Origin: an uncultured Flavobacteriales bacterium
Lineage (GTDB): Bacteria > Bacteroidota > Bacteroidia > Flavobacteriales_E > Vicingaceae
Direction of reading: 5' to 3'
DNA length: 64,000 bases
Assembly (NCBI GenBank): GCA_905479915.1
Contig: CAJQOH010000025.1
Location: 1-64,000, forward strand
Part shown: positions 1 through 64,000 of the stretch, piece by piece
How positions within the stretch are numbered: the first letter of the stretch is position 1
How the letters are laid out: each line of letters opens with the position of its first letter
Notes under the pieces: generated by a model
The model's input: the letters and a program-made list of their open reading frames with translations, nothing else
The model's database searches: none
What the model was told of the DNA's origin: nothing
Made by a program: the position numbers and the translations under genes

Positions 1-121
1 AATTTTTTGTTTTTCTGTTTAAAGTGGTTCATAGTGCAGTATTTTAATAGGTTAGTATGTTTTATAAACTGAATTTACCTACTTTTATTACTTAGATGAT
101 TCGTATTTACAATTCCATAAA

Positions 122-559
122 ATGAAAGGTCTTTTTTTTAGTTTATCGGTAGTTATTTTGATGTTTGGTTGTAAAACTTCCGAGCAGGTAAAATCTGATA
201 CCATTCCTAAAGGGAAAAGATACGCTATTGGACAAGGGGGAGGTTTTACTGGAGATTATACAGAGTTCATCTTAAGTGAAAATGGCAAAGTCCATAAATA
301 TGACTTTAAATACGATAGAGAAGTCTACTTTAAAGACCTAAGTAAAGTAGACTTAATTTATTTCAAAGAAAAGATTGATGCTTTAGGATTAGAAGGTTCT
401 GAAATCAACCAACCCGGAAACACTTCCTATTACATAGACCTGAGAATTGGAAGAACTTCTATAAATAAAATTACTTGGGGGCACTATAACTATCATCCTG
501 ACCAAGAATTAATTGATTTACATAAAGAACTTTATGATAAATTAAGTACCTGGGACTGA
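122..559 (+). CDS. Small predicted lipoprotein, unknown function
   Basis: A 145-aa protein that starts with a hydrophobic signal segment ending in a lipobox-like MFGC (Cys about residue 17), so it is probably lipid-anchored after signal peptidase II cleavage. The mature part is polar, with a Gly-rich stretch (GQGGGFTGDY) early on and mixed beta/alpha character after it. I recognise no domain. It stands alone ahead of the CotH-family gene with 68 bp between them and no clear terminator, so co-transcription is possible but unproven. The ATG at 122 is chosen because the signal peptide begins directly there. The lipoprotein call is well supported; the function is unknown. Confidence 0.7.
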   Translation: MKGLFFSLSVVILMFGCKTSEQVKSDTIPKGKRYAIGQGGGFTGDYTEFILSENGKVHKYDFKYDREVYFKDLSKVDLIYFKEKIDALGLEGSEINQPGNTSYYIDLRIGRTSINKITWGHYNYHPDQELIDLHKELYDKLSTWD

Positions 560-627
560 AGCAACTTCATGTCCCGATTTCACGTCTTAGTCCTGTATTC
601 ATAGTAAATCACAATTAAATTATAAAA

Positions 628-2154
628 ATGAAAAATCTAATCCTCTTACTTTTTTTATGCTCATTTTCTTGGTGTCAAGCTCAACCAGGAAATAACATTT
701 TTGATGATTCTTTTCTTCATGAAATTCGATTTGAAAATGCAGATACTGCAAATTGGATCGCTACAAAAGACTACCAGATGTTAGATGTGATAATTGATGG
801 AAATACTGTTGATAGTGTTGGATTTAAACGAAAAGGAAACATATCACAATATCCCTCTACTAACAAATACGGAATAAAAGTAAAAAGTAATAAATACGTT
901 CGAGGTAAATATTATGATGGAATAAAAGAATTTACACTTCATATGAATTATCAAGATCCTACAATGATGAGAGAAAAATTGACCTACGATATTTGTGATG
1001 AATTGGGTCTTTTCTCACTTAGAACAGCTTTTGCTAAAGTATACATTAACAACGTGTACTGGGGGCTTTACACAATTGTTGAAGGTAAAGATGAAATGTA
1101 TAAACACATTTTTGGAGATAGAAGTTCAAACGCGATTGAATCATTAGACTTCGGATCAATGTGTTATATAGGCAACAATGTAGCAGATTACGATTATAGC
1201 CACCCGTCAAGTATCTTCCCAAGATACATCCTTTCAAATGGAGATTCTGCTACTACTTGGCCTAGTTTTATAAATATGCTTGATAAAGCCAACAATACTT
1301 CAAACAGTGAATATTTAGATACCCTTGCTAATTATTTTAATGTTCAAGACTTTTTTAAATATCAAGCAGTAAATACTTATCTAATGAATTTTGATTCTTA
1401 CATAGGTTTTTTAGGAAATCAAATTTATGTTCATGATACCATTAATAAAATTTGGCAGGTTACACCGTGGGATTTTAATGCATCTTTTGGTTTGTGGGAA
1501 ACCGGTTCGCATAGTCCAAACAACTATCCAATTATTCCCAATAGGATTTCTACTGGCTGTATAGGTTCAAAAATTGACTCTGTTCCACAATTAAAAAGTT
1601 ATTATTTAGATGCTATGTGTGAACTAAATGACCTGATTTGTGATACCACTGCAATGCATACAAAAATTACAACATGGAAAAATCAAATTCAACAAGCTGT
1701 TTACGATGACTATCGAAAAGTAGCAAGTAACCTTGATTTTGACAATGGGCTTGAATATGGCTACTATAATGTGCATGGCCTACCGAATGTTCCTGGTCTA
1801 AAAACATTTCTTTCAGAAAGATATACGTTAATTAAACAAGGTTTAGCAAACGAAAACTACACGTGTACTGTAGGTATAGAAGAAGATGAAAACGCAACTT
1901 TAAATATAAACCTTTATCCAAACCCTTTTAAAAGTGATTTAACAATAGAGCTTAATTTAATTGAGCAGCTTGAAGTAGACGTTTTTATTACAAACCTTGT
2001 TGGAAAAAGAGTCTCTCAAACTAAAAACTACTCCTTAAATACTGGTAATAACAAGTTGAATTGGAATGCTAGTAATCTATCTAATGGAGTTTATCTATTG
2101 AACGTTAAGACGGCTAATTCAGTACATGTTAAAAAACTGATCGTAAATAGATAA
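628..2154 (+). CDS. CotH kinase family protein with T9SS type A sorting domain
   Basis: A 508-aa secreted protein. Residues 1-18 are a signal peptide ending at Ala-Gln. The central region fits the CotH family (spore-coat CotH-like atypical protein kinases): FKRKGNISQYP near residue 70, a region of Lys, Met and Arg residues around MMREKLTYD (about 112-120), the segment NVYWGLYTIVEGKDE (about 142-156), and WQVTPWDFNASFG (about 275), which carries the DFN-like metal-binding acidic residue. The last 80 residues (LYPNPFKSDL ... LLNVKTANSVHVKKLIVNR) are a T9SS type A sorting domain, so the protein is probably exported across the outer membrane and surface-attached or released. The substrate is unknown. 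A strong terminator follows 33 bp downstream. Confidence 0.85.
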   Translation: MKNLILLLFLCSFSWCQAQPGNNIFDDSFLHEIRFENADTANWIATKDYQMLDVIIDGNTVDSVGFKRKGNISQYPSTNKYGIKVKSNKYVRGKYYDGIKEFTLHMNYQDPTMMREKLTYDICDELGLFSLRTAFAKVYINNVYWGLYTIVEGKDEMYKHIFGDRSSNAIESLDFGSMCYIGNNVADYDYSHPSSIFPRYILSNGDSATTWPSFINMLDKANNTSNSEYLDTLANYFNVQDFFKYQAVNTYLMNFDSYIGFLGNQIYVHDTINKIWQVTPWDFNASFGLWETGSHSPNNYPIIPNRISTGCIGSKIDSVPQLKSYYLDAMCELNDLICDTTAMHTKITTWKNQIQQAVYDDYRKVASNLDFDNGLEYGYYNVHGLPNVPGLKTFLSERYTLIKQGLANENYTCTVGIEEDENATLNINLYPNPFKSDLTIELNLIEQLEVDVFITNLVGKRVSQTKNYSLNTGNNKLNWNASNLSNGVYLLNVKTANSVHVKKLIVNR

Positions 2155-2186
2155 TCATCGTTAATAAAACACTAATAGATTTTAAA

Positions 2187-2212
2187 GCCTCCGACTATTC
2201 GGAGGCTTTTTT
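2187..2212 (+). terminator. Rho-independent terminator after the CotH-family gene
   Basis: A perfect 8-bp stem (GCCTCCGA / TCGGAGGC) with a 4-nt loop, followed by six T residues. It separates the CotH-family transcript from rnr, which starts 22 bp further on. Confidence 0.9.
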
Positions 2213-2233
2213 ATTCCTACTTTAGTCATCAAC

Positions 2234-4375
2234 ATGGCAAGACATAAAAAAAATAAAAGTTCAAGAAAATCAGGATCATTTAAACATGATTTGATTCAAC
2301 AAATCATTACTGTTTTTGACAAAAACCCAACCAAGTCTTTTAACTACAAACAATTAAGTAGTGCCTTTGGGTTTAAAGATATGGCGAACAAAAAACTAAT
2401 TACCATTGTACTCCTTGAATTGGTTGAACAAGGGAAATTGAGAGAAACACAAAGAGGAAAATTCAGTTTAAACGAATCAGAAAACTTTATTGAAGGGAAG
2501 GTGGATATGACTTCTCGTGGTGCTGCATATATCGTTATTGAAGGATCTGATAAAGACGTTTACATACATCCAAGAAACACCAATACTGCTTTGAATGGCG
2601 ATATTGTTAAGGTAAATATCTTTTCAAGCAAGCGAAATAAAAAAATAGAAGGTGAAGTTGTAGAAATTGTTGAAAGACATCAAACAGAGTTTGTTGGAGT
2701 AATAGAAAAATCTGCAAACTTTTCATTTGTTATTGTAGATAATACTAGAATGCCTGTAGATATTTTTATTTCTAACGACAAGCTTAAAAATGCAAATGAT
2801 GGTGATAAAGTTATTGCTAAAATAACAGAATGGCCTTTAGATAAAAAGAACCCTTTTGGGAAGGTATTACAAATATTAGGTAAACCCGGTGAAAATGAAA
2901 CTGAAATGCATGCTATTTTGGCTGAATTTGGTTTGCCTTATGAATTTCCTCCCAAAGTAGAAAAAGCAGCGCAAGACTTAGATTTAGAAATTACACCCCA
3001 AGAAATTAAAAAGCGAAGAGACTTTAGAACAACAACAACATTTACTATTGATCCTAAGGATGCGAAAGATTTTGATGATGCCCTATCACTTAAAAAATTA
3101 GACAATGGAAATTGGGAAATTGGTATTCACATTGCCGATGTATCGCACTATATACAGCCCGGTTCAATCTTAGACAATGAAGCATATAAAAGAGCAACAT
3201 CAGTATACCTAGTAGATAGAGTTGTACCCATGCTTCCTGAAATCTTATCCAATCAAGCATGTTCTTTAAGACCACATGAAACCAAATTGTGCTTTGCAGC
3301 TGTTTTTGAGTTAGATGAAAAAGCCAATGTATTAAATGAATGGTTTGGAAGAACAGTGATTTTTTCAGACAGAAGATTTACTTACGAAGAGGCTCAAGAA
3401 CGCATAGAAACTAAAGAGGGAGATTTAGTAGAGGAGATTTTACAATTAGACAAACTAGCTAAACTCCTAAGAAAAGATCGCTTTAAAGATGGTTCTATTG
3501 CCTTTGATCGCTTAGAAGTGAAATTTAACTTAGACGAAAAAGGAGCTCCCTTAGGAGTATATTTTAAAGAAAGTAAAGATGCGAATAAACTTATTGAAGA
3601 GTTTATGCTATTAGCGAACAAGCGTGTTGCTGAGTTTATAGGGAAACCTGCGAAAGGCGAAAAGGCAAAAACATTTGTTTACCGTATTCACGATGAACCC
3701 AATTCAGAAAAATTACTTTCATTATCCAACTTTGTAAAGAAATTTGGATACGATTTAAAAACAGAAGAAAAAGAAGTTGCTCATTCAATAAACACGCTCT
3801 TAAAGAAAGTTAAAGGAACAAATGAAGAAGATATGATCGAACAATTAACCATTAGAACAATGGCTAAAGCGGTATACTCTTCGAACAATATTGGGCATTA
3901 TGGTTTGGCATTTAAGCACTATTCTCATTTTACATCTCCTATTCGAAGGTATCCAGATGTAATAGTTCACCGTTTATTACAGCATTATTTAGATGGAGGT
4001 TCTTCCGCAAATCAACAAGAAGTTGAAGATCAATGTAAACATTCTTCTAAAATGGAAATTTCTGCTACTGAAGCCGAAAGAACTTCTATTAAATACAAAC
4101 AAGTACAGTTTTTAGAAGATAAGATTGGAGAAGAGTTTGAGGGCGTAATTTCTGGCGTGAGCGAATGGGGACTTTACGTTCAAATAGTTGACAACATGTG
4201 CGAAGGAATGGTTCGTTTAAGTGATATTGAAGGTGACTATTATATTTATGACGCTCCCAATTATTGTGCACGAGGAAACAACACTGGTCAGGAATACCGA
4301 ATGGGTGATGAAGTAAAAATCAAAGTAAGGCGTGCAGATTTAGTAAAGAAGCAGCTCGATTTTGAATTAGTTTAG
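2234..4375 (+). CDS. rnr: Ribonuclease R, 3'-5' exoribonuclease
   Basis: A 713-aa RNase II/RNB-family hydrolase that degrades structured RNA processively from the 3' end. The order is: basic N-terminal tail and winged-helix segment (about 10-85), cold-shock OB domains (about 85-240), RNB catalytic domain (about 255-590) and C-terminal S1 domain (about 625-711). The metal-binding acidic cluster IDPKDAKDFDDALS is at about 270-283, and the conserved HYSHFTSPIRRYPD lies near residue 560. The length is normal for Bacteroidota RNase R. It lies between a strong terminator upstream and a long unlinked surface-protein gene downstream, so it is probably transcribed alone from a promoter very near its ATG. 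Confidence 0.96.
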   Translation: MARHKKNKSSRKSGSFKHDLIQQIITVFDKNPTKSFNYKQLSSAFGFKDMANKKLITIVLLELVEQGKLRETQRGKFSLNESENFIEGKVDMTSRGAAYIVIEGSDKDVYIHPRNTNTALNGDIVKVNIFSSKRNKKIEGEVVEIVERHQTEFVGVIEKSANFSFVIVDNTRMPVDIFISNDKLKNANDGDKVIAKITEWPLDKKNPFGKVLQILGKPGENETEMHAILAEFGLPYEFPPKVEKAAQDLDLEITPQEIKKRRDFRTTTTFTIDPKDAKDFDDALSLKKLDNGNWEIGIHIADVSHYIQPGSILDNEAYKRATSVYLVDRVVPMLPEILSNQACSLRPHETKLCFAAVFELDEKANVLNEWFGRTVIFSDRRFTYEEAQERIETKEGDLVEEILQLDKLAKLLRKDRFKDGSIAFDRLEVKFNLDEKGAPLGVYFKESKDANKLIEEFMLLANKRVAEFIGKPAKGEKAKTFVYRIHDEPNSEKLLSLSNFVKKFGYDLKTEEKEVAHSINTLLKKVKGTNEEDMIEQLTIRTMAKAVYSSNNIGHYGLAFKHYSHFTSPIRRYPDVIVHRLLQHYLDGGSSANQQEVEDQCKHSSKMEISATEAERTSIKYKQVQFLEDKIGEEFEGVISGVSEWGLYVQIVDNMCEGMVRLSDIEGDYYIYDAPNYCARGNNTGQEYRMGDEVKIKVRRADLVKKQLDFELV

Positions 4376-4539
4376 TAAATATATTACCTCATATTTAACT
4401 TTACTTCCATCTAGAATAAAGCGTTTATAAAAATCTTTTGCGGTCCAACAATATCGAGGGGTGTCCCCCAATTGTACCCCCTTTTCTTTTTGTCTTTTGG
4501 TATAAACAACATAATTTGGCTGAAGGTTAATTGAAAAAA

Positions 4540-7500
4540 ATGAAAAGAACACTATTACTTTTTATTGTCTCTGCGATTTGTACAACCATTACTGCACAAA
4601 TCGCAATTCCTACTGCAGCAAGCCATGTAGTGGTTCCGTGTGGAACTAATAATTATACTGCTACAGCAACTACCGGTGCCGGTGGAACAGGAGTGGAATG
4701 GTTTAGTGATTACCTATGTACAGCCTCTCTAGGAACAAATGCCAATTATAATGGAGCTACTGCTACCTCAACCATGATCTATTGCAAAAGCACCAATGGC
4801 GCAGCTTCAAGTGATGACCCTAAACAAGTTTATATTTTCAAACCACAAATTCCTACAGCGTCATTTACTACGTCATCAACTTGTACAGGGTTAGATATTA
4901 TTGTTGCTGTTGATACCATTTTAGATTCTCTAACAACTATTGTTTTAGAAGATGCTACTATTGATCCAAATGTGCCAGGAACTAATTATGACAATAACTT
5001 TTTAATGATCCGACCACAAGGGTTTTGTGGTGGAAATGTTAACTTTTTATCTAAATATGATGTTGGTGTCATTCCTCCAAACGTTACGCCAGTTTATAGT
5101 GAATCTTCTATTACAGCTTACTCTGGTTTTGCACATGGAGGTAATGGAACCGTTTATGAACAGTTTGTCGCAGATGATACATGGGACGAAACTACAGTTA
5201 CCTATGGTACATCTCCATTACCGGCACTTCCTAACAATACTGCAGACCATATCGGTTCATGGTGGGTTTGGTATGGTTTCCCTTCTCTAACTGTAGCACA
5301 CTATAATGCTTCAACTATGGGAACAAGTGATGAAGGGGATAAATATAGAAGAAATACGAACGCACTTTTAAATCAACAAGTTATTACAGAACGTGCAGGA
5401 GATCAAACACTTTCTATGTACCACTTTAGCCCAGGATATGACTCTAGGTACTATGCAAAAAACCACAAAACAAATGCTAGTTTATTGCCTCAATTAAAAA
5501 CTATATTTGCTTACAATGATGCCGCAAGTTGCACTTATTCTTGGACTGGTCCAGGTGGGTTTACTGCAACAACAAAAGACATCTCCAATCTTACACAGTC
5601 AGGACTATACGTGTTAACAATAACTTCTCCATTTGGATGTATTGGTACAATGAATGCAAATATTGTAGCTCCTCCTGGTGCTATAGATATTGATCCAATA
5701 ACAGATATAATTGCTTGTGACAGCGTTCAGCTACCTGTTATTACAGGAACCGGTTTAACCGCTGGTGTGGCCTATTATACTGGTCTTGGAGGAACTGGAA
5801 CAGCTTATAATGCTGGCGATTGGATTACAACTAGCGGAACCTACTATGCTTATGATCAAACAGGTACTATTCCTAATTGTACAGACGAAGAGGCCTTTAT
5901 AATAACAATAAACCAATGTGGGTGTGTCTCAACATTATTGTCTGAAACATTTGATCAAGGGACTATTATTGGTGCCAATGGACCTGTCTTATATGGAAAT
6001 GGAGGATCTAACCATAATGCTGCCTACCCTTTAAGTGGAACATTTTTTGGTTGGTTCAATATTCAAAATGGTATTGGTCCAGTAGATATTTATGACAGAA
6101 CAGTTAACGGGTTATCGATTGGCTGTACTATTGATGCTTCAATATGGGTAAGGGAAACTTACGGTGGTTCTAACGTAGATATTAGCTTAATAGATGGTGG
6201 AGGTGCAGTTTTGGCCACTACAAACTTAACCTTAAACGGTGTTTATCAGCAAATCACATTATCTGCAGTAGCAACTTCTGCGAGTATGCGTTACCTTATT
6301 CATTTTAATGGAGTTGGAGGCAATGGTTTAGATATTATTGCAGAAGATTTATTAATCACTCAAACTTGTGATCCAGGATACAGTACAGATCTACAAACTG
6401 CCTGTAACAGTTTTACGTGGACCAACGGAGATGGTAACACTTACAATACATCCAACAATACAGCTACACATACTATTGTTGCTGGAGCAGCAAATGGTTG
6501 TGATAGTATTATTACACTAGATTTAACCATTAGTAACTCTGCCAATAGTATAGATACTCAGTCAACTTGTGGACCTATAACTTGGATAGATGGAAATAAC
6601 TATGCTGCTAGTAATAACACAGCTACTCATACAATTGTTGGAGGTGCCGTTGGAGGCTGTGATAGTGTTATAACCTTAAATTTAACAGTTAACAGCTCAG
6701 TGAATAGTACAGATGTTCAAACAACTTGTGGGCCTATAACTTGGATAGATGGAAATAATTATGCTGCGAGTAATAACACAGCTACTCATACAATTGTTGG
6801 AGGTGCAGCGAACGGGTGTGATAGTATTGTCACGCTAAATTTAACAGTTAATAGCGTAGTTAATAGTATAGATGCTCAAACAGCTTGTGACTCATACACC
6901 TGGATAGATGGAAATAATTATGTTGCTAGTAATAACACTGCTACTCATACAATAGCTGGAGGTGCAGCGAATGGCTGTGATAGTATTGTCACACTAAATT
7001 TAACCGTTAACTATACTGCCAACAGTGTAGATGTTCAAACCGCTTGTGACTCTTATACTTGGATAGATGGAAACAATTATGTTGCTAGCAACAATGCTGC
7101 TACACATACAATTGTTGGAGGAGCTGCTGGAGGCTGTGATAGTATTATCACATTAGATTTAACCGTTAACTATACTGCCAATAGTATAGACGCCATAACA
7201 AGTTGTGGACCATATACATGGATAGATGGAAATAATTATGCTGTGAGTAATAACACAGCTGTGCACACCATTATTGGGGGTGCAAACGGAGGGTGTGATA
7301 GCATTATCACATTAAATTTAATTGTTAACAATAGCGTAAATAGTATAGATGCTCACACTGTTTGTGACTCTTACACTTGGATAGATGGAAACAATTACAC
7401 AACTAGCAACAACACTGCTATTCATACTATAAACGGTGGGGCGTCTAACGGTTGCGATAGTATTGTTACATTAAACTTAACAGTTAATAATACTCCTATT

Positions 7501-8211
7501 ATTGCTTCGCCTACTAACACTATTGTTTGTGATAATTATACGCTTCCTGGTTTAACCGTTGGTAATTATTATACTGGTCAAATTGGTAGCGGGGCTCAAC
7601 TAGCAGCAGGAGGAAATGTTACTACAGCAGGTAGTAATACTGTTTATATTTATGCAGAAACAGGAACTACTCCGAATTGCTTTAGTGAAAATAGTTTCAC
7701 AGTATCTATTGTTAAAACACCAACTATAGACTTAGTAAATGACACTACAATATGTTTAGACCAAACTTTTTTGTTAGCCCCTGTGGTTAACGGAAATGTA
7801 AGCTATCTATGGCAAGACAACTCTATAGACAATACCTTCTTAGTAGAAGAAGAAGGCACTTACACCGTAGAAGCAATTTTAGCTCCTTGCCCTGCAGCTA
7901 AAGATAGTGTAACTATAAGCTTTGAAGATTGTAACTGTTATGCTTACTTACCGAACTCTTTTACTCCAAATGGTGATTCAAAAAATGATGAATTTAAAGC
8001 GGTATACTCTTGCGATTTTAAATCCTTTAATCTGGCCATTTATGATAGATGGGGAGAAAAACTATTTGAAACAAGTAACCCTGGAAATGGTTGGAATGGT
8101 ACATTTAGAGGAAAAATAGTTCCTACTGGAGTATACGTTTGTAAAGTCAATTACAAAGGGAGTGACAACATCGATATAGAGAAAGTAACAAAAGTTGTTC
8201 TTGTTGAGTAA
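4540..8211 (+). CDS. Large repeat-containing surface protein with T9SS type B (gliding-associated) sorting domain
   Basis: A 1,223-aa secreted adhesin-like protein. The first 20 residues from the ATG at 4540 form a signal peptide ending TAQ; an in-frame TTG three codons earlier is a weaker start. Residues about 150-327 resemble a DNRLRE/CBM96-type beta-sandwich (inferred from its Trp/Thr/Asn-rich pattern). Residues about 620-983 hold seven tandem copies of a 53-aa unit with core TWIDGNNYAASNN and GCDSI.TLNLTVN. The last 90 residues (LPNSFTPNGDSKNDEF ... YDRWGEKLFE ... GWNGTFRG) are a classic T9SS type B domain, as on SprB-like gliding and adhesion proteins. The stiff, Thr/Asn-rich, Cys-bearing repeats suggest a cell-surface stalk. 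The ligand is unknown. Confidence 0.88.
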   Translation: MKRTLLLFIVSAICTTITAQIAIPTAASHVVVPCGTNNYTATATTGAGGTGVEWFSDYLCTASLGTNANYNGATATSTMIYCKSTNGAASSDDPKQVYIFKPQIPTASFTTSSTCTGLDIIVAVDTILDSLTTIVLEDATIDPNVPGTNYDNNFLMIRPQGFCGGNVNFLSKYDVGVIPPNVTPVYSESSITAYSGFAHGGNGTVYEQFVADDTWDETTVTYGTSPLPALPNNTADHIGSWWVWYGFPSLTVAHYNASTMGTSDEGDKYRRNTNALLNQQVITERAGDQTLSMYHFSPGYDSRYYAKNHKTNASLLPQLKTIFAYNDAASCTYSWTGPGGFTATTKDISNLTQSGLYVLTITSPFGCIGTMNANIVAPPGAIDIDPITDIIACDSVQLPVITGTGLTAGVAYYTGLGGTGTAYNAGDWITTSGTYYAYDQTGTIPNCTDEEAFIITINQCGCVSTLLSETFDQGTIIGANGPVLYGNGGSNHNAAYPLSGTFFGWFNIQNGIGPVDIYDRTVNGLSIGCTIDASIWVRETYGGSNVDISLIDGGGAVLATTNLTLNGVYQQITLSAVATSASMRYLIHFNGVGGNGLDIIAEDLLITQTCDPGYSTDLQTACNSFTWTNGDGNTYNTSNNTATHTIVAGAANGCDSIITLDLTISNSANSIDTQSTCGPITWIDGNNYAASNNTATHTIVGGAVGGCDSVITLNLTVNSSVNSTDVQTTCGPITWIDGNNYAASNNTATHTIVGGAANGCDSIVTLNLTVNSVVNSIDAQTACDSYTWIDGNNYVASNNTATHTIAGGAANGCDSIVTLNLTVNYTANSVDVQTACDSYTWIDGNNYVASNNAATHTIVGGAAGGCDSIITLDLTVNYTANSIDAITSCGPYTWIDGNNYAVSNNTAVHTIIGGANGGCDSIITLNLIVNNSVNSIDAHTVCDSYTWIDGNNYTTSNNTAIHTINGGASNGCDSIVTLNLTVNNTPIIASPTNTIVCDNYTLPGLTVGNYYTGQIGSGAQLAAGGNVTTAGSNTVYIYAETGTTPNCFSENSFTVSIVKTPTIDLVNDTTICLDQTFLLAPVVNGNVSYLWQDNSIDNTFLVEEEGTYTVEAILAPCPAAKDSVTISFEDCNCYAYLPNSFTPNGDSKNDEFKAVYSCDFKSFNLAIYDRWGEKLFETSNPGNGWNGTFRGKIVPTGVYVCKVNYKGSDNIDIEKVTKVVLVE
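6397..7489 (+). repeat. Seven tandem ~159-bp coding repeats
   Basis: Seven consecutive units of 159 bp (53 aa; the first is slightly longer and more divergent) lie inside the surface-protein gene. Each starts near a Cys codon (ACx TGT), passes through the TGGATAGATGGAAATAA block and ends in a ...TTAACAGTTAA block. The exact 159-bp spacing is visible between Cys codons at 6568, 6727 and 6886. Internal copies differ mostly at synonymous sites, so the array is old or under selection. It could vary in copy number by recombination. Confidence 0.9.
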
Positions 8212-8217
8212 TTGAAA

Positions 8218-8556
8218 TTATTTAGTATAATCTACAATTGACGTATTTAAATAATCACTTAACAAGCTAGCCTGAGCTAAAGCTTCTTCATATTCCCCTT
8301 TAAAAAGTAGCTTCTTTTTTCGCTTATCCTCACAAACAAAAACACAATATTTGTAGCTACTAAAATCAGAAGTACAGGATTGATTCCCCATCAACTTAGG
8401 TGTTGATACTGTTTTGGAATACTTAACTTTTGTTACTGCTATATAATTAGGTGTTGGAAGTTTTTCCCAATCCCCAACTTTAAAAAATAAAATTTTATTG
8501 TAAACTTTAAGCCTAGAGCCTTCTATGTCTAGAATAAATCCATTTCCCTCAAGCAT
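8218..8556 (-). CDS. Hypothetical cytosolic protein (112 aa)
   Basis: A small protein with no signal peptide or membrane segment. It looks like an alternating beta-strand fold (LDIEGSRLKVYNK, ILFFKVGDW, YKYCVFVCEDKRKKK) followed by one C-terminal helix (EYEEALAQASLLSDYLN). I recognise no family. It lies 11 bp downstream of the DUF2480 gene on the same strand, so the two are probably co-transcribed. Its gene end nearly abuts the convergent large surface-protein gene (6 bp apart). Existence is supported by the open frame, clean ATG and operon spacing; function is not known. Confidence 0.7.
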   Translation of the reverse strand: MLEGNGFILDIEGSRLKVYNKILFFKVGDWEKLPTPNYIAVTKVKYSKTVSTPKLMGNQSCTSDFSSYKYCVFVCEDKRKKKLLFKGEYEEALAQASLLSDYLNTSIVDYTK

Positions 8557-8567
8557 TGTAAAGGATA

Positions 8568-9077
8568 TTATTTAGGCCTTTTAAATAAAGGAACTGCAGA
8601 ACACGCCTCTCCAAACATAATGTTTTTAGCAACCTTTTGAAGTTTAATTGAGAAGTCTACAACAACGGATTCTGGGATAGGGTATTTTCCACACCCTTTT
8701 AAAATTACACTTCTATCTTTATAATCATTAAAATCTATACCCGAAAAAACATCGCTAAAAATAGCTTTTTCCAGATCTTCTCTATTTCCGTAAATTACTT
8801 TTTTAGCAAAAGGTTCTAATTGAGATGCGATTAACATAAAAGCCCATAATGGAACAATTGCATCAACCGAGCATACTACCCCAACATATTGACCTTGATA
8901 TCCCTCCCAATTTGTATTTTTAACTTTATCCCTAAATTCCTTTTCAACTAAAATAATCTCTTCCTTTAAAAAACCTTTAATATCAAATAAAATTCGTTCT
9001 CCCTTTGGGTAAAACTCATCCAAACTAACTTGAATTAAGTTACTATTCTCTACTCTATTTATAATTTCTTCTGACAT
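8568..9077 (-). CDS. DUF2480 family protein
   Basis: A 169-aa cytosolic protein matching the DUF2480 family, common in Bacteroidota and of unknown biochemical role. Recognisable features are the N-terminal EIINRVENSNLIQVSLDEFYP, the middle WEGYQGQYVGVVCSVDAIVPLWAFML and the C-terminal GCGKYPIPE...GEACSAVPL. Two Cys residues (in VVCSVD and KGCGKYP) and a third near the end (GEACS) could bind metal, but that is inference. It is the first gene of a two-gene minus-strand unit with the hypothetical protein after it, and it is divergent from the TPR/HTH regulator, sharing a 97-bp intergenic region. Confidence 0.88.
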   Translation of the reverse strand: MSEEIINRVENSNLIQVSLDEFYPKGERILFDIKGFLKEEIILVEKEFRDKVKNTNWEGYQGQYVGVVCSVDAIVPLWAFMLIASQLEPFAKKVIYGNREDLEKAIFSDVFSGIDFNDYKDRSVILKGCGKYPIPESVVVDFSIKLQKVAKNIMFGEACSAVPLFKRPK

Positions 9078-9155
9078 TTTGAAACAGTTATAAGTACAAA
9101 TTTAAGAAAGTTAAAGCTTTAACATATTTGAATAATAAAGGAAAATTTAAAGTTG

Positions 9156-9163
9156 TATCTTTG
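9156..9163 (+). promoter_or_regulatory. Bacteroidota -7 promoter box (TATCTTTG)
   Basis: A match to TAnnTTTG ending 11 bp before the ATG of the TPR/HTH gene, giving a predicted 5' leader of only a few bases. I see no well-spaced -33 TTTG. Confidence 0.5.
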
Positions 9164-9174
9164 AGTAAGTAATT

Positions 9175-10797
9175 ATGAAGTTTTCACTATTAAATATCCT
9201 TCTTTTCTCTCTTCTTTCATCACAAAGTTTAGTTGGCCAAAATCAAAAAGACACAACTGCGATAAATAACTCTGTTGAAGATGCTTTAAAATTAAGTCAA
9301 GAAGGAAATAATGAAGAATCTATAAAAGAGTGTCTAACACTTTTATCCATAGACCTAAAGCTTTCTTTGAAAGATAGTTTTAGGGTTTATAGATCTTTAG
9401 CCCATAACCTCTATCAATTTGGAGATTTTGACAACGCTTTAAATTATGCGAAAACATCCTTATCTCTACAGTTCCAACTTAACAATACCAAAGAAAAAAG
9501 TTATCTATTTCTGATGCATTTCTTCAATGCTGCTGAGCAATATGACTCCTCTATTTACTATATGAACTATACAGTAAGGTCTATTTTAGAAAAAAAGGAT
9601 GAGAATAATATCAACTTACTTATAAAGACTTACAATAATATTGGGTTTACATATTATCTTAATAATCAGTTAGATTCTGCTGAAGTCTATTATAAAAAAG
9701 TCATCAACATGCCCGGTGTTAAAGAAAACCATAGCAGCATTTATGGCTTGGCAACAGGGAATTTAGGGCAAATATATTTTTCTAAAAAAGAGTACAAAAA
9801 TGCAATAAAGTGTATGCAAACAGATGCCAAATTAACCAAAGGGAAAATCTGGGAATCATACAACAATGCAGTATTTGGAATAGCAGAATCCTATTATGAA
9901 TTAAAAGAGTATAAAAGAGCTAAAAAAGAACTACAACTTTTATTCAGTCAAAAACGACAAATAAATAAAACATTATTGAAAGCTTATGCCTTAATGGCGA
10001 AAGTTCTTGAATATACAAACAATGGTGATGGAAGTGCAATCTATTTAAAAAAGTACATCAAACTCAATGATTCTCTGATCCAAAATGAAAAACCTAAAAA
10101 AGAGGTAAAAAATCAACTTTCTAGAACACGTATTAACCTAGTAGAGCAAAATTTAAAGCTTAAAGAAAAGGAAGTTGAATTGATAAACAACCAGCTTTTA
10201 TTAAGTGAGAATACCGCAAAAACACACCAATTAAAAACACGAGCCTATATCATTACTCTTATTCTATCTTTAATTTTTATTATCCTATTATTCGCCTATT
10301 TTAAAAACAGACAAAAAAAGAACCGTGCTATCCGAGAATTGGAAAAAGAGCTTCTAGAGGTTGAAATAAAAAACAAACAAAAAGACCTAAACAATGTGGT
10401 TACAAATCTTTCCTATAAAAGGTCATTTATTGATGATGTTCAGCAAAAATTGAAAGATCTAAAACACCAACCAGTAGAAAATTTATCTGAAAACTTAACT
10501 TCTTTAATTCGTGAATTTAACACCTATAAAAGTGCAGATAAAAATGTTGAAGTTTTACAATCAGATATAGAAAAAGTAAACTTATCCTTTTTTGAAGCTT
10601 TAGGTAAAAAATACCCTTTGCTTACAGAAAACGAAAAAGAACTTTGTGGATTACTCTTATTGAATCTATCTTCTAAAGATATAGCTAACATCAGGAACAT
10701 CTCTCCTAATGCGGTCAAAAAAGCACGACAAAGAATTAGAAAAAAACTACCTATTCGTCCAGACGAAAAAATAACAACTTTTTTAAGCGCTATCTAG
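9175..10797 (+). CDS. Tetratricopeptide-repeat membrane protein with C-terminal LuxR-like HTH
   Basis: A 540-aa one-component regulator of a type common in Bacteroidota. Residues 1-22 are a signal peptide. About 30-300 is a run of TPR helices (e.g. YNNIGFTYYLNNQLDSAEVYY, about 158-178), predicted to be periplasmic. About 310-345 is a coiled coil, residues about 352-373 are a transmembrane helix (YIITLILSLIFIILLFAYF), and 380-470 is a second coiled coil in the cytoplasm. The end (LTENEKELCGLLLLNLSSKDIANI...SPNAVKKARQRIRKKL) is a helix-turn-helix of the GerE/LuxR type. It probably senses an envelope state and acts on DNA. It has no kinase or receiver domain. The target genes are unknown. Confidence 0.82.
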   Translation: MKFSLLNILLFSLLSSQSLVGQNQKDTTAINNSVEDALKLSQEGNNEESIKECLTLLSIDLKLSLKDSFRVYRSLAHNLYQFGDFDNALNYAKTSLSLQFQLNNTKEKSYLFLMHFFNAAEQYDSSIYYMNYTVRSILEKKDENNINLLIKTYNNIGFTYYLNNQLDSAEVYYKKVINMPGVKENHSSIYGLATGNLGQIYFSKKEYKNAIKCMQTDAKLTKGKIWESYNNAVFGIAESYYELKEYKRAKKELQLLFSQKRQINKTLLKAYALMAKVLEYTNNGDGSAIYLKKYIKLNDSLIQNEKPKKEVKNQLSRTRINLVEQNLKLKEKEVELINNQLLLSENTAKTHQLKTRAYIITLILSLIFIILLFAYFKNRQKKNRAIRELEKELLEVEIKNKQKDLNNVVTNLSYKRSFIDDVQQKLKDLKHQPVENLSENLTSLIREFNTYKSADKNVEVLQSDIEKVNLSFFEALGKKYPLLTENEKELCGLLLLNLSSKDIANIRNISPNAVKKARQRIRKKLPIRPDEKITTFLSAI

Positions 10798-10987
10798 TGA
10801 TTCTTCAAAATGTTAAATAAACTATAGGTTTGTTTAAATCATAAGGCAAATTTCCATTTTCATCAATTTTTAACAGATTGGTATGTTTTTGTTTGATTAT
10901 CAACCAAAAGTACCCTCTCAGTACCCTTTATGATTTTCAATTTTCAGCTTCAAAAATCAAACTTTGCTGTGTTAAATCATATTGAAA

Positions 10988-13537
10988 ATGAGAAAGACAG
11001 CTAATATATTAACGTTAATTATTTTATTTTTTGTATCAGGTAAATTTTTTGCTCAGTTACCCGGCTGTGCAACGACTGTCAATACATTCCCTTACAACGA
11101 AGGTTTTGAAACAGGGGTTGGGACTTGGAATCAAAATGCAACAGAACAGTTTGATTGGACACCACTTACTGGGGGTACAGGTTCTGGAAGTACTGGACCA
11201 AGTGCTGCATCAGAAGGAACACAGTATCTTTATATAGAAACTTCTTCTCCAAGAGCTACAGGAGATGAGGCTTGGTTAGAATCCAATTGTTTTGATTTTA
11301 CAGGAGTATTACCCACAATTGAATTTGATTATCATATGTATGGAGCAACAATGGGCTCTCTAGAATTATTGATCAGCACGAACGGAACTGTTTGGACATC
11401 ACTTTGGAGTATGTCAGGAGATCAAGGAAACATATGGAGTACAGCTTCAATCAATCTATCTGCTTACTCTGGGCAAACTGTTGGATTTAGATTTAGAGGA
11501 GTTCGTGGAACCAGCTATACTGGCGATGCTGCAATTGACAACATCACTATTTTTGACTGTAACCCACAAGGATCTTGTGCAGGAATGCCAACATTTGGGA
11601 ATACAGATCACATTACAAATGTTGACATTAATACTATAAATAATACTAGCGGTTGTTCTCCATATACAGATTATACTGCCACTAGCACAAACTTAAATGC
11701 CGGTAGTAGTTATGTTCTAGAAATCACTACTGGTGGAGGATTAGGATTAGGAGTCTATACGGATTGTGCAGGTTGGGTTGATTGGAATAATGATGGAGAC
11801 TTTATTGATGCCGATGAAACACTTTCATTTTATGACAATGGAGTTTCAGGATCTAAAACAGCCATCGTTACAGTTCCAGCAGGAACAGCTTTAGGGTCCA
11901 AAACCATGAGATTAAGATCTGCTCAAGGCGGAACATCAATGACCCCTTGTAACACAACTGCTAATGGAGAAACGGAGGACTACACATTAAATGTAAATAC
12001 AAATACTACTCCTACAATTACAGCATCAATTACTCAAGGAACAAGCGCAACTGCTTGCTTAGGAGATTTTTTAACTTTAAATGCCGTTCCGGTATCTTCT
12101 TCTGCAATAACATCTTATCAATGGTATTTTGGCAACTATAGTGATTCAGATATTGATGACAGCATAGATGCTTCTCGAAATGGTGTCTATTCAATAGTTA
12201 TTGAAAATGCAGACGGAGAAGCTGCAATAGTAACTTTTACATTAACAATAAACGACCTACCTTCTGGAGGAGTAATAGGTAATTACACATGGTGTCAAGC
12301 AAATGACTCCGTAGATGTTCAATTGTCTTTAAATGGAAGTGGACCATTTTCAGTTGTAATTCAACCTGGCTCAATTACCTATAACAATGTTAGTAATGGC
12401 GATCTAGTAAAAGTTTTGTCAACTATTCAATCTCCAGTTAGTGTTTATCTATCCCAAATAACTGACGCAAATGGTTGTACAGTTACACTTGGCAACCCCG
12501 TAAATGAAGTTGTAAATGGAGATGGAACAACTTTAACAGGCTGGACAATAACCAATAATGGCGGAGATGGGTGGCTTGCAAATGGTACATTTAGAACATC
12601 TTATGGTTGGGCCAGAAAATTTCAAGTAATTGATTTAGTTGCTGCCGGATATACTACTGCAGAACTTGATACAGCTCCAATTGTTTATGCTTCTGAACAA
12701 TATTCAAGTGTCTTTAATAATGGTGATCAATATGAATATACTGTAACGCTACAAGATGCATCATTTAACACCATAGATACAAAATCAATAACCCTAACTA
12801 ATGTTGGCTCGAACAACTGGCAATTAGCAGGTTTTACTTTTTCCAACTATGGGTCTGGTTTAAGGTATATTCGATATGAGCATGGTGGAGTTGATACTGA
12901 ATTCTGGGCAGATCACTATGGAACAAGAATTGACAACTCTACGATTACACTAAATGTAAAAAGAAACATCTCCGCTGGAAGTCTGGATTTTAATTGCCCT
13001 TTACCGGTCGAATTAACGAATTTCGAAACTGAATGCGATAATTCAAAAACAAAATTAATATGGACAACTTCATCGGAGACAAACAATGATTACTTTTCTA
13101 TAGAAAGAAGTGTAGATGGCGTTAATTTTGATGTAGTAGATAATGTTGATGGAAAGGGAAACAGTTCTAACCTAACAAATTATAGTTGGACAGATGACAA
13201 CAACTCCATAAGCAATACAGTTTATTATCGATTAAAACAAACTGATTATAATGGTAATTATAAATATATAGGTCTAAAAGCAGCTAATTGCAAATCAACT
13301 GCAGATATTAATCTTTACCCTAACCCAACCAATGGGAAAGTAACTGTTGATTTAGGAGCCCCTTACTTAAATGTTAATGCTAAGGTTACCAATGTATTTG
13401 GTCAAATCATCAAGTCTGAAAGTTTTGAATCTATTAGTTCTTTAGAGCTTCTATTAGATAATGTTAATGGTTTATATTTTGTTGAAATAACAAGCAATAA
13501 CAGGCATCTTAAAACTTTTAAATTGCTAAAACAATAG
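10988..13537 (+). CDS. Secreted MAM/GEVED-domain protein with T9SS type A sorting domain
   Basis: An 849-aa exported protein. The signal peptide covers the first ~22 residues from the ATG at 10988; an in-frame TTG two codons upstream is possible. Residues about 28-190 resemble a MAM-like jelly-roll (PYNEGFETGVGTW ... AAIDNITIFDC). About 245-338 is a GEVED domain (GWVDWNNDGDFIDADETLSF ... NGETEDYTLNV), with the conserved WxDWNxDGxF core. About 685-765 is a fibronectin-like module (PVELTNFE...NNDYFSIERSVDG...YYRLKQTDYNG), and the C-terminus (INLYPNPTNGKVTVDL...) is the T9SS type A signal. The architecture points to a surface or released glycan- or protein-binding protein. No catalytic motif is evident. 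Confidence 0.86.
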   Translation: MRKTANILTLIILFFVSGKFFAQLPGCATTVNTFPYNEGFETGVGTWNQNATEQFDWTPLTGGTGSGSTGPSAASEGTQYLYIETSSPRATGDEAWLESNCFDFTGVLPTIEFDYHMYGATMGSLELLISTNGTVWTSLWSMSGDQGNIWSTASINLSAYSGQTVGFRFRGVRGTSYTGDAAIDNITIFDCNPQGSCAGMPTFGNTDHITNVDINTINNTSGCSPYTDYTATSTNLNAGSSYVLEITTGGGLGLGVYTDCAGWVDWNNDGDFIDADETLSFYDNGVSGSKTAIVTVPAGTALGSKTMRLRSAQGGTSMTPCNTTANGETEDYTLNVNTNTTPTITASITQGTSATACLGDFLTLNAVPVSSSAITSYQWYFGNYSDSDIDDSIDASRNGVYSIVIENADGEAAIVTFTLTINDLPSGGVIGNYTWCQANDSVDVQLSLNGSGPFSVVIQPGSITYNNVSNGDLVKVLSTIQSPVSVYLSQITDANGCTVTLGNPVNEVVNGDGTTLTGWTITNNGGDGWLANGTFRTSYGWARKFQVIDLVAAGYTTAELDTAPIVYASEQYSSVFNNGDQYEYTVTLQDASFNTIDTKSITLTNVGSNNWQLAGFTFSNYGSGLRYIRYEHGGVDTEFWADHYGTRIDNSTITLNVKRNISAGSLDFNCPLPVELTNFETECDNSKTKLIWTTSSETNNDYFSIERSVDGVNFDVVDNVDGKGNSSNLTNYSWTDDNNSISNTVYYRLKQTDYNGNYKYIGLKAANCKSTADINLYPNPTNGKVTVDLGAPYLNVNAKVTNVFGQIIKSESFESISSLELLLDNVNGLYFVEITSNNRHLKTFKLLKQ

Positions 13538-13640
13538 AAGTTTGCTCTTGTTGAAAAAAGTTTAGCTTTTCTTTTACTACTGTTGTTTTCTTTCAGAAAT
13601 TAGCACCTTAGTTTGTAGGTTTAATTCAATTATAATTTCT

Positions 13641-13648
13641 TAAATTTG
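13641..13648 (+). promoter_or_regulatory. Bacteroidota -7 promoter box (TAAATTTG)
   Basis: TAnnTTTG match about 36 bp upstream of the ALDH7 start codon, implying a leader of roughly 30 nt. An upstream TTTG at about 13613 is further away than usual for a -33 element. Confidence 0.5.
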
Positions 13649-13683
13649 CAACCGATTTAGATAGAAAACAAAAATATTTAACA

Positions 13684-15243
13684 ATGTCAGAAACTTTAAC
13701 AGCAGACAAATATGGAATGCAAGAAGCTTTAAAAGCTCTTGGATTAAAAGAAATTAACGAAGGAACTTCTACAGGATCTAATAACTTTGGAGGAGGAGAA
13801 ATTATCTCTTCATATTCTCCTACAGATGGTGCTTTAATAGGAAAAGTTACTACTACAACTAAAGAAGATTACGAAAAGGTAATGGATGCAGCAACAACTG
13901 CTTTCAAATCTTTTAGAGCTATGCCAGCACCTCAAAGAGGAGAAATTGTTCGTCAGTTTGGAAATAAATTAAGAGAGCTAAAAGAACCTTTAGGAAAGCT
14001 TGTTTCTTATGAAATGGGGAAATCTTTACAAGAAGGTTATGGAGAGGTTCAAGAAATGATTGATATCTGCGATTTTGCAGTTGGATTATCCAGACAATTA
14101 AATGGTCAAACAATCCCATCAGAAAGACCTGGTCACGTAATGAGAGAACAATGGCATTCAATTGGTGTTGTTGGAATTATCTCTGCTTTTAATTTTCCAG
14201 TTGCTGTTTGGGCATGGAACACTGCTTTAGCTTGGATTTGTGGAGATGTTTGTGTTTGGAAAGGTTCTGAAAAAGCACCTATGTGTTCTGTAGCTTGTCA
14301 AAACATTATTGCAGACATTTTAAAAGAAAATAACTTACCAGAAGGAATCTCTTGTATCATTAATGGAGATTACAAAGTTGGTGAGTACATGACTACTGAT
14401 GAAAGAATTCCATTAGTATCTGCTACCGGTTCTACAAGAATGGGAAGAATTGTTGGTGCTACAGTTGCACAACGTTTTGGAAAGTCTTTATTAGAATTAG
14501 GTGGAAACAATGCTATCATTATTACTCCAACAGCAGATTTAAAAGTTGTTGTTCCTGGAGCCGTATTTGGAGCAGTTGGTACTTGTGGACAAAGATGTAC
14601 TTCTACAAGAAGATTAATCATCCACGAATCTGTTTACGATAAAGTAAAAGATGCTATTGTTGGAGCGTACGGACAGTTAACTATTGGTAACCCATTAGAT
14701 GAAAAGAATCACATCGGGCCATTAATTGATCAAGATGCTGTAAACACTTATTTAGCCGCAATTGAAAAAGCTAAAGCTGAAGGAGGAAATGTATTAGTAG
14801 ATGGTGGTGTTTTACAAGGAGAAGGTTATGAAAGCGGATGCTATGTAAAACCAGCTATTATTGAAGCTGAAAACAGTTACGAAATTGTTCAGTCAGAAAC
14901 TTTTGCTCCAATTTTATACTTAATGAAATATTCTGGAGATGTAGAAAATGCTATTGATACACAAAATGGTGTTGCTCAAGGTTTATCTTCAGCAATTATG
15001 ACTAACGAAATGAAAGAGGCTGAAAAGTTCTTATCATTTGCTGGTTCTGATTGTGGTATTGCTAATGTAAACATCGGAACTTCTGGTGCTGAAATTGGTG
15101 GTGCTTTTGGTGGAGAAAAAGAAACAGGTGGTGGACGTGAGTCTGGATCTGATGCTTGGAAAGTTTACATGAGAAGACAAACAAACACTGTAAACTATTC
15201 TGATGAATTGCCTTTAGCTCAAGGAATTAAATTCGATTTATAA
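13684..15243 (+). CDS. ALDH7-family aldehyde dehydrogenase (alpha-aminoadipic semialdehyde dehydrogenase type)
   Basis: A 519-aa NAD-dependent aldehyde dehydrogenase of the ALDH7/antiquitin group, which oxidises alpha-aminoadipate semialdehyde in lysine catabolism or related semialdehydes. The catalytic Glu271 lies in LLELGGNNA and the nucleophile Cys305 in GTCGQRCTSTRRL, a spelling typical of ALDH7. The cofactor-binding NFPVAVWAWN and KGSEKAP segments are present near residues 175-200. It is flanked by its own promoter-like box and a strong terminator, so it is probably monocistronic. Its strongly AT-ending, uniform codon use fits high expression. No lysine catabolic partner lies beside it, so the physiological substrate is inferred from the family only. 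Confidence 0.93.
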   Translation: MSETLTADKYGMQEALKALGLKEINEGTSTGSNNFGGGEIISSYSPTDGALIGKVTTTTKEDYEKVMDAATTAFKSFRAMPAPQRGEIVRQFGNKLRELKEPLGKLVSYEMGKSLQEGYGEVQEMIDICDFAVGLSRQLNGQTIPSERPGHVMREQWHSIGVVGIISAFNFPVAVWAWNTALAWICGDVCVWKGSEKAPMCSVACQNIIADILKENNLPEGISCIINGDYKVGEYMTTDERIPLVSATGSTRMGRIVGATVAQRFGKSLLELGGNNAIIITPTADLKVVVPGAVFGAVGTCGQRCTSTRRLIIHESVYDKVKDAIVGAYGQLTIGNPLDEKNHIGPLIDQDAVNTYLAAIEKAKAEGGNVLVDGGVLQGEGYESGCYVKPAIIEAENSYEIVQSETFAPILYLMKYSGDVENAIDTQNGVAQGLSSAIMTNEMKEAEKFLSFAGSDCGIANVNIGTSGAEIGGAFGGEKETGGGRESGSDAWKVYMRRQTNTVNYSDELPLAQGIKFDL

Positions 15244-15261
15244 TCAGAAAATAAATATTTC

Positions 15262-15297
15262 AAAAAAGCCTCTTCAGAATTGAAGAGGCTTTTTTAT
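15262..15297. terminator. Bidirectional terminator between ALDH7 and yitT-family genes
   Basis: A 10-bp stem (AGCCTCTTCA / TGAAGAGGCT, 15267-15276 and 15281-15290) with a 4-nt loop, flanked by A-rich and T-rich runs. It can end transcripts from both convergent genes. Confidence 0.92.
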
Positions 15298-15298
15298 T

Positions 15299-16144
15299 TT
15301 AAGACGATTCAAGAGCTAAAAAATGAGCTTGCGGGTCTGTTTGATATACAAGCTTCTCTACAGTGTCTAAATGTTTTGCACTTTTAGTAACTAATATCAT
15401 CTTATCATCAGCTTCATTATGAATTAACTTTAGCACATCGCCTTTTACATGCTCATTTTTAGCAATTGCCAATTGAATTGCAACATTACTTTTAGAAAAA
15501 ATAAGAATTGTTTTTTTCTGTTCAGTCTGCTTGGCATAATGCCCAATAGTTTTACTTGTTGTTACAATCGTAATTAAACAATAAGCCGCCATTGTATAAT
15601 CCTTAAAAGTTAGAATTCCTAACACCACCACAAGCGCATCCATAATTAACAATAAGTGACTAAATTGAATACTTGTTTTTTTATTCAAAATTCTTGCAAC
15701 AATATCACTACCCCCTGTAGTTGCTCCACCCATTTTTACAATAACTATTGAAGTGCCAACTAACAGTCCGCCAAAAATTCCAGAAACTAAAATATCATCA
15801 ACAATAATAGCGTTACCAGTTTGAGCAGCAATAGCATCAATTAGAAAAGAAGACGCTACCATAAATACAGCAGTTTTTATTATTGTTTTTTTACCTAGCA
15901 CCTTAGTCCCCCACAGCAACAATGGTATATTAATTAACAAAGCTATAGTCCCTATAGACAATTCTACCACCTCAAAAACCACAATACTTAACCCAAAGAC
16001 ACCTCCCGGAACTAGTTTGTGAGGTACTATAAATAGAGAATACCCTAAAGACAATACAAACGCACCAACAACTATAGATGCATAATTTTTAGTTTCGGAA
16101 AGAAAATTTTTTAATGCTACTTTTCCTACAATTTGATTTTTCAT
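15299..16144 (-). CDS. YitT family (DUF161/DUF2179) inner-membrane protein
   Basis: A 281-aa polytopic membrane protein. The N-terminal part holds about five to six transmembrane helices (from YASIVVGAFVLSLGYSLFIV at about 22-41, including the family signature VPHKLVPGGVFGLS and the Gly/Ser-rich KMGGATTGGSDIVARIL). The last ~80 residues form the soluble DUF2179 ferredoxin-like domain (KTILIFSKS...HVKGDVLKLIHNEADDKMILVT). The function of YitT proteins is not established; transport is often suspected. It lies only 26 nt beyond the T-run of an intrinsic terminator, behind two short upstream ORFs, so expression probably depends on terminator read-through. Confidence 0.9.
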   Translation of the reverse strand: MKNQIVGKVALKNFLSETKNYASIVVGAFVLSLGYSLFIVPHKLVPGGVFGLSIVVFEVVELSIGTIALLINIPLLLWGTKVLGKKTIIKTAVFMVASSFLIDAIAAQTGNAIIVDDILVSGIFGGLLVGTSIVIVKMGGATTGGSDIVARILNKKTSIQFSHLLLIMDALVVVLGILTFKDYTMAAYCLITIVTTSKTIGHYAKQTEQKKTILIFSKSNVAIQLAIAKNEHVKGDVLKLIHNEADDKMILVTKSAKHLDTVEKLVYQTDPQAHFLALESS

Positions 16145-16170
16145 TTTATTCTATTTTGAATGTTTATTTC

Positions 16171-16205
16171 AAAAAAAATCCCTTCGATATGTGCTATCGA
16201 AGGGA
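16171..16205 (-). terminator. Intrinsic terminator/attenuator just upstream of the yitT-family start
   Basis: On the minus strand, a perfect 11-bp stem (TCCCTTCGATA / TATCGAAGGGA) with loop GCACA is followed by eight T residues. It sits 26 nt before the yitT-family ATG, with no TAnnTTTG box in between, so transcription reaching that gene must pass through it. The 5' arm (TTCGAT) is also complementary to ATCGAA sequences in the last codons of the 34-aa ORF just upstream, giving a possible alternative pairing. Confidence 0.85.
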
Positions 16206-16235
16206 GTAATTATTTAGTTATTATTTCTACTTAAA

Positions 16236-16340
16236 TTATTCGATTCGATGTGGCATTTTATTACACAAAATAGTATTAACAGGCCTCGTCATATAACAAG
16301 CTGTCTTACTCTTAAAGTTATTTGTAGTAGTTTTTATCAT
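16236..16340 (-). CDS. Candidate leader peptide 2 (34 aa) upstream of the yitT-family gene
   Basis: A short ATG-to-TAA frame on the minus strand: begins MIKTTTNNFKSKTACYM, continues TRPVNTILCNKMPHRIE, then stop. It lies between two minus-strand intrinsic terminators. Its final codons (CATCGAATCGAA) overlap a sequence complementary to the 5' arm of the following terminator, the arrangement expected of a translated attenuator leader. It has two Cys and a Thr cluster but no long run of one amino acid that would name a ligand. It could instead be a free small protein. Coding status is inferred from position, not from homology I can name. Confidence 0.45.
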   Translation of the reverse strand: MIKTTTNNFKSKTACYMTRPVNTILCNKMPHRIE

Positions 16341-16351
16341 TTTTTAAACAT

Positions 16352-16385
16352 AAAAAAAGCGTTCATCTAGTAAGGTGAACGCTTA
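16352..16385 (-). terminator. Second minus-strand intrinsic terminator/attenuator
   Basis: On the minus strand, a 9-bp stem (AAGCGTTCA / TGAACGCTT, extendable by C-G and a G-U pair) is followed by a run of T residues. It lies between the 19-aa and 34-aa short ORFs. Its 5' arm GTTCACCT can also pair, with one bulge, to AGGTGTAAC at the end of the 19-aa ORF. Confidence 0.82.
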
Positions 16386-16404
16386 GATCTTTTAATTATC
16401 TTAG

Positions 16405-16464
16405 TTACACCTCAGAATTTACTCTGTGCATCTTTTGTCTTGTATTTGAAAAATTTCTAGTCAT
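16405..16464 (-). CDS. Candidate leader peptide 1 (19 aa)
   Basis: A short minus-strand ATG-to-TAA frame encoding MTRNFSNTRQKMHRVNSEV. It begins about 10 nt after a TAnnTTTG-like -7 box (16475-16482), so it would be translated from a nearly leaderless mRNA. It ends 20 nt before the second terminator, and its GAGGTGTAAC stop region can pair with that terminator's 5' arm. It has four Arg residues but no diagnostic amino-acid run. Together with the 34-aa ORF it forms a tandem peptide-terminator layout before the yitT-family gene. Coding status is inferred. Confidence 0.45.
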   Translation of the reverse strand: MTRNFSNTRQKMHRVNSEV

Positions 16465-16474
16465 AAATATGAGG

Positions 16475-16482
16475 CAAAACTA
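16475..16482 (-). promoter_or_regulatory. -7 promoter box on the minus strand (TAGTTTTG)
   Basis: Matches TAnnTTTG immediately upstream of the 19-aa short ORF. A TTG 15 nt further upstream is a short-spaced -33 candidate. It would start the long leader transcript of the yitT-family gene. Confidence 0.4.
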
Positions 16483-16696
16483 ATTCAAAAAACAATTCAA
16501 TTGAATTAATTACTGAAAATAATTCCATTTTATTTTAATCAGACTTTTTAATCAAGGCGTTTATTCTTTTGACTTTTCTTTGGTTGATGAACTATTTTTA
16601 TTATATTTAGAGTCCTAAAGCTTTAAACTTCAGGTAACTAAACAAAAGAAAAGAGCGTCTTTTCTACATACAAGGATTTTAACACTATCACTAAAA
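16483..16696. other. Intergenic region without a recognised gene
   Basis: AT-rich sequence between the divergent leader of the yitT-family gene and the small exported-protein gene. It presumably holds promoters for both directions. I see no ORF, tRNA or clear terminator in it. Confidence 0.6.
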
Positions 16697-17071
16697 ATGA
16701 AAAAAGCAGTCTTTTTAATAGCATTGTTGGCTACAATTATGAGTAATTCTTTTGCTCAAACAAACAATACTGAAGAAACAATCAACAAGCAAGCCCAAGA
16801 GTACAATGGAAGAAAATGTAAATTATCTGTTGAAGATATTTTACGTCAACAACCTTTTGATATTGATCATTACAAATCTGAAAAAGCAGGAAATATTACG
16901 GCTGCTTTAATTAAAGATATCAATCTAATATACTACAAAGAAAAAAATCACCTTCCAGGTATAAAAACACATATTAATTCAGTAAGAAATTCTGTTAAAG
17001 CAGCAAAAGACCATGGCATGGATTTAAAACTACTGAAAGCTGACCTTGACTTTGTTAATTCTATAAAATAA
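16697..17071 (+). CDS. Small exported protein, first gene of an adhesin/PorP operon
   Basis: A 124-aa protein with a clear signal peptide (MKKAVFLIALLATIMSNSFA, cleavage before QTNN). The mature part is helical and charged, with a single Cys (GRKCKLS). I recognise no domain. It ends 5 bp before the large type B surface-protein gene, so the two are almost certainly co-transcribed. A role as an accessory to the secreted adhesin is an inference from position only. Confidence 0.75.
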   Translation: MKKAVFLIALLATIMSNSFAQTNNTEETINKQAQEYNGRKCKLSVEDILRQQPFDIDHYKSEKAGNITAALIKDINLIYYKEKNHLPGIKTHINSVRNSVKAAKDHGMDLKLLKADLDFVNSIK

Positions 17072-17076
17072 CAGAC

Positions 17077-20000
17077 ATGAAAAAACTAATACCTATACTA
17101 ACTGTACTTTCTGTTTTTTGTTTTCAGAAATTAAATGCCCAAGTTACCTCTGTACTTCCCACCCCTCAATCTGTAACGATTTGTGAAGGCGATGCAACCA
17201 CTATAAATTTTTCACCAACTGGAACATGTACCGGAAACTATGAATATCAAGTCCTAAATGGAGCAACTGTAGTACAAGCATGGAGTACAACCACATCTTA
17301 CAACGCATCTAACATTGTAGGGATTACATATACTGTAGAACTAAGGTGTAGTAATTCTCCTGGAACAGTTGTTACAGATACTTTTCTTGTGGATGTAGTT
17401 GCTGAACCAACTATTACTGGAAATTTAACCATTTGCTCTGGAGATTCAGCGGCACTTACTGCTAGCGGTTCTACGCCACCTCTAGAATGGTGGGATAATG
17501 CAACAGGAGGAACTCAACTTTCTAATACCGCAAATTACACTACCCCTAATATAACAACTACAACAACATATTACACTCAAGGATCTGGAATATCTAGTGG
17601 TGGAGGTGGAACAATTTTGATTACAGAATGTGGACTGGAAGGATATGCCGGTTCTTCTTCTGCAGATTATATTGAAGTCTCCAACTTATATTCTACAGCG
17701 GTAAACACTACTGGTTGGACAGTAGCAGTTAGTGGCTCTTACAGCAATATAAACACAGTTAATTCAATTGAATGGAGTTTGCCTAACTCTTTTAACGCAT
17801 GTTCAGTTGTTTCTAAAAATGATGTTTCTAGTGATCCTAATTATTGGGGAAGTAACATTCTTTGGAACCCAGGTAATGCTCCAACATACAACGCTTGGGC
17901 AATCATAATAGATGACCTAGGAAATGTTGTTGACTTTGTTTGTTGGGGATGGACTGCTGCTGATTTAGTTGGATTCAATCCTACTATCAACGGTTTCCCC
18001 ATTACTCTTGGACCTGAATGGACTGGAAACGGAGTAAACTCAAGTTGTGGAGTTGCAGGAGGGCCTCAACTAAGTATTCAAAGAACAGGAAACAATGACA
18101 ACAATAATTCTGGTGATTTCGTTTGTGCAGCAACAACAGTTGATGTAGTTAACCCTGGAATGCTTTGTGGTTGGTCTCCTTTAACTTGTCGTTTCCCTGT
18201 AACAGTTACTGTGGAACCTACTCCTACTGTAACAGTTCCTGCAAATGCAACTTATTGTGATGGAGATAATGTACCTGCAACAAATTTTATAAGTAATCCT
18301 GCAGGAGGAACTTTTACTTGGACGAATTCAAATACCACTATTGGTTTAGGGGCAAATGGAACTGGAGATATTGCTACGTTTACTGCAACCAATACAACTA
18401 ATGCTCCTATAATTGCAACAATCACAGTAACTCCTAATGTAAATGGATGTGAAGGAACCCCATCTAGCTATACTATTACTGTTAATCCAACACCTGCAGC
18501 ACCAACTGCTTTAAGTGTTAATATTTGTGCAAACAACTCTACAACTCTAACCGCTACTGCTCCAGGAGGAACTTATGAATGGTATGATGCTGCAACTAAT
18601 GGGTCGTTAATATTTACTGGAGCTGGATACACAACTCCTGTATTAGCTTCTGATACTAGTTTTTGGGTACAAACAACATTAAATGGTTGTGTAAGTCCTA
18701 GAACCCAAGTTGATGTAACAATAGCTGCAACACTTACTGTTAATGCTGGTTTAGACGATACGATTTGTAATGGACAACCATATAACTTAAACGTATCTCC
18801 TAATGGAGTAGGTTATGCTTTTGATTGGAATTACGCAGCAAACCCTAGCTTTTCAGCAATATTTAATCCAGTAGTAAATCCAACAACTACCACAACCTAT
18901 TGGGTTACAGTTACTGACCCAACTCTTTGTACCGGTAATGACACAGTAGTTATAACCGTTATTCCTACTTCAACAGTTGCTGTACCAGCCGCTGCAAGTT
19001 ATTGTCACGGAGACAATGTTCCTGCAACAAACTTTGTAAACAGTCCTGTTGGTGGAACTTTCTCTTGGACAAATTCAAATACTGCGATAGGAATTCCTGC
19101 AAGTGGAAATGGAAACATAGCTACTTTTGCTGCAACCAATACTACTGGAGCACCTATTACAGCAACAATTACTGTTACTCCTGATAATGGATGTTTAGGA
19201 ACACCTTCTACATACACCATTACTGTAAACCCAACACCAACTGTAACAGTAACTCCAAATAACGCTTATTGTAATGGAGACCCTGTGCTTGCAAGTGCAT
19301 ATGTAAGCGCTCCTGCAGGAGGAACATTTACTTGGACAAATTCTAACCCTGCTATTGGTTTAGCAGCTAATGGTACAGGAAACACTCCTGCATTTACAGC
19401 TACTAATACTTCTGGAAATCCGATAACAGGAACAATAAACGTTACTCCTACCGCTAACAGTTGTGCTGGAACACCTTCAAGTTATACCATTACTGTAAAC
19501 CCAACACCAACTGTAATTGTAACTCCTAATCTAACGTACTGTAATGGTGATCTGATTTTGGCTGGTGCATTCACCAGTACACCTTCTGGAGCGACCTATA
19601 CTTGGACAAATTCCGACCCTACTATTGGCTTAGCTGCTAACGGTACAGGAAATACTCCGGCATTTACAGCAGCAAATGCTTCTGGTGCCCCTATAATTGC
19701 TACAGTAACAGTTACGCCTACAGCAAACAATTGTCCAGGAACTCCATCCAGTTATACGATCACAATTAATCCTGGAGCTACTGCAAATGTTCCTGCTAAC
19801 ATTACAGAATGTGTAGGTACATTTATTCCTGCTAGTAACTTTAGTAGTGTTCCTGCTGGTGGAACATTCTCATGGACAAATTCAGATCCTACTATTGGTT
19901 TAGCTGCTGCTGGTACAGGAAATATTCCAGCATTTACAGCTACTAATACTACTAACACCCCAATAGTTTCAACTGTTTCGGTTACAGCAACTGCTAATGG

Positions 20001-20868
20001 TTGCCCTGGAAATCCATCAACATTTACGATAACTATTAACCCAATAGTAACCGCTAGTAATAATGTTGCTATTTGTCCTGGGGATAGTGTTCTTATTGGA
20101 GGAACATACATTTTTGGAGCAGGATCTTATTCCGAAACATTAACCTCCTCTTACGGATGTGATAGTATTTTAACGACCAACTTAACGATAAACGTTGTTC
20201 CAGTTGATTCAGTACCTATTTCTATTTGTAGTGGAGACAGTACATTTATTGAAGGAAATTTTTACGATAGCTCAGGTGTTTATACATTTAACTATACAAG
20301 TTCAGTTGGGTGTGATAGCATTATAATATACAACCTTACTGTTAACCCTTTACCAAGTTTTAATATTAATGTAACAGGAACTACTTTTATTAACCTTGGA
20401 GAATCAGTAGACCTAGCTGTATTGCCAGGTGTTCCAGGTACTAGTTATTCTTGGGATCCTCCTGCCGGACTAAATTGTATATTCTGTCAAAACCCAACTG
20501 CTACACCACTAGAATCAACTTGGTATTTTGTAACAGTTACTAATGCTCAAGGTTGTCAAATAGTAGATAGCGTATATATAGAGGTTGATCCGAGTTCAAA
20601 CATTTATGTTCCTAATATTTTCTCTCCAAATGGAGCAGGAGATAACAACATCTACTATGTAAGAGGTAAAGGAATACAACAGTTTAACTTAATGATATTT
20701 AATAGGTGGGGACAAATTGTATTCGAATCTACAGATATCGAAAATGGATGGGATGGAACAACCAACGGGTCTCCATTAAACCAAGGCGTATTTGTTTACA
20801 AACTTGATGTCACCTTTTATAGTGGAGAGACTTTTAATCAAACCGGTAACATAACACTTATCAGATGA
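17077..20868 (+). CDS. Large PKD/Ig-repeat surface protein with lamin-tail-like domain and T9SS type B sorting domain
   Basis: A 1,263-aa secreted adhesin-like protein. Residues 1-22 are a signal peptide. Ig-like modules come first. About 181-341 resembles a lamin-tail-like domain (ILITECGLEGYAGSSSADYIEVSN ... VVDFVCWGW). Five PKD-like units follow, each about 85-90 aa with core YCNGD, GGTFTWTNSN and GTPSSYTITVNPTPT; two neighbours are exactly 270 bp apart. Two shorter GCDSI-ending units come next, then the type B domain (VPNIFSPNGAGDNN ... FNRWGQIVFES ... GWDGTTNGSPLNQGVFVYKL). It sits between a small exported protein and a PorP/SprF-like partner, overlapping the latter by 4 bp. Probably surface-displayed for adhesion or gliding. 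Confidence 0.9.
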   Translation: MKKLIPILTVLSVFCFQKLNAQVTSVLPTPQSVTICEGDATTINFSPTGTCTGNYEYQVLNGATVVQAWSTTTSYNASNIVGITYTVELRCSNSPGTVVTDTFLVDVVAEPTITGNLTICSGDSAALTASGSTPPLEWWDNATGGTQLSNTANYTTPNITTTTTYYTQGSGISSGGGGTILITECGLEGYAGSSSADYIEVSNLYSTAVNTTGWTVAVSGSYSNINTVNSIEWSLPNSFNACSVVSKNDVSSDPNYWGSNILWNPGNAPTYNAWAIIIDDLGNVVDFVCWGWTAADLVGFNPTINGFPITLGPEWTGNGVNSSCGVAGGPQLSIQRTGNNDNNNSGDFVCAATTVDVVNPGMLCGWSPLTCRFPVTVTVEPTPTVTVPANATYCDGDNVPATNFISNPAGGTFTWTNSNTTIGLGANGTGDIATFTATNTTNAPIIATITVTPNVNGCEGTPSSYTITVNPTPAAPTALSVNICANNSTTLTATAPGGTYEWYDAATNGSLIFTGAGYTTPVLASDTSFWVQTTLNGCVSPRTQVDVTIAATLTVNAGLDDTICNGQPYNLNVSPNGVGYAFDWNYAANPSFSAIFNPVVNPTTTTTYWVTVTDPTLCTGNDTVVITVIPTSTVAVPAAASYCHGDNVPATNFVNSPVGGTFSWTNSNTAIGIPASGNGNIATFAATNTTGAPITATITVTPDNGCLGTPSTYTITVNPTPTVTVTPNNAYCNGDPVLASAYVSAPAGGTFTWTNSNPAIGLAANGTGNTPAFTATNTSGNPITGTINVTPTANSCAGTPSSYTITVNPTPTVIVTPNLTYCNGDLILAGAFTSTPSGATYTWTNSDPTIGLAANGTGNTPAFTAANASGAPIIATVTVTPTANNCPGTPSSYTITINPGATANVPANITECVGTFIPASNFSSVPAGGTFSWTNSDPTIGLAAAGTGNIPAFTATNTTNTPIVSTVSVTATANGCPGNPSTFTITINPIVTASNNVAICPGDSVLIGGTYIFGAGSYSETLTSSYGCDSILTTNLTINVVPVDSVPISICSGDSTFIEGNFYDSSGVYTFNYTSSVGCDSIIIYNLTVNPLPSFNINVTGTTFINLGESVDLAVLPGVPGTSYSWDPPAGLNCIFCQNPTATPLESTWYFVTVTNAQGCQIVDSVYIEVDPSSNIYVPNIFSPNGAGDNNIYYVRGKGIQQFNLMIFNRWGQIVFESTDIENGWDGTTNGSPLNQGVFVYKLDVTFYSGETFNQTGNITLIR
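18212..20040 (+). repeat. PKD-like coding repeats (five units, ~270 bp)
   Basis: Five homologous units within the adhesin gene, starting near 18212, 18965, 19230, 19500 and 19770, with a different Ig-like module between the first two. The two copies starting CCAACACCAACTGTA at 19231 and 19501 are exactly 270 bp apart. These are protein-domain repeats, not a mobile or CRISPR array. Confidence 0.85.
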
Positions 20869-21896
20869 TAAAAAAACTATTACTCATACCATCCTTACTA
20901 TTTGGACTATTTGGCTTTAGTCAAGACGTCCATTTTAGTCAATTTATGAATTCCTCTTTTTTATACAATGCAGGAAACACTGGTTTAGTAAATGGCGCTC
21001 ATAGAATATTATTAAACTATAGAAGTCAATGGGGAAGTGTTGCAACGCCTTACAACACCTACTCTTTTACTTACGATACCAAAGCCTTTACGAAGGCTAC
21101 TAGAAAAGTAAAAATGGGTATCGGTTTAGGGGCTTATAAAGATGTTGCAGGAGATACAGAATTTGGTACAACTGCCATAATGCTGTCATCAAGTGCAATT
21201 CTAAAACTAAATGAGTTCCAAAACCTTTCTGTTGGTTTACAAGGAGGAGTAATGCAAAACTCTATCAACAATTCAAACATGAGGTGGGTAAACCAATATG
21301 ATGGAAATAGTTATAATGCTTTAATTTCTTCAGGAGAAGAATCTGCTTTTAACTCTACTCCTTTTGTTGGTGATTTTAATGCAGGTGTTGTTTGGAATTA
21401 CGGAACCTCTGAAGCAACAATTACTTCTAATGACTTATTCAGTGCTCAATTTGGGCTTTCTGTAAACCACATTAGCAGACAACGCATTAAACTTTCTAAC
21501 TATTCTGACAAATTACACAACAAATTTACCTTCCATGGAAAAAGTTTTATTGGCATAAAAGATAGTCCATATGCTGTAGTCCCGGGATTTCTATGGCAAA
21601 AACAAGGCCCTTATAGTGAATTCATTCTAGGAACTTATTTTAGAACAAAATTGAAAAATGAATCTAGATATACAGGTATTTTTAAAGAAAGTGCAATGTA
21701 TATTGGTGCCTTTTATAGAGTTGGTGATGCTTTTATTCCTAAGGTTGGTTTAGAAGTGTTTAATTTCAATCTTGGTGTTAGCTATGATGCTAGAGTATCG
21801 GGAATATCAGGGGCAAGTGCATATGAGGTTTCTTTGCAGTACATTATTCCAAGCCCAATGTTATATGGAAAAGGAAGCAGTCCAAAAATGTATTAA
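20865..21896 (+). CDS. PorP/SprF family type IX secretion outer-membrane protein
   Basis: A 343-aa outer-membrane beta-barrel protein. It has a signal peptide (to FGFSQ), then the family opening DVHFSQFMNSSFLYNAGNTGL and NYRSQWGSV, alternating amphipathic strands throughout, and a C-terminal strand ending in an aromatic/hydrophobic pattern. PorP/SprF proteins work with the T9SS, and each often serves one type B cargo; SprF is needed for surface display of SprB in Flavobacterium. Its ATG overlaps the adhesin stop by 4 bp (ATGA), strong evidence that it is the dedicated partner of that adhesin. Confidence 0.93.
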   Translation: MIKKLLLIPSLLFGLFGFSQDVHFSQFMNSSFLYNAGNTGLVNGAHRILLNYRSQWGSVATPYNTYSFTYDTKAFTKATRKVKMGIGLGAYKDVAGDTEFGTTAIMLSSSAILKLNEFQNLSVGLQGGVMQNSINNSNMRWVNQYDGNSYNALISSGEESAFNSTPFVGDFNAGVVWNYGTSEATITSNDLFSAQFGLSVNHISRQRIKLSNYSDKLHNKFTFHGKSFIGIKDSPYAVVPGFLWQKQGPYSEFILGTYFRTKLKNESRYTGIFKESAMYIGAFYRVGDAFIPKVGLEVFNFNLGVSYDARVSGISGASAYEVSLQYIIPSPMLYGKGSSPKMY

Positions 21897-21961
21897 CATT
21901 TTAACTTACAATCAAGCCTAAATAGTTAATAACTCCTTTTTATCTCTCAAATATTTTTACC

Positions 21962-21969
21962 TACATTCG
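21962..21969 (+). promoter_or_regulatory. -7 promoter box variant (TACATTCG)
   Basis: A TAnnTTCG variant of the Bacteroidota -7 box ending 5 bp before the lipoprotein ATG, which predicts an essentially leaderless transcript. Confidence 0.4.
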
Positions 21970-21974
21970 CGCTA

Positions 21975-23234
21975 ATGAAAAAGCTAGTTTATTTCTTTTT
22001 ATTAATTATTGTAGTTGCTTGCTCTGGTGACAACTCTCAATCAACCACTGAAAAATCTTTATTAGTTGAAGGTGATTGGCTCTTAAAATTTCAATTATCT
22101 GAAACAAACATAGCACCTATCAATTTTATTTTAACTAAGAGTGATTCCCGTTATGAAGTTACTTTTTCTAATGCTGATGAAAAAATAACAGCAAAAGAAA
22201 TAACTATTTCCGACAAGAAAATAACCATTAAAGACCCTCTTTTTAACACTTGGTTTGAAGGTGTAATTATTAATCCAACTAAAATAGAAGGATCATGGTT
22301 TAAAAATGGTCAAGAATATAAAATTCCTTTTACAGCTGATTACGGGGTAAATACTCGATTTGAGAAACCTAAAAAAATGTCTAATTCCAATGTAAATATT
22401 AGTGGGAAATGGGAAGTTGATTTTAGTAAAGACAACACTGAAAATCATTACAAAGCTATTGGTCAATTTCAACAAGTCGATGATTATGTTACTGGAACAT
22501 TTATAACTGAAACAGGTGATTATCGCTATTTAGAAGGTAACATGTACAACAACAACCTTTACCTCTCTTGTTTCGATGGGTCTCATTTATTTTTATTTAA
22601 AGGAACGCTAATTGATGGTCGATTATCAGGTATATTCTATTCAGGAACACACTGGGAAGAACCATGGGTTGCTATAAGAAATCACAAATTCGAATTGTCA
22701 AACCCTGATTCTTTAACCTATTTGAAAGAAGGATTTGATAAACTAGCTTTTACTTTTCCAAACACTAATGGAGACAGTATTTCATTAACAGACGAAAAAT
22801 ACAAAGACAAAGTAGTAATAGTAAATATTATGGGGCCTTGGTGTCCTAATTGTAAAGACGAAACAGCTTATTTATCAAAACTCTATGAGAACAATCATGA
22901 ACAAGGGTTAGAGATTATAGCTTTATCTTTTGATAAATCAGAAGAGTTTGAGATTGCTAAAGAAAATATTCTTAAAGTACAGTCACACTTTAATGCCAAT
23001 TATGATTTCCTTATTGCTGGAAAAGCGAACAAAATTGCTGCTGCAGAATCGTTGCCAATGCTAAATCACATTATGTCATACCCAACATCAATTTTTATTG
23101 ATAGAAACGGTCAAATTCAAAAAATCAGAACAGGGTTCTATGGACCAGGAACTGGTTCATATTATACCAGATATGTTGAAGAAACAAATGACTTTGTTGC
23201 TCGACTATTAGCCGAAGAGGTTATTAAAAAGTAA
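21975..23234 (+). CDS. TlpA-like thioredoxin-fold lipoprotein
   Basis: A 419-aa lipoprotein (lipobox VVACSGD, Cys about residue 17). Residues about 30-240 are a beta-rich region of unknown type (two similar halves: GDWLLKF...EITISDKKITIKD and GKWEVDFSKD...YRYLEGNMYNNNLYL). Residues about 250-415 are a TlpA/AhpC-type thioredoxin domain with the redox motif WCPNC near 289 and the cis-Pro segment YPTSIFIDRNGQI. It probably reduces or isomerises disulfides in the periplasm or at the membrane. Its 3' end overlaps the convergent DUF4837 gene by 11 bp. Confidence 0.9.
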   Translation: MKKLVYFFLLIIVVACSGDNSQSTTEKSLLVEGDWLLKFQLSETNIAPINFILTKSDSRYEVTFSNADEKITAKEITISDKKITIKDPLFNTWFEGVIINPTKIEGSWFKNGQEYKIPFTADYGVNTRFEKPKKMSNSNVNISGKWEVDFSKDNTENHYKAIGQFQQVDDYVTGTFITETGDYRYLEGNMYNNNLYLSCFDGSHLFLFKGTLIDGRLSGIFYSGTHWEEPWVAIRNHKFELSNPDSLTYLKEGFDKLAFTFPNTNGDSISLTDEKYKDKVVIVNIMGPWCPNCKDETAYLSKLYENNHEQGLEIIALSFDKSEEFEIAKENILKVQSHFNANYDFLIAGKANKIAAAESLPMLNHIMSYPTSIFIDRNGQIQKIRTGFYGPGTGSYYTRYVEETNDFVARLLAEEVIKK

Positions 23235-24216
23235 TTGACTTTATTAACGCTTCTTGCTCTCTTAAAAATTCACGTTTGTCAAACTTTGGAGAATAAACGT
23301 AACCATCAATAGTAATTACCCTATTGTTTTTTTCATCCACCAAACTGTAATTAATAAATGGACCTCCCATAAAGTCTCTATGCATGTGCCATAACCCGCG
23401 CAACTCATTTAAATAAACCCCATTTAAGCTTATTTCTTTTTGAATAGGTACATATTCTTTATATGACAGCATATAAGAACCCTCGTTAGCTCCTTCAACA
23501 TACTTTCTTGTATAAGAATTCCTTTTTTCAACAAGATTTGCAATTTCAAAAGTACTGTCACTAATGTAAGGATATGTATATATCATTATCCCTTGAATTA
23601 TCTGATGTCCTCCTGCAGTCTTGTCTTTCCTCATCCATAAAAAATCTTCTGATTCTGCTGCCACAATATACAATTCATCCAAGTTTAAACGCAATCCAAA
23701 TTTATCGTGAATGTATTGTGCATTTTTACTATTTGCATTTACTCGATGTTTTGCTTGTAACCTTGTTATTTCTTTATTGTTAAAGTAGTCCAATAAAACA
23801 CCTGCATTTTTAGATATAGTTTCTGCTGCAATTTCATCTGAAGGAGCTGTAATAGTTACCACCAATTGAGATGCTGACCATACCTCTTTTCTTACCGTTA
23901 ATTTAATTGAGCTTTCTTTCTCAATATTGATCATAATAATATTTCTCATCGGATGAAACAACCTAGCGAAAGATCGGTGCGGAACTTGTATTAAGCTAAA
24001 TAACGGTTCTCTCTGTGGCAAACCGACCTGCTCTTGAGAAAAAATTTGTTTAATCGCATCACCCGTTTGATTGTTATAATACAAAGAGTCTGTAACTATT
24101 AATAAGTCTCCCGCTTTACCTGTAGCGCTTGGCAATACCCTCTCATTCATCTCATCACAAGAAACAAATGTTAAAGAGGTTATTAATACAATAAAAAGAA
24201 TTTTAACTGTTTTCAT
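23224..24216 (-). CDS. DUF4837 family lipoprotein
   Basis: A 330-aa lipoprotein (lipobox TFVSCDE, Cys about 20) of the DUF4837 family, found widely in Bacteroidota with unknown function. Recognisable features are LPSATGKAGDLLIVTD after the anchor, the block REPLFSLIQVPHRSF...PMRNIIMINIE, and the C-terminal RGLWHMHRDFMGGPFINYSLVDEKNNRVI...GYVYSPKFDKREFLR. It lies 11 bp downstream of the lytic transglycosylase gene. Its 3' end overlaps the opposing thioredoxin lipoprotein gene. A link with cell-wall turnover is inferred from that neighbour. Confidence 0.9.
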   Translation of the reverse strand: MKTVKILFIVLITSLTFVSCDEMNERVLPSATGKAGDLLIVTDSLYYNNQTGDAIKQIFSQEQVGLPQREPLFSLIQVPHRSFARLFHPMRNIIMINIEKESSIKLTVRKEVWSASQLVVTITAPSDEIAAETISKNAGVLLDYFNNKEITRLQAKHRVNANSKNAQYIHDKFGLRLNLDELYIVAAESEDFLWMRKDKTAGGHQIIQGIMIYTYPYISDSTFEIANLVEKRNSYTRKYVEGANEGSYMLSYKEYVPIQKEISLNGVYLNELRGLWHMHRDFMGGPFINYSLVDEKNNRVITIDGYVYSPKFDKREFLREQEALIKSITF

Positions 24217-24227
24217 ATTCTAGCAAT

Positions 24228-25718
24228 TTAGCCTACAGGTTTAATTTTTAGTTTGGTTCCTAATTTTAGCTTTTTAATGTTTATTGCTTTATTCAGTCGC
24301 TGAATTTGCTCTATACTCACCCCTTCATATTTCTGAGCGATGTCCCATAAATTATCGCCAGATTTTACGGTATGATACATGTATTTCCCATCTATCGTTG
24401 GTTTCGCCTTTTGAGCATCAACATTTGCTTTCTTTTTGTTTTGAACTGCGTAACTTGATTTAGCATAGATATATAACTTCTGACCTATTTTCAATCGGTC
24501 ACTATATAAATTATTCCAGTCCTTTATTTGACTCACTCTACAATGATAACGATTAGCAATTGTTCCTAAAACATCTCCACTTTTTACTCGATATACAATA
24601 GCATCTCCTCTTTTAGTTGAAGAAATAGGTTTATTTTGAGCAAATGCAATACTATCCTTTATATCCTGTTCAGTTTTTAAAGCATAAATTGTTTGCTCAT
24701 TCGTAATAAAATCCCCCATCTTTTCAACAGGCAAACAAAGTATATTGGCCTCTGCAGTATTAGGAATAAAGTTCTGCTTATAGGTAGGGTTTAAATACTC
24801 TAGATAATCAAGTGGTATATCCAAATATTCTGAAATTTGAGCAAAAGACAAATGATCTGACAACGAAACAGTATCTACATTAAAACATGTTAAATCAGGT
24901 TGTTTAGGATAAATATTGTGTTCAGAAGCATAAGCCATTACATAATTAACAGCAATAAAGGCAGGAACATAACCTCTTGTTTCTCTTGGTAAAAAATTTC
25001 GAATTTCCCAATAGGTTCTTTTACCTCCAGACCGTCTTATCGCCTTATTTACATTTCCTGGACCACAATTGTAAGCAGCTAAAGCTAAATCCCAATCATT
25101 ATACATTTTATGTAAATACTTTAAATAACGGCAAGCCGCATCGGTAGATTTATACACATCACTTCGCTCATCATAATATGAAGTAACCTCTAAATCAAAC
25201 ATTTTACCTGTTCTATACATAAACTGCCATAAACCAGTAGCTCCAACTCTCGATTTTGCTTTAGGGTTTAATGCCGATTCAACAACAGCCAAATACTTAA
25301 GTTCTAAAGGCATGTTGTATTTATCTAAGCTCTCCTCAAATATTGGAAAATACATTGGAGCTAAACCCAGCATTTTTGCCGTTGTCTTTTTTCGTCTTTT
25401 TGCATACAGGTTAACATAGCCAGTAATGTGACTATTGTAAACTAAACTAAAGGGCGAATTTGCATTTAACTTTTCAAAACGTTGGGCATATGTTAAACTA
25501 TCAAAAACGGGAACAGAATCTTTAGCATATCCGTTCGTGTTTAATTCTTCTACATTATCATTAAACCCTAAACTTTCAAAATAACCAGAGGCCATCATAC
25601 TATCGATTGCCGCCAAAACAGGATCATCATCAAGCATTATTTTTGACGTATCTTTTGTTTGAGCAAAAGTATTGGCAACAAGTATAAATGATAATATAAT
25701 TGAAAATTGAAATTTCAT
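24228..25718 (-). CDS. MltD-like lytic murein transglycosylase with two LysM domains
   Basis: A 496-aa periplasmic enzyme that cleaves the MurNAc-GlcNAc bond of peptidoglycan with 1,6-anhydro ring formation. A signal peptide ends at FAQ (about 20). The SLT/GH23 domain spans about 115-290; the catalytic Glu147 is in AVVESALNPKAKS, followed by GATGLWQFM, the AAYNCGPGNV block and YVPAFIAVNYV. Two LysM peptidoglycan-binding domains lie at about 377-420 and 450-494. This matches the MltD layout. It sits between tatA and a DUF4837 lipoprotein gene, an arrangement I recall as common in Flavobacteriales. Confidence 0.94.
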   Translation of the reverse strand: MKFQFSIILSFILVANTFAQTKDTSKIMLDDDPVLAAIDSMMASGYFESLGFNDNVEELNTNGYAKDSVPVFDSLTYAQRFEKLNANSPFSLVYNSHITGYVNLYAKRRKKTTAKMLGLAPMYFPIFEESLDKYNMPLELKYLAVVESALNPKAKSRVGATGLWQFMYRTGKMFDLEVTSYYDERSDVYKSTDAACRYLKYLHKMYNDWDLALAAYNCGPGNVNKAIRRSGGKRTYWEIRNFLPRETRGYVPAFIAVNYVMAYASEHNIYPKQPDLTCFNVDTVSLSDHLSFAQISEYLDIPLDYLEYLNPTYKQNFIPNTAEANILCLPVEKMGDFITNEQTIYALKTEQDIKDSIAFAQNKPISSTKRGDAIVYRVKSGDVLGTIANRYHCRVSQIKDWNNLYSDRLKIGQKLYIYAKSSYAVQNKKKANVDAQKAKPTIDGKYMYHTVKSGDNLWDIAQKYEGVSIEQIQRLNKAINIKKLKLGTKLKIKPVG

Positions 25719-25871
25719 CTTTTATCTAACGGCTTTTTTTATTGATTGTTATCTGAACTCTCTAGATAGGGGTTTCTCTTGCCAAAAGATAAAGGCAATA
25801 AGTAGTATAAAAACCCTAAATGGAACAGTTCTCCAACGGATAGTTGAAGCTCTAAATTTTTCAGAAAAGAA

Positions 25872-26072
25872 TTAACTTAACTTTTCAGTCTCTTTGTCAT
25901 CAGACTTTACAGCGTCTTCTCCCTCTTTAATTCCTTCTTTAAACTCTTTAACTCCTGAACCTAAACCTCTCATTAATTGTGGTATTTTTTTACCTCCAAA
26001 TAATAATAATACGATAGCAACAATTAATGCTATTTGCCATGGTCCAATAAATCCTAATAATATAGTGTTCAT
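25872..26072 (-). CDS. tatA: Sec-independent translocase subunit TatA/E
   Basis: A 66-aa protein with one N-terminal transmembrane helix (WQIALIVAIVLLLFG), the FGGKKIPQLMRGLG hinge and amphipathic helix, and an acidic, lysine-rich tail, which is the TatA/E layout. It forms the channel part of the twin-arginine pathway that exports folded proteins. No tatC is in the window. The gene leads the minus-strand group with the transglycosylase gene 153 bp downstream. Confidence 0.95.
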   Translation of the reverse strand: MNTILLGFIGPWQIALIVAIVLLLFGGKKIPQLMRGLGSGVKEFKEGIKEGEDAVKSDDKETEKLS

Positions 26073-26136
26073 CTTTTTGTTTTTTTTTCACTAAAATAGT
26101 AGTGATTCTAGTTGGTAAAGGTACAAAAGATTTTGT

Positions 26137-27057
26137 TTAAACCGTTACAGCTTTTTTCTTTTGGTTTACCTTCCAAATTAAAACTAAAATTGTTGCAGAG
26201 AGTATAAAACTAAGCACATAAAAAATGATGCTACTGTCACTTTCTCCAAAAATAGAAATATCAGCATTCTCCATCATTTCAGGGAAAAAATAACTAGCAA
26301 AAACAACCGTTCCATTGTTAATAAAATGTCCTACAATTGGTAACCATAAAGATTTTGACCAAAAAAAAGCATAACCAAAAACAAGCCCTAAAAGCATTCT
26401 AGGGAAAAAGCCAAAAAACTGCATGTGTAAAGCACTAAATGCAAAAGCCGTAACCCATATTCCTAGATGAGGATTATTAAACCATTTAATAAATATCTTT
26501 TGAAGAACTCCTCTAAACAAAAGCTCTTCACCAACTGCCGGAACAATTGCTACAATAATCAACACATAAAACAAACTCCCTAAACCATCATACTTTAAAA
26601 ATGCTTTGGTTAACATTCCTGCTTGATTTTCAGCATCTCGCATCCACTCTTCAATTCCACTCAAAAAACGAGGCAAAGCCATCGTTTCGTTTGCTTCAAT
26701 GAGCCACGATAAAAAAGGCATAGAAACAACCATTAACAGTAGAATTAATAAATAATTAATTCCATTACTAGTTGTGCTTAAACTTAATTTTTGAAAGGCT
26801 GTTTTTGAAACAATAACCGCATAAACTATAGGAGGAATAACAAATAAACCAACTGAACTAAACAATTGCAAAATTTTCATCCCAGCAATTGTATTAGGGT
26901 CTCCAAGATTATTAATATTTGAAACATCTAACCCATAAGTCGCCAATGTAATAACCCCTCCAACAATAGAGAAAAATATAACCGATATTAAACACAAGCA
27001 CAAGATTAAAATGAATTGTAATCCTGGTTTATTCTCTGTATCTATTCTTGAAAACAT
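26137..27057 (-). CDS. CPBP family intramembrane glutamic endopeptidase
   Basis: A 306-aa polytopic membrane protein with about eight hydrophobic helices. The CPBP/ABI (CAAX-like protease) motifs are complete: EELLFRG with Glu177, Glu178 and Arg182, then SALHMQFF with His211, and GHFINNG with His244. Family members cleave prenylated or bacteriocin-related substrates or act in immunity and signalling; the substrate here is unknown. It is divergent from the resorcinol-like operon, which starts 140 bp away, but I see no direct link between them. Confidence 0.93.
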   Translation of the reverse strand: MFSRIDTENKPGLQFILILCLCLISVIFFSIVGGVITLATYGLDVSNINNLGDPNTIAGMKILQLFSSVGLFVIPPIVYAVIVSKTAFQKLSLSTTSNGINYLLILLLMVVSMPFLSWLIEANETMALPRFLSGIEEWMRDAENQAGMLTKAFLKYDGLGSLFYVLIIVAIVPAVGEELLFRGVLQKIFIKWFNNPHLGIWVTAFAFSALHMQFFGFFPRMLLGLVFGYAFFWSKSLWLPIVGHFINNGTVVFASYFFPEMMENADISIFGESDSSIIFYVLSFILSATILVLIWKVNQKKKAVTV

Positions 27058-27073
27058 TTGACTTTATTTTAAA

Positions 27074-27081
27074 CAAAAATA
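27074..27081 (-). promoter_or_regulatory. -7 promoter box for the CPBP gene (TATTTTTG)
   Basis: TAnnTTTG match on the minus strand 16 bp upstream of the CPBP start codon. Confidence 0.45.
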
Positions 27082-27129
27082 ATAATTCTTAAACGCAATC
27101 AGCTTTAGCTTCTAAAACTAACTCTTTAG

Positions 27130-27137
27130 TATATTTG
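27130..27137 (+). promoter_or_regulatory. -7 promoter box for the resorcinol-like operon (TATATTTG)
   Basis: TAnnTTTG match giving a predicted leader of about 55 nt before the first ATG at 27198. The leader contains a small GGCAT/ATGCC inverted repeat (27162-27166 and 27181-27185) near the start codon. I see no well-spaced -33 TTTG. Confidence 0.5.
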
Positions 27138-27197
27138 TGGGGATAAAAAACAAATAGAATTGGCATGAAAATTGAAATTAATGCCTTTTAACTATCT

Positions 27198-27668
27198 ATG
27201 AAATCAGTCATTTTAATAACTCTCTTAACTTTTAGTATCTCTAGCTTTGCTATTGAAAAAAGTACTTTTTACAAGGTGCTTTCAGGCAAGTCTGAAACAG
27301 AAATTGGCAATACCATTCAGCAGCTTAACAAAGAAAAGTCATCCTCTTTAAACAATGCTTACAAAGGGGCTTTAATTGCCAAACAAGCTGAGTTTGCAAA
27401 AAGTGCGGTTGAAAAAGTGAAATTATTCAAGTCTGGTGTCAAACTTTTAGAAGCGGAAATTGCCAAACAACCGAACAATCTTGAATTGCGATTTTTACGT
27501 TTGGCGATCCAAGAAAACTGTCCGAAAATATTAAAATACAATTCAAATATAACCAGTGATTCTAACGCTATAATAGAGGGGTACTCAAAACTAGAAAACA
27601 AATTAAAAGCAATAATTCTGGATTATTCAAAAGGTTCTAAAGCATTAACTTCTAACAAAATTCAATGA
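27198..27668 (+). CDS. Exported helical protein, first gene of the resorcinol-like operon
   Basis: A 156-aa protein with a signal peptide (MKSVILITLLTFSISSFA) and a mature part that is almost all helical and lysine-rich. It contains ELRFLRLAIQENCPKILKYN (about 98-117), which looks like a helical pair, with one Cys. I recognise no catalytic motif. Its stop overlaps the DarA-like ATG by 4 bp (ATGA), so it is translationally coupled to the pathway. A periplasmic carrier or chaperone for the product would fit an exported lipid, but that is only an inference. Confidence 0.78.
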   Translation: MKSVILITLLTFSISSFAIEKSTFYKVLSGKSETEIGNTIQQLNKEKSSSLNNAYKGALIAKQAEFAKSAVEKVKLFKSGVKLLEAEIAKQPNNLELRFLRLAIQENCPKILKYNSNITSDSNAIIEGYSKLENKLKAIILDYSKGSKALTSNKIQ

Positions 27669-28573
27669 AAAAAATATTAGTCGTTAGCTTTTCTCAAAGT
27701 GGACAATTATCTCAAATTGTAGAAAAATTTTTAACCCCTTTTAAAGGTGTTGATATTGATCAAGTTAATATAGAGCCAAAAAAGCCATTTCCTTTTCCTT
27801 GGGACACAACTTCATTTTATGATGCCATGCCTGAAACGGTTTTGGAAGAACCTATAGAAATAAACCCACCACAATTTAAACACCAAAATTACGATTTGAT
27901 CATTTTTGGCTATCAGCCGTGGTTCCTTTCTCCTGCAATGCCTGCCACAGCCATTCTAAAAAATAGTGAATTTTGCAAAAGACTAAAAGATACCCCTATT
28001 ATTACATTACTTGGAGCAAGAAACATGTGGCTAAATGCTCAAGAAAGTTTAAAACAGTTAATAAAAGAGGCAAAAGGTGAACTTGTTGGACACATTCCTT
28101 TGGTTGATAAAACATTTAACCTGATTAGCGTTATCACTATTGTTCATTGGTTAAGTACAGGAAAAAAAACAAAAAAATGGGGAATATTTCCTTTGCCAGG
28201 AGTCTCAGAAAAAGACATTAACGAAACTTCCATTTTTGGGGAAATTGCAGAGAAATCTCTTCAGAATGAAGACTTTACCAATTTTCAAAAAGATGTTTTA
28301 GCACTCAATAAAATACAAATTAACACAAGTATTTTATTTATAGAATCTAGAGCAAAAACCTTATTTAAAATTTGGGCCAATACAATTAAAAAAAGAGGTA
28401 CTACTCCTAAAAAAAGAAAAACGTGGTTAACAATTTTTAGAATTTATTTGTACTTCGCCTTATTTATTGTTTCTCCTATAATATTAACGATTTACACATT
28501 AGTATTTAGGCCGTTAACTTTAGGTAAAATAAAGAGAAAAAAAGAGTATTTTCGCAATGTAAAACTAAATTAA
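27665..28573 (+). CDS. DarA-like dialkylresorcinol biosynthesis enzyme (flavodoxin fold, membrane-anchored)
   Basis: A 302-aa protein resembling DarA of dialkylresorcinol pathways, thought to oxidise/aromatise the cyclic dione made by DarB. The N-terminus (KKILVVSFSQSGQLSQIVEKFL) has the flavodoxin-type phosphate-binding loop SQSGQ. The middle (NYDLIIFGYQPWFLSPAMPATA, about 79-100) and TPIITLLGARNMW (about 116-128) fit a flavodoxin/NAD(P)H-oxidoreductase core. Residues about 255-280 are a transmembrane helix, followed by a basic tail. The membrane anchor suggests work on a lipid. The gene overlaps its upstream neighbour and is followed 3 bp later by the DarB-like gene. Confidence 0.82.
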   Translation: MKKILVVSFSQSGQLSQIVEKFLTPFKGVDIDQVNIEPKKPFPFPWDTTSFYDAMPETVLEEPIEINPPQFKHQNYDLIIFGYQPWFLSPAMPATAILKNSEFCKRLKDTPIITLLGARNMWLNAQESLKQLIKEAKGELVGHIPLVDKTFNLISVITIVHWLSTGKKTKKWGIFPLPGVSEKDINETSIFGEIAEKSLQNEDFTNFQKDVLALNKIQINTSILFIESRAKTLFKIWANTIKKRGTTPKKRKTWLTIFRIYLYFALFIVSPIILTIYTLVFRPLTLGKIKRKKEYFRNVKLN

Positions 28574-28576
28574 AAA

Positions 28577-29719
28577 ATGTCGAAAGTATACATAACTAGA
28601 ACTTCAAACTTTTTACCAAACAGCGTTGTTTCCAACGATGAAATGGAGGAATATTTAGGTTTAATTAATGGCAATAAATCTAGGTCTAAAGCATTGGTTT
28701 TACGAAGCAATAAAATCCAACAACGATATTACGCTTTAACTAAAGAAGGAAAAGTAACACATAGTAATGCTGAATTAACTGCCTTAGCGGTTAAAAATCT
28801 ATTTACAGCAAACCCTGATGAAATTAAAGAGGTTGATTTACTTTGTTGTGGAACATCTTCTCCAGATCAAATGATGCCAGCGCATGGGATTATGGTACAT
28901 GGGAAGTTGCCAGAAATGAACTCTATAGAAGTAATTACACCAGCAGGAAACTGTTGTGCTGGAATGCATTCTTTAAAGTATGCCTACATGTCATTACAAC
29001 TTAACGATAAAAGTAAAGCTGTATGTACTGGATCTGAACGCACATCTATTTTGTTACGTTCAGAAAATTATGAAGATGAAATACAAGAGTTAAGTAAATT
29101 ACAAGATTTACCTTATTTAGCTTTCGAAAAAGATTTTTTAAGATGGATGCTTTCTGATGGTGCAGGAGCTTTTATGTTGGAAAAAGAGCCCAACAAAGAT
29201 GGCCTTTCTTTAGAAATAAACTGGATGGAATCCGTTTCGTTTGCCAATGAAGAAGAAACATGTATGTACATGGCTTCTGAGAAAATGGAGAATGGTGAAC
29301 TCAAAGGTTTCGCTGAATTTACACCTCAAGAAAGTGCTGCACAATCGGTTTACAGCATTAAGCAAGATGCAAGACAACTTGATGGAAAAATTGTTGAATT
29401 AAGTTTTAAGAAAGTTCCTGAAATTTTCGAGAAACACAATTTATCGTCAGAAGACCTTGATTACTTCTTGGTCCACATGTCAAGCTATTACTTTGAGAAC
29501 AAGATTGCTCAACATTGGGATGACTTAAACATGCCTATTCCTAAAGAAAAATGGTTTACCAATCTGGGTACGAAAGGAAATGTTGGAGCTGGATCAATCT
29601 ACTTAATGGTTGATGAATTATTAAACAGTGGTAAACTTAAAAAAGGTCAAAAAATATTACTTGTTGTTCCTGAAAGTGCAAGATTCTCTTACGTGTACTG
29701 TCTACTAACTGTTTCTTAA
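28577..29719 (+). CDS. DarB-like beta-ketoacyl-ACP synthase III
   Basis: A 380-aa thiolase-fold ketosynthase of the KASIII type. All three catalytic residues are present: Cys127 in GNCCAGMHSL, His300 in FLVHMSSYYFENK and Asn335 in GTKGNVGAGS. In dialkylresorcinol pathways DarB condenses two acyl-derived thioesters and closes the ring. The adjacent DarA-like enzyme makes that role more likely here than ordinary fatty-acid initiation by FabH. At 380 aa it is longer than FabH (about 320), consistent with DarB-type enzymes. The 132-aa gene follows after 1 bp. Confidence 0.85.
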   Translation: MSKVYITRTSNFLPNSVVSNDEMEEYLGLINGNKSRSKALVLRSNKIQQRYYALTKEGKVTHSNAELTALAVKNLFTANPDEIKEVDLLCCGTSSPDQMMPAHGIMVHGKLPEMNSIEVITPAGNCCAGMHSLKYAYMSLQLNDKSKAVCTGSERTSILLRSENYEDEIQELSKLQDLPYLAFEKDFLRWMLSDGAGAFMLEKEPNKDGLSLEINWMESVSFANEEETCMYMASEKMENGELKGFAEFTPQESAAQSVYSIKQDARQLDGKIVELSFKKVPEIFEKHNLSSEDLDYFLVHMSSYYFENKIAQHWDDLNMPIPKEKWFTNLGTKGNVGAGSIYLMVDELLNSGKLKKGQKILLVVPESARFSYVYCLLTVS

Positions 29720-29720
29720 G

Positions 29721-30119
29721 ATGAAAAAAAAGGACCTCCCACAAGATGATAGTGGCTTAAAAGGTTTTACCAGAGAAGTCTGCTATGTAAAAAATAGTGA
29801 TGGAAAGTATGAATCTGGCTTAAGTTCTGGATGGGATGTTAAAAATGAAGCGCTGGAAAATGCTTGGGGAGACATTAATGAGCAAATAGAAGAAGCTAAA
29901 CAAGCTATTGCTGCAGGGGAAAAAAGTCCTATATATTATTATTTCATAAAAAATTTAATGGATTTTCAAGTCTTATCTGGTTATACTGGATTTTGGAAAT
30001 TCTCTATAAAAAAACACATGACACCTAAAGGGTTTGCTAAACTCAGCGATAAAAAGTTAGCTAAATATGCAAATGCCTTTAACGTAAGTATAGAAGAACT
30101 TAAAACCCCAAAACTATAG
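29721..30119 (+). CDS. Uncharacterised 132-aa operon protein
   Basis: A soluble protein with no signal peptide or membrane helix. Visible features are a DSGLKGFTREVCYVKNSDG opening (one Cys, strand-like), a WDVKNEALENAWGDINEQIEEAKQAIAAGEKSPIYYYF helical middle with aromatic residues, and a Lys-rich C-terminal helix. I recognise no domain. It lies 1 bp after the ketosynthase gene and shares one base with the BtrH-type gene, so tight coupling suggests a structural or accessory role in the pathway, perhaps binding an enzyme or the ACP. Function unknown. Confidence 0.75.
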   Translation: MKKKDLPQDDSGLKGFTREVCYVKNSDGKYESGLSSGWDVKNEALENAWGDINEQIEEAKQAIAAGEKSPIYYYFIKNLMDFQVLSGYTGFWKFSIKKHMTPKGFAKLSDKKLAKYANAFNVSIEELKTPKL

Positions 30120-31132
30120 TGGTAAAGGATTATAAACACATACAAACTGCTCATTGTGAAAATGGTGTAATAACAAGCCTATTACAACATCAAGGGTTAG
30201 ACTTTATGACTGAACCATTAGCTTTTGGAATGGGAGCGGGTCTTTTTTACATTCATATTCCTTACATGAAAGTTAATGGTGGCCCTATGATTTCTTTTAG
30301 AGCGATGCCTGGAGGAATATTTAGTAAAACATGTAAATCTCTTAACGTAGAACTTGATAAACGAAAATTTAAAGACGAATTAACTGCGCAAAAGTATCTT
30401 GACGAAAAAGTAGCTCAAGGTATTCCCGTAGGTTGTCAAGTTGGAGTTTATAACCTGTCTTATTTTCCAAAAGAGTATCGTTTTCATTTTAATGCGCATA
30501 ACTTAATTGTTTATGGGAAAGAAGGCGATACCTATTTAATTAGTGACCCTGTAATGGAAGAGGTGACAACCCTTTCTACAAATGATTTAAATAAAGTCCG
30601 TTTTGCTCAAGGTGTATTGGCTCCTAAAGGTCACCTTTATTATCCTAAAAGCATCGGAAAGGTTGATAAAACAACTATTCAAAAAGCAATTATTAGCGGA
30701 ATAAATAGAAACATCATTTACATGTACAGAGCCCCTGGGCCTGTTATTGGTGCTACTGGTATTAAAGGTACCGCAAACAAAATTAGAACTTGGCGTGATA
30801 AACTAGGTGCTAGAAAAGCAGGTTTATACCTTGGCCAAATTGTTAGAATGCAAGAAGAAATTGGTACAGGCGGTGGTGGTTTCCGTTTTTTATATGCTGC
30901 TTTTTTAGAACAAGCTGCAGATCATTTACAAAATGATAAGTTGATGCCTATATCTGATCAATTTACAAAAGCAGGAGACCTTTGGCGTTCGTCAGCTGTT
31001 CAAATGGCAGGTATTTATAAGGGGAGATTAACGGAGCAAAAAGATTTTGATCATACTGCAGATATCATGACTGAAATTTCTGCAATCGAGTACAATGCTT
31101 TTAAACAATTGGCTAAGCTAAATTTAAAATAA
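30119..31132 (+). CDS. BtrH N-terminal domain acyltransferase-like protein
   Basis: A 337-aa protein whose N-terminal half matches the butirosin-biosynthesis BtrH N-terminal domain, a papain/C39-like fold. Candidate catalytic residues are Cys13 in TAHCENGVITS, His127 in FNAHNLIVYG and Asp143 in YLISDPV. BtrH moves an acyl chain from a carrier protein to an amine, so here it may transfer an ACP-bound chain or process the pathway product. The start is a GTG at 30119, sharing one base with the previous TAG; the next ATG would remove the catalytic Cys, so GTG is preferred. It overlaps the ABC ATPase gene by one base. Confidence 0.85.
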   Translation: MVKDYKHIQTAHCENGVITSLLQHQGLDFMTEPLAFGMGAGLFYIHIPYMKVNGGPMISFRAMPGGIFSKTCKSLNVELDKRKFKDELTAQKYLDEKVAQGIPVGCQVGVYNLSYFPKEYRFHFNAHNLIVYGKEGDTYLISDPVMEEVTTLSTNDLNKVRFAQGVLAPKGHLYYPKSIGKVDKTTIQKAIISGINRNIIYMYRAPGPVIGATGIKGTANKIRTWRDKLGARKAGLYLGQIVRMQEEIGTGGGGFRFLYAAFLEQAADHLQNDKLMPISDQFTKAGDLWRSSAVQMAGIYKGRLTEQKDFDHTADIMTEISAIEYNAFKQLAKLNLK

Positions 31133-31875
31133 TGCCTGCTTTAGCTCAGATAGAAATAAATAGTGTTTCCAAAAAGTATAAAACCGCTTCAATAGAGAGT
31201 CTATCTGATATTTCCTTTTCTATTAATGTTGGACAAACAATAGGTATATTAGGCCCTAACGGTGCAGGAAAAACAACCTTAATATCGATTCTCTGCGGAT
31301 TAATATCTCCTACCAAAGGTTCTGTTTCTTATTCCTCAGAAAGTGCAAATATAATTTCAGGAGTAGATTTAAAACGAATAATTGGTTTTGTTCCCCAAGA
31401 ATACGCATTTTATCATGAGCTTACCCCTGTTCAAAACATGAACTATTTTGGGTCGCTTTACAACCTTTCTAAAAAAGAAATTAAAGAGAAAACAGATGCA
31501 TTGCTTTCTGTATTGGGATTATCTCATGTAGCCAATAAAAAAATTAACACTTTTTCTGGAGGGATGAAACGTAAAGTAAATTTAGCTATTGGACTTATTC
31601 ATAGTCCTTCAGTTCTATTTCTAGATGAACCTACAGTTGGAGTTGATGTTCAAAGTAAACTTTCTATTATCGAGTTTTTAAAAAAAATAAGAAACCAAGG
31701 CACTACAATTATTTATACTTCGCACCATTTATCTGAAGCTGAAGATTTTTGTGATGAATTGCTATTAATTAGTAAAGGAAAAATTGTAGCCAACGGCCCA
31801 ACAAAACAGTTGATAGAAAAACATAAATCTGATAATTTACAGTCTTTATTTATAAAATTAACAGTGGCTGAATGA
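31132..31875 (+). CDS. ABC transporter ATP-binding protein
   Basis: A 247-aa ATPase with a complete nucleotide-binding set: Walker A GPNGAGKTT (41-49), Q-loop FVPQEY (Gln89), signature FSGGMKRK (141-148), Walker B VLFLDEP (161-167) and the H-loop TSHHLSEAE. It resembles the drug- or lipid-exporting (CcmA/ABC-2) class, not importers. It pairs with the permease gene overlapping its end by 4 bp. Within this operon it probably powers export of the synthesised product or an intermediate. Confidence 0.93.
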   Translation: MPALAQIEINSVSKKYKTASIESLSDISFSINVGQTIGILGPNGAGKTTLISILCGLISPTKGSVSYSSESANIISGVDLKRIIGFVPQEYAFYHELTPVQNMNYFGSLYNLSKKEIKEKTDALLSVLGLSHVANKKINTFSGGMKRKVNLAIGLIHSPSVLFLDEPTVGVDVQSKLSIIEFLKKIRNQGTTIIYTSHHLSEAEDFCDELLLISKGKIVANGPTKQLIEKHKSDNLQSLFIKLTVAE

Positions 31876-33146
31876 AATTAATGGCTTCCATAAAAAAAGA
31901 GCTTTTATTACTATTCAGTGATAAGGTTGGGCTGTCTATCATGTTCTTGATGCCCTTGTTATTGGTCTTTATCATTACCATCATTCAAGACAGTGCTTAC
32001 AAAATGGTTAATGAAAATAAGGTTTCACTAATCATCTCAAATCAAGATAAAGGAGAGCAAGGGGTTAAATTAATTCAACTGTTAACCGAATCTGGTTTAT
32101 TTGAAATGCATGCGCAAAATCAGCTCCAATCTCACGAATTAAAAAATTATTTATTAGATGAGAACAAACTAACCGCGCTTTACATTCCTGAAAACTTCTC
32201 TGATAAACTAAAAGAAAAAGCTACTCAAATAAGTGAAACATTAACTTATGAATTAGGTCTTTCTGAAATAGAAAAGAGCAATACAGCAATTATACTCCCT
32301 AATCTTCATTTTTATCACGACCCTGTTTTACAAGAAAATTATAGTTATTCCATTACCAATGTTATTGGTTCATTTTTAAACATTATTGAAAATGAATTAA
32401 TGATAGAATCTATTTATGCTGAAGTGGGTATTGAAAAATCTCCTAATGATTTTAAGGAAAAAATAATGTCCAATAAAATTGTAATTGATCGTATTCCTGC
32501 CAAGAACGATGAGCACATGATTAACCCCAATTCAACTCAACACAATGTGCCTGCATGGACTATTTTTGCGATGTTCTTTATGGTTGTTTCTTTAGGAAGT
32601 AACATTGTTAAAGAAAGAGTAAATGGTAGTTTTTTAAGGTTAAAAACAATGCCAACAAATTATACCCATATTCTATCCGCTAAAATGATTGTTTACATGG
32701 TGGTGGCAGTATTACAATTTGCACTTATCTTTTCAATTGGAATAACTGTTTTCCCTTTAATTAATCTCCCTCAATTGGTTTTACCTTCAGCATTTTCTGC
32801 TTTTATTGTTATGATGTTAATGTGCAGTATGGCAGCAGTAAGTTACGCTATGATGATAGGGGCATTATCAAAAACACAAGAGCAATCAAATGGAGTTGGG
32901 GCAGTATCAATTATCATTTTTGCAGCATTAGGAGGCATTTGGGTGCCTACTTTTGTAATGCCAGAATACTTACAAATCATTAGCAACTTTTCACCAATGC
33001 ATTGGTGTTTAGAAGGCTTTTATATCTTATTTTTGAAAGGTGGAAGTTGGAGTCAACTTTTCCCTGTTATAGGATTTTTATTTATCTTCATCGCAGTTTG
33101 TCAGATTACAACTTATACAAAGCTTAAACTAGAAAAATTAATTTAA
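31872..33146 (+). CDS. ABC-2 type transporter permease
   Basis: A 424-aa membrane protein of the ABC-2 family. One helix lies at about 18-38 (SIMFLMPLLLVFIITII), then a large extracytoplasmic region (about 45-225), then about five C-terminal helices, including GSNIVKERVNGSFLRLKTMP (the coupling segment near 245-262) and GGIWVPTFVMPEYLQIISNFSP. This fits YhfE/NodJ-like exporters, with the outward loop perhaps meeting a periplasmic partner. The start codon overlaps the ATPase stop by 4 bp. The ACP gene follows 1 bp after the stop. Confidence 0.92.
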   Translation: MKLMASIKKELLLLFSDKVGLSIMFLMPLLLVFIITIIQDSAYKMVNENKVSLIISNQDKGEQGVKLIQLLTESGLFEMHAQNQLQSHELKNYLLDENKLTALYIPENFSDKLKEKATQISETLTYELGLSEIEKSNTAIILPNLHFYHDPVLQENYSYSITNVIGSFLNIIENELMIESIYAEVGIEKSPNDFKEKIMSNKIVIDRIPAKNDEHMINPNSTQHNVPAWTIFAMFFMVVSLGSNIVKERVNGSFLRLKTMPTNYTHILSAKMIVYMVVAVLQFALIFSIGITVFPLINLPQLVLPSAFSAFIVMMLMCSMAAVSYAMMIGALSKTQEQSNGVGAVSIIIFAALGGIWVPTFVMPEYLQIISNFSPMHWCLEGFYILFLKGGSWSQLFPVIGFLFIFIAVCQITTYTKLKLEKLI

Positions 33147-33147
33147 A

Positions 33148-33414
33148 ATGGAAGCAGCAGAATTAAAAGCAAATTTAAAAACACAAATCATAAAGTATTT
33201 AAACTTATTAGATATTACTCCTGAAGAGATCAATGATGACACCCCTCTTTTTGGAGAAGAGTTAGGTTTAGATTCTATTGATTCTATCGAGCTTATCGTT
33301 TTATTAGAAAGAGAATACGGAATTAAAATTACGAACCCTACTGAGGGTAGAAAAATTTTAGTTGATGTAAATAAAATGGCGGAATACATTTTAGAACATT
33401 CTGATAAAGTTTAA
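33148..33414 (+). CDS. Acyl carrier protein
   Basis: An 88-aa carrier protein with the phosphopantetheine site at Ser43 in LGLDSIDSIEL, an acidic helix II and the usual four-helix pattern. It carries acyl chains as thioesters for the two ketosynthases in the operon and possibly for the BtrH-type transferase. It is distinct from a housekeeping AcpP by its context (between an exporter and a KAS II-type gene). No phosphopantetheinyl transferase is in the window, so activation must come from elsewhere. Confidence 0.93.
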   Translation: MEAAELKANLKTQIIKYLNLLDITPEEINDDTPLFGEELGLDSIDSIELIVLLEREYGIKITNPTEGRKILVDVNKMAEYILEHSDKV

Positions 33415-33440
33415 TCTCTTCGATTAAATTTCATGTACCA

Positions 33441-34634
33441 ATGAAAAAAGTTTTTGTCACAGGAATGGGTATTATTTCGGCTATTGGAAACAATACTCCC
33501 GAAAATCTTAACAGCCTAAGAAGTGGAAAAACAGGAATTGGACCAGCAAAATATGTAAATTCTAATTATGGAAAAACACACCCTTTTGCTGAAGTAAAAT
33601 TGAGTACCGATGAATTAAAATCAACACTCAACCTAAAAAATAACCATGGGTTAACCCGAACAGATTACATTGCTTTTACCGCCCTAAAAGAGGCAATTGC
33701 TCAATCCAATATATCTACTGAAGAGCTTTCTTCGGAAGAAACTGCATTTATTTCTGCAAGTACAATTGGAGGGATGTGCAATACTGATGAACTTTATAAA
33801 GATGCCAACTTAATCTCTTCAGGTTCTGAATATGTAGAATCTTACCCTGGAAGTACACACACCTTAAAAATTGCCAAAGAGTTTGAGTTGTCTGGAGTTG
33901 TTGGTGCAATTAATACAGCTTGTTCTTCTTCAGCAAACTCAATTATGCTTGGTGCTAAACTCATAAAATCAGGAAGAGCCACCAGAGCGATTGTTGGTGG
34001 AACCGATAGTCTTGGAAAGTTTAGTATTAACGGGTTTAATTCTCTTCAAATAATGTCAGACATTCCTTGTGCACCATTTGATGCAGATAGAAAAGGGTTG
34101 AATTTAGGTGAAGGAGCTGCTTACCTTATCTTAGAATCTGAAGATGTTATTGAAGACAAGCAAGCATATGCTGAAATTTTAGGTTATGGAAATAGTAATG
34201 ATGCCTTCCATCCTTCATCTCTTTCTGAAGATGCAGTAGGCGTTGTTGAGTGTATTTCTAAAGCTTTAAAAAGTGCTCAGGTAAATCCAAATGAAATTGA
34301 TTACATCAATGCTCATGGAACGGCAACAGGTAATAATGATATGACTGAATTAACAGGGATTAGTAAAGTCTTTAACGGCTTCCCTCCATTTAATTCTACC
34401 AAATCTTATACAGGGCATACACTAGCTGCAGCGGGCGCTATTGAAGCCGTATACAGTATTTTAAGCATTAATAACAACGAATTATTCCCGAGTTTAAATT
34501 GCAACACTCCTATCGAACCTTTTAATCAATTTCCAATTAAAGAGCACATTAATTCAGACATCAAAACAGTCCTTTCCAATTCTTTTGGATTTGGAGGAAA
34601 TTGTTCTTCATTAATAATAAGAGAAGTAACGTAA
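33441..34634 (+). CDS. Beta-ketoacyl-ACP synthase (KAS I/II, FabF-like)
   Basis: A 397-aa condensing enzyme with an intact Cys-His-His triad: Cys161 in NTACSSSAN, His292 in NAHGTATGNND and His326 in YTGHTLAAAGA, plus the FGFGGNCSSL C-terminal motif. It extends acyl chains on the ACP with malonyl units. The adjacent gene, abutting it directly, encodes a homologous protein without these residues, so the two probably form a KS/chain-length-factor-like heterodimer as in type II polyketide synthases. It is unlikely to be the housekeeping FabF, judging by sequence and context. Confidence 0.9.
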   Translation: MKKVFVTGMGIISAIGNNTPENLNSLRSGKTGIGPAKYVNSNYGKTHPFAEVKLSTDELKSTLNLKNNHGLTRTDYIAFTALKEAIAQSNISTEELSSEETAFISASTIGGMCNTDELYKDANLISSGSEYVESYPGSTHTLKIAKEFELSGVVGAINTACSSSANSIMLGAKLIKSGRATRAIVGGTDSLGKFSINGFNSLQIMSDIPCAPFDADRKGLNLGEGAAYLILESEDVIEDKQAYAEILGYGNSNDAFHPSSLSEDAVGVVECISKALKSAQVNPNEIDYINAHGTATGNNDMTELTGISKVFNGFPPFNSTKSYTGHTLAAAGAIEAVYSILSINNNELFPSLNCNTPIEPFNQFPIKEHINSDIKTVLSNSFGFGGNCSSLIIREVT

Positions 34635-35675
34635 ATGTACATTACCGATCTCTATAGCATATCACCCCAAAAAACATTCAACAATTCATTGTTTGAAGGA
34701 GAAGTAGAAATCATTTTTGGGAATAAATATTATGCGATTGAACCTAATTACTCAGAGTTAATACCAAGAGGCCTACTCCGAAGAATGGGTAAAGCCGTAA
34801 GACTAGGTATTGGTGCAGGAATGCCTTTAATCAAAAAACAAAATAATCTTGATGGCATTATTATAGGAACTGCTAGTGGTGGGCTTGATGATTGTATTAA
34901 GTTTTTAAATCAAATTGTAGAATATAATGAAGGTACACTAACCCCAACTAATTTTGTATCAAGTACTCCAAACTCTATTTCTGGCCATTTAGCATTAATG
35001 AGTAAAAACACCGGATACAACAATACGCACATGGGGATGGGTCTCGCTTTTGAATCTTCTATTTTAGATGCTTTTTTATTATTTGAAGAGGGCGATGTTT
35101 CTAAACTATTAATAGGGAGTGTAGAAGAAACTTCAGAGCACAATCATAACATAGATACTTTCGCTGGCCACTTCAAAGATGTAGAAATTCCATCTACAGA
35201 TTTGATTAGTAGCAACTCCAAAGGCTCAGTTAGAGGTGAGGGTTCTTCTATGTTTATCGTCTCAAAAGATAAGGAAAACGCTATTTGTGAATTGGCTGAT
35301 GTGCATCAGTTTACCTATCCAAAAGAACAAAACATTGAAGATCGCGCAATTAAATTTTTAGCAAAAAATAAGTTAACATCAACTGATATTGATGGTTTAA
35401 TGCTTGGATTTAGTGGAGATAATAGACATGATTTTTGGTACGAAAACTTAATGAAGTCATTTCCTGAAGCAACAATTTATACCTATAAAAACTTGGTTGG
35501 AGAGTATGCTACAGCAAGTGGTTTTGCTACATGGTTTGGAGCGCAAATTCTAAAGGGACAAAACATTCCTGATGAAGCCATCTACAGAAAAACCAACCGA
35601 TCCCAAAAAAACATACTGATTTACAATAACTACTTAGGGGCTCAGCATGGATTTATTCTTCTAAAAGGAATATAA
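34635..35675 (+). CDS. Ketosynthase-like protein lacking catalytic residues (chain-length-factor-like)
   Basis: A 346-aa thiolase-fold protein, shorter than its neighbour but alignable. The nucleophile position reads GLAFESS instead of TACSSS (Phe139 in place of Cys). The second His region is VGEYATASG instead of TGHTLAAAG (Glu for His), and the NAHGTATG motif is absent (GFSGDNRH). It keeps the GTASGG, SSTPNSISGHLA and EGSSMFIVS framework of a KS fold. It is therefore probably not itself a condensing enzyme but a partner that shapes chain length or the dimer interface, as CLF does. It is the last gene of the operon and abuts the KAS gene with no gap. Confidence 0.8.
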   Translation: MYITDLYSISPQKTFNNSLFEGEVEIIFGNKYYAIEPNYSELIPRGLLRRMGKAVRLGIGAGMPLIKKQNNLDGIIIGTASGGLDDCIKFLNQIVEYNEGTLTPTNFVSSTPNSISGHLALMSKNTGYNNTHMGMGLAFESSILDAFLLFEEGDVSKLLIGSVEETSEHNHNIDTFAGHFKDVEIPSTDLISSNSKGSVRGEGSSMFIVSKDKENAICELADVHQFTYPKEQNIEDRAIKFLAKNKLTSTDIDGLMLGFSGDNRHDFWYENLMKSFPEATIYTYKNLVGEYATASGFATWFGAQILKGQNIPDEAIYRKTNRSQKNILIYNNYLGAQHGFILLKGI

Positions 35676-35687
35676 TCGAGCAATTTA

Positions 35688-36731
35688 TTAATCTACAATG
35701 TAGATTCTTTTGATATCATCATATTCTGTTTCCAAGATCCATTCGCCTTTTAGGTTAATTAACCCCCACTTACCATCCTTTCTTACTGAGGCATAGCCAT
35801 GATTAAAATCTCTTGCTATATCATAAGTCGGTTTTATTATCCATTCTCCAGAACTGTTTAAAAATCCAATTTTTGCGTCACCTGCATGTTCAGAATCTCG
35901 ACACATTCCACCCCAAAAATTCTTATACTCTCTCGAATTCTCAAAATTAATTACTTCACCTTTGGTATTCACATAAGCCTTTTTGCCATCAAGCCCTACA
36001 ACGATAGCTAAACCGCTAATTGGGTCAAAGTTTTTCGCTCTTATCATAATTGGACCAACAATCTCTTCTCCTTTTTGATTAATATAACCTACCCTATTGC
36101 CTTTTCTGGTTCTGTGTTTTACCCAAGCTAAACCTCCAAAAAAGCTTCCCGAAGAGAGATATTGTCCTTCAACCACAACCTCTCCTTTAGTATTAATAAA
36201 CCCCCACTTTTTCGAAATCTCAACAGCAGCTAACCCTTCAGAAAATTCTCTTACAGCAGTAACCTTACTTTTACCACCAAGCATAATTTTTTGTTCTTTG
36301 CCTTTTTTATCTATAACAAAATATTCTTTCCCCTTTTTAACAATGGCATAGCCTCCATTAAAATCTGTAGAATAATCATATGCAGCAGAAATTACTACTT
36401 CTCCACTAGTATTCATATACCCCCAATAATTAGAAACCTTAACAGCCAATAATCCGTCACTAAACTCTCTTACGCCCATTAATCCAGATTTAATATAAGT
36501 CCGAATACTAATTCGCTCTCCTTTGGTGTTTACAAAAAAGATTCCTCCAACTTTTGAATAGCCACTGTTAAAAGGTTTACAGGTTGGATATTTAACATCT
36601 ATTACAACTTCTCCTTTTAAATTAATAAATCCCCACAATTCGCCTTTTCTAACCATTGCCAAGGTATCTTGACTAAAAGATTCAGCTGAAAAACTTAAAA
36701 AGAAAACAATAATTAAAGCTACTTTTTTCAT
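35688..36731 (-). CDS. Secreted WG-repeat protein
   Basis: A 347-aa exported protein (signal peptide to SAESFSQ) made of about eight to ten WG repeats, each close to WGFINLKGEVVID...Y and spaced about 35-55 residues. Clear copies start near residues 33, 108, 178 and 322. WG-repeat proteins form beta-propeller or solenoid-like surfaces, probably for protein contacts; no enzyme activity is known. It is convergent with the resorcinol-like operon (12 bp between ends) and divergent from dusB. Function unknown. Confidence 0.88.
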   Translation of the reverse strand: MKKVALIIVFFLSFSAESFSQDTLAMVRKGELWGFINLKGEVVIDVKYPTCKPFNSGYSKVGGIFFVNTKGERISIRTYIKSGLMGVREFSDGLLAVKVSNYWGYMNTSGEVVISAAYDYSTDFNGGYAIVKKGKEYFVIDKKGKEQKIMLGGKSKVTAVREFSEGLAAVEISKKWGFINTKGEVVVEGQYLSSGSFFGGLAWVKHRTRKGNRVGYINQKGEEIVGPIMIRAKNFDPISGLAIVVGLDGKKAYVNTKGEVINFENSREYKNFWGGMCRDSEHAGDAKIGFLNSSGEWIIKPTYDIARDFNHGYASVRKDGKWGLINLKGEWILETEYDDIKRIYIVD

Positions 36732-36816
36732 GATTTGTTCATTTAAATAGAATTAGATTACCTCTTAATTTCTAATAGTAATGTTAAGATAAAAATTCAT
36801 TTAAAAAAAGTAATCC

Positions 36817-36824
36817 TAACTTCG
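36817..36824 (+). promoter_or_regulatory. -7 promoter box variant for dusB (TAACTTCG)
   Basis: A TAnnTTCG variant ending 8 bp before the dusB ATG, implying an almost leaderless mRNA. Confidence 0.4.
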
Positions 36825-36832
36825 CACCGTAA

Positions 36833-37810
36833 ATGGTAAAAATAGCCGACATAGAATTGGGAGAATTTCCGCTCTTACTTGCTCCAATGGAAGATGTAAG
36901 TGATCCTCCTTTTAGAGCTTTATGTAAAGAGAACGGTGCTGATTTGATGTATACCGAGTTTATTTCTTCAGAAGGTTTGATTAGGGATGCTGTAAAGAGT
37001 GTGCAAAAGCTTGATATTTTTGAATATGAAAGACCTATCGGCATTCAAATATTTGGAAGCAACATAGAGTCTATGAAAAAAGCTACAGAAGTTACTGCAG
37101 CAGCTAAACCAGATATCATTGACATTAACTATGGTTGTCCTGTAAAAAAAGTTGCAGGGAAAGGCGCAGGTGCAGGAATACTTCAAGACATTCCTAAAAT
37201 GGTTGAAATGACCAAAGAGATTGTTAATTCTACCGATTTACCAGTTACCGTAAAAACTCGTTTGGGTTGGAATGAAGAAACCAAATACATCGTTGAAGTT
37301 GCAGAACGCTTACAAGATATTGGAATTAAAGCCATTTCAATACACGGAAGAACTCGAAAACAAATGTATAAGGGTAGTGCCGATTGGAGTTTAATAGGAG
37401 ATGTAAAAAACAATCCAAGAATGCACATTCCTGTTTTTGGAAATGGAGATATTACAACCCCAGAGGATGTAGTAAGAGTTAAAAATGACTATGGTGTAGA
37501 TGGTGTTATGATAGGAAGAGCCAGCATTGGTTACCCTTGGATTTTTAATGAAATCAAACACTTTATGGCTACTGGAGAACATTTACCAGGACCACAAATA
37601 CAAGATAGAATAACAGCAGCTAGAAGACATCTAGAAATGTCTGTTAAATGGAAGGGAGAAACATTAGGGGTTGTTGAAATGAGAAGACATTATGCCAACT
37701 ATTTTAAAGGAATTTCTCACTTTAAAGAACATCGAATGAAACTCGTTACTCGAGATCAAAGTGCTGATGTTTTTGCTGCTTTAGATGAAATTGAAAGTGT
37801 GTTTGCTTAG
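36833..37810 (+). CDS. dusB: tRNA-dihydrouridine synthase
   Basis: A 325-aa FMN-dependent TIM-barrel enzyme that reduces uridine to dihydrouridine in tRNA. Family motifs include LLAPMEDVSDPPFRALCKE (15-33), DINYGCPVKKVAGKGAG with catalytic Cys102, VKTRLGW (about 140) and FGNGDITTPED (about 202), followed by MIGRASIGYPWIF. The length and the GCPVKKV spelling fit the DusB subgroup. It is monocistronic and convergent with the LolC/E-type permease gene (1 bp between ends). Confidence 0.95.
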   Translation: MVKIADIELGEFPLLLAPMEDVSDPPFRALCKENGADLMYTEFISSEGLIRDAVKSVQKLDIFEYERPIGIQIFGSNIESMKKATEVTAAAKPDIIDINYGCPVKKVAGKGAGAGILQDIPKMVEMTKEIVNSTDLPVTVKTRLGWNEETKYIVEVAERLQDIGIKAISIHGRTRKQMYKGSADWSLIGDVKNNPRMHIPVFGNGDITTPEDVVRVKNDYGVDGVMIGRASIGYPWIFNEIKHFMATGEHLPGPQIQDRITAARRHLEMSVKWKGETLGVVEMRRHYANYFKGISHFKEHRMKLVTRDQSADVFAALDEIESVFA

Positions 37811-37811
37811 T

Positions 37812-39017
37812 CTACAAATACTTCTTTGTTAAAATTCTAACTGGATACCAAGAAGCAATTAATCCAATAATTATTACAATGATAGAAACATTTGCAAAGT
37901 CAAAAATATTTAATTCTATAGGGTAAAAATCTACCACTCCTCCAGATAATCGTAACAATCCAAATTGGATTTGCAACCAACAAACAAAAACACCAATAGA
38001 CATGCCAGAAATGGCACCCAATAAATTAATCAGCATCCCTTCAACAAAAAATATTTGACGAACTACTCGATTATTCGCTCCCATTGTTTTTAAAATCCAA
38101 ACATCTTTCTGTTTGTCAATAATAAGCATGGTTAGTGAACCTATAATATTAAAGGAAGCTATCACCAAAATGAAAGACAGTATTAAAAAGGTAATCCACT
38201 TTTCGGTTTTATTGGTTTTAAAAATTAACTCGTTCATCTCAAAACGCGTTTGTACTTTATAATTGTCTCCAACAATCTGCTGTACTTTCTCTTTTGTTTT
38301 ATTCCAATCTGCGCCCTCTTTCAATCCTAATTCTACTGAAGAAAGCTTTCCTTTATGCTTCAGTAGCTTTTGAACAAATTCCAAATCGCCTAAAACATAT
38401 TTAGTGTCAAAATCTGGATTAACAGAAAATACTCCCGTTGCGTAGGCAATTTTCTTGTTGAATTCTGAGCCTGGAGAAATGCCTTTTTTAGTTCCTCTCT
38501 TTGGAACAATTACACTAATCTGATAAACACTTTGAGAAATAAATAAGGAAAGCTGATCTGCTACTCCCCAACCCATAATAACACTATTCTTTTTCTCAGG
38601 ATTATGATTAATCTCTCCCTCTATAATTAGAGAATCCATCCCTGTCATGGTATAAAAAGATTCCTCAACCCCTTTTATTGTTGTAACCGTTTGCTTGTCT
38701 TCATACTTAACTAGAGCAACTTCTTCCAATGCAGAATTATAAAACGCTACCTCATCTATTGCTAATATTTTATCTTTGGGAAAATCATTTTCATCAAAGG
38801 TTTTGCCTTCAACAACTGTAATTTTTAAATCTGGATCAAAAGAAGCATAAAGATCTTCTACTAATGTTTCTAAACCATTAAAAGCAGACAATACAATTAT
38901 TAACGCCATTGTTCCAACAGCAATACCTATCACCGAAATCCATGAAATAATATTGATTACATTGTGTGATTTCTTAGAAATCAGATATCGTTTAGCTATG
39001 TAAAATGGGAAATTGAT
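37812..39017 (-). CDS. ABC transporter permease of the LolC/LolE (FtsX-like) family, non-canonical start
   Basis: A permease of about 401 aa from a possible ATC start. Family features are the N-terminal INFPFYIAKRYLISKK and SHNVINIISWIS leading into the first transmembrane helix, a large periplasmic domain (about 50-270), and a C-terminal FtsX domain with three helices. LolC/E proteins extract lipoproteins from the inner membrane, with LolD as ATPase (not seen here). The first standard start codon is a GTG at 38933, which would cut into helix 1 and drop the conserved IAKRYL segment. Upstream in frame there is only ATC (39015-39017) or ATA before a TAG at 39024-39026. The start is therefore uncertain: a rare start codon, damage by the adjacent gene remnant, or an assembly error. 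Confidence 0.8.
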   Translation of the reverse strand: MNFPFYIAKRYLISKKSHNVINIISWISVIGIAVGTMALIIVLSAFNGLETLVEDLYASFDPDLKITVVEGKTFDENDFPKDKILAIDEVAFYNSALEEVALVKYEDKQTVTTIKGVEESFYTMTGMDSLIIEGEINHNPEKKNSVIMGWGVADQLSLFISQSVYQISVIVPKRGTKKGISPGSEFNKKIAYATGVFSVNPDFDTKYVLGDLEFVQKLLKHKGKLSSVELGLKEGADWNKTKEKVQQIVGDNYKVQTRFEMNELIFKTNKTEKWITFLILSFILVIASFNIIGSLTMLIIDKQKDVWILKTMGANNRVVRQIFFVEGMLINLLGAISGMSIGVFVCWLQIQFGLLRLSGGVVDFYPIELNIFDFANVSIIVIIIGLIASWYPVRILTKKYL

Positions 39018-39150
39018 TATTCTCTATTTTTAATTGATTATTCGAAGCTGTTTTTCGTGAAGCTATAAAAATAGCTGTTAATTCTTGAGCTTCTTTTAAT
39101 AATAACTCTATTTTATCTTTAGGTAGTAATTCTTCATCCAAAATAGTCAA
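38992..39150 (-). pseudogene. C-terminal remnant of a four-helix-bundle (S23-like) protein gene
   Basis: A minus-strand open stretch of 52 codons bounded by stops. It encodes LDEELLPKDKIELLLKEAQE then LTAIFIASRKTASNN, the typical last two helices of the four-helix-bundle proteins related to the 23S rRNA intervening-sequence protein. The N-terminal two-thirds are absent. It lies between rbfA and the permease and runs 26 bp into the permease frame. These genes are often found inserted as lone units in Bacteroidota. Together with the missing permease start it suggests insertion followed by deletion. Confidence 0.5.
39011..39043. repeat. 12-bp direct repeat at the remnant/permease junction
   Basis: AATTGATTATTC occurs at 39011-39022 and again at 39032-39043, 21 bp apart, right where the gene remnant meets the permease start. 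It may be a duplication or slippage scar. Confidence 0.6.
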
Positions 39151-39160
39151 TTAAAAATAA

Positions 39161-39499
39161 TCACTCTTTTAGAATCTTATCAATTTCTTCAGCGTAATCT
39201 AAAGAATCGTCAACATAAAAAGCAATTTCTGGGGTAATTCTAAGTTGTTTTCCTATTCTTTTTCCTAACTCTCCTCTAACCATTTTAGCATGAGCAGATA
39301 TTAAATCAACACATTCTTTAGGTTCCATTTTTCCAAAAACACTTAAATAAACCTTCGCAAAACTAAAATCAGGAGCAGGTCTAACTACAGTTACGGTAAC
39401 CATTGTTCCTGGAAACCAATTAGCGCTATTTAAATGAAAAATCTGACTAATCTCTTTTTGTAATAACCTAGCTACTTTTTGTTGTCTAATCGAACTCAT
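39161..39499 (-). CDS. rbfA: Ribosome-binding factor A
   Basis: A 112-aa KH-fold protein that binds 16S rRNA helix 1 and helps 30S maturation. The family pattern is clear: SSIRQQKVARLLQKEISQIF at the start, TVTVVRPAPDFSFAKVYLSVFG in the middle and LRITPEIAFYVDDSLDYAEEIDKIL at the end. A TACCTTTG -7 box lies just upstream, so the mRNA is probably leaderless. It is followed on the same strand by a gene remnant and the LolC/E-type permease. Confidence 0.95.
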   Translation of the reverse strand: MSSIRQQKVARLLQKEISQIFHLNSANWFPGTMVTVTVVRPAPDFSFAKVYLSVFGKMEPKECVDLISAHAKMVRGELGKRIGKQLRITPEIAFYVDDSLDYAEEIDKILKE

Positions 39500-39504
39500 A
39501 GATA

Positions 39505-39512
39505 CAAAGGTA
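39505..39512 (-). promoter_or_regulatory. -7 promoter box for rbfA (TACCTTTG)
   Basis: TAnnTTTG match on the minus strand ending 5 bp before the rbfA ATG, predicting a leaderless transcript. Confidence 0.45.
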
Positions 39513-39592
39513 TCAATTATGTTTTTAACATTTTTAGTGTTGAAAAGTTAATTGAAAATGGCCATTTTAATTTTCTACATTTACTCGAAATT

Positions 39593-40468
39593 TTGAAAAA
39601 AACAGCCCTCATATTCGCATTTACTTTTGGTGTATTCAATGCCTTTTGTCAATCTAACTTAGATTTTGAAAAATGGGACATCAATTACAATGGAGTTGAT
39701 GAAGCTAAAAGCTGGGTCAATACTTCAAATGCTACAAAGTATGGTGCTCCTGCAACACTTCTTAAGGAAGTGGATAACCCGGCTTCAGGATTGGCTTACA
39801 TGAAAATTACTACAGCCTACTGGGAAGAAGGGACAACTTACCAACTGGATACACTTGTTGGTTCGTTAATTCAGCAGACTGCATATTCTAAACGCCCAAT
39901 TAGTTTTAATTTTTCTTATAAAGCTAAACCAAAAAATGGAGACGAAGTTTTAGTTGGTGTTCAACTGACAACAACAATTAACGATTCTCTAATTGTTGTT
40001 GGAGAAGGTTTTTTTACTTCTAACCAAACCGTAAGCGACTGGACTACCCAAACAGTAGATATAGAATATTACTCCAACCATACTCCTGATAATATCAATA
40101 TTGTTGCTGTTTCAAGTGCAAATGCGGTAATTAGTAATGGAACAAATGGCTATGCTAAAATTGGATCAACGTTATACTTAGACAACTTAAAACTCAATGT
40201 TGAGCCAGTAAAATCATTGGAATCAGAATACTTTATTCACGTTTTTCCTAACCCGGCAAAATCTCACATTAATGTAGAAACGAACTCTCCAGATCATCAA
40301 CAAATTCAAATTTATGACCTGTCTAGTAAATTGGTAATCAATTCTTCGTTCAACCATCAAACAAGAATAGATATTTCTAACCTTCCTTCTGGAACTTATA
40401 TTTATAAAGTTTACAGCACTATTTCTGGCGAAACAACTGCAACAAATAAGTTTAATGTAGTGCGTTAA
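39593..40468 (+). CDS. Secreted PCMD-like protein with T9SS type A sorting domain
   Basis: A 291-aa exported protein from the TTG at 39593, which gives a proper signal peptide (MKKTALIFAFTFGVFNAFCQ). An in-frame ATG at 39479 would add 38 residues with no signal and overlap rbfA. The mature region (NLDFEKWDINYNGVDEAKSW ... LYLDNLKL) resembles the PCMD putative carbohydrate-binding beta-sandwich found in Bacteroidota surface proteins. The last 75 residues (HVFPNPAKSHINVE ... NLPSGTYIYKV) are a type A sorting domain. It is convergent with hflX. The ligand is unknown. Confidence 0.82.
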   Translation: MKKTALIFAFTFGVFNAFCQSNLDFEKWDINYNGVDEAKSWVNTSNATKYGAPATLLKEVDNPASGLAYMKITTAYWEEGTTYQLDTLVGSLIQQTAYSKRPISFNFSYKAKPKNGDEVLVGVQLTTTINDSLIVVGEGFFTSNQTVSDWTTQTVDIEYYSNHTPDNINIVAVSSANAVISNGTNGYAKIGSTLYLDNLKLNVEPVKSLESEYFIHVFPNPAKSHINVETNSPDHQQIQIYDLSSKLVINSSFNHQTRIDISNLPSGTYIYKVYSTISGETTATNKFNVVR

Positions 40469-40479
40469 TTCTTTACTGT

Positions 40480-41682
40480 TTAGTAAAGTAGCTGATGCGG
40501 ATAAATATCCATATGTGTTTTTTTGATGTGATTGTACAACACCTCTTTTAACTCATCTGTATTTATCTTTTTAACTGCAGAGATATAAACGGTAGGATAA
40601 TCCACTTTAGACATCCACATTTTCTTCAGGTCATCTAAAGAGTAGTTTGCTCTTGTTTTTGGCAGTAAATCATCATCATCTTTCTTATCATAAGTAAAAG
40701 CATCTACCTTATTAAAAACAACAATTGTAGGTTTATCTAAGCCTCCTATGTCTTTTAATGTTTCATTTACAACCCTTACATGATCTTCAAAATTTGGGTG
40801 AGAAACATCTACTACATGCACCAAAACATCAGCATCTCTCACCTCATCCAAAGTAGATTTAAACGACTCCACTAAATGGTGAGGTAGCTTCCTAATAAAC
40901 CCTACAGTATCCGTTAATAAAAATGGCAAATTTTGAATCACCACCTTTCTAATTGTTGTATCTAATGTTGCAAAAAGTTTGTTTTCAGCAAATACATCAG
41001 ATTTACTCAACATGTTCATTATCGTAGACTTACCAACGTTGGTATACCCTACTAAAGCAACTCTAACCAGCTGCATTCTTTGCTTACGCTGAGTTGATTT
41101 CTGCTTGTCTATTTGCTTTAATTTTTCTTTAAGAAGGGATATTTTCTGAGTAATAATTCGCTTATCCGTTTCAATTTGTGTTTCTCCTGGACCTCTCATT
41201 CCTGCACCACCACCTTTCTGTCTATCCAGGTGCGTCCACATTCGTGTTAAACGGGGCAACAAATATTGATATTGAGCCAATTCTACCTGAGCTCTTGCAT
41301 GCGCAGTTTGCGCTCTAGTGGCAAAAATATCTAAAATCAGGTTACTCCTATCTAGTATTTTAACGCCTAAAATTCGTTCAATATTTCTTAATTGAGAAGG
41401 TGTTAACTCATCATCAAAAATGACAATGTCTACGCAATGTTCTTTAACATATGCCTGAACATCCTCCATCTTTCCTTTACCAATAAATGTTTTTGGATGG
41501 GGCTTATCTAACTTTTGAGTAAACCGCTTTAACGACTCAACACCTGCTGTCTTCGCCAAAAACGCCAACTCATCTAAGTACTCGATTGTAGTTGCATCTT
41601 TTTGACCACGAACAGTAACCCCAACTAGTACTGCGGTTTCGTGTTTTACTTCTGAAGTCTTATGCCCTTTCTTATTTCCCAT
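40480..41682 (-). CDS. hflX: GTPase HflX
   Basis: A 400-aa Obg-HflX superfamily GTPase that binds and splits or rescues stalled ribosomes. The N-terminal nucleotide-binding domain includes VEHCVDIVIFDDELTPSQLRN-like residues and the KGGGAGMRGPGETQIE linker (about 157-172). The GTPase domain has G1 GYTNVGKST (about 216), G3 DTVGF, G4 NKVD and G5 SA. The C-terminal segment is short. A palindromic intergenic element separates it from the membrane-protein gene upstream. Confidence 0.95.
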   Translation of the reverse strand: MGNKKGHKTSEVKHETAVLVGVTVRGQKDATTIEYLDELAFLAKTAGVESLKRFTQKLDKPHPKTFIGKGKMEDVQAYVKEHCVDIVIFDDELTPSQLRNIERILGVKILDRSNLILDIFATRAQTAHARAQVELAQYQYLLPRLTRMWTHLDRQKGGGAGMRGPGETQIETDKRIITQKISLLKEKLKQIDKQKSTQRKQRMQLVRVALVGYTNVGKSTIMNMLSKSDVFAENKLFATLDTTIRKVVIQNLPFLLTDTVGFIRKLPHHLVESFKSTLDEVRDADVLVHVVDVSHPNFEDHVRVVNETLKDIGGLDKPTIVVFNKVDAFTYDKKDDDDLLPKTRANYSLDDLKKMWMSKVDYPTVYISAVKKINTDELKEVLYNHIKKTHMDIYPHQLLY

Positions 41683-41690
41683 AACATTCT

Positions 41691-41777
41691 ACTCTCCCTT
41701 AGAGAAGGGAGATAAAAGAGGGATTGACTCAAATTTTATATCAATCTCCCTAACCCTCTTCTCCAAGAGGGATTTTT
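41691..41777. repeat. Palindromic intergenic element (two hairpins)
   Basis: Two hairpins: CTCCCTT..AAGGGAG near 41693-41712, and CCCTCTT ctcc AAGAGGG at 41754-41771 followed by ATTTTTT. A related core (CCCTCTTGGAGAAGAGGG) recurs in the opposite orientation at 45399-45416. It looks like a dispersed small palindromic family that can also act as a terminator. Confidence 0.65.
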
Positions 41778-41779
41778 TG

Positions 41780-42220
41780 TTAAAACCAACCTCTGCCTAA
41801 GGCAAATGGCTTAATTACTCCTGCCCAAAGAATTAAAATTAATGCTATAATATAAAAGATAGCACCCTTTTTATGCTTCAATTCATCCGTTGCAGCTTTT
41901 TTAGATTTTGCTCTTCCTATCGTAATTAAAACAACTACCAATAACATTATTACAGCATGTTCAACAGCCCAAAATCTTAAAGGTGCATTTTTCATGGTTT
42001 CTCCCATATTCGCCAACCCCGCTTTAACCATATCACTCATTGCATAAACAACAACCCCAACAAGAAATTGAGTGTGTGTTAATGAAACTAAAATAATAGC
42101 AATTATATTATCCGCTTTTTTAAAGGGTTTTTTTCCTAGCCAGCCTGCCAAAGATTTAACAATAGCAGCCAATAAAAAAAGTAAAATTAATAGTCTTAAT
42201 CCTGAATGTAGATGTAGCAT
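41780..42220 (-). CDS. Four-helix membrane protein, cytochrome-b-like
   Basis: A 146-aa inner-membrane protein from the ATG at 42220 (an upstream in-frame ATG at 42277 would add a non-membrane stretch and is less likely). Four hydrophobic helices are visible: LRLLILLFLLAAIV, IIAIILVSLTHTQFLVGVVVYA, EHAVIMLLVVVLITI and IFYIIALILILWAGV. His residues in MLHLHSGLR, LTHTQF and VEHAV could bind haem. The protein resembles small Bacteroidota proteins annotated as cytochrome b. The electron partners are not evident. Confidence 0.75.
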   Translation of the reverse strand: MLHLHSGLRLLILLFLLAAIVKSLAGWLGKKPFKKADNIIAIILVSLTHTQFLVGVVVYAMSDMVKAGLANMGETMKNAPLRFWAVEHAVIMLLVVVLITIGRAKSKKAATDELKHKKGAIFYIIALILILWAGVIKPFALGRGWF

Positions 42221-42368
42221 AATTCTTTGTTTTAATGTCGAACAAAAGTAAGTAAAAGTGCACTCTTTTTTTAGCAAAATACATTTATCTTACCGCTTAT
42301 CATTTACCCATGTTAACTTAAGGTTTAAAATATTATTTTTGATCCTCATTAATTCAAATGGCCGTTAT

Positions 42369-45300
42369 ATGAAAAAGGGACTTCTTTTTGTTTTTATTTT
42401 AAGCGCATTTATTTCTTCTGCCCAAGAAACATTTATGGTAAATGGAGCTCACAATAAAAACCATAACTATTATGCATTTACCAATGCAATCATTCACATT
42501 GATTATCAAACAAAAATTGAAAACGGAACGCTTTTAATCAAAGATGGCAAAGTGGTAAGTGCTGGAGATAAAGTTGAACTCCCTGCAAATACTGTTGTGT
42601 ATGATTTGCAACAAAAACACATTTACCCCTCTTTAATAGATCTTTACTCCAATTACGGAGTTGCTACGCAAGAAAAACCAAAACAAAGAAACTATAGCCG
42701 TCAAGCGGAAACAAATAAAAAGGGAGCTTTTAACTGGAACCAAGCCATTAAACCAGAAATAGAAGCAGGGCAAGCATTTAAAGTAGATGATAAAAAAGCA
42801 GCCGAACTTAGAAAGTTAGGTTTTGGAACCGTATTAACCCACCAGCAAGATGGAATAATGCGAGGAACTTCTGCTTTGGTAACTTTAGCGAATGAACAAG
42901 CAAATGCAGTAATGTTAAAAGACAATGTTGCCAACCATTTAGCTTTTAACAAAGGGTCATCTACACAGAGTTATCCTGGTTCTTTAATGGGAATGATTGC
43001 CTTAATTAGACAAACTTACTATGATGTTGATTGGCTTTTTAACAACAAAAAAGCAGATGAATACAACATCTCATTAAATACAATTATTGATAATTGGGAG
43101 CTTCCTCACATTTTTGAAGCCAACGATAAACTGAGTATTTTAAGGGCTGATAAATTGGGGGATGAATTTGAATTGCAATACATTTTTAAAGGAAAAGGTG
43201 ACGAGTACCAAAGAATAAAAGAAGTTAAGGCAACAGGTGGTAAATTGATTCTTCCTGTAAACTTTCCAAAAGCTTACGATGTTAACGACCCTTACGATGC
43301 TTTGCTTATCAATTATTCTGATGTTAAAAATTGGGAGTTAGCTCCATACAACTTAGGGATAGTTGCAAAAAACAAAATTGATTTTTCTATTACAACATCC
43401 GACTTAAAAGACAAAAAAATGTTTTTTAAGAACTTAAGAAAAGCAATTAAAGCAGGACTTTCTGAAGAAAATGCATTAAAAGCATTGACCTATTCTCCTG
43501 CTAATTTTATCAATCAATACGACAAGGTTGGAAGTTTAAGTGAAGGAAAATTGGCCAACTTTATTATTACTTCAGAAAACTTATTTTCGGAAAAAAATAC
43601 CATACACGAAAATTGGATCAAAGGAAAACAATACATTATTTCTGATTATAACATCCTTGATGTTAGAGGGAATTACAGCTTAAACCTTGGAAAGAAAGTT
43701 TATGATTTAAAAGTAAAAGGAGAGCCAAAAAAATTAAAAGGAAGCATAACGGTTCTTGGAACAAAAGACAACAAACCAGATACTGCTAAGATTGCTGTTG
43801 CGCTTAAGGTTTCTAGTAATTTAATCTCATTAAGTTTTAATCCTAAAGATGATTTTGAAAAAGGCACAATCCGTTTAAGTGGTACCATAACTAAAAATAC
43901 CATTTGGGATGGTAACGGACAACTTTCTAATGGTGATTGGATTAAATGGACGGCTATAAAAGGAAAGCCAGATGCGGATAAAAAGAAGAAAAAAGAAGCC
44001 GTATCAGATTCTATCGTTATTCCTAGAATACAATACCCAAATATGGCTTATGGTTTTGATTCTTTACCCAAAGAAGAAACTATGGTAATTAAAAATGCCA
44101 CTGTTTGGACCAATGAAGCTGAAGGGATTCTAAAAAATACAGATGTGGTGATTCATAACGGTAAAATCATGGCTGTTGGTAAAAACTTATCCTATGAAGG
44201 AGCTACGATTATTGATGGGAAGGGGAAACATTTGTCTGCAGGAATTATTGATGAACATTCTCACATTGCAATTAGTAGAGGTGTAAATGAATGTACACAA
44301 TCTGTTACCGCTGAAGTTAGTATTGCTGATGTTGTAAACTCTGATGATGTTAACATTTATAGACAATTAGCTGGAGGGGTAACTGCATCACAATTGCTTC
44401 ATGGTTCTTGTAACCCCGTTGGAGGACAATCGGCAATAATTAAATTAAGATGGGGAAGTACTCCTGAAGAAATGAAAATTAAAGACATTGATGGTTTTAT
44501 AAAATTCGCTTTAGGAGAAAACGTTAAGCGTGCTGGAGGAAAAGCACGATTCCCACAAACAAGAATGGGAGTGGAACAGGTTTATTACGATGCTTTTACT
44601 AGAGCAAAAGAATACAATAACAAATGGGATAATTATGCTGCTGTTCCTGAAAAAGAAAGAGAAAATGTTGTGCCCCCAAGAGTTGATTTAGAGTTAGAAT
44701 CATTGCTTGAAATTTTGAATAAGAAACGTTTTATTTCTTGTCATTCTTACCAGCAAGGAGAAATTAACATGTTAATGCATGTAGCAGATTCTATGGGGTT
44801 TACCGTAAACACTTTTACTCACATTTTAGAAGGGTATAAAGTAGCGGATAAAATGAAGAAACATGGGGCGGGTGGTTCTACCTTCTCCGATTGGTGGGCA
44901 TATAAATTTGAAGTAAATGATGCGATACCATACAATGGAGCAATCATGCACAAACAGGGTGTTTTAACTGCTTTTAATTCTGATGATGCTGAAATGGGCA
45001 GAAGACTAAACCAGGAGGCAGCAAAAGCGGTTAAATATGGAGGAGTTAGCGAAGAAGAAGCTTTAAAGTTTGTTACACTTAATCCGGCTAAACTTTTACA
45101 CCTAGACCATAGAATGGGAAGTATAAAAGTGGGTAAAGATGCTGATGTTGTTTTATGGTCGGATAGCCCTTTATCAGTTTATGCTAAAGTTGAAAAAACA
45201 ATCATTGACGGTAAAGTTTATTATGATTCGGTAATTGATGCTGAATTTCAAGATAAAAACAGAAAGGAAAAAGCCAGAATCATTCAAAAAATGATTGAGG

Positions 45301-45380
45301 CTAAAAAAGGTGGGGCCAAAACACAAGCTCCAAATAGCAAAAAACCAAAACTATATCATTGTGATACTGTTGGGGAATAA
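42369..45380 (+). CDS. Two-domain secreted amidohydrolase, only the second domain metal-binding
   Basis: A 1,003-aa exported protein from the ATG at 42369, where a signal peptide (MKKGLLFVFILSAFISSA) begins; an ATG at 42258 would place it 37 residues in. Residues about 30-480 are an amidohydrolase-like domain whose metal-binding position reads YPSLIDLYSNYG, lacking the HxH. Residues about 570-985 are a second amidohydrolase domain with an intact GIIDEHSHIA (His630, His632), His ligands in SCHSYQQGE and FTHILEGYK, and Asp in NSDDAEM. Imidazolonepropionase-like amidohydrolases hydrolyse cyclic amides or peptides; the substrate here is unknown. A second amidohydrolase gene follows, so they probably work together. 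Confidence 0.88.
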   Translation: MKKGLLFVFILSAFISSAQETFMVNGAHNKNHNYYAFTNAIIHIDYQTKIENGTLLIKDGKVVSAGDKVELPANTVVYDLQQKHIYPSLIDLYSNYGVATQEKPKQRNYSRQAETNKKGAFNWNQAIKPEIEAGQAFKVDDKKAAELRKLGFGTVLTHQQDGIMRGTSALVTLANEQANAVMLKDNVANHLAFNKGSSTQSYPGSLMGMIALIRQTYYDVDWLFNNKKADEYNISLNTIIDNWELPHIFEANDKLSILRADKLGDEFELQYIFKGKGDEYQRIKEVKATGGKLILPVNFPKAYDVNDPYDALLINYSDVKNWELAPYNLGIVAKNKIDFSITTSDLKDKKMFFKNLRKAIKAGLSEENALKALTYSPANFINQYDKVGSLSEGKLANFIITSENLFSEKNTIHENWIKGKQYIISDYNILDVRGNYSLNLGKKVYDLKVKGEPKKLKGSITVLGTKDNKPDTAKIAVALKVSSNLISLSFNPKDDFEKGTIRLSGTITKNTIWDGNGQLSNGDWIKWTAIKGKPDADKKKKKEAVSDSIVIPRIQYPNMAYGFDSLPKEETMVIKNATVWTNEAEGILKNTDVVIHNGKIMAVGKNLSYEGATIIDGKGKHLSAGIIDEHSHIAISRGVNECTQSVTAEVSIADVVNSDDVNIYRQLAGGVTASQLLHGSCNPVGGQSAIIKLRWGSTPEEMKIKDIDGFIKFALGENVKRAGGKARFPQTRMGVEQVYYDAFTRAKEYNNKWDNYAAVPEKERENVVPPRVDLELESLLEILNKKRFISCHSYQQGEINMLMHVADSMGFTVNTFTHILEGYKVADKMKKHGAGGSTFSDWWAYKFEVNDAIPYNGAIMHKQGVLTAFNSDDAEMGRRLNQEAAKAVKYGGVSEEEALKFVTLNPAKLLHLDHRMGSIKVGKDADVVLWSDSPLSVYAKVEKTIIDGKVYYDSVIDAEFQDKNRKEKARIIQKMIEAKKGGAKTQAPNSKKPKLYHCDTVGE

Positions 45381-45393
45381 TTGATTGTGCATG

Positions 45394-45432
45394 AGAATCC
45401 CTCTTGGAGAAGAGGGCTAGGGAAATTGACTG
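45394..45432. repeat. Copy of the palindromic intergenic element
   Basis: CCCTCTTGGAGAAGAGGG is a perfect palindromic stem with a short loop, matching the element at 41754-41771 in reverse orientation and flanked by similar bases (AAT...TAGGGA.ATTGA). It lies between the two amidohydrolase genes. Confidence 0.65.
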
Positions 45433-45466
45433 TTAATCAGAAATAAAAGATCAAGAAAAAGACACT

Positions 45467-46762
45467 ATGAAAAAACTACATATAATATTTGCAATAACTT
45501 TTTGCTTTTTACTTTCCACTTTTGACTTAGTTGCTCAAATAGAGACTCCAGGAAAAAAGCAAACAAATAAAATAATGTTGCTTAATGGAATAGCACATTT
45601 AGGTAATGGAGAAGTTATAGAGGGTTCAGCCATTGCTTTTGAAAACGGTAAATTGACTATTGTAGCAAATGCAGCAGCAATTAAAATTGATTTTAGCCAG
45701 TATGATACGGTTATAGATATTGCAAAAAAACACGTTTACCCAGGAATAATTTCTCCAAATTCTACTTTAGGATTAACGGAAATTGGAGCAGTACAGATGA
45801 CACATGACTATGCTGAATACGGAGTATTTAAACCTCATGTTAGATCAATTATTGCTTACAATACAGAATCTAAAATAACAACCACCGTTCGTTCTAATGG
45901 TGTATTAATGGCGCAAGCTACCCCTAGAAGTGGTGTTATTTCAGGAACATCTTCCATTGTTCAATTTGATGCGTGGAATTGGGAAGACGCTGTTTACAAA
46001 GAAGATGAAGGTGTTCATGTAAATTGGTCGAGCATGTACAATAGATGGAAAGGAGAGAAAAACAAAGAATATGAAAAATCTATTGCTAAATTAAATTCAT
46101 TTTTTGCCGATGCTTTAGCTTATTCTAAAGGGAGTCATTACCCAGAAAAGAACTTACGTTTTGAAGCCATGCGCGGTATTTTTAATGGTGATAAAACTTT
46201 ATACATTCATGCCAATTTCGTTAAAGAAATAACTGAAGCCATTAATTTTTCTAAAAAATATAAAGTAGTTAAGATGGTAATTGTTGGAGGTTATGATGCT
46301 TGGATGGTAACGGATATGTTAAAGGAAAATAAGGTTGCTGTAATTCTAAAGAGGGTTCATAGCTTACCTAGTAGACAAGAAGAGGATGTTTACCTCCCTT
46401 ACAAAATGCCAAAAATTTTACAAGATGCCGGAGTGCTTTTCTGTTTAGAAAACTCTGGAGACATGGAAGCAATGGGAACACGTAATCTGCCTTTTTATGC
46501 AGGAACTGCAGCCGCTTATGGCGTAAAAAAAGAAGATGCTTTAAGCTTAATTACACTAAACACTGCTAAAATACTAGGTATAGATAAAACATGTGGGAGT
46601 ATAGAGGTTGGTAAAGATGCTACACTTTTTATTTCTACTGGTGATGCCTTAGATATGATCGGTAATGATGTAAAATCAGCGTACATTCAAGGAAGAGAAG
46701 TTGATATGGACAACCATCAAAAGAAGCTTTTTAGAAAGTATAGCAAGAAATACGAGGAGTAG
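45467..46762 (+). CDS. Secreted amidohydrolase-like protein without HxH motif
   Basis: A 431-aa exported protein (signal peptide to DLVAQ) with an amidohydrolase-like fold. The N-terminal strand-turn MLLNGIAHLGNGEVIEG and the C-terminal LITLNTAKILGIDKTCGSIEVGKDATL are typical. At the metal site it has YPGIISPNSTLGL where active enzymes have an HxH, and I see no replacement ligands. It therefore is probably inactive or uses a different chemistry. It follows the two-domain amidohydrolase gene by 86 bp, so the two may form a complex, with this protein as a structural partner. Confidence 0.82.
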   Translation: MKKLHIIFAITFCFLLSTFDLVAQIETPGKKQTNKIMLLNGIAHLGNGEVIEGSAIAFENGKLTIVANAAAIKIDFSQYDTVIDIAKKHVYPGIISPNSTLGLTEIGAVQMTHDYAEYGVFKPHVRSIIAYNTESKITTTVRSNGVLMAQATPRSGVISGTSSIVQFDAWNWEDAVYKEDEGVHVNWSSMYNRWKGEKNKEYEKSIAKLNSFFADALAYSKGSHYPEKNLRFEAMRGIFNGDKTLYIHANFVKEITEAINFSKKYKVVKMVIVGGYDAWMVTDMLKENKVAVILKRVHSLPSRQEEDVYLPYKMPKILQDAGVLFCLENSGDMEAMGTRNLPFYAGTAAAYGVKKEDALSLITLNTAKILGIDKTCGSIEVGKDATLFISTGDALDMIGNDVKSAYIQGREVDMDNHQKKLFRKYSKKYEE

Positions 46763-46770
46763 GAGGTTCT

Positions 46771-46862
46771 TACTCATTCCCTGAAGTAGCGAAGCGGATA
46801 TCAGGGATCCAAAAAATCTAAGATTCTTGAGACCTCTACTGGATCCCCGTCTGCACGGGGAA
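46771..46862. repeat. Intergenic palindromes between convergent genes
   Basis: Two hairpins: TCCCTGA (46778-46784) with TCAGGGA (46801-46807), and CCCCGT (46845-46850) with ACGGGG (46855-46860), linked by GGATCC-bearing arms. The sequence resembles dispersed GGATCCCCG...CGGGG small palindromes seen in other genomes. It may also end transcription of the convergent genes. Confidence 0.55.
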
Positions 46863-46929
46863 GAAAGTCAATCCAAGGCTTTGTTATCACATAAATATTA
46901 CTAACCCTTAGCTCCAGGAACTAATTCAT

Positions 46930-49356
46930 CTACCCCCCAACACGCTTAGACTCACTTTCTAAACCAGTTTTACGCTTACGTGATTTTAATTTTTGGTTTC
47001 CGAAATTATAACTCAAGCTAAAACTAACAAAAGTGTTATCAAACCTACCACTACCAACATTCTGTAATCCATTAAACTCTGAGGTTCCTCTCCATCCAAA
47101 ATTTCTAAAGATATTGTTTACTGCCAATCGTGCTTTTAATTTCTTCTTTAAGAAATCCCTCATAAGACCAGCATTTACGTTCCAGTTTGCATCGTATCTA
47201 AAAACTCCACCCCAAACTCCAGGACCAGAATAATAACCAGAAATTTCAGCTTTAAATCCCTTTGGTAAAGTGAATGTATGTTGTTGATACGTCATATATC
47301 CAAAATTTTGAACATCAACTATAGCCCCATTTCCATAATCCGCCTGATTGTTTAAATACGTAGCACTAAGGTTCATAAATACATTCCACCATTTTTTAAT
47401 TTTAAAAGGTAAACTAGCATTAAAACTATACACCTCTTCGGTAGCTAAATTATCCCAAGAAACAAAAGCAGCTCTAGGATCTACATCATCCGGACCAATT
47501 AAACGGGTAATCTTATCCGTGGTTCGGCTATAAGCCAATTTAAAGTTGAATTTATAAAATAGGGTATATCCTAACTCAAAATTATTTACAATTTCAGGTT
47601 GTAAAAACGGATTTCCCTTCCCTAATGAAAGCTCACTTGTTTGAGTTCTAAAAGGATTTAAAACATTGTAATCTGGTCGGTTAATTCTTCTCCCATAATT
47701 AAACGCTAAGCTATTCATCTTAGATACCTTATAGGTTAAACCTGCACTCGGAAACCAACTTAAATAACTCAACTCAACTGGTGGCTCTTGTTTTGAAACT
47801 AAAAAAGGAGATAAGTTTCCGATCGCTTCAGTTTGTTCTGCACGTAAACCACCTATAAAATTCCATTTTTTACCTAAAGGACGTGAATAACTTAAGTAAC
47901 CGGCATACACACTTTCATCGTAATCAAAAATATTAGAACGAGAGTCATCCTGAACAGCAACACCATTTATATCTTCATAAAACAAAAAGGTATTGAAAGT
48001 ATTCACCTGTCCAAATTTACCTCCAAAACCTAATTTTCCTTTTCCTAAACCTCTTTCATAATCGAGTTTAGCCGTATAAATTTCTATCTCAATAGGAGTA
48101 TCAAAACTATTGGTTACTTGACTTATAATAACATCTTCAGACGAGTTATAATATAAGTTGGGTTGAGTTCTAGTATTTTCTGTGAGGTACTTACCATAAT
48201 CAACATCAAAATTTAAACTCTGCCCTTTTTTATTGTAAAAACGATAATTAAGGTTGTAAGTATTATTTGTTCTCTTACTATCCCCTCTATTGTCGGCAAT
48301 TAAAATACTATCAATTTGAGTAATTGAAGCAGCATCAGAAATGGCAACTTTGTTATAGCTAATCTCTTCACCTGTAAAATCTCTTCCACTTACTAAAAAT
48401 CCTACCGTGTGGTTTTTGCTTAAAAAGAAATCTGATCCTAATCTATAATTATACCCAGCCCTATTGTTTTGAGTATTGTTTACTTCCTGCTTATACAACC
48501 CATTTTGACTATTCTTAGATTTAATGTTGTGATAATTATCATTCACTCCATAACCTACAGCACCAAAAACATTCATTTTTTTAGTTCGGTAGTTTCCTGT
48601 TCCATTCACATTGTATCGTGTTAAATCTCCTTGTGTATAAGTAGAACTTAATGATCCATTGGCTCCAACACTTTTATCTTTTTTCAAACGAATATCAACT
48701 ATCCCGGCATTTCCTTCAGCCTCATACTTTGCTCCTGGGTTCGTAATAATTTCAATTTTATCAATCTGATCTGCTGGTAAGTTTTTCAGATAGTTACTCA
48801 AATCATCCCCACTTAAAGGCAATTGTTTCCCATCAATATAAACCCGAACCCCAGAGCGTCCTAAAACATTTATATTGTCACTATTGTCTACCGAAACAGC
48901 AGGAGCTTTTCTTAATAAAGAAAGTGCGTCAGACCCTGTACTGTTAATTGTTCCTTGAACATTAAATACTGTTCTGTCTGGTTTAACCTCAACCATTACC
49001 CTATCCTCAACAACATTAAATTCAGCTAAATCTGCAGCTTGAGCTTCAAATGCTAAAGTCCCAAAATCTTTATTTTCATTTTCTGATAATTGAATGTTTG
49101 GTTTAACCAAATCTGGCAACCCTACAAAAGTTGCTTTTAAGAAATAATTCCCCGCATTTACTCCAGGAATGTTAAAGGTTCCATCCAGATCACTAACTCC
49201 AATTTTAACCATGTTACTATCCGTAGAGCTATACAGCGCAACATTTACAAAAGGCATTACTTCTCCTTTGTCGTCTGCCAATTTTCCTTTAATGGAAGAT
49301 TGTGCAGAAGCACTAAAAAAAACAACTGATAAAACACATGTGAACAATAACCGCAT
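46930..49356 (-). CDS. Outer-membrane beta-barrel family receptor (TonB-dependent receptor-like)
   Basis: An 808-aa outer-membrane protein. A signal peptide (to SASAQ) is followed by a carboxypeptidase-regulatory-like domain (SIKGKLADDKGEVMPFVNVALY, about 21-105), then a plug-like domain (about 125-225; LSLLRKAPAVSVDNSDNINV and GRSGVRVYIDGKQLPLSGDD), then a long beta-barrel (about 230-800) with the many aromatic-ended strands of the OMP_b-brl_3 family. These receptors import ligands such as peptides, metals or glycans in a TonB-dependent way; the ligand here is unknown. It is a lone gene, convergent with the amidohydrolase pair. Confidence 0.9.
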   Translation of the reverse strand: MRLLFTCVLSVVFFSASAQSSIKGKLADDKGEVMPFVNVALYSSTDSNMVKIGVSDLDGTFNIPGVNAGNYFLKATFVGLPDLVKPNIQLSENENKDFGTLAFEAQAADLAEFNVVEDRVMVEVKPDRTVFNVQGTINSTGSDALSLLRKAPAVSVDNSDNINVLGRSGVRVYIDGKQLPLSGDDLSNYLKNLPADQIDKIEIITNPGAKYEAEGNAGIVDIRLKKDKSVGANGSLSSTYTQGDLTRYNVNGTGNYRTKKMNVFGAVGYGVNDNYHNIKSKNSQNGLYKQEVNNTQNNRAGYNYRLGSDFFLSKNHTVGFLVSGRDFTGEEISYNKVAISDAASITQIDSILIADNRGDSKRTNNTYNLNYRFYNKKGQSLNFDVDYGKYLTENTRTQPNLYYNSSEDVIISQVTNSFDTPIEIEIYTAKLDYERGLGKGKLGFGGKFGQVNTFNTFLFYEDINGVAVQDDSRSNIFDYDESVYAGYLSYSRPLGKKWNFIGGLRAEQTEAIGNLSPFLVSKQEPPVELSYLSWFPSAGLTYKVSKMNSLAFNYGRRINRPDYNVLNPFRTQTSELSLGKGNPFLQPEIVNNFELGYTLFYKFNFKLAYSRTTDKITRLIGPDDVDPRAAFVSWDNLATEEVYSFNASLPFKIKKWWNVFMNLSATYLNNQADYGNGAIVDVQNFGYMTYQQHTFTLPKGFKAEISGYYSGPGVWGGVFRYDANWNVNAGLMRDFLKKKLKARLAVNNIFRNFGWRGTSEFNGLQNVGSGRFDNTFVSFSLSYNFGNQKLKSRKRKTGLESESKRVGG

Positions 49357-49429
49357 AACTTAATTCTTTAGAACAAAACTAAGTCCAGTATTTTAGTTCT
49401 GAAATAAAATTATGATAAACGGCTTTTCT

Positions 49430-49777
49430 TTAGCGATAAAGGGTCATCGCTGTTTTTAAGATCTCTTTTATTGATTTAACATCAATGTCTTCATTGGGGT
49501 TGACTCTAAAAATTTTCATTTTTTTCCTATTCCCTGCCTCCAATAGAGGATGCTCCATTTCACTCCCCTTTGTTATTCCTATATAAGGTTCTTGAGTTTT
49601 CTTGTCCTTCCAGAAGTAACAAAACATCTTTTTCTTGTAATAGAAAAAAGGCAAACCATATTTCCATTCTGGAGTAATGCTGTCATCCAAACCAAGAATA
49701 ATATCCTTTAACGCCAATAAACAGCTTTTGTAAGGCTCTTCTTGCTTCAAGTAATAATTATCGTGGTCTGTTAACAT
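49430..49777 (-). CDS. DUF1801 domain-containing protein
   Basis: A 115-aa YdhG-like/DUF1801 protein. The typical pattern is visible: HDNYYLKQEEPYKSCLLALKDIIL, then PEWKYGLPFFYYKKKMFCYFWKDK and a C-terminal EDIDVKSIKEILKTAMTLY. Its ATG shares a base with the stop of the DPP IV gene (TAATG), so the two are translationally coupled. The family's biochemical role is unknown and no catalytic motif is evident. Confidence 0.88.
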   Translation of the reverse strand: MLTDHDNYYLKQEEPYKSCLLALKDIILGLDDSITPEWKYGLPFFYYKKKMFCYFWKDKKTQEPYIGITKGSEMEHPLLEAGNRKKMKIFRVNPNEDIDVKSIKEILKTAMTLYR

Positions 49778-51921
49778 TACTTATTATACTCAACAATATA
49801 ATCCAACATTTTTTGAATTAAGTGAACTCTATCTTTTCCTCTTACATTGTGCTCATGCATTGGATAAGTAAAGAAATCAATTTGAACTTCCTTTTCCACC
49901 GCTTCCTTCAATAAAGTCATGCTATGTTGTGGCACCACAACAGGGTCAACACTTCCGTGGATGATCAACAATTTACCTTCTAAGTTTTCTAAGTACTGCC
50001 CTACTCTAGATTTTGCATATCCTTCAGGATTTTCTTGAGGAGTATCCATGTAACGTTCTCCGTACATTACCTCATAATATTTCCAATCAGTAACCGGACC
50101 TCCACAAGCACCAACATTAAAAACTTTTGGATGTCTAAGCATTAAAGAAGAGGTCATGAATCCACCATAACTCCATCCTTTTACCGCAATTCTATTGCCA
50201 TCAACATACGCTAAAGATTTTAAATAATCTACTCCTAACAATTGATCTTCCATTGCCGCTTCACCAGCATTTCTATGAATGATACTCTCAAAAGCAAACC
50301 CTCTGTTTGATGATCCTCTATTGTCTAATGTAAACACAATGTAGTCTTTTTGAGTTGCCAACCAGTCCATCCACATACTTGCTCCACCACCCCAACTATT
50401 GGTAACCAATTGAGCATGTGTTCCTCCATAAACATAAACCAGCACCGGATACTTTTTTGTTGCATCAAAATTGGCTGGTTTAATGATTCTACTGTATAAA
50501 TCAAATCCATCTTTAGATTTTAATGTTACAAACTCTGTAGTTCCTCTTTTATAATCTTTTAAAGGATTTTCAGCTTTAAAAACACTTCTTGCTTTTCCAT
50601 TTTTTGTAGTAACAACCTCTATGTTTCTTGGAATTGTTAAGCTACTATAATTATCAATTAAATAACTTCCATCAAAACTTAATTGAGCATGATGAACACC
50701 ACTTACCGGTGTAACATTCTTATACTTTCCTGATTTTAAATTAACTTTAAATACATGGGTGTTTCTCGCATCTTTTCCTGTTGCACTTACAAAAACATTT
50801 TGTCCCTTTTTATCAAACCCTAAAATTGACTTTACAACAAATTGAAATTTTGTAACCTGCTTAATTAACTTTCCTGAGATGTTGTATTGGTATACATTCA
50901 TAAAACCATCACGCTCACTCATCCATAAAAATGATGTAGATCTGTTTGGTAAGAATACCGCATCATGTTCAGGTTCAACCCAACGGTCGTTTTTTTCTTC
51001 AAAAAGCGTTTTTACTTTTTCTCCTGTAAGCACATCATACATGTTGTATGCTGCATGATTTTGTGCTCTGTTTACTTCTGCTACTAAAACAAACTTACCA
51101 TCAGGTGTCCAAGAAAGGTTAGTAAGATAATGTTCATCTTTAGTATCAATATTTAAATAAGATGTTTGGTTCTTTTTAACATCGTAAATACCAATTTTAG
51201 CGATCTCACTTTTTTGACCAGCCATTGGGTACTTAATGTTTTTTAATTCCGCTGGATAAGTTGTGATATCTACCAAAGGATAATCAGTAACATTGCTTTC
51301 ATCCTTTTGATAAAATGCCAAAAGATTACCACTAGGGTTCCAAAATGTTCCTTTAGAAATACCAAATTCATAACGGTGGATCGCTTGACCTGATACAATG
51401 TTCTTATCTTCAGTATTGGTAACAGGCAAGGATTGCATTTCAAATGGTTTACCATCCCTATTTGCTTTTGAGACAAATAAATTGTTATCAATTGTATAAG
51501 CCAAAATCTTTCCTTCCTTACTGTAATCTTTATTTACCGCATTTTCATTGTATGGCGTTTTAATCAATTCTTTACCCTTGATGTAGTCGTAATGAATGTA
51601 TTCATTAGAATTGCTAAAAATTATTCCTGTATTGCTAATGTCTTCAATATAAGGAAGGCTTTTTAACTCTGGATATAGCTTTTGCAGTTGCTCTAACCCC
51701 AATTTTGTTACATCTTTTCCTGAAGCAGTTTTGATGATGTACTGATTATCTGCTTTATAGATGTAATTGTTTGTACCAGAAATCCACTTTAGCCCATTGT
51801 AATTTTTTGGGGTTAATCCTTTAGATCTCGATAGAACGGCATCCTCTAACGCTAATTCTTTTTCTTGAGCAAAAGCGCCAATAAACGCTGATAGTGCTAC
51901 TACTAAAAATATATTTTTCAT
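49777..51921 (-). CDS. Dipeptidyl peptidase IV (family S9B)
   Basis: A 714-aa exported prolyl-oligopeptidase family serine protease that removes X-Pro dipeptides from peptide N-termini. A signal peptide ends about residue 18. The N-terminal beta-propeller spans about 30-460 (e.g. RYEFGISKGTFWNPSGNLLAFY). The alpha/beta hydrolase domain has Ser584 in GWSYGGFM, Asp659 in HGSVDPVV and His691 in MHEHNVRG, a full triad. The length matches DPP IV/S9B in Bacteroidota. It shares its stop with the DUF1801 start and is divergent from glyS. Confidence 0.94.
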   Translation of the reverse strand: MKNIFLVVALSAFIGAFAQEKELALEDAVLSRSKGLTPKNYNGLKWISGTNNYIYKADNQYIIKTASGKDVTKLGLEQLQKLYPELKSLPYIEDISNTGIIFSNSNEYIHYDYIKGKELIKTPYNENAVNKDYSKEGKILAYTIDNNLFVSKANRDGKPFEMQSLPVTNTEDKNIVSGQAIHRYEFGISKGTFWNPSGNLLAFYQKDESNVTDYPLVDITTYPAELKNIKYPMAGQKSEIAKIGIYDVKKNQTSYLNIDTKDEHYLTNLSWTPDGKFVLVAEVNRAQNHAAYNMYDVLTGEKVKTLFEEKNDRWVEPEHDAVFLPNRSTSFLWMSERDGFMNVYQYNISGKLIKQVTKFQFVVKSILGFDKKGQNVFVSATGKDARNTHVFKVNLKSGKYKNVTPVSGVHHAQLSFDGSYLIDNYSSLTIPRNIEVVTTKNGKARSVFKAENPLKDYKRGTTEFVTLKSKDGFDLYSRIIKPANFDATKKYPVLVYVYGGTHAQLVTNSWGGGASMWMDWLATQKDYIVFTLDNRGSSNRGFAFESIIHRNAGEAAMEDQLLGVDYLKSLAYVDGNRIAVKGWSYGGFMTSSLMLRHPKVFNVGACGGPVTDWKYYEVMYGERYMDTPQENPEGYAKSRVGQYLENLEGKLLIIHGSVDPVVVPQHSMTLLKEAVEKEVQIDFFTYPMHEHNVRGKDRVHLIQKMLDYIVEYNK

Positions 51922-51994
51922 CTGTTTTCTTATTTTTTATCTTGTTTGATCAGTCTATTTACAATTCTCGTTCCGTTTTTGAGAAATTGAGTAC

Positions 51995-52002
51995 CAAAGT
52001 TA
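51995..52002 (-). promoter_or_regulatory. -7 promoter box for the DPP IV gene (TAACTTTG)
   Basis: TAnnTTTG match on the minus strand, giving a leader of about 70 nt before the DPP IV ATG. It lies only about 20 bp from the opposing glyS box, so the two promoters are back to back. Confidence 0.45.
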
Positions 52003-52015
52003 TAAAAATGAATGT

Positions 52016-52023
52016 TATTTTTG
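52016..52023 (+). promoter_or_regulatory. -7 promoter box for glyS (TATTTTTG)
   Basis: TAnnTTTG match ending 4 bp before the glyS ATG, predicting a leaderless mRNA. Confidence 0.45.
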
Positions 52024-52027
52024 CCGC

Positions 52028-53563
52028 ATGGCTAATAAAGAAGATAATTTAAAGAAAATCATATCGCATTCAAAAGAATATGGTTTTGTATTCCAATCAA
52101 GTGAAATTTATGATGGTTTAAGTGCTGTTTATGACTACGGTCAGATGGGTGCTGAGCTAAAGAAAAACATAAAAGATTATTGGTGGAAAGCTATGGTAGG
52201 CATGAACGAGAATATTGTTGGTTTAGATGCTTCAATATTTATGCACCCTACTACTTGGAAAGCTTCTGGACATGTTGATGCTTTTAGTGATCCATTAATT
52301 GACAATAAAGATTCTAACAAAAGGTATAGAGCTGATGTTCTTATTGAAGAGCATGTTGAGAAAATTCGCCTAAAAACAGAAAAAGATGTTGCCAAAGGAA
52401 TTAAACGTTTTGGTGATGATTTTGATGAAGAACAATTTAGAGCAACCAATCCTAATGTTTTAAGAAATCAGGCTAAAATTGATGACATCAATGCGCGTTT
52501 TAAAGCGGCAATGGACAATGATGATTTGGCTGCTGTTAAAGCATTAATTGAAGATTTAGGAATTGCTTGTGCCATTAGTGGTTCTAAAAACTGGACAGAT
52601 GTTAAGCAGTTTAACTTAATGTTTAGTACAGAAATAGGTTCTGTTGCCGATGCTGCAAATACTATTTACTTAAGGCCAGAAACTGCTCAAGGTATCTTTG
52701 TAAACTACCTTAACGTTCAGAAAACCGGCCGCATGAAAATTCCTTTTGGAATTGCACAAATCGGTAAAGCTTTTAGAAACGAAATTGTTGCGCGTCAGTT
52801 TATTTTTAGAATGAGAGAGTTCGAGCAAATGGAAATGCAATTTTTTGTTCGCCCTGGTCAAGAAATGAAATGGTACGAGCACTGGAAAGCAGAGCGTGTA
52901 AAATGGCACAAATCTTTAGGTATTGATGAAAAGTATTACCGTTTTCATGATCACATTAAATTAGCACATTACGCTAACGCTGCTTCTGATATAGAATTTG
53001 ATTTCCCAATGGGATTTAAAGAATTAGAAGGGATTCACTCAAGAACAGATTTTGATTTAAAGCAACACGAAGAACATTCAGGAAAGAAGTTACAGTACTT
53101 TGATCCTGAAATTAATGAAAGCTATGTGCCTTACGTTGTAGAAACTTCTGTTGGTTTGGATAGAACATTTTTAGCTATTCTTTCTGCAGCTTATACTGAA
53201 GAGAAATTAGAAAACGATACCGAAAGGGTTGTGCTTAAACTTCCTGCATTTTTAGCTCCTGTTAAAGTTGCCATTATGCCTTTAACTAAGAAAGATGGTA
53301 TGCCGGAAAAAGCAAGAGAAATATTTAATAACTTAAAATTCGAATATAATTGTCAATATGATGAGAAAGATGCTCCAGGAAAACGTTACCGTAGACAAGA
53401 TGCTATCGGAACTCCTTTCTGTATAATGGTAGATCACCAAACATTAGAAGACAATACCATTACTATTAGAGATAGAGACACCATGGAACAAGAGCGTGTT
53501 GCTATTGATAAAGTAGAAGGTATTTTAAAAGAAAAATTGGACATTAGAAAAGCGTTGAGTTAG
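52028..53563 (+). CDS. glyS: Glycine--tRNA ligase (dimeric class II)
   Basis: A 511-aa class II aminoacyl-tRNA synthetase of the alpha2 type that charges tRNA-Gly. Motif 2-like YLRPETAQGIFVNY (about 213-226), GIAQIGKAFRNEI (about 239-251), the motif 3 VGLDRTFLAIL (about 377-387) and a C-terminal anticodon-binding domain (VKVAIMPLTKKDG ... DKVEGILKEKL) are all present. The product is one chain like the archaeal/eukaryal-type enzyme, not the alpha/beta bacterial form, as is usual in Bacteroidota. A strong terminator follows. Confidence 0.96.
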   Translation: MANKEDNLKKIISHSKEYGFVFQSSEIYDGLSAVYDYGQMGAELKKNIKDYWWKAMVGMNENIVGLDASIFMHPTTWKASGHVDAFSDPLIDNKDSNKRYRADVLIEEHVEKIRLKTEKDVAKGIKRFGDDFDEEQFRATNPNVLRNQAKIDDINARFKAAMDNDDLAAVKALIEDLGIACAISGSKNWTDVKQFNLMFSTEIGSVADAANTIYLRPETAQGIFVNYLNVQKTGRMKIPFGIAQIGKAFRNEIVARQFIFRMREFEQMEMQFFVRPGQEMKWYEHWKAERVKWHKSLGIDEKYYRFHDHIKLAHYANAASDIEFDFPMGFKELEGIHSRTDFDLKQHEEHSGKKLQYFDPEINESYVPYVVETSVGLDRTFLAILSAAYTEEKLENDTERVVLKLPAFLAPVKVAIMPLTKKDGMPEKAREIFNNLKFEYNCQYDEKDAPGKRYRRQDAIGTPFCIMVDHQTLEDNTITIRDRDTMEQERVAIDKVEGILKEKLDIRKALS

Positions 53564-53580
53564 ACTCTAAGTCGTTAACA

Positions 53581-53614
53581 AAAAAGCCGCTATCAAATGA
53601 TAGCGGCTTTTTTT
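53581..53614. terminator. Terminator after glyS
   Basis: A 9-bp GC-rich stem (GCCGCTATC / GATAGCGGC, 53586-53594 and 53599-53607) with a 4-nt loop, flanked by a five-A run and a seven-T run, so it could work in both directions. Confidence 0.92.
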
Positions 53615-53735
53615 AATCTCAGAATTAAACGTTTAACTACTGTACTATTCTTAGGGTGTACCAAATCATCAATAAATCAAAAGGGTTTCGCTTTTTTAAG
53701 CTATATTTGAGAGCATAATACCTTAAAATAATAAA

Positions 53736-55271
53736 ATGAAAAAAACAATAGTTTTAATAGTAGCAATATTTTTCACAACAAGTTCATTTTTTGCACAAAC
53801 TAGCCCTAACGTTATTTTAAGCGAAAAAACAGCAAGAACAGACTTCAAACATTTTCTTTTTACCAACGAAGGTCTATCTTATTGGTTGATTGCAGAAAGA
53901 GGTGGTTTTGCTCTTCAAAGAGTGGATAGTACTATATCTAAAATAGAAAAAGCAAGTATTCGTCTACCAAACGAACGTGGTCAATATTCTCATGAAAAAC
54001 TATGGGAAATAGTGCCATTAAAAAACAGTATAGGTGTATTTTATTTAGCATTTAATAAAAAAACTAAAAATGCCGCAGTTAAATGTCTTGAATTTAATAA
54101 GATCAATTTTACTGAGAGCCCTAAAATCACCAAAATAAAAGAGTTTGATGATTGTGATTATGGAATAACAAGTATTTCTTTTCGTATAACCAAATCAGAT
54201 GACGATTCAAAAATTTTAATTGCATACCGTCATAGAAAATCAAAAAAAGATGGTGCTGAATTCCATTTAGATGTAAAGAATAGTGAGTGGGAAACAATTT
54301 GGAAGACTAGAGTGAAAGAAAAAGCGCTTCAAAGTGAAGGTTTTTGGTCTAACCTAGATGCACCTACATATTACTACCGTACTTCTGATTTTGGAAATCC
54401 TCAAAGATTTTTTGTCTCTTATTTATCAAATGGGGGTAAAGTTATTCTTCAAATGAAAAAAAATATAGATAACGGGAGACAAACTTCTTTTCTGGTTTAC
54501 TCAAAAGAATCTGAGGGTAATCATGTTGAATTTACTCCCGATCATGGAGAAGCTTCAAACCTGGCTCAGATTGATGATGTGTATTTAAAAGGAGATGAAT
54601 TAATTATTGGAGGTGTTTATAAGAAGGAAGAAAACTATACAAACACGTACATTGGGTATTATGGATTCGGATTTAATATCGAAAAAGAAGAGATTTCATG
54701 GGGAGTTGGTGCCGCATTTGAACCTTCTTTTTTACTTTCAGGTTTATGGAGTACTGTTGATAAACAAAAACTTGATGAAAAAACAGGAACTACTAATGTC
54801 GATTTTATTCCTGATTTTCATAGTGTTTATTCAAATGAAGACTATATCTTAGTATTCCTTTCTGAATATGTTGGGAAGTATAGCACACGAGGTAATTTCA
54901 TTGTGTATAGATATTCTAAATCTACAGGTAAACTTGTAAATAAATTTAAGATTCCTCACTATTGTAGTCTTGGTACTTTTAATTCTGGAATGACTAATAG
55001 TCATGTATATCTTTTTTTCGATGATGAAAATAATTTATACAACTATGAAACACACGAACCTGCAGAAAAAAGACATGGTGATAAACTAAAAGGTTTAATA
55101 AAAATTCCTTTTGAAGGATCAGGAAAAGAGTATTCAAGAAATTTATTATGGTATGAAAAGAGCTTAGGAGAGCAGGGGAAAATGTATTCTCAATTTAATG
55201 AAAATGGATTTTATTTTTATTTATTAGATACAAGATCGAAAGAACAAATCGGACATATTAATTTAAGATAA
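53736..55271 (+). CDS. Exported protein of unknown function (511 aa)
   Basis: A secreted or periplasmic protein with a signal peptide (MKKTIVLIVAIFFTTSSFFA, before QTSP). The body is made of regularly spaced beta strands with short loops and many aromatic/Lys residues, like a seven-bladed propeller: for example DFKHFLFTNEGLSYWLIAE, ISFRITKSDDDSKILIAYRH and YILVFLSEYVGKYSTRGNFI. I see no active-site motif, sorting domain or lipobox. It stands alone between the glyS terminator and a second exported orphan gene. Confidence 0.75.
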   Translation: MKKTIVLIVAIFFTTSSFFAQTSPNVILSEKTARTDFKHFLFTNEGLSYWLIAERGGFALQRVDSTISKIEKASIRLPNERGQYSHEKLWEIVPLKNSIGVFYLAFNKKTKNAAVKCLEFNKINFTESPKITKIKEFDDCDYGITSISFRITKSDDDSKILIAYRHRKSKKDGAEFHLDVKNSEWETIWKTRVKEKALQSEGFWSNLDAPTYYYRTSDFGNPQRFFVSYLSNGGKVILQMKKNIDNGRQTSFLVYSKESEGNHVEFTPDHGEASNLAQIDDVYLKGDELIIGGVYKKEENYTNTYIGYYGFGFNIEKEEISWGVGAAFEPSFLLSGLWSTVDKQKLDEKTGTTNVDFIPDFHSVYSNEDYILVFLSEYVGKYSTRGNFIVYRYSKSTGKLVNKFKIPHYCSLGTFNSGMTNSHVYLFFDDENNLYNYETHEPAEKRHGDKLKGLIKIPFEGSGKEYSRNLLWYEKSLGEQGKMYSQFNENGFYFYLLDTRSKEQIGHINLR

Positions 55272-55272
55272 A

Positions 55273-55320
55273 TGTAACAACGATTTGCCAACAATATCTA
55301 TGTTTTATGTTGTAGATCAT
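55273..55320. repeat. Palindrome-like sequence 5' of the orphan gene
   Basis: TGCCAACAATATCTATGTTTTATGTTG and flanks, similar to the sequence at 56016-56048 on the other side of the orphan gene (shared GCCAACAAT.TCTAT.TTT.ATGTTG). Confidence 0.5.
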
Positions 55321-55324
55321 TAAA

Positions 55325-56011
55325 ATGAAACACTCCTTTTTTTACATACTCTTGCTCTTGATTTCTATTAATGGATTTTCACATGTTAACAGACTAGACA
55401 AAATTAATCCTCCCTATCACAATGTTTTTAACCCATTTTTACAAGCTCTAAACCTTGACAATCATGGTTTATCTTTAAGTCGAGATAGTTCGAGAATTAA
55501 TCTTGAAAATGGATTCAAAATAGATATCCTTCTAAAGGACAAAAAGCTTTGGAATTTAACTTTATACAATAAAGAAGGTGAAAAAACTGATGTAGGAAAT
55601 TTCAAAAACGGAACTGGTAAAATAATCTTAGTATTTAAAAGTAACGAGTACACCGCCAAATTTAAAAATGGTCTATTGACAGACTCTGTAACTTTTATCC
55701 ACACCTATAATTCAATTAAAAGACCAAGGTTCATCCGCATTTTCAAAGATGGATTATTACACGGTAAAAGTTACTCATACTCTTTTATAGATTATAAAGT
55801 TATATCTAACATCAGCACCTATGAAATGGGTATGATAAAAATGTCTGAACAGTATGGTATAAAAACTTTTCCTATTCCTTTATTCTTTTTCATACTTAGT
55901 CCTAAAATAAAAGAAAGCGACAAGGTCTGTAGCAGAACTAAATACGAAAAAGGCAAAATAATATCTCATGAATGCTTCATAACAAAAAAATGTAGAAGAT
56001 GTGGTTATTAA
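55325..56011 (+). CDS. Orphan exported protein (228 aa), cassette-like context
   Basis: A protein with a signal peptide-like start (MKHSFFYILLLLISINGFSH). Its middle contains MORN-like short strands (GNFKNGTGKIILVFKSNEYTAKFKNGLL, about 93-120), and the C-terminus has a Cys-rich tail (SRTKYEKG..HECFITKKCRRCGY, four Cys). I recognise no family. It is flanked on both sides by related palindromic sequences (55273-55320 and 56016-56104), the layout of a mobile gene cassette, though no integrase is near. Function unknown. Confidence 0.65.
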   Translation: MKHSFFYILLLLISINGFSHVNRLDKINPPYHNVFNPFLQALNLDNHGLSLSRDSSRINLENGFKIDILLKDKKLWNLTLYNKEGEKTDVGNFKNGTGKIILVFKSNEYTAKFKNGLLTDSVTFIHTYNSIKRPRFIRIFKDGLLHGKSYSYSFIDYKVISNISTYEMGMIKMSEQYGIKTFPIPLFFFILSPKIKESDKVCSRTKYEKGKIISHECFITKKCRRCGY

Positions 56012-56015
56012 ACAC

Positions 56016-56104
56016 GTGCCAACAATCTCTATATTTCATTATGTTGGCTGATTACCTTACATTTGGTTTCAACAAAACGAAAACATAGAGTTGTCGTTGT
56101 GCCT
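56016..56104. repeat. Imperfect inverted repeat 3' of the orphan gene
   Basis: GTGCCAACAATCTCTATATTTC at the left end pairs imperfectly with GAAAACATAGAGTTGTCGTTGTGCC at the right end, an ~85-nt hairpin reminiscent of an attC site. A GCCAACA/TGTTGGC inner stem (56018-56024 and 56042-56048) is also present. Confidence 0.5.
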
Positions 56105-56263
56105 CTCTATAAAAATAAACATTAATAAATTATCAGATGTTTTAAAACTTCGTTCAGCTATAGAAGTTTATGTGAAATTTTATTGAACACTTTTGTCCAA
56201 TTTCTAAATTTTCAATCATTAAGCATATAAACGTTTATTAATAATACATTAAAAGTAAAAGAC
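56105..56263. other. AT-rich intergenic region before the DGPF gene
   Basis: The wider gap from 56012 is about 250 bp. Beyond the inverted repeat I see no ORF or RNA gene. It presumably contains the promoter of the DGPF/sigma pair. Confidence 0.4.
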
Positions 56264-56614
56264 ATGAAAAATTTTATGATGTTGTTCCACAGTGAACCAA
56301 ATCCTGATTTTAACCCTACTCCTGATCAAATACAAGATGAAGTAAAAGCTTGGCAAGATTGGATGGAAGGTATTGGCGCACAAGGCAAACTTAAAAATCC
56401 GGGAGAAGCTTTGGGCTTTGAAGGGAAAACGATACACGCTGACGGAACTATTACAGATGGTCCCTATGCAGAAGTTAAAGAAATTGTAGGAGGCTTTATC
56501 ATTGTATCAGCCGAATCTATTGAAGAAGCCACCCAGCTTGGAAATGGTTGTCCTGCATTAAGTAACGGTGGTAAAGTAGAAGTCAGAGACATTATGGTTT
56601 TTGATGAAATGTAA
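56264..56614 (+). CDS. YciI-like DGPF-domain protein
   Basis: A 116-aa protein of the YCII-related superfamily in its DGPF form: the diagnostic TDGPYAEVKEIVGGF is at about 64-78, and the N-terminus (MKNFMMLFHSEPN) and C-terminus (GGKVEVRDIMVFDE) fit the fold. DGPF genes are commonly found beside ECF42 sigma factors, and such a gene follows here after 25 bp. It is therefore probably part of that regulatory pair. The biochemical activity is unknown. Confidence 0.92.
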   Translation: MKNFMMLFHSEPNPDFNPTPDQIQDEVKAWQDWMEGIGAQGKLKNPGEALGFEGKTIHADGTITDGPYAEVKEIVGGFIIVSAESIEEATQLGNGCPALSNGGKVEVRDIMVFDEM

Positions 56615-56639
56615 TCTGCATAACTAAGATGATAGCTAG

Positions 56640-57869
56640 ATGGATGACGAACAACTATCCGAAATATTTAAGTCTGAGTACAGCAACTTGATTGCTGTAC
56701 TCAGCAATTATTATGGATTAACTGACCTACAATTAGCAGAAGATATTGTCTCAGATACTTTTCTTAAAGCCATGAAGTCATGGTCTCATAAAGGTATTCC
56801 CAAATTTCCAAAAGCCTGGCTCCGGAAAGTAGCTCAGAATCTGTTGAACGAACATTATAGAAGAAAAAAAATCTATGATGAAAAAATCACTCCTGAAATA
56901 AGAGCAAAAAATCATCAAATTAATTTCATAGAAATTACTGATAAAATAATTGAAGATAGTCAGCTTCAGATGATATTTGTGCTTTGTGATCCTGACCTCA
57001 ATAGAGAATCTCAACTTTGTCTTGCTTTAAGAATTTTATGTGGTTTTAGTATTGAAGAGATTGCTAGAGCACTTTTGTCAAACAAAGAAACAGTTAATAA
57101 AAAAATCTATAGAGCTAAAAAAATAATCAAAGAGCGTGATCAAATTGAAATGAATCTTACATCAGATCAATATATATCAAGGCTTGACAATGTATTAAGG
57201 GTCATTTACCTACTATTTAATGAGGGATATTATAGCAGTGTTGATGAAGAAAATATCCGATATGAAATATGCTGGGAAGCTATGCGCCTCAGTCTTTTTT
57301 TATCAGAGCAAAAAAAATTTCCAAAACAAAAAATATACGCACTGATAGCCTTAATGTGTTTCCATGCTTCTAGGATAGATGCAAGGACATCTGGTGAAAA
57401 CGGTGATCTTTTGTACCAAGAACAAGATAAAAGAAAATGGAATTCAGCACTGATTCAAAAGGGTATGAAATATCTTAAACTATCCGCTGCTGGAGATATT
57501 GTTAGCAAATATCATCTTGAAGCGGCAATCGCTTATTGGCATACAAGAGATAATGATGGGAAATGGAATAATATATTACAGTTATATAATAAATTGCTAA
57601 CAATAGAGTATTCACCTATTATTGCTATGAATCGGACATATGCCCTTGCACAGACAAATTCAATTGTCGAAGCTATTCAAGAAGCACTTAAACTAGAATT
57701 GAAAAACAACCCCCATTATTTCTGTTTGTTAGCAGAACTATACCGTATGAATAATAACATTGAAAAAGAAATAGAATACTTAAATGTTGCAATTGAATTT
57801 GCCAATAAGAAAAATGAAAAAGAATTAATAAAACACCGATTAGAAAAAGCAAACCGATTAAAAACTTGA
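56640..57869 (+). CDS. ECF42-type RNA polymerase sigma factor with C-terminal extension
   Basis: A 409-aa sigma factor. Region 2 lies about 5-75 (LAEDIVSDTFLKAMKSW...FPKAWLRKVAQNLLNEHYRR), and region 4 about 105-160 (LCLALRILCGFSIEEIARALLSNKETVNKKIYRAKKII). A ~240-aa helical C-terminal extension follows (VLRVIYLLFNEGYYSS at about 186-201, then TPR-like repeats), which is the DUF6596-containing ECF42 design. No anti-sigma gene is present; in ECF42 the extension is needed for activity. The ATG at 56640 keeps the standard spacing. It probably forms a unit with the DGPF gene just upstream. Confidence 0.9.
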   Translation: MDDEQLSEIFKSEYSNLIAVLSNYYGLTDLQLAEDIVSDTFLKAMKSWSHKGIPKFPKAWLRKVAQNLLNEHYRRKKIYDEKITPEIRAKNHQINFIEITDKIIEDSQLQMIFVLCDPDLNRESQLCLALRILCGFSIEEIARALLSNKETVNKKIYRAKKIIKERDQIEMNLTSDQYISRLDNVLRVIYLLFNEGYYSSVDEENIRYEICWEAMRLSLFLSEQKKFPKQKIYALIALMCFHASRIDARTSGENGDLLYQEQDKRKWNSALIQKGMKYLKLSAAGDIVSKYHLEAAIAYWHTRDNDGKWNNILQLYNKLLTIEYSPIIAMNRTYALAQTNSIVEAIQEALKLELKNNPHYFCLLAELYRMNNNIEKEIEYLNVAIEFANKKNEKELIKHRLEKANRLKT

Positions 57870-57944
57870 ATTTCTATGAAATTAATACTTTGTCAAAAGG
57901 AACAAATAAAAATCTTGTTTTCTTGGCTTTTCAAACACTCCCTT

Positions 57945-58352
57945 TCATTCCACCTCCCAATCAGAAGCATCATATTTCTGTTTTACTTTTTTCCTTTTCG
58001 GTGTATTCTCATTTCGTTCCGTTGAAAAGACAGTGAACAAAACAGCTCCTGCTGCAAATAATCCTATCCCTATATATTGTGTAGAATTGTCTGGTTGATA
58101 GTTATTGTTTTGTGACCCTACAACATAAGTTATAGCTCCACCAATAACAAAGGCACCTCCCGTAATCGCTAATGGATGACTTATGTTGTTAAATGTTTGG
58201 TCCCATTTATCATCACCAATATAATTGCTTCCATTCTTTTCGAATGTGTTTCGAATAGTTTGCTTTTGCATTTGAGTCTCCAAGTCCTTTTCTTGTCCAA
58301 AAGAGAAAGGTACTAGAGTAAAAAACAGAAGTATCACAAAAAGTTCTCGCAT
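57945..58352 (-). CDS. Exported/membrane protein of unknown function (135 aa)
   Basis: A protein with a signal peptide (MRELFVILLFFTLVPFSFG), then a helical charged stretch, then two hydrophobic segments (HPLAITGGAFVIGGAITYVVG at about 60-80, YIGIGLFAAGAVLFTVFST at about 92-110) and a basic/acidic C-terminal tail ending DASDWEVE. It may be a small inner-membrane protein. I recognise no family. It precedes purD on the map but is transcribed from its own ATG 44 bp downstream of purD's end. Confidence 0.7.
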   Translation of the reverse strand: MRELFVILLFFTLVPFSFGQEKDLETQMQKQTIRNTFEKNGSNYIGDDKWDQTFNNISHPLAITGGAFVIGGAITYVVGSQNNNYQPDNSTQYIGIGLFAAGAVLFTVFSTERNENTPKRKKVKQKYDASDWEVE

Positions 58353-58396
58353 TTTCCCTCAGTTCAATTAAGTAAGAAAGTTAGCGAAAAATTCTC

Positions 58397-59668
58397 TTAG
58401 ACTAGATCAAACCCAATATCCGTTCGGTAGTTTTTCTTTTCGAATTGAATGTTCTCTGCATTTTTAAAAGAATACTGAAGTGCATCTTTAATATCAGACC
58501 CAAAAGAAGTTAATGCCAATACTCGTCCTCCAGAAGTAACCACATTAGCACCATCTTGCTTCGTTCCAGCATGGAAAGGAATACTGTTTTCAATAGCATC
58601 AAACCCAGTCATTACTTTTCCTTTTTCATAAGCCTCAGGGTAACCACCAGAAACCAACATTACTGTTGTAGCAGTTCTTTCATCCACTTCAAAAGTCTTT
58701 TCATGTAAAGTTTGGTTGGCAACACCTTCAAATAAATCCAACAAGTCAGATTTAATTCTTGGAATAACTACCTCCGTCTCTGGATCACCCATTCTAACGT
58801 TGTACTCCACAACTGAAGGGTTTCCATTGTCATTCATTAAACCAATAAAGATAAACCCTTTATAATCTATTCCGTCAGCTTTTAAACCAGCTATTGTTGG
58901 TTTAACCACTAATTCTTCAACTTTATTTATAAAAGCATCATCTGCAAAAGGTACCGGAGAAATTGCTCCCATACCCCCTGTATTTAATCCTTTATCTCCT
59001 TCGCCTATTCTTTTATAATCTTTAGCTGAAGGCAATATTTTATAACTCTCACCATCTGTTAAAACAAAAACTGAAAGCTCAATTCCGTGTAAAAATTCTT
59101 CAATAACAACAGTTGCAGAAGCATTACCAAACTTACCGTTAGTCATGTTCGCCAACTCCGTTTTAGCCTCTTCTAAATCTTCTAAAATTAACACCCCTTT
59201 ACCAGCTGCTAATCCATCAGCTTTTAAAACATAAGGAGGTTTTAAAGTTGCTAAAAAAGCGCATCCATCTTCTAAGTTAGCAGAAGTAAAGCTTTGGTAT
59301 TTAGCGGTTGGTACTCCGTGTTTCTCCATAAATATTTTAGAGAACTCTTTACTTCCCTCTAATTCTGCACCATCTTTTTTAGGTCCAATTACACCAACAT
59401 TTTTTAGGGCCTCATCGGCTAAAAAATAATCATGAATTCCATTTACTAAAGGATCTTCAGGACCAACAACAACAATCTCAATATTGTTATCTAACACAAA
59501 CGTTTTAATTGCATCAAAATCATTTACACCAATTTCTACATTGGTTCCCACCTCTGCAGTTCCTGCATTACCCGGAGCAATAAACAAGTTGGTTAACTTT
59601 TTACTTTGAGCAATTTTCCATGCAAAAGCATGTTCTCTACCTCCTGATCCTAATACTAATACGTTCAT
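58397..59668 (-). CDS. purD: Phosphoribosylamine--glycine ligase
   Basis: A 423-aa ATP-grasp enzyme, step 2 of purine synthesis (5-phosphoribosylamine + glycine + ATP to GAR). The N-terminus MNVLVLGSGGREHAF, the GPEDPLVNGI segment, KADGLAAGKGVLI (ATP-binding, about 139-151) and the DYKRIGEGDKGLNTGGMGA block (about 207-225), followed by RMGDPETEVV, are diagnostic. The ATG at 59668 is preferred over an in-frame TTG six codons upstream, because the promoter box at 59684-59691 would start transcription between them. It is a lone gene on the minus strand. Confidence 0.96.
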   Translation of the reverse strand: MNVLVLGSGGREHAFAWKIAQSKKLTNLFIAPGNAGTAEVGTNVEIGVNDFDAIKTFVLDNNIEIVVVGPEDPLVNGIHDYFLADEALKNVGVIGPKKDGAELEGSKEFSKIFMEKHGVPTAKYQSFTSANLEDGCAFLATLKPPYVLKADGLAAGKGVLILEDLEEAKTELANMTNGKFGNASATVVIEEFLHGIELSVFVLTDGESYKILPSAKDYKRIGEGDKGLNTGGMGAISPVPFADDAFINKVEELVVKPTIAGLKADGIDYKGFIFIGLMNDNGNPSVVEYNVRMGDPETEVVIPRIKSDLLDLFEGVANQTLHEKTFEVDERTATTVMLVSGGYPEAYEKGKVMTGFDAIENSIPFHAGTKQDGANVVTSGGRVLALTSFGSDIKDALQYSFKNAENIQFEKKNYRTDIGFDLV

Positions 59669-59683
59669 ATGATGAATTTTTTT

Positions 59684-59691
59684 CAAAATTA
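59684..59691 (-). promoter_or_regulatory. -7 promoter box for purD (TAATTTTG)
   Basis: TAnnTTTG match on the minus strand 15 bp before the purD ATG. It overlaps the alternative TTG start at 59686, which argues for the ATG. Confidence 0.5.
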
Positions 59692-59763
59692 ACTAATTAT
59701 TCATCTTTTTAAGATATTAATTTTAAAATGTTATATTGCATGGCTTATTGAGATACAGCCCCT

Positions 59764-60219
59764 ATGAAAATTGGATTTCTTTTTGTTTTTACACTAACTC
59801 TTCTTCTTAATTTAAGGGGGCAGACAAGTAGTACTCAAGAAATCAATATTCTAAGTCAGAATATCGTTGTAAATACCAAATTAAGTCAAGATGATTTAAT
59901 TCATACCATTGAAATGTTTTTTGAAGACTCCTTGCATTTAAGTACCACTACTACAAAAATGCACATTGTAACAAAATGGGACACACACTCCTTAAGGGAA
60001 ACAAAAAAGTTCTTGTGGTTAATCCCAATAGAACAAGCGGTAGATACGGTTACTATGCGGTATATTATTGATGCAGAATCTTCAAAAAAGATTAGTTTTA
60101 AATCCAATATCGTAGAAGACAAAAAGCAAGACCATAAGAACATGCTTAAAATGGCAAAACTAGATGCCATTGATGTTAAACGCAGGTTAAGAAAGTATAT
60201 AAAGGCTTCTTCTATATGA
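59764..60219 (+). CDS. Exported protein of unknown function (151 aa)
   Basis: A protein with a signal peptide (MKIGFLFVFTLTLLLNLRG), followed by a beta/alpha region (NIVVNTKLSQDDLIHTIEMFFED, KKFLWLIPIEQAVDTVTMRYIID) and a very basic C-terminal helix (KMAKLDAIDVKRRLRKYIK). I recognise no domain. Its stop overlaps the next gene's ATG by 4 bp (ATGA), so the two form an operon. Function unknown. Confidence 0.72.
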   Translation: MKIGFLFVFTLTLLLNLRGQTSSTQEINILSQNIVVNTKLSQDDLIHTIEMFFEDSLHLSTTTTKMHIVTKWDTHSLRETKKFLWLIPIEQAVDTVTMRYIIDAESSKKISFKSNIVEDKKQDHKNMLKMAKLDAIDVKRRLRKYIKASSI

Positions 60220-60626
60220 AACTGTCCAAAGCCCAAAATATAACAACGGTTTTCTTTTTAGTGCTTATGTTCATAAACACATTGGGAGCTATTTCTCTCT
60301 TTGATTTTTCTAAGGTTGTAAACATCTATTTAGAAACTTTTGGGATTCACCTTTCTATTATCATTGCCTATTATTTTGTACAAACACAAAGTGCGAGTAA
60401 AACGATTGTAGTAAGTAAATTTAAGCTTGTGCTGTTGTTAATTTTAATTACCATGTGGAATGGTTTAATTATGGGAGTTACCATACAACACAGTTCTCAC
60501 ATTGAAAGTTTAGAACATGATTTATCTGAATTTACCAGATATGCTGATTTCTTAATTGCGGGAGGAATTATCTGGCTTTACAATGGAAATCAAGACAAGC
60601 TTAAAGATAAACCTCAAGATTCGTAG
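60216..60626 (+). CDS. Small membrane protein of unknown function (136 aa)
   Basis: A protein with four hydrophobic helices: NITTVFFLVLMFINTLGAIS, GIHLSIIIAYYFVQT, LVLLLILITMWNGLIMGVT and DFLIAGGIIWLYNG, with short charged loops. No motif names a family. It is coupled by a 4-bp overlap to the exported protein upstream and converges with pheS, 3 bp between ends. Confidence 0.72.
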   Translation: MKLSKAQNITTVFFLVLMFINTLGAISLFDFSKVVNIYLETFGIHLSIIIAYYFVQTQSASKTIVVSKFKLVLLLILITMWNGLIMGVTIQHSSHIESLEHDLSEFTRYADFLIAGGIIWLYNGNQDKLKDKPQDS

Positions 60627-60629
60627 CTT

Positions 60630-61658
60630 CTAAAAAGCGGCCTTAAACTGATCTAAGAAACGAACATCCCCTTCAGAGTATAACCTTAAATCGTTCACTT
60701 TATATTTAAGCATTGCAATACGCTCAACACCCATTCCAAAAGCAAAACCGGTATATTTTTTAGAATCAATTCCACAATTTTCTAAAACGTTAGGGTCAAC
60801 CATTCCGCACCCCATAATTTCTAAATAACCGGTGTATTTACAAACGTTACAACCCTTGCTATTACAAACCGAACAAGAAACATCCATTTCTGCACTTGGT
60901 TCCGTAAAAGGGAAGTAAGAAGGTCTTAACCTAATTTTAGTCTCTTCACCAAACATCTCTTTTGCAAAGTACATTAGGGTCTGCTTCAAATCTGCAAAGG
61001 ATACATTTTCTGCAATGTACAATCCCTCCACTTGGTGGAAAAAACAATGTGCTCTTGCGGAGATAGCTTCATTACGATAAACTCTACCTGGTGATAATGT
61101 TCGAATTGGTGGCTCGGTATTCTCCATAATCCTAACCTGAACCGAAGAAGTATGTGTTCTTAAAGCAATCTCTTCCTCACCATCAGATTCAACAAAAAAG
61201 GTGTCTTGCATATCTCTTGCAGGATGTTCTGGTGGAAAATTTAATGCAGAAAAGTTATGCCAATCATCTTCAATTTCTGGGCCTTCTGAAACAGTAAAAC
61301 CTATTCTCGAAAAAATATCAATAATCTCATTTCTAACAATAGAAATTGGATGTCTACTCCCTAGTTCTACAGGGGTTCCGGTTCTTGTTAAATCCAAGTC
61401 ATTCTCTGCAGAATTTTCTCCCCCTGCTAATTTTACTTTAAATTCATCAAGCTTATCTTGCGCTTTTACTTTAAGCGTATTTATTAATTGTCCAACTTCT
61501 TTTTTTTGTTCGTTTGGAACATTTTTAAAATCAGCAAACAATCCTTTTATCTTCCCTTTACTTCCTAATAATTGGATTCTAAAATCTTCTAACTGTTCTT
61601 TGCTCTCAGCTTTAAATCCTTCAACTTCACTTAACAGTTCTTTTATCTTTTCTTGCAT
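60630..61658 (-). CDS. pheS: Phenylalanine--tRNA ligase alpha subunit
   Basis: A 342-aa catalytic subunit of the alpha2beta2 class II enzyme charging tRNA-Phe. An N-terminal coiled coil (about 1-85) is followed by HPISIVRNEIIDIFSRIGF, the motif 1 region, FNAHEHPARDMQDTFFV-like FPPEHPARDMQDTFF (about 136-150), motif 2 RTLSPGRVYRNEAI, and the C-terminal FTEPSAEMDVSC and GFAFGMGVERIAMLKY (motif 3). A four-Cys knuckle (CSVCNSKGCNVC) is visible. The pheT partner is not in the window. Confidence 0.96.
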   Translation of the reverse strand: MQEKIKELLSEVEGFKAESKEQLEDFRIQLLGSKGKIKGLFADFKNVPNEQKKEVGQLINTLKVKAQDKLDEFKVKLAGGENSAENDLDLTRTGTPVELGSRHPISIVRNEIIDIFSRIGFTVSEGPEIEDDWHNFSALNFPPEHPARDMQDTFFVESDGEEEIALRTHTSSVQVRIMENTEPPIRTLSPGRVYRNEAISARAHCFFHQVEGLYIAENVSFADLKQTLMYFAKEMFGEETKIRLRPSYFPFTEPSAEMDVSCSVCNSKGCNVCKYTGYLEIMGCGMVDPNVLENCGIDSKKYTGFAFGMGVERIAMLKYKVNDLRLYSEGDVRFLDQFKAAF

Positions 61659-61711
61659 AATATTGTTACTTGTGTTGTTTGCTTTTACTTAACAAACCTA
61701 TCTACCAGAAA

Positions 61712-62383
61712 CTATTTCTTCACAATTTTCATTGTCATTTTAATGTCTTCCTTTGGTCTGTCGCCTCTACCTTTAGCAACATCAGCAATTTTATCAATTA
61801 CATCAAGCCCTTCAATTACCTCTCCAAAAACAGTATAGTTATTGTCTAAAAAAGGAGTTCCACCATTTGTCTCATATTCTTTAATTTGCTCTGGAGTATA
61901 AGTAGCGTTTGTTCTTCTACTCATGTTATCCAACTCAGCTTTTGTTGTTTTTTTCCCTTGAACAATGTAAAACTGCGAACCTGAAGATGCTTTCTTAGGG
62001 TTGATATTGTCTCCCTGTCTGGCAGCAGATAACGCTCCTTTTTTATGAATAAATTTGGCATTAAACTCAGCAGGAATTGTATACCCTGGACCACCACTTC
62101 CTAGCATTTGTCCTGCCTCTGCGGTTTTAGATTCTGGATCTCCTCCTTGTATCATAAAATCTTTAATAACCCTATGAAACAACGTTCCGTTATAAAACTC
62201 TTTCTCTACTAATTTTATAAAATTATCACGATGCTGTGGTGTTTCATTGTACAAAACCATTTTCATATCTCCATAAGATGTTGATATTAAAACCATTGTT
62301 TGTTTCTTATTTTTTTGAGCAAAACCATTGATATTAATGATTGTCATTAAAACCAAGATTAGTGGGAATATTTTCTTTGTCAT
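61712..62383 (-). CDS. Cyclophilin-type peptidyl-prolyl cis-trans isomerase, exported
   Basis: A 223-aa protein with a signal peptide (to INGFAQ) and a cyclophilin domain (about 30-222). The family motifs FHRVIKDFMIQGGDP (active-site Arg and Phe), ALSAARQGDNINPKKASSGSQFYIVQG and FLDNNYTVFGEVIEGLDVIDKIA are intact. It catalyses proline isomerisation in exported proteins. It lies 53 bp upstream of pheS on the same strand, so co-transcription is possible. Confidence 0.94.
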   Translation of the reverse strand: MTKKIFPLILVLMTIININGFAQKNKKQTMVLISTSYGDMKMVLYNETPQHRDNFIKLVEKEFYNGTLFHRVIKDFMIQGGDPESKTAEAGQMLGSGGPGYTIPAEFNAKFIHKKGALSAARQGDNINPKKASSGSQFYIVQGKKTTKAELDNMSRRTNATYTPEQIKEYETNGGTPFLDNNYTVFGEVIEGLDVIDKIADVAKGRGDRPKEDIKMTMKIVKK

Positions 62384-62464
62384 GATAATTTATTATATTT
62401 GTTAATTACAATATTAAGAATTTATGCCTTATTGAAGGCTTTGAAGGATTAAAATTAGGAAGAA

Positions 62465-62884
62465 ATGAAACATAAATATATCTACTCAATAGCCGTTTTA
62501 TTAGTTGCAGCCATTACAATTGTTGCATGTAGTAAAAAAGAAAGAAGTCCAACATTAATCGTTCATGTACAAGAGCTTGATGGAACTCCAGCGAATGGAG
62601 CTACAGTTCACGTATGGCCAGGAAGTAACGCAGGAACACCAGGTAGTGTAATCGATGACAATGTTGTAGATCAAACATTGAAAACAGATGCGGCTGGAGA
62701 TGCAATTTTTGAGTTTGAACATTCTGTTGTATTAGATGTTGATGTTATCTATTACAAAAATTATTTTGACACTTTATTAAACCCAGTAACAGATACGTTA
62801 AGTGGACGAAAAGTTGTTAAAATAGAAGCCATTAGACAAAAAAGCGAAGAAAACAATTTTAACGAAACTGTAGAGGTAAGATAA
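62465..62884 (+). CDS. Small lipoprotein with Ig-like regulatory domain
   Basis: A 139-aa lipoprotein (lipobox TIVACSKK, Cys about 22) carrying one carboxypeptidase-regulatory/Ig-like beta-sandwich: LIVHVQELDGTPANGATVHVW ... TLKTDAAGDAIFEFEH ... VDVIYYKNYFD. These domains usually serve as binding or spacing modules. It is convergent with a hypothetical gene (6 bp between ends), and a plus-strand terminator hairpin lies inside that neighbour at 62942-62972. Function unknown. Confidence 0.83.
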   Translation: MKHKYIYSIAVLLVAAITIVACSKKERSPTLIVHVQELDGTPANGATVHVWPGSNAGTPGSVIDDNVVDQTLKTDAAGDAIFEFEHSVVLDVDVIYYKNYFDTLLNPVTDTLSGRKVVKIEAIRQKSEENNFNETVEVR

Positions 62885-62890
62885 CCTCCT

Positions 62891-63223
62891 TTACAAATCG
62901 AAATAATCTACTATAGCTTGCTTTAAAAGAGCTTGTTGATTCTCCCCTTGAATTTCATTGGGGAGTTTTTTTATGTTCTTAAAATGAGGCCAACCATCAT
63001 CATCTTTCCCTATTAGTTGGTAATAACCATACTTACTTAAAACGGTACAAATTCCAATATGAATTATATCTACTTTTTCTTCCTTTTTATATTCTCCGGC
63101 TTCTTTTCCTAACTCCTGCAACCCAATAATAAAAAGAATGGTTTGTTCATCAAGTTTTTCTCCAAAACGCCTAAAAACCATTTTTTCAACCGCTAACCAC
63201 TTCTTTGCTAATTCTTCTTCCAT
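62891..63223 (-). CDS. Conserved-looking hypothetical protein (110 aa)
   Basis: A soluble, highly charged, mostly helical protein: EEELAKKWLAVEKMVFRRFG, then DEQTILFIIGLQELGKEAGEYKKEEKVDIIHIGICTVLSKYGYY, and a strand/helix end (WPHFKNIKKLPNEIQGENQQALLKQAIVDYFDL). I see no signal, membrane segment or catalytic motif. It resembles short Bacteroidota proteins of unknown function. Its 3' part contains, on the opposite strand, a terminator for the convergent lipoprotein gene. Function unknown. Confidence 0.75.
   Translation of the reverse strand: MEEELAKKWLAVEKMVFRRFGEKLDEQTILFIIGLQELGKEAGEYKKEEKVDIIHIGICTVLSKYGYYQLIGKDDDGWPHFKNIKKLPNEIQGENQQALLKQAIVDYFDL
62942..62972 (+). terminator. Terminator embedded in the opposing gene
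   Basis: CTCCCC (62942-62947) and GGGGAG (62960-62965) form a stem followed by seven T residues. It can end transcription of the lipoprotein gene although it lies inside the coding region of the convergent hypothetical gene. Confidence 0.75.
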
Positions 63224-63328
63224 GTTGTAAAAGTAAGGACTTATCCCTTAGCTATAAACAATTTGTTTTTAATAAAGACTTTTCTTTTTACACCTGAACA
63301 CTATCGGTTTAATGTAGCTTTGATTGCA

Positions 63329-63889
63329 ATGAACTATTTTGACATCATCATCATTATCCCATTAATTTGGGGAGCTTACAAAGGGTTTAAAAAAGGGTTT
63401 ATTATTGAAATTGCTTCTTTTATTGCCTTAGGACTTGGGGTTTGGGGTGGAATGAAGTTTTCATCTATTTCTGCCAAATACTTAAGCGATGCTTTTGATA
63501 TTTCTGAAAAAGTAATGCCTTTAATTTCTTTTGCCGTAACCTTTATTTTAATTGTTGTTGTTGTTTTTATGTTGGCTAAAATGCTTCAAAAAATAATTAC
63601 AATGGTTGCTCTTGGTTTTATTAATAGAGCGGCCGGTGCACTGTTTGGAATGTTGAAATTTGGATTAATAATGAGTGTTATTATCAACTTTACCGAAATC
63701 ATCAATAAGCAAATTGACTTTATTGAACCTGAAATGAAAAATTCTTCTGTACTTTATGAACCTGTAGGTAAAATTGCCCAAATCATTATTCCAGGACTCA
63801 AAAACATTAGCGTTGATGGAATTATAGATAACACGATACTAGAAGAGGCCTCCACAAGAATTGAAGAAGCCTCTGAAAGTATAGAGTAA
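63329..63889 (+). CDS. CvpA family membrane protein
   Basis: A 186-aa inner-membrane protein from the ATG at 63329 (an in-frame start at 63263 would add 22 residues not seen in the family). The family opening MNYFDIIIIIPLIWGAYKGFKKG is clear, with four helices (the others include EIASFIALGLGVWGGMKF, LISFAVTFILIVVVVFMLAKML and AAGALFGMLKFGLIMSVII). CvpA proteins relate to colicin V production and envelope maintenance. It ends about 110 bp before the window edge. Confidence 0.92.
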   Translation: MNYFDIIIIIPLIWGAYKGFKKGFIIEIASFIALGLGVWGGMKFSSISAKYLSDAFDISEKVMPLISFAVTFILIVVVVFMLAKMLQKIITMVALGFINRAAGALFGMLKFGLIMSVIINFTEIINKQIDFIEPEMKNSSVLYEPVGKIAQIIIPGLKNISVDGIIDNTILEEASTRIEEASESIE

Positions 63890-64000
63890 AAGCACTCTTC
63901 TATCAAAAATCAATTCGTTAAAGCGCTTAGTCCGGTACAATAAAAACCGAATACCAAACTTCGAACCTTAAGGCAGGTTAACAGTTATAAATTTTAGATA

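Follow-up and report, generated by a model that had tools for sequence, protein, structure and literature searches.

Flexirubins are described in the literature as orange-yellow pigments located in the outer membrane of Bacteroidota, in which a resorcinol is esterified with an aryl-polyene acid. Heterologous expression of darB and darA from Chitinophaga pinensis yields the flexirubin dialkylresorcinol (DAR), and mutation of darB in Flavobacterium johnsoniae abolishes flexirubin (PMC3992019). Besides the DAR genes, the loci of F. johnsoniae (Fjoh_1078-1110 region) and C. pinensis (flxA-flxY and a dar cluster) encode a tyrosine ammonia-lyase, a reductase, dehydratases, a ketosynthase (KS), LolA, a glycosyltransferase and a CoA ligase. 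A DAR is also part of the polyene-DAR pigment arcuflavin of Azoarcus, whose dar cluster consists of darA, darB, darD (conserved hypothetical), darE (BtrH-like), darF (ABC ATPase), a toxin-antitoxin-like pair, darI (permease), darC (acyl carrier protein, ACP), darJ (KS) and darK (PMC3949708). In the Photorhabdus isopropylstilbene system, the ketosynthase/cyclase StlD is homologous to DarB.

The stretch analyzed here, referred to as the window, comprises 64,000 nucleotides from an uncultured Flavobacteriales bacterium. Positions 27198-35675 hold ten plus-strand ORFs that begin and end exactly at these limits (Table 1). The first-pass annotation had described ten tightly packed genes, and the ORF ends and gaps agree with this: the spacings are, in order, -4, 3, 1, -1, -1, -4, 1, 26 and 0 bp, so that all lie between -4 and +3 bp except for the 26 bp separating the ACP and KS genes. 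Judged from sequence comparison, the operon very probably represents the DAR half of a flexirubin-type pigment pathway, a known cluster type, and its most likely product would be a flexirubin-type pigment, i.e., a polyene ester of a dialkylresorcinol. What seemed, when viewed alone, to be a new lipid pathway would then be half of a common pigment pathway, with the other half elsewhere in the genome. Flexirubin clusters are common, with 1,234 predicted among the 2,680 genomes of a public survey (PMC10734526), and the operon is therefore to be regarded as an ordinary one.

Table 1. Genes of the dar operon in the window, with the evidence on which each assignment is based.
Gene or product	Coordinates	Strand	Length (aa)	Basis
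Small, predicted secreted or periplasmic protein with N-terminal signal-like sequence; first gene of the operon	27198..27668	+	156	ORF
Putative darA, dialkylresorcinol-forming (aromatase/condensing) enzyme, flavodoxin-like N-terminal domain	27665..28573	+	302	position 5' of darB, fold
darB, KAS III-like ketosynthase/cyclase, StlD/DarB family	28577..29719	+	380	NF053539, PDB 5gk0
darG (NCBI naming; darD place in Azoarcus), conserved protein	29721..30119	+	132	NF053545
darH (NCBI naming; darE place in Azoarcus), BtrH-type acyltransferase	30119..31132	+	337	NF053550, PF14399 + PF16169
ABC transporter ATPase (darF in Azoarcus)	31132..31875	+	247	PF00005
ABC-2 type permease (darI in Azoarcus)	31872..33146	+	424	PF12698
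Acyl carrier protein (darC in Azoarcus)	33148..33414	+	88	PF00550, phosphopantetheine site
FabF-type ketosynthase, Cys-His-His intact (darJ in Azoarcus)	33441..34634	+	397	PF00109/PF02801
Dead KS-like protein, chain-length-factor-like partner (darK place in Azoarcus)	34635..35675	+	346	PF13723

From darA to the last gene, the order is the same as in the dar cluster of Azoarcus sp. BH72 (azo0283-azo0293). Of the two clusters, only that of Azoarcus has the toxin-antitoxin-like pair between the ABC genes, and only that of the window has the secreted first gene, none being listed for Azoarcus (PMC3949708). The polyene starter also differs, being 3-hydroxybenzoate in Azoarcus and tyrosine-derived in the pathway proposed here. 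It should be noted that DarG and DarH are used here in the NCBI sense, which differs from the darG and darH of PMC3949708, where these names denote the toxin-antitoxin-like pair. The gene combination had at first been considered unusual and distinct from flexirubin clusters, a view that had to be given up given the order shared with the published Azoarcus cluster and the polyene operon that the genome carries on a different contig (C14).

Profile searches against NCBIfam and Pfam bore out the initial assignments of DarB, the BtrH-type protein, the ABC ATPase and permease, the ACP and the KS. DarB scored above the NCBI curated cut-off (NF053539; 581 bits versus 550) and is homologous to StlD (PDB 5gk0, E 9e-108), and DarG exceeded the cut-off of the flexirubin DarG family (NF053545; 177.7 bits versus 170). 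The fold model of DarG was of moderate confidence (pLDDT 79.9), with a weak helix-turn-helix-like similarity (best E 0.028). That the KS-like partner is catalytically dead, as first proposed, was also seen, with Gly, Gly and Glu at the places equivalent to the Cys-His-His motifs carried by the neighboring KS. Its single PDB sequence match was 6qsp_B (E 3e-6), which we take to be from an aryl-polyene ketosynthase/chain-length-factor (CLF) pair. The curated family matches for DarB, DarG and DarH support a dialkylresorcinol cluster, and the first-pass annotation was right that it includes an ABC exporter, a protein of the acyltransferase type and a pair resembling KS/CLF.

For DarA, no Pfam or NCBIfam family model matched, and a sequence search against the PDB gave a weak flavodoxin-type match (2mwm, E 5e-5). 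Its AlphaFold model (pLDDT 94.2) showed a flavodoxin/WrbA-like N-terminal domain followed by a helical C-terminal part, and Foldseek likewise retrieved the flavodoxin/WrbA fold (3edo, TM by target 0.71). The gene was present in 68 of 80 DarH-bearing loci, where it is kept 5' of darB, and we therefore assign it as the putative darA by its conserved place beside darB together with this predicted fold. The product of the first gene had no match in Pfam or NCBIfam. Homologues were found in 58/80 DarH-bearing loci across Bacteroidota, usually directly upstream of darA.

A neighborhood comparison across Bacteroidota showed that the genes are kept together in a recurring order. darA, darB, darG, darH and the ATPase gene are consecutive in at least 65 of the 80 DarH-bearing loci, and at least 32 of the 80 continue through to the KS-like gene; both counts are lower bounds, as some loci lie on short contigs. 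Within the genus, one congener (G007; L018/L047) carries the ten dar genes as a single block embedded in the polyene operon, and three others (G009, G010 and G013) have the dar operon at the same chromosomal place as the window and the polyene operon on another contig.

The first-pass annotation had remarked on the lack of ketoreductase, dehydratase, thioesterase and CoA ligase genes. While this is correct for the operon in the window, it does not apply to the genome, where all four are encoded in the polyene operon on C14. This operon also includes the tyrosine ammonia-lyase FlxA (G000:C14:100012-101535; NF053541, 797 bits versus a cut-off of 700) and the flexirubin LolA2 protein (LolA2_flexi, G000:C14:41478-42083; NF053544, 183.6 bits versus 125), as well as FlxB (395 bits, cut-off 340). 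Furthermore, it contains several KS, ACPs, an LpxL-like acyltransferase, two dehydratases (one FabZ-like), the thioesterase, a CLF-like protein, a polysaccharide deacetylase, a glycosyltransferase, an AAT-family acyltransferase and the AMP-binding (CoA) ligase. Such a gene content has been reported for flexirubin loci (PMC3992019; PMC5932025), and it is shared with F. johnsoniae and C. pinensis. The aryl-polyene dehydratase family PF22817 gave no match in this genome, but none in the control genomes either, and so does not bear on the question.

Separate loci for the two halves are also found in C. pinensis (PMC3992019). Unlike in the loci of F. johnsoniae and C. pinensis, however, the polyene operon of the window genome is itself interrupted by a segment of about 49 kb with unrelated genes (G000:C14:46973-96038), which lies precisely between the thioesterase gene and the ketosynthase gene that follows. 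This segment carries exopolysaccharide-type genes (Wzy_C, glycosyltransferases, a sigma-54 regulator and a hybrid histidine kinase) and is missing from the same spot in G009, G010 and G013. The ORFs flanking it look intact, and an assembly join is possible. Because of the interruption, expression of both parts of the polyene operon is not certain.

Three markers, namely the DarG family, LolA2 of the flexirubin type and a second, FlxA-type aromatic ammonia-lyase, picked out the same 11 genomes among 60 relatives, with LolA2 below its cut-off in one of these genomes (G044). In a larger sample of the class (396 genomes, completeness floor 90%), the DarG family was found in 66 genomes and the FlxA-type lyase in 71, the latter count consisting of 63 over the curated cut-off and 8 that scored 635-696 bits, far above the next value of 391. 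The two occurred together in 65 genomes, 1 genome had DarG without FlxA and 6 had FlxA without DarG (Fisher p 3e-66, uncorrected for relatedness). The two genes were within 40 kb of each other in 20 of the 65 genomes, far apart on one contig in 2 and on different contigs in 43. Separate dar and polyene loci, as in the window genome, are common, in part due to fragmented assemblies. In the single DarG-only genome (G087), darG and darH are on one contig (C54) and darB on another (C58), and the AAT-family acyltransferase and CoA ligase are present; loss of the lyase, a gap in the assembly or the use of a different starter would each explain this pattern.

From these comparisons we infer the roles of DarG, DarH, the KS/CLF pair, the ABC transporter and the secreted protein, as well as the product of this organism. 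Following published precedent, DarB would join two fatty-acid-derived acyl units and DarA would help to convert the resulting product to a 2,5-dialkylresorcinol, while the ACP, ketosynthase and dead KS partner of the operon probably supply one of the acyl units. The second operon of the genome would provide an aryl-polyene carboxylic acid from tyrosine, and the two halves would be joined as an ester, most likely by DarH acting on a polyene thioester. Movement of the pigment towards the outer membrane may then be assisted by the LolA-type carrier together with the ABC transporter and secreted protein of the dar operon.

The comparative data narrow the choice of enzyme for linking the resorcinol and polyene parts of flexirubin, a modest new point. 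BtrH-type proteins are acyltransferases acting on carrier-protein thioesters. DarH is well above the cut-off of its family (NF053550; 455 bits versus 300) and has the domains BtrH_N (PF14399, 159.5 bits) and PF16169 (DUF4872). Cys13, His123, His127 and Asp143 are invariant in 81/81 DarH sequences and may form its catalytic site. Profiles of DarH and DarG searched against solved structures returned just coiled-coil designs and weak matches. DarH was absent from all six genomes with FlxA but no DarG, five of which had no convincing DarB and the sixth (G105) a DarB below cut-off. DarH thus tracks the DAR genes, and the pattern in these FlxA-only genomes favors DarH as the ester-forming enzyme. 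Owing to the known BtrH-type activity, the invariant residues and this distribution, DarH is the best candidate for the step, and we consider the chances about even that it esterifies the dialkylresorcinol with the polyene acid by cysteine-histidine-aspartate acyl transfer, with DarG as a small partner. DarH could instead serve another DAR-specific step.

The assignment is not settled, because the polyene operon also encodes the LpxL-like and AAT-family acyltransferases. The pathway could thus be of the flexirubin type with the ester made by one of these two enzymes or by FlxW, a ligase-like protein put forward for the ester step (PMC3992019), and with DarH acting elsewhere, for example in acyl-ACP processing for DAR formation. 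In line with such a role, five loci keep darH beside darB and darG although neither darA nor the ABC genes adjoin them. However, the AAT-family gene and the CoA ligase were kept in all six FlxA-only genomes, which lack both DarG and DarH, so that the two go with the polyene pathway and are not specific to the DAR; moreover, both were missing from one DarH-positive genome (G060). An ester-forming enzyme from the polyene operon is a less likely, though not remote, alternative.

It is far less probable still that the operon alone makes a free or fatty-acylated dialkylresorcinol, exported and independent of any polyene. In favor of this reading, the operon is self-complete in having an ACP, KS, exporter and acyltransferase, it does not adjoin polyene genes in the window genome, and Pseudomonas chlororaphis reportedly makes a DarB-dependent resorcinol, 2-hexyl-5-propyl resorcinol. 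Against it, a polyene operon is present in the window genome, the ten genes lie inside the polyene operon in G007, and the finding of FlxA-type genes in 65 of 66 DarG-positive genomes led us to reject this as the main reading. The exported acylated resorcinol-type lipid of the first-pass annotation was nevertheless close, given that a flexirubin is a resorcinol ester; its statement that the product could not be inferred was too cautious, as the product class can be.

The five loci mentioned above (L062, L063, L064, L067 and L090, all Bacteroidota) have a compact darB-darG-darH triad, an arrangement that points to a functional unit of the three proteins. An apparently unusual neighbor of the triad proved to be a trigger-factor gene, behind which the triad sits apart from the other dar genes. 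The loci studied here differ from the Photorhabdus stilbene system in that their resorcinol genes co-occur with polyene genes.

In the genus of the window organism, a DarG match was absent from 9 of the 13 other genomes searched, several of which are incomplete, and the pigment genes appear to have been patchily gained or lost. The dar site itself is conserved in four species of the genus (window positions 22000-37810, L016, L017 and L019), with a LysM transglycosylase gene on one side and DusB on the other wherever the stretch extends that far.
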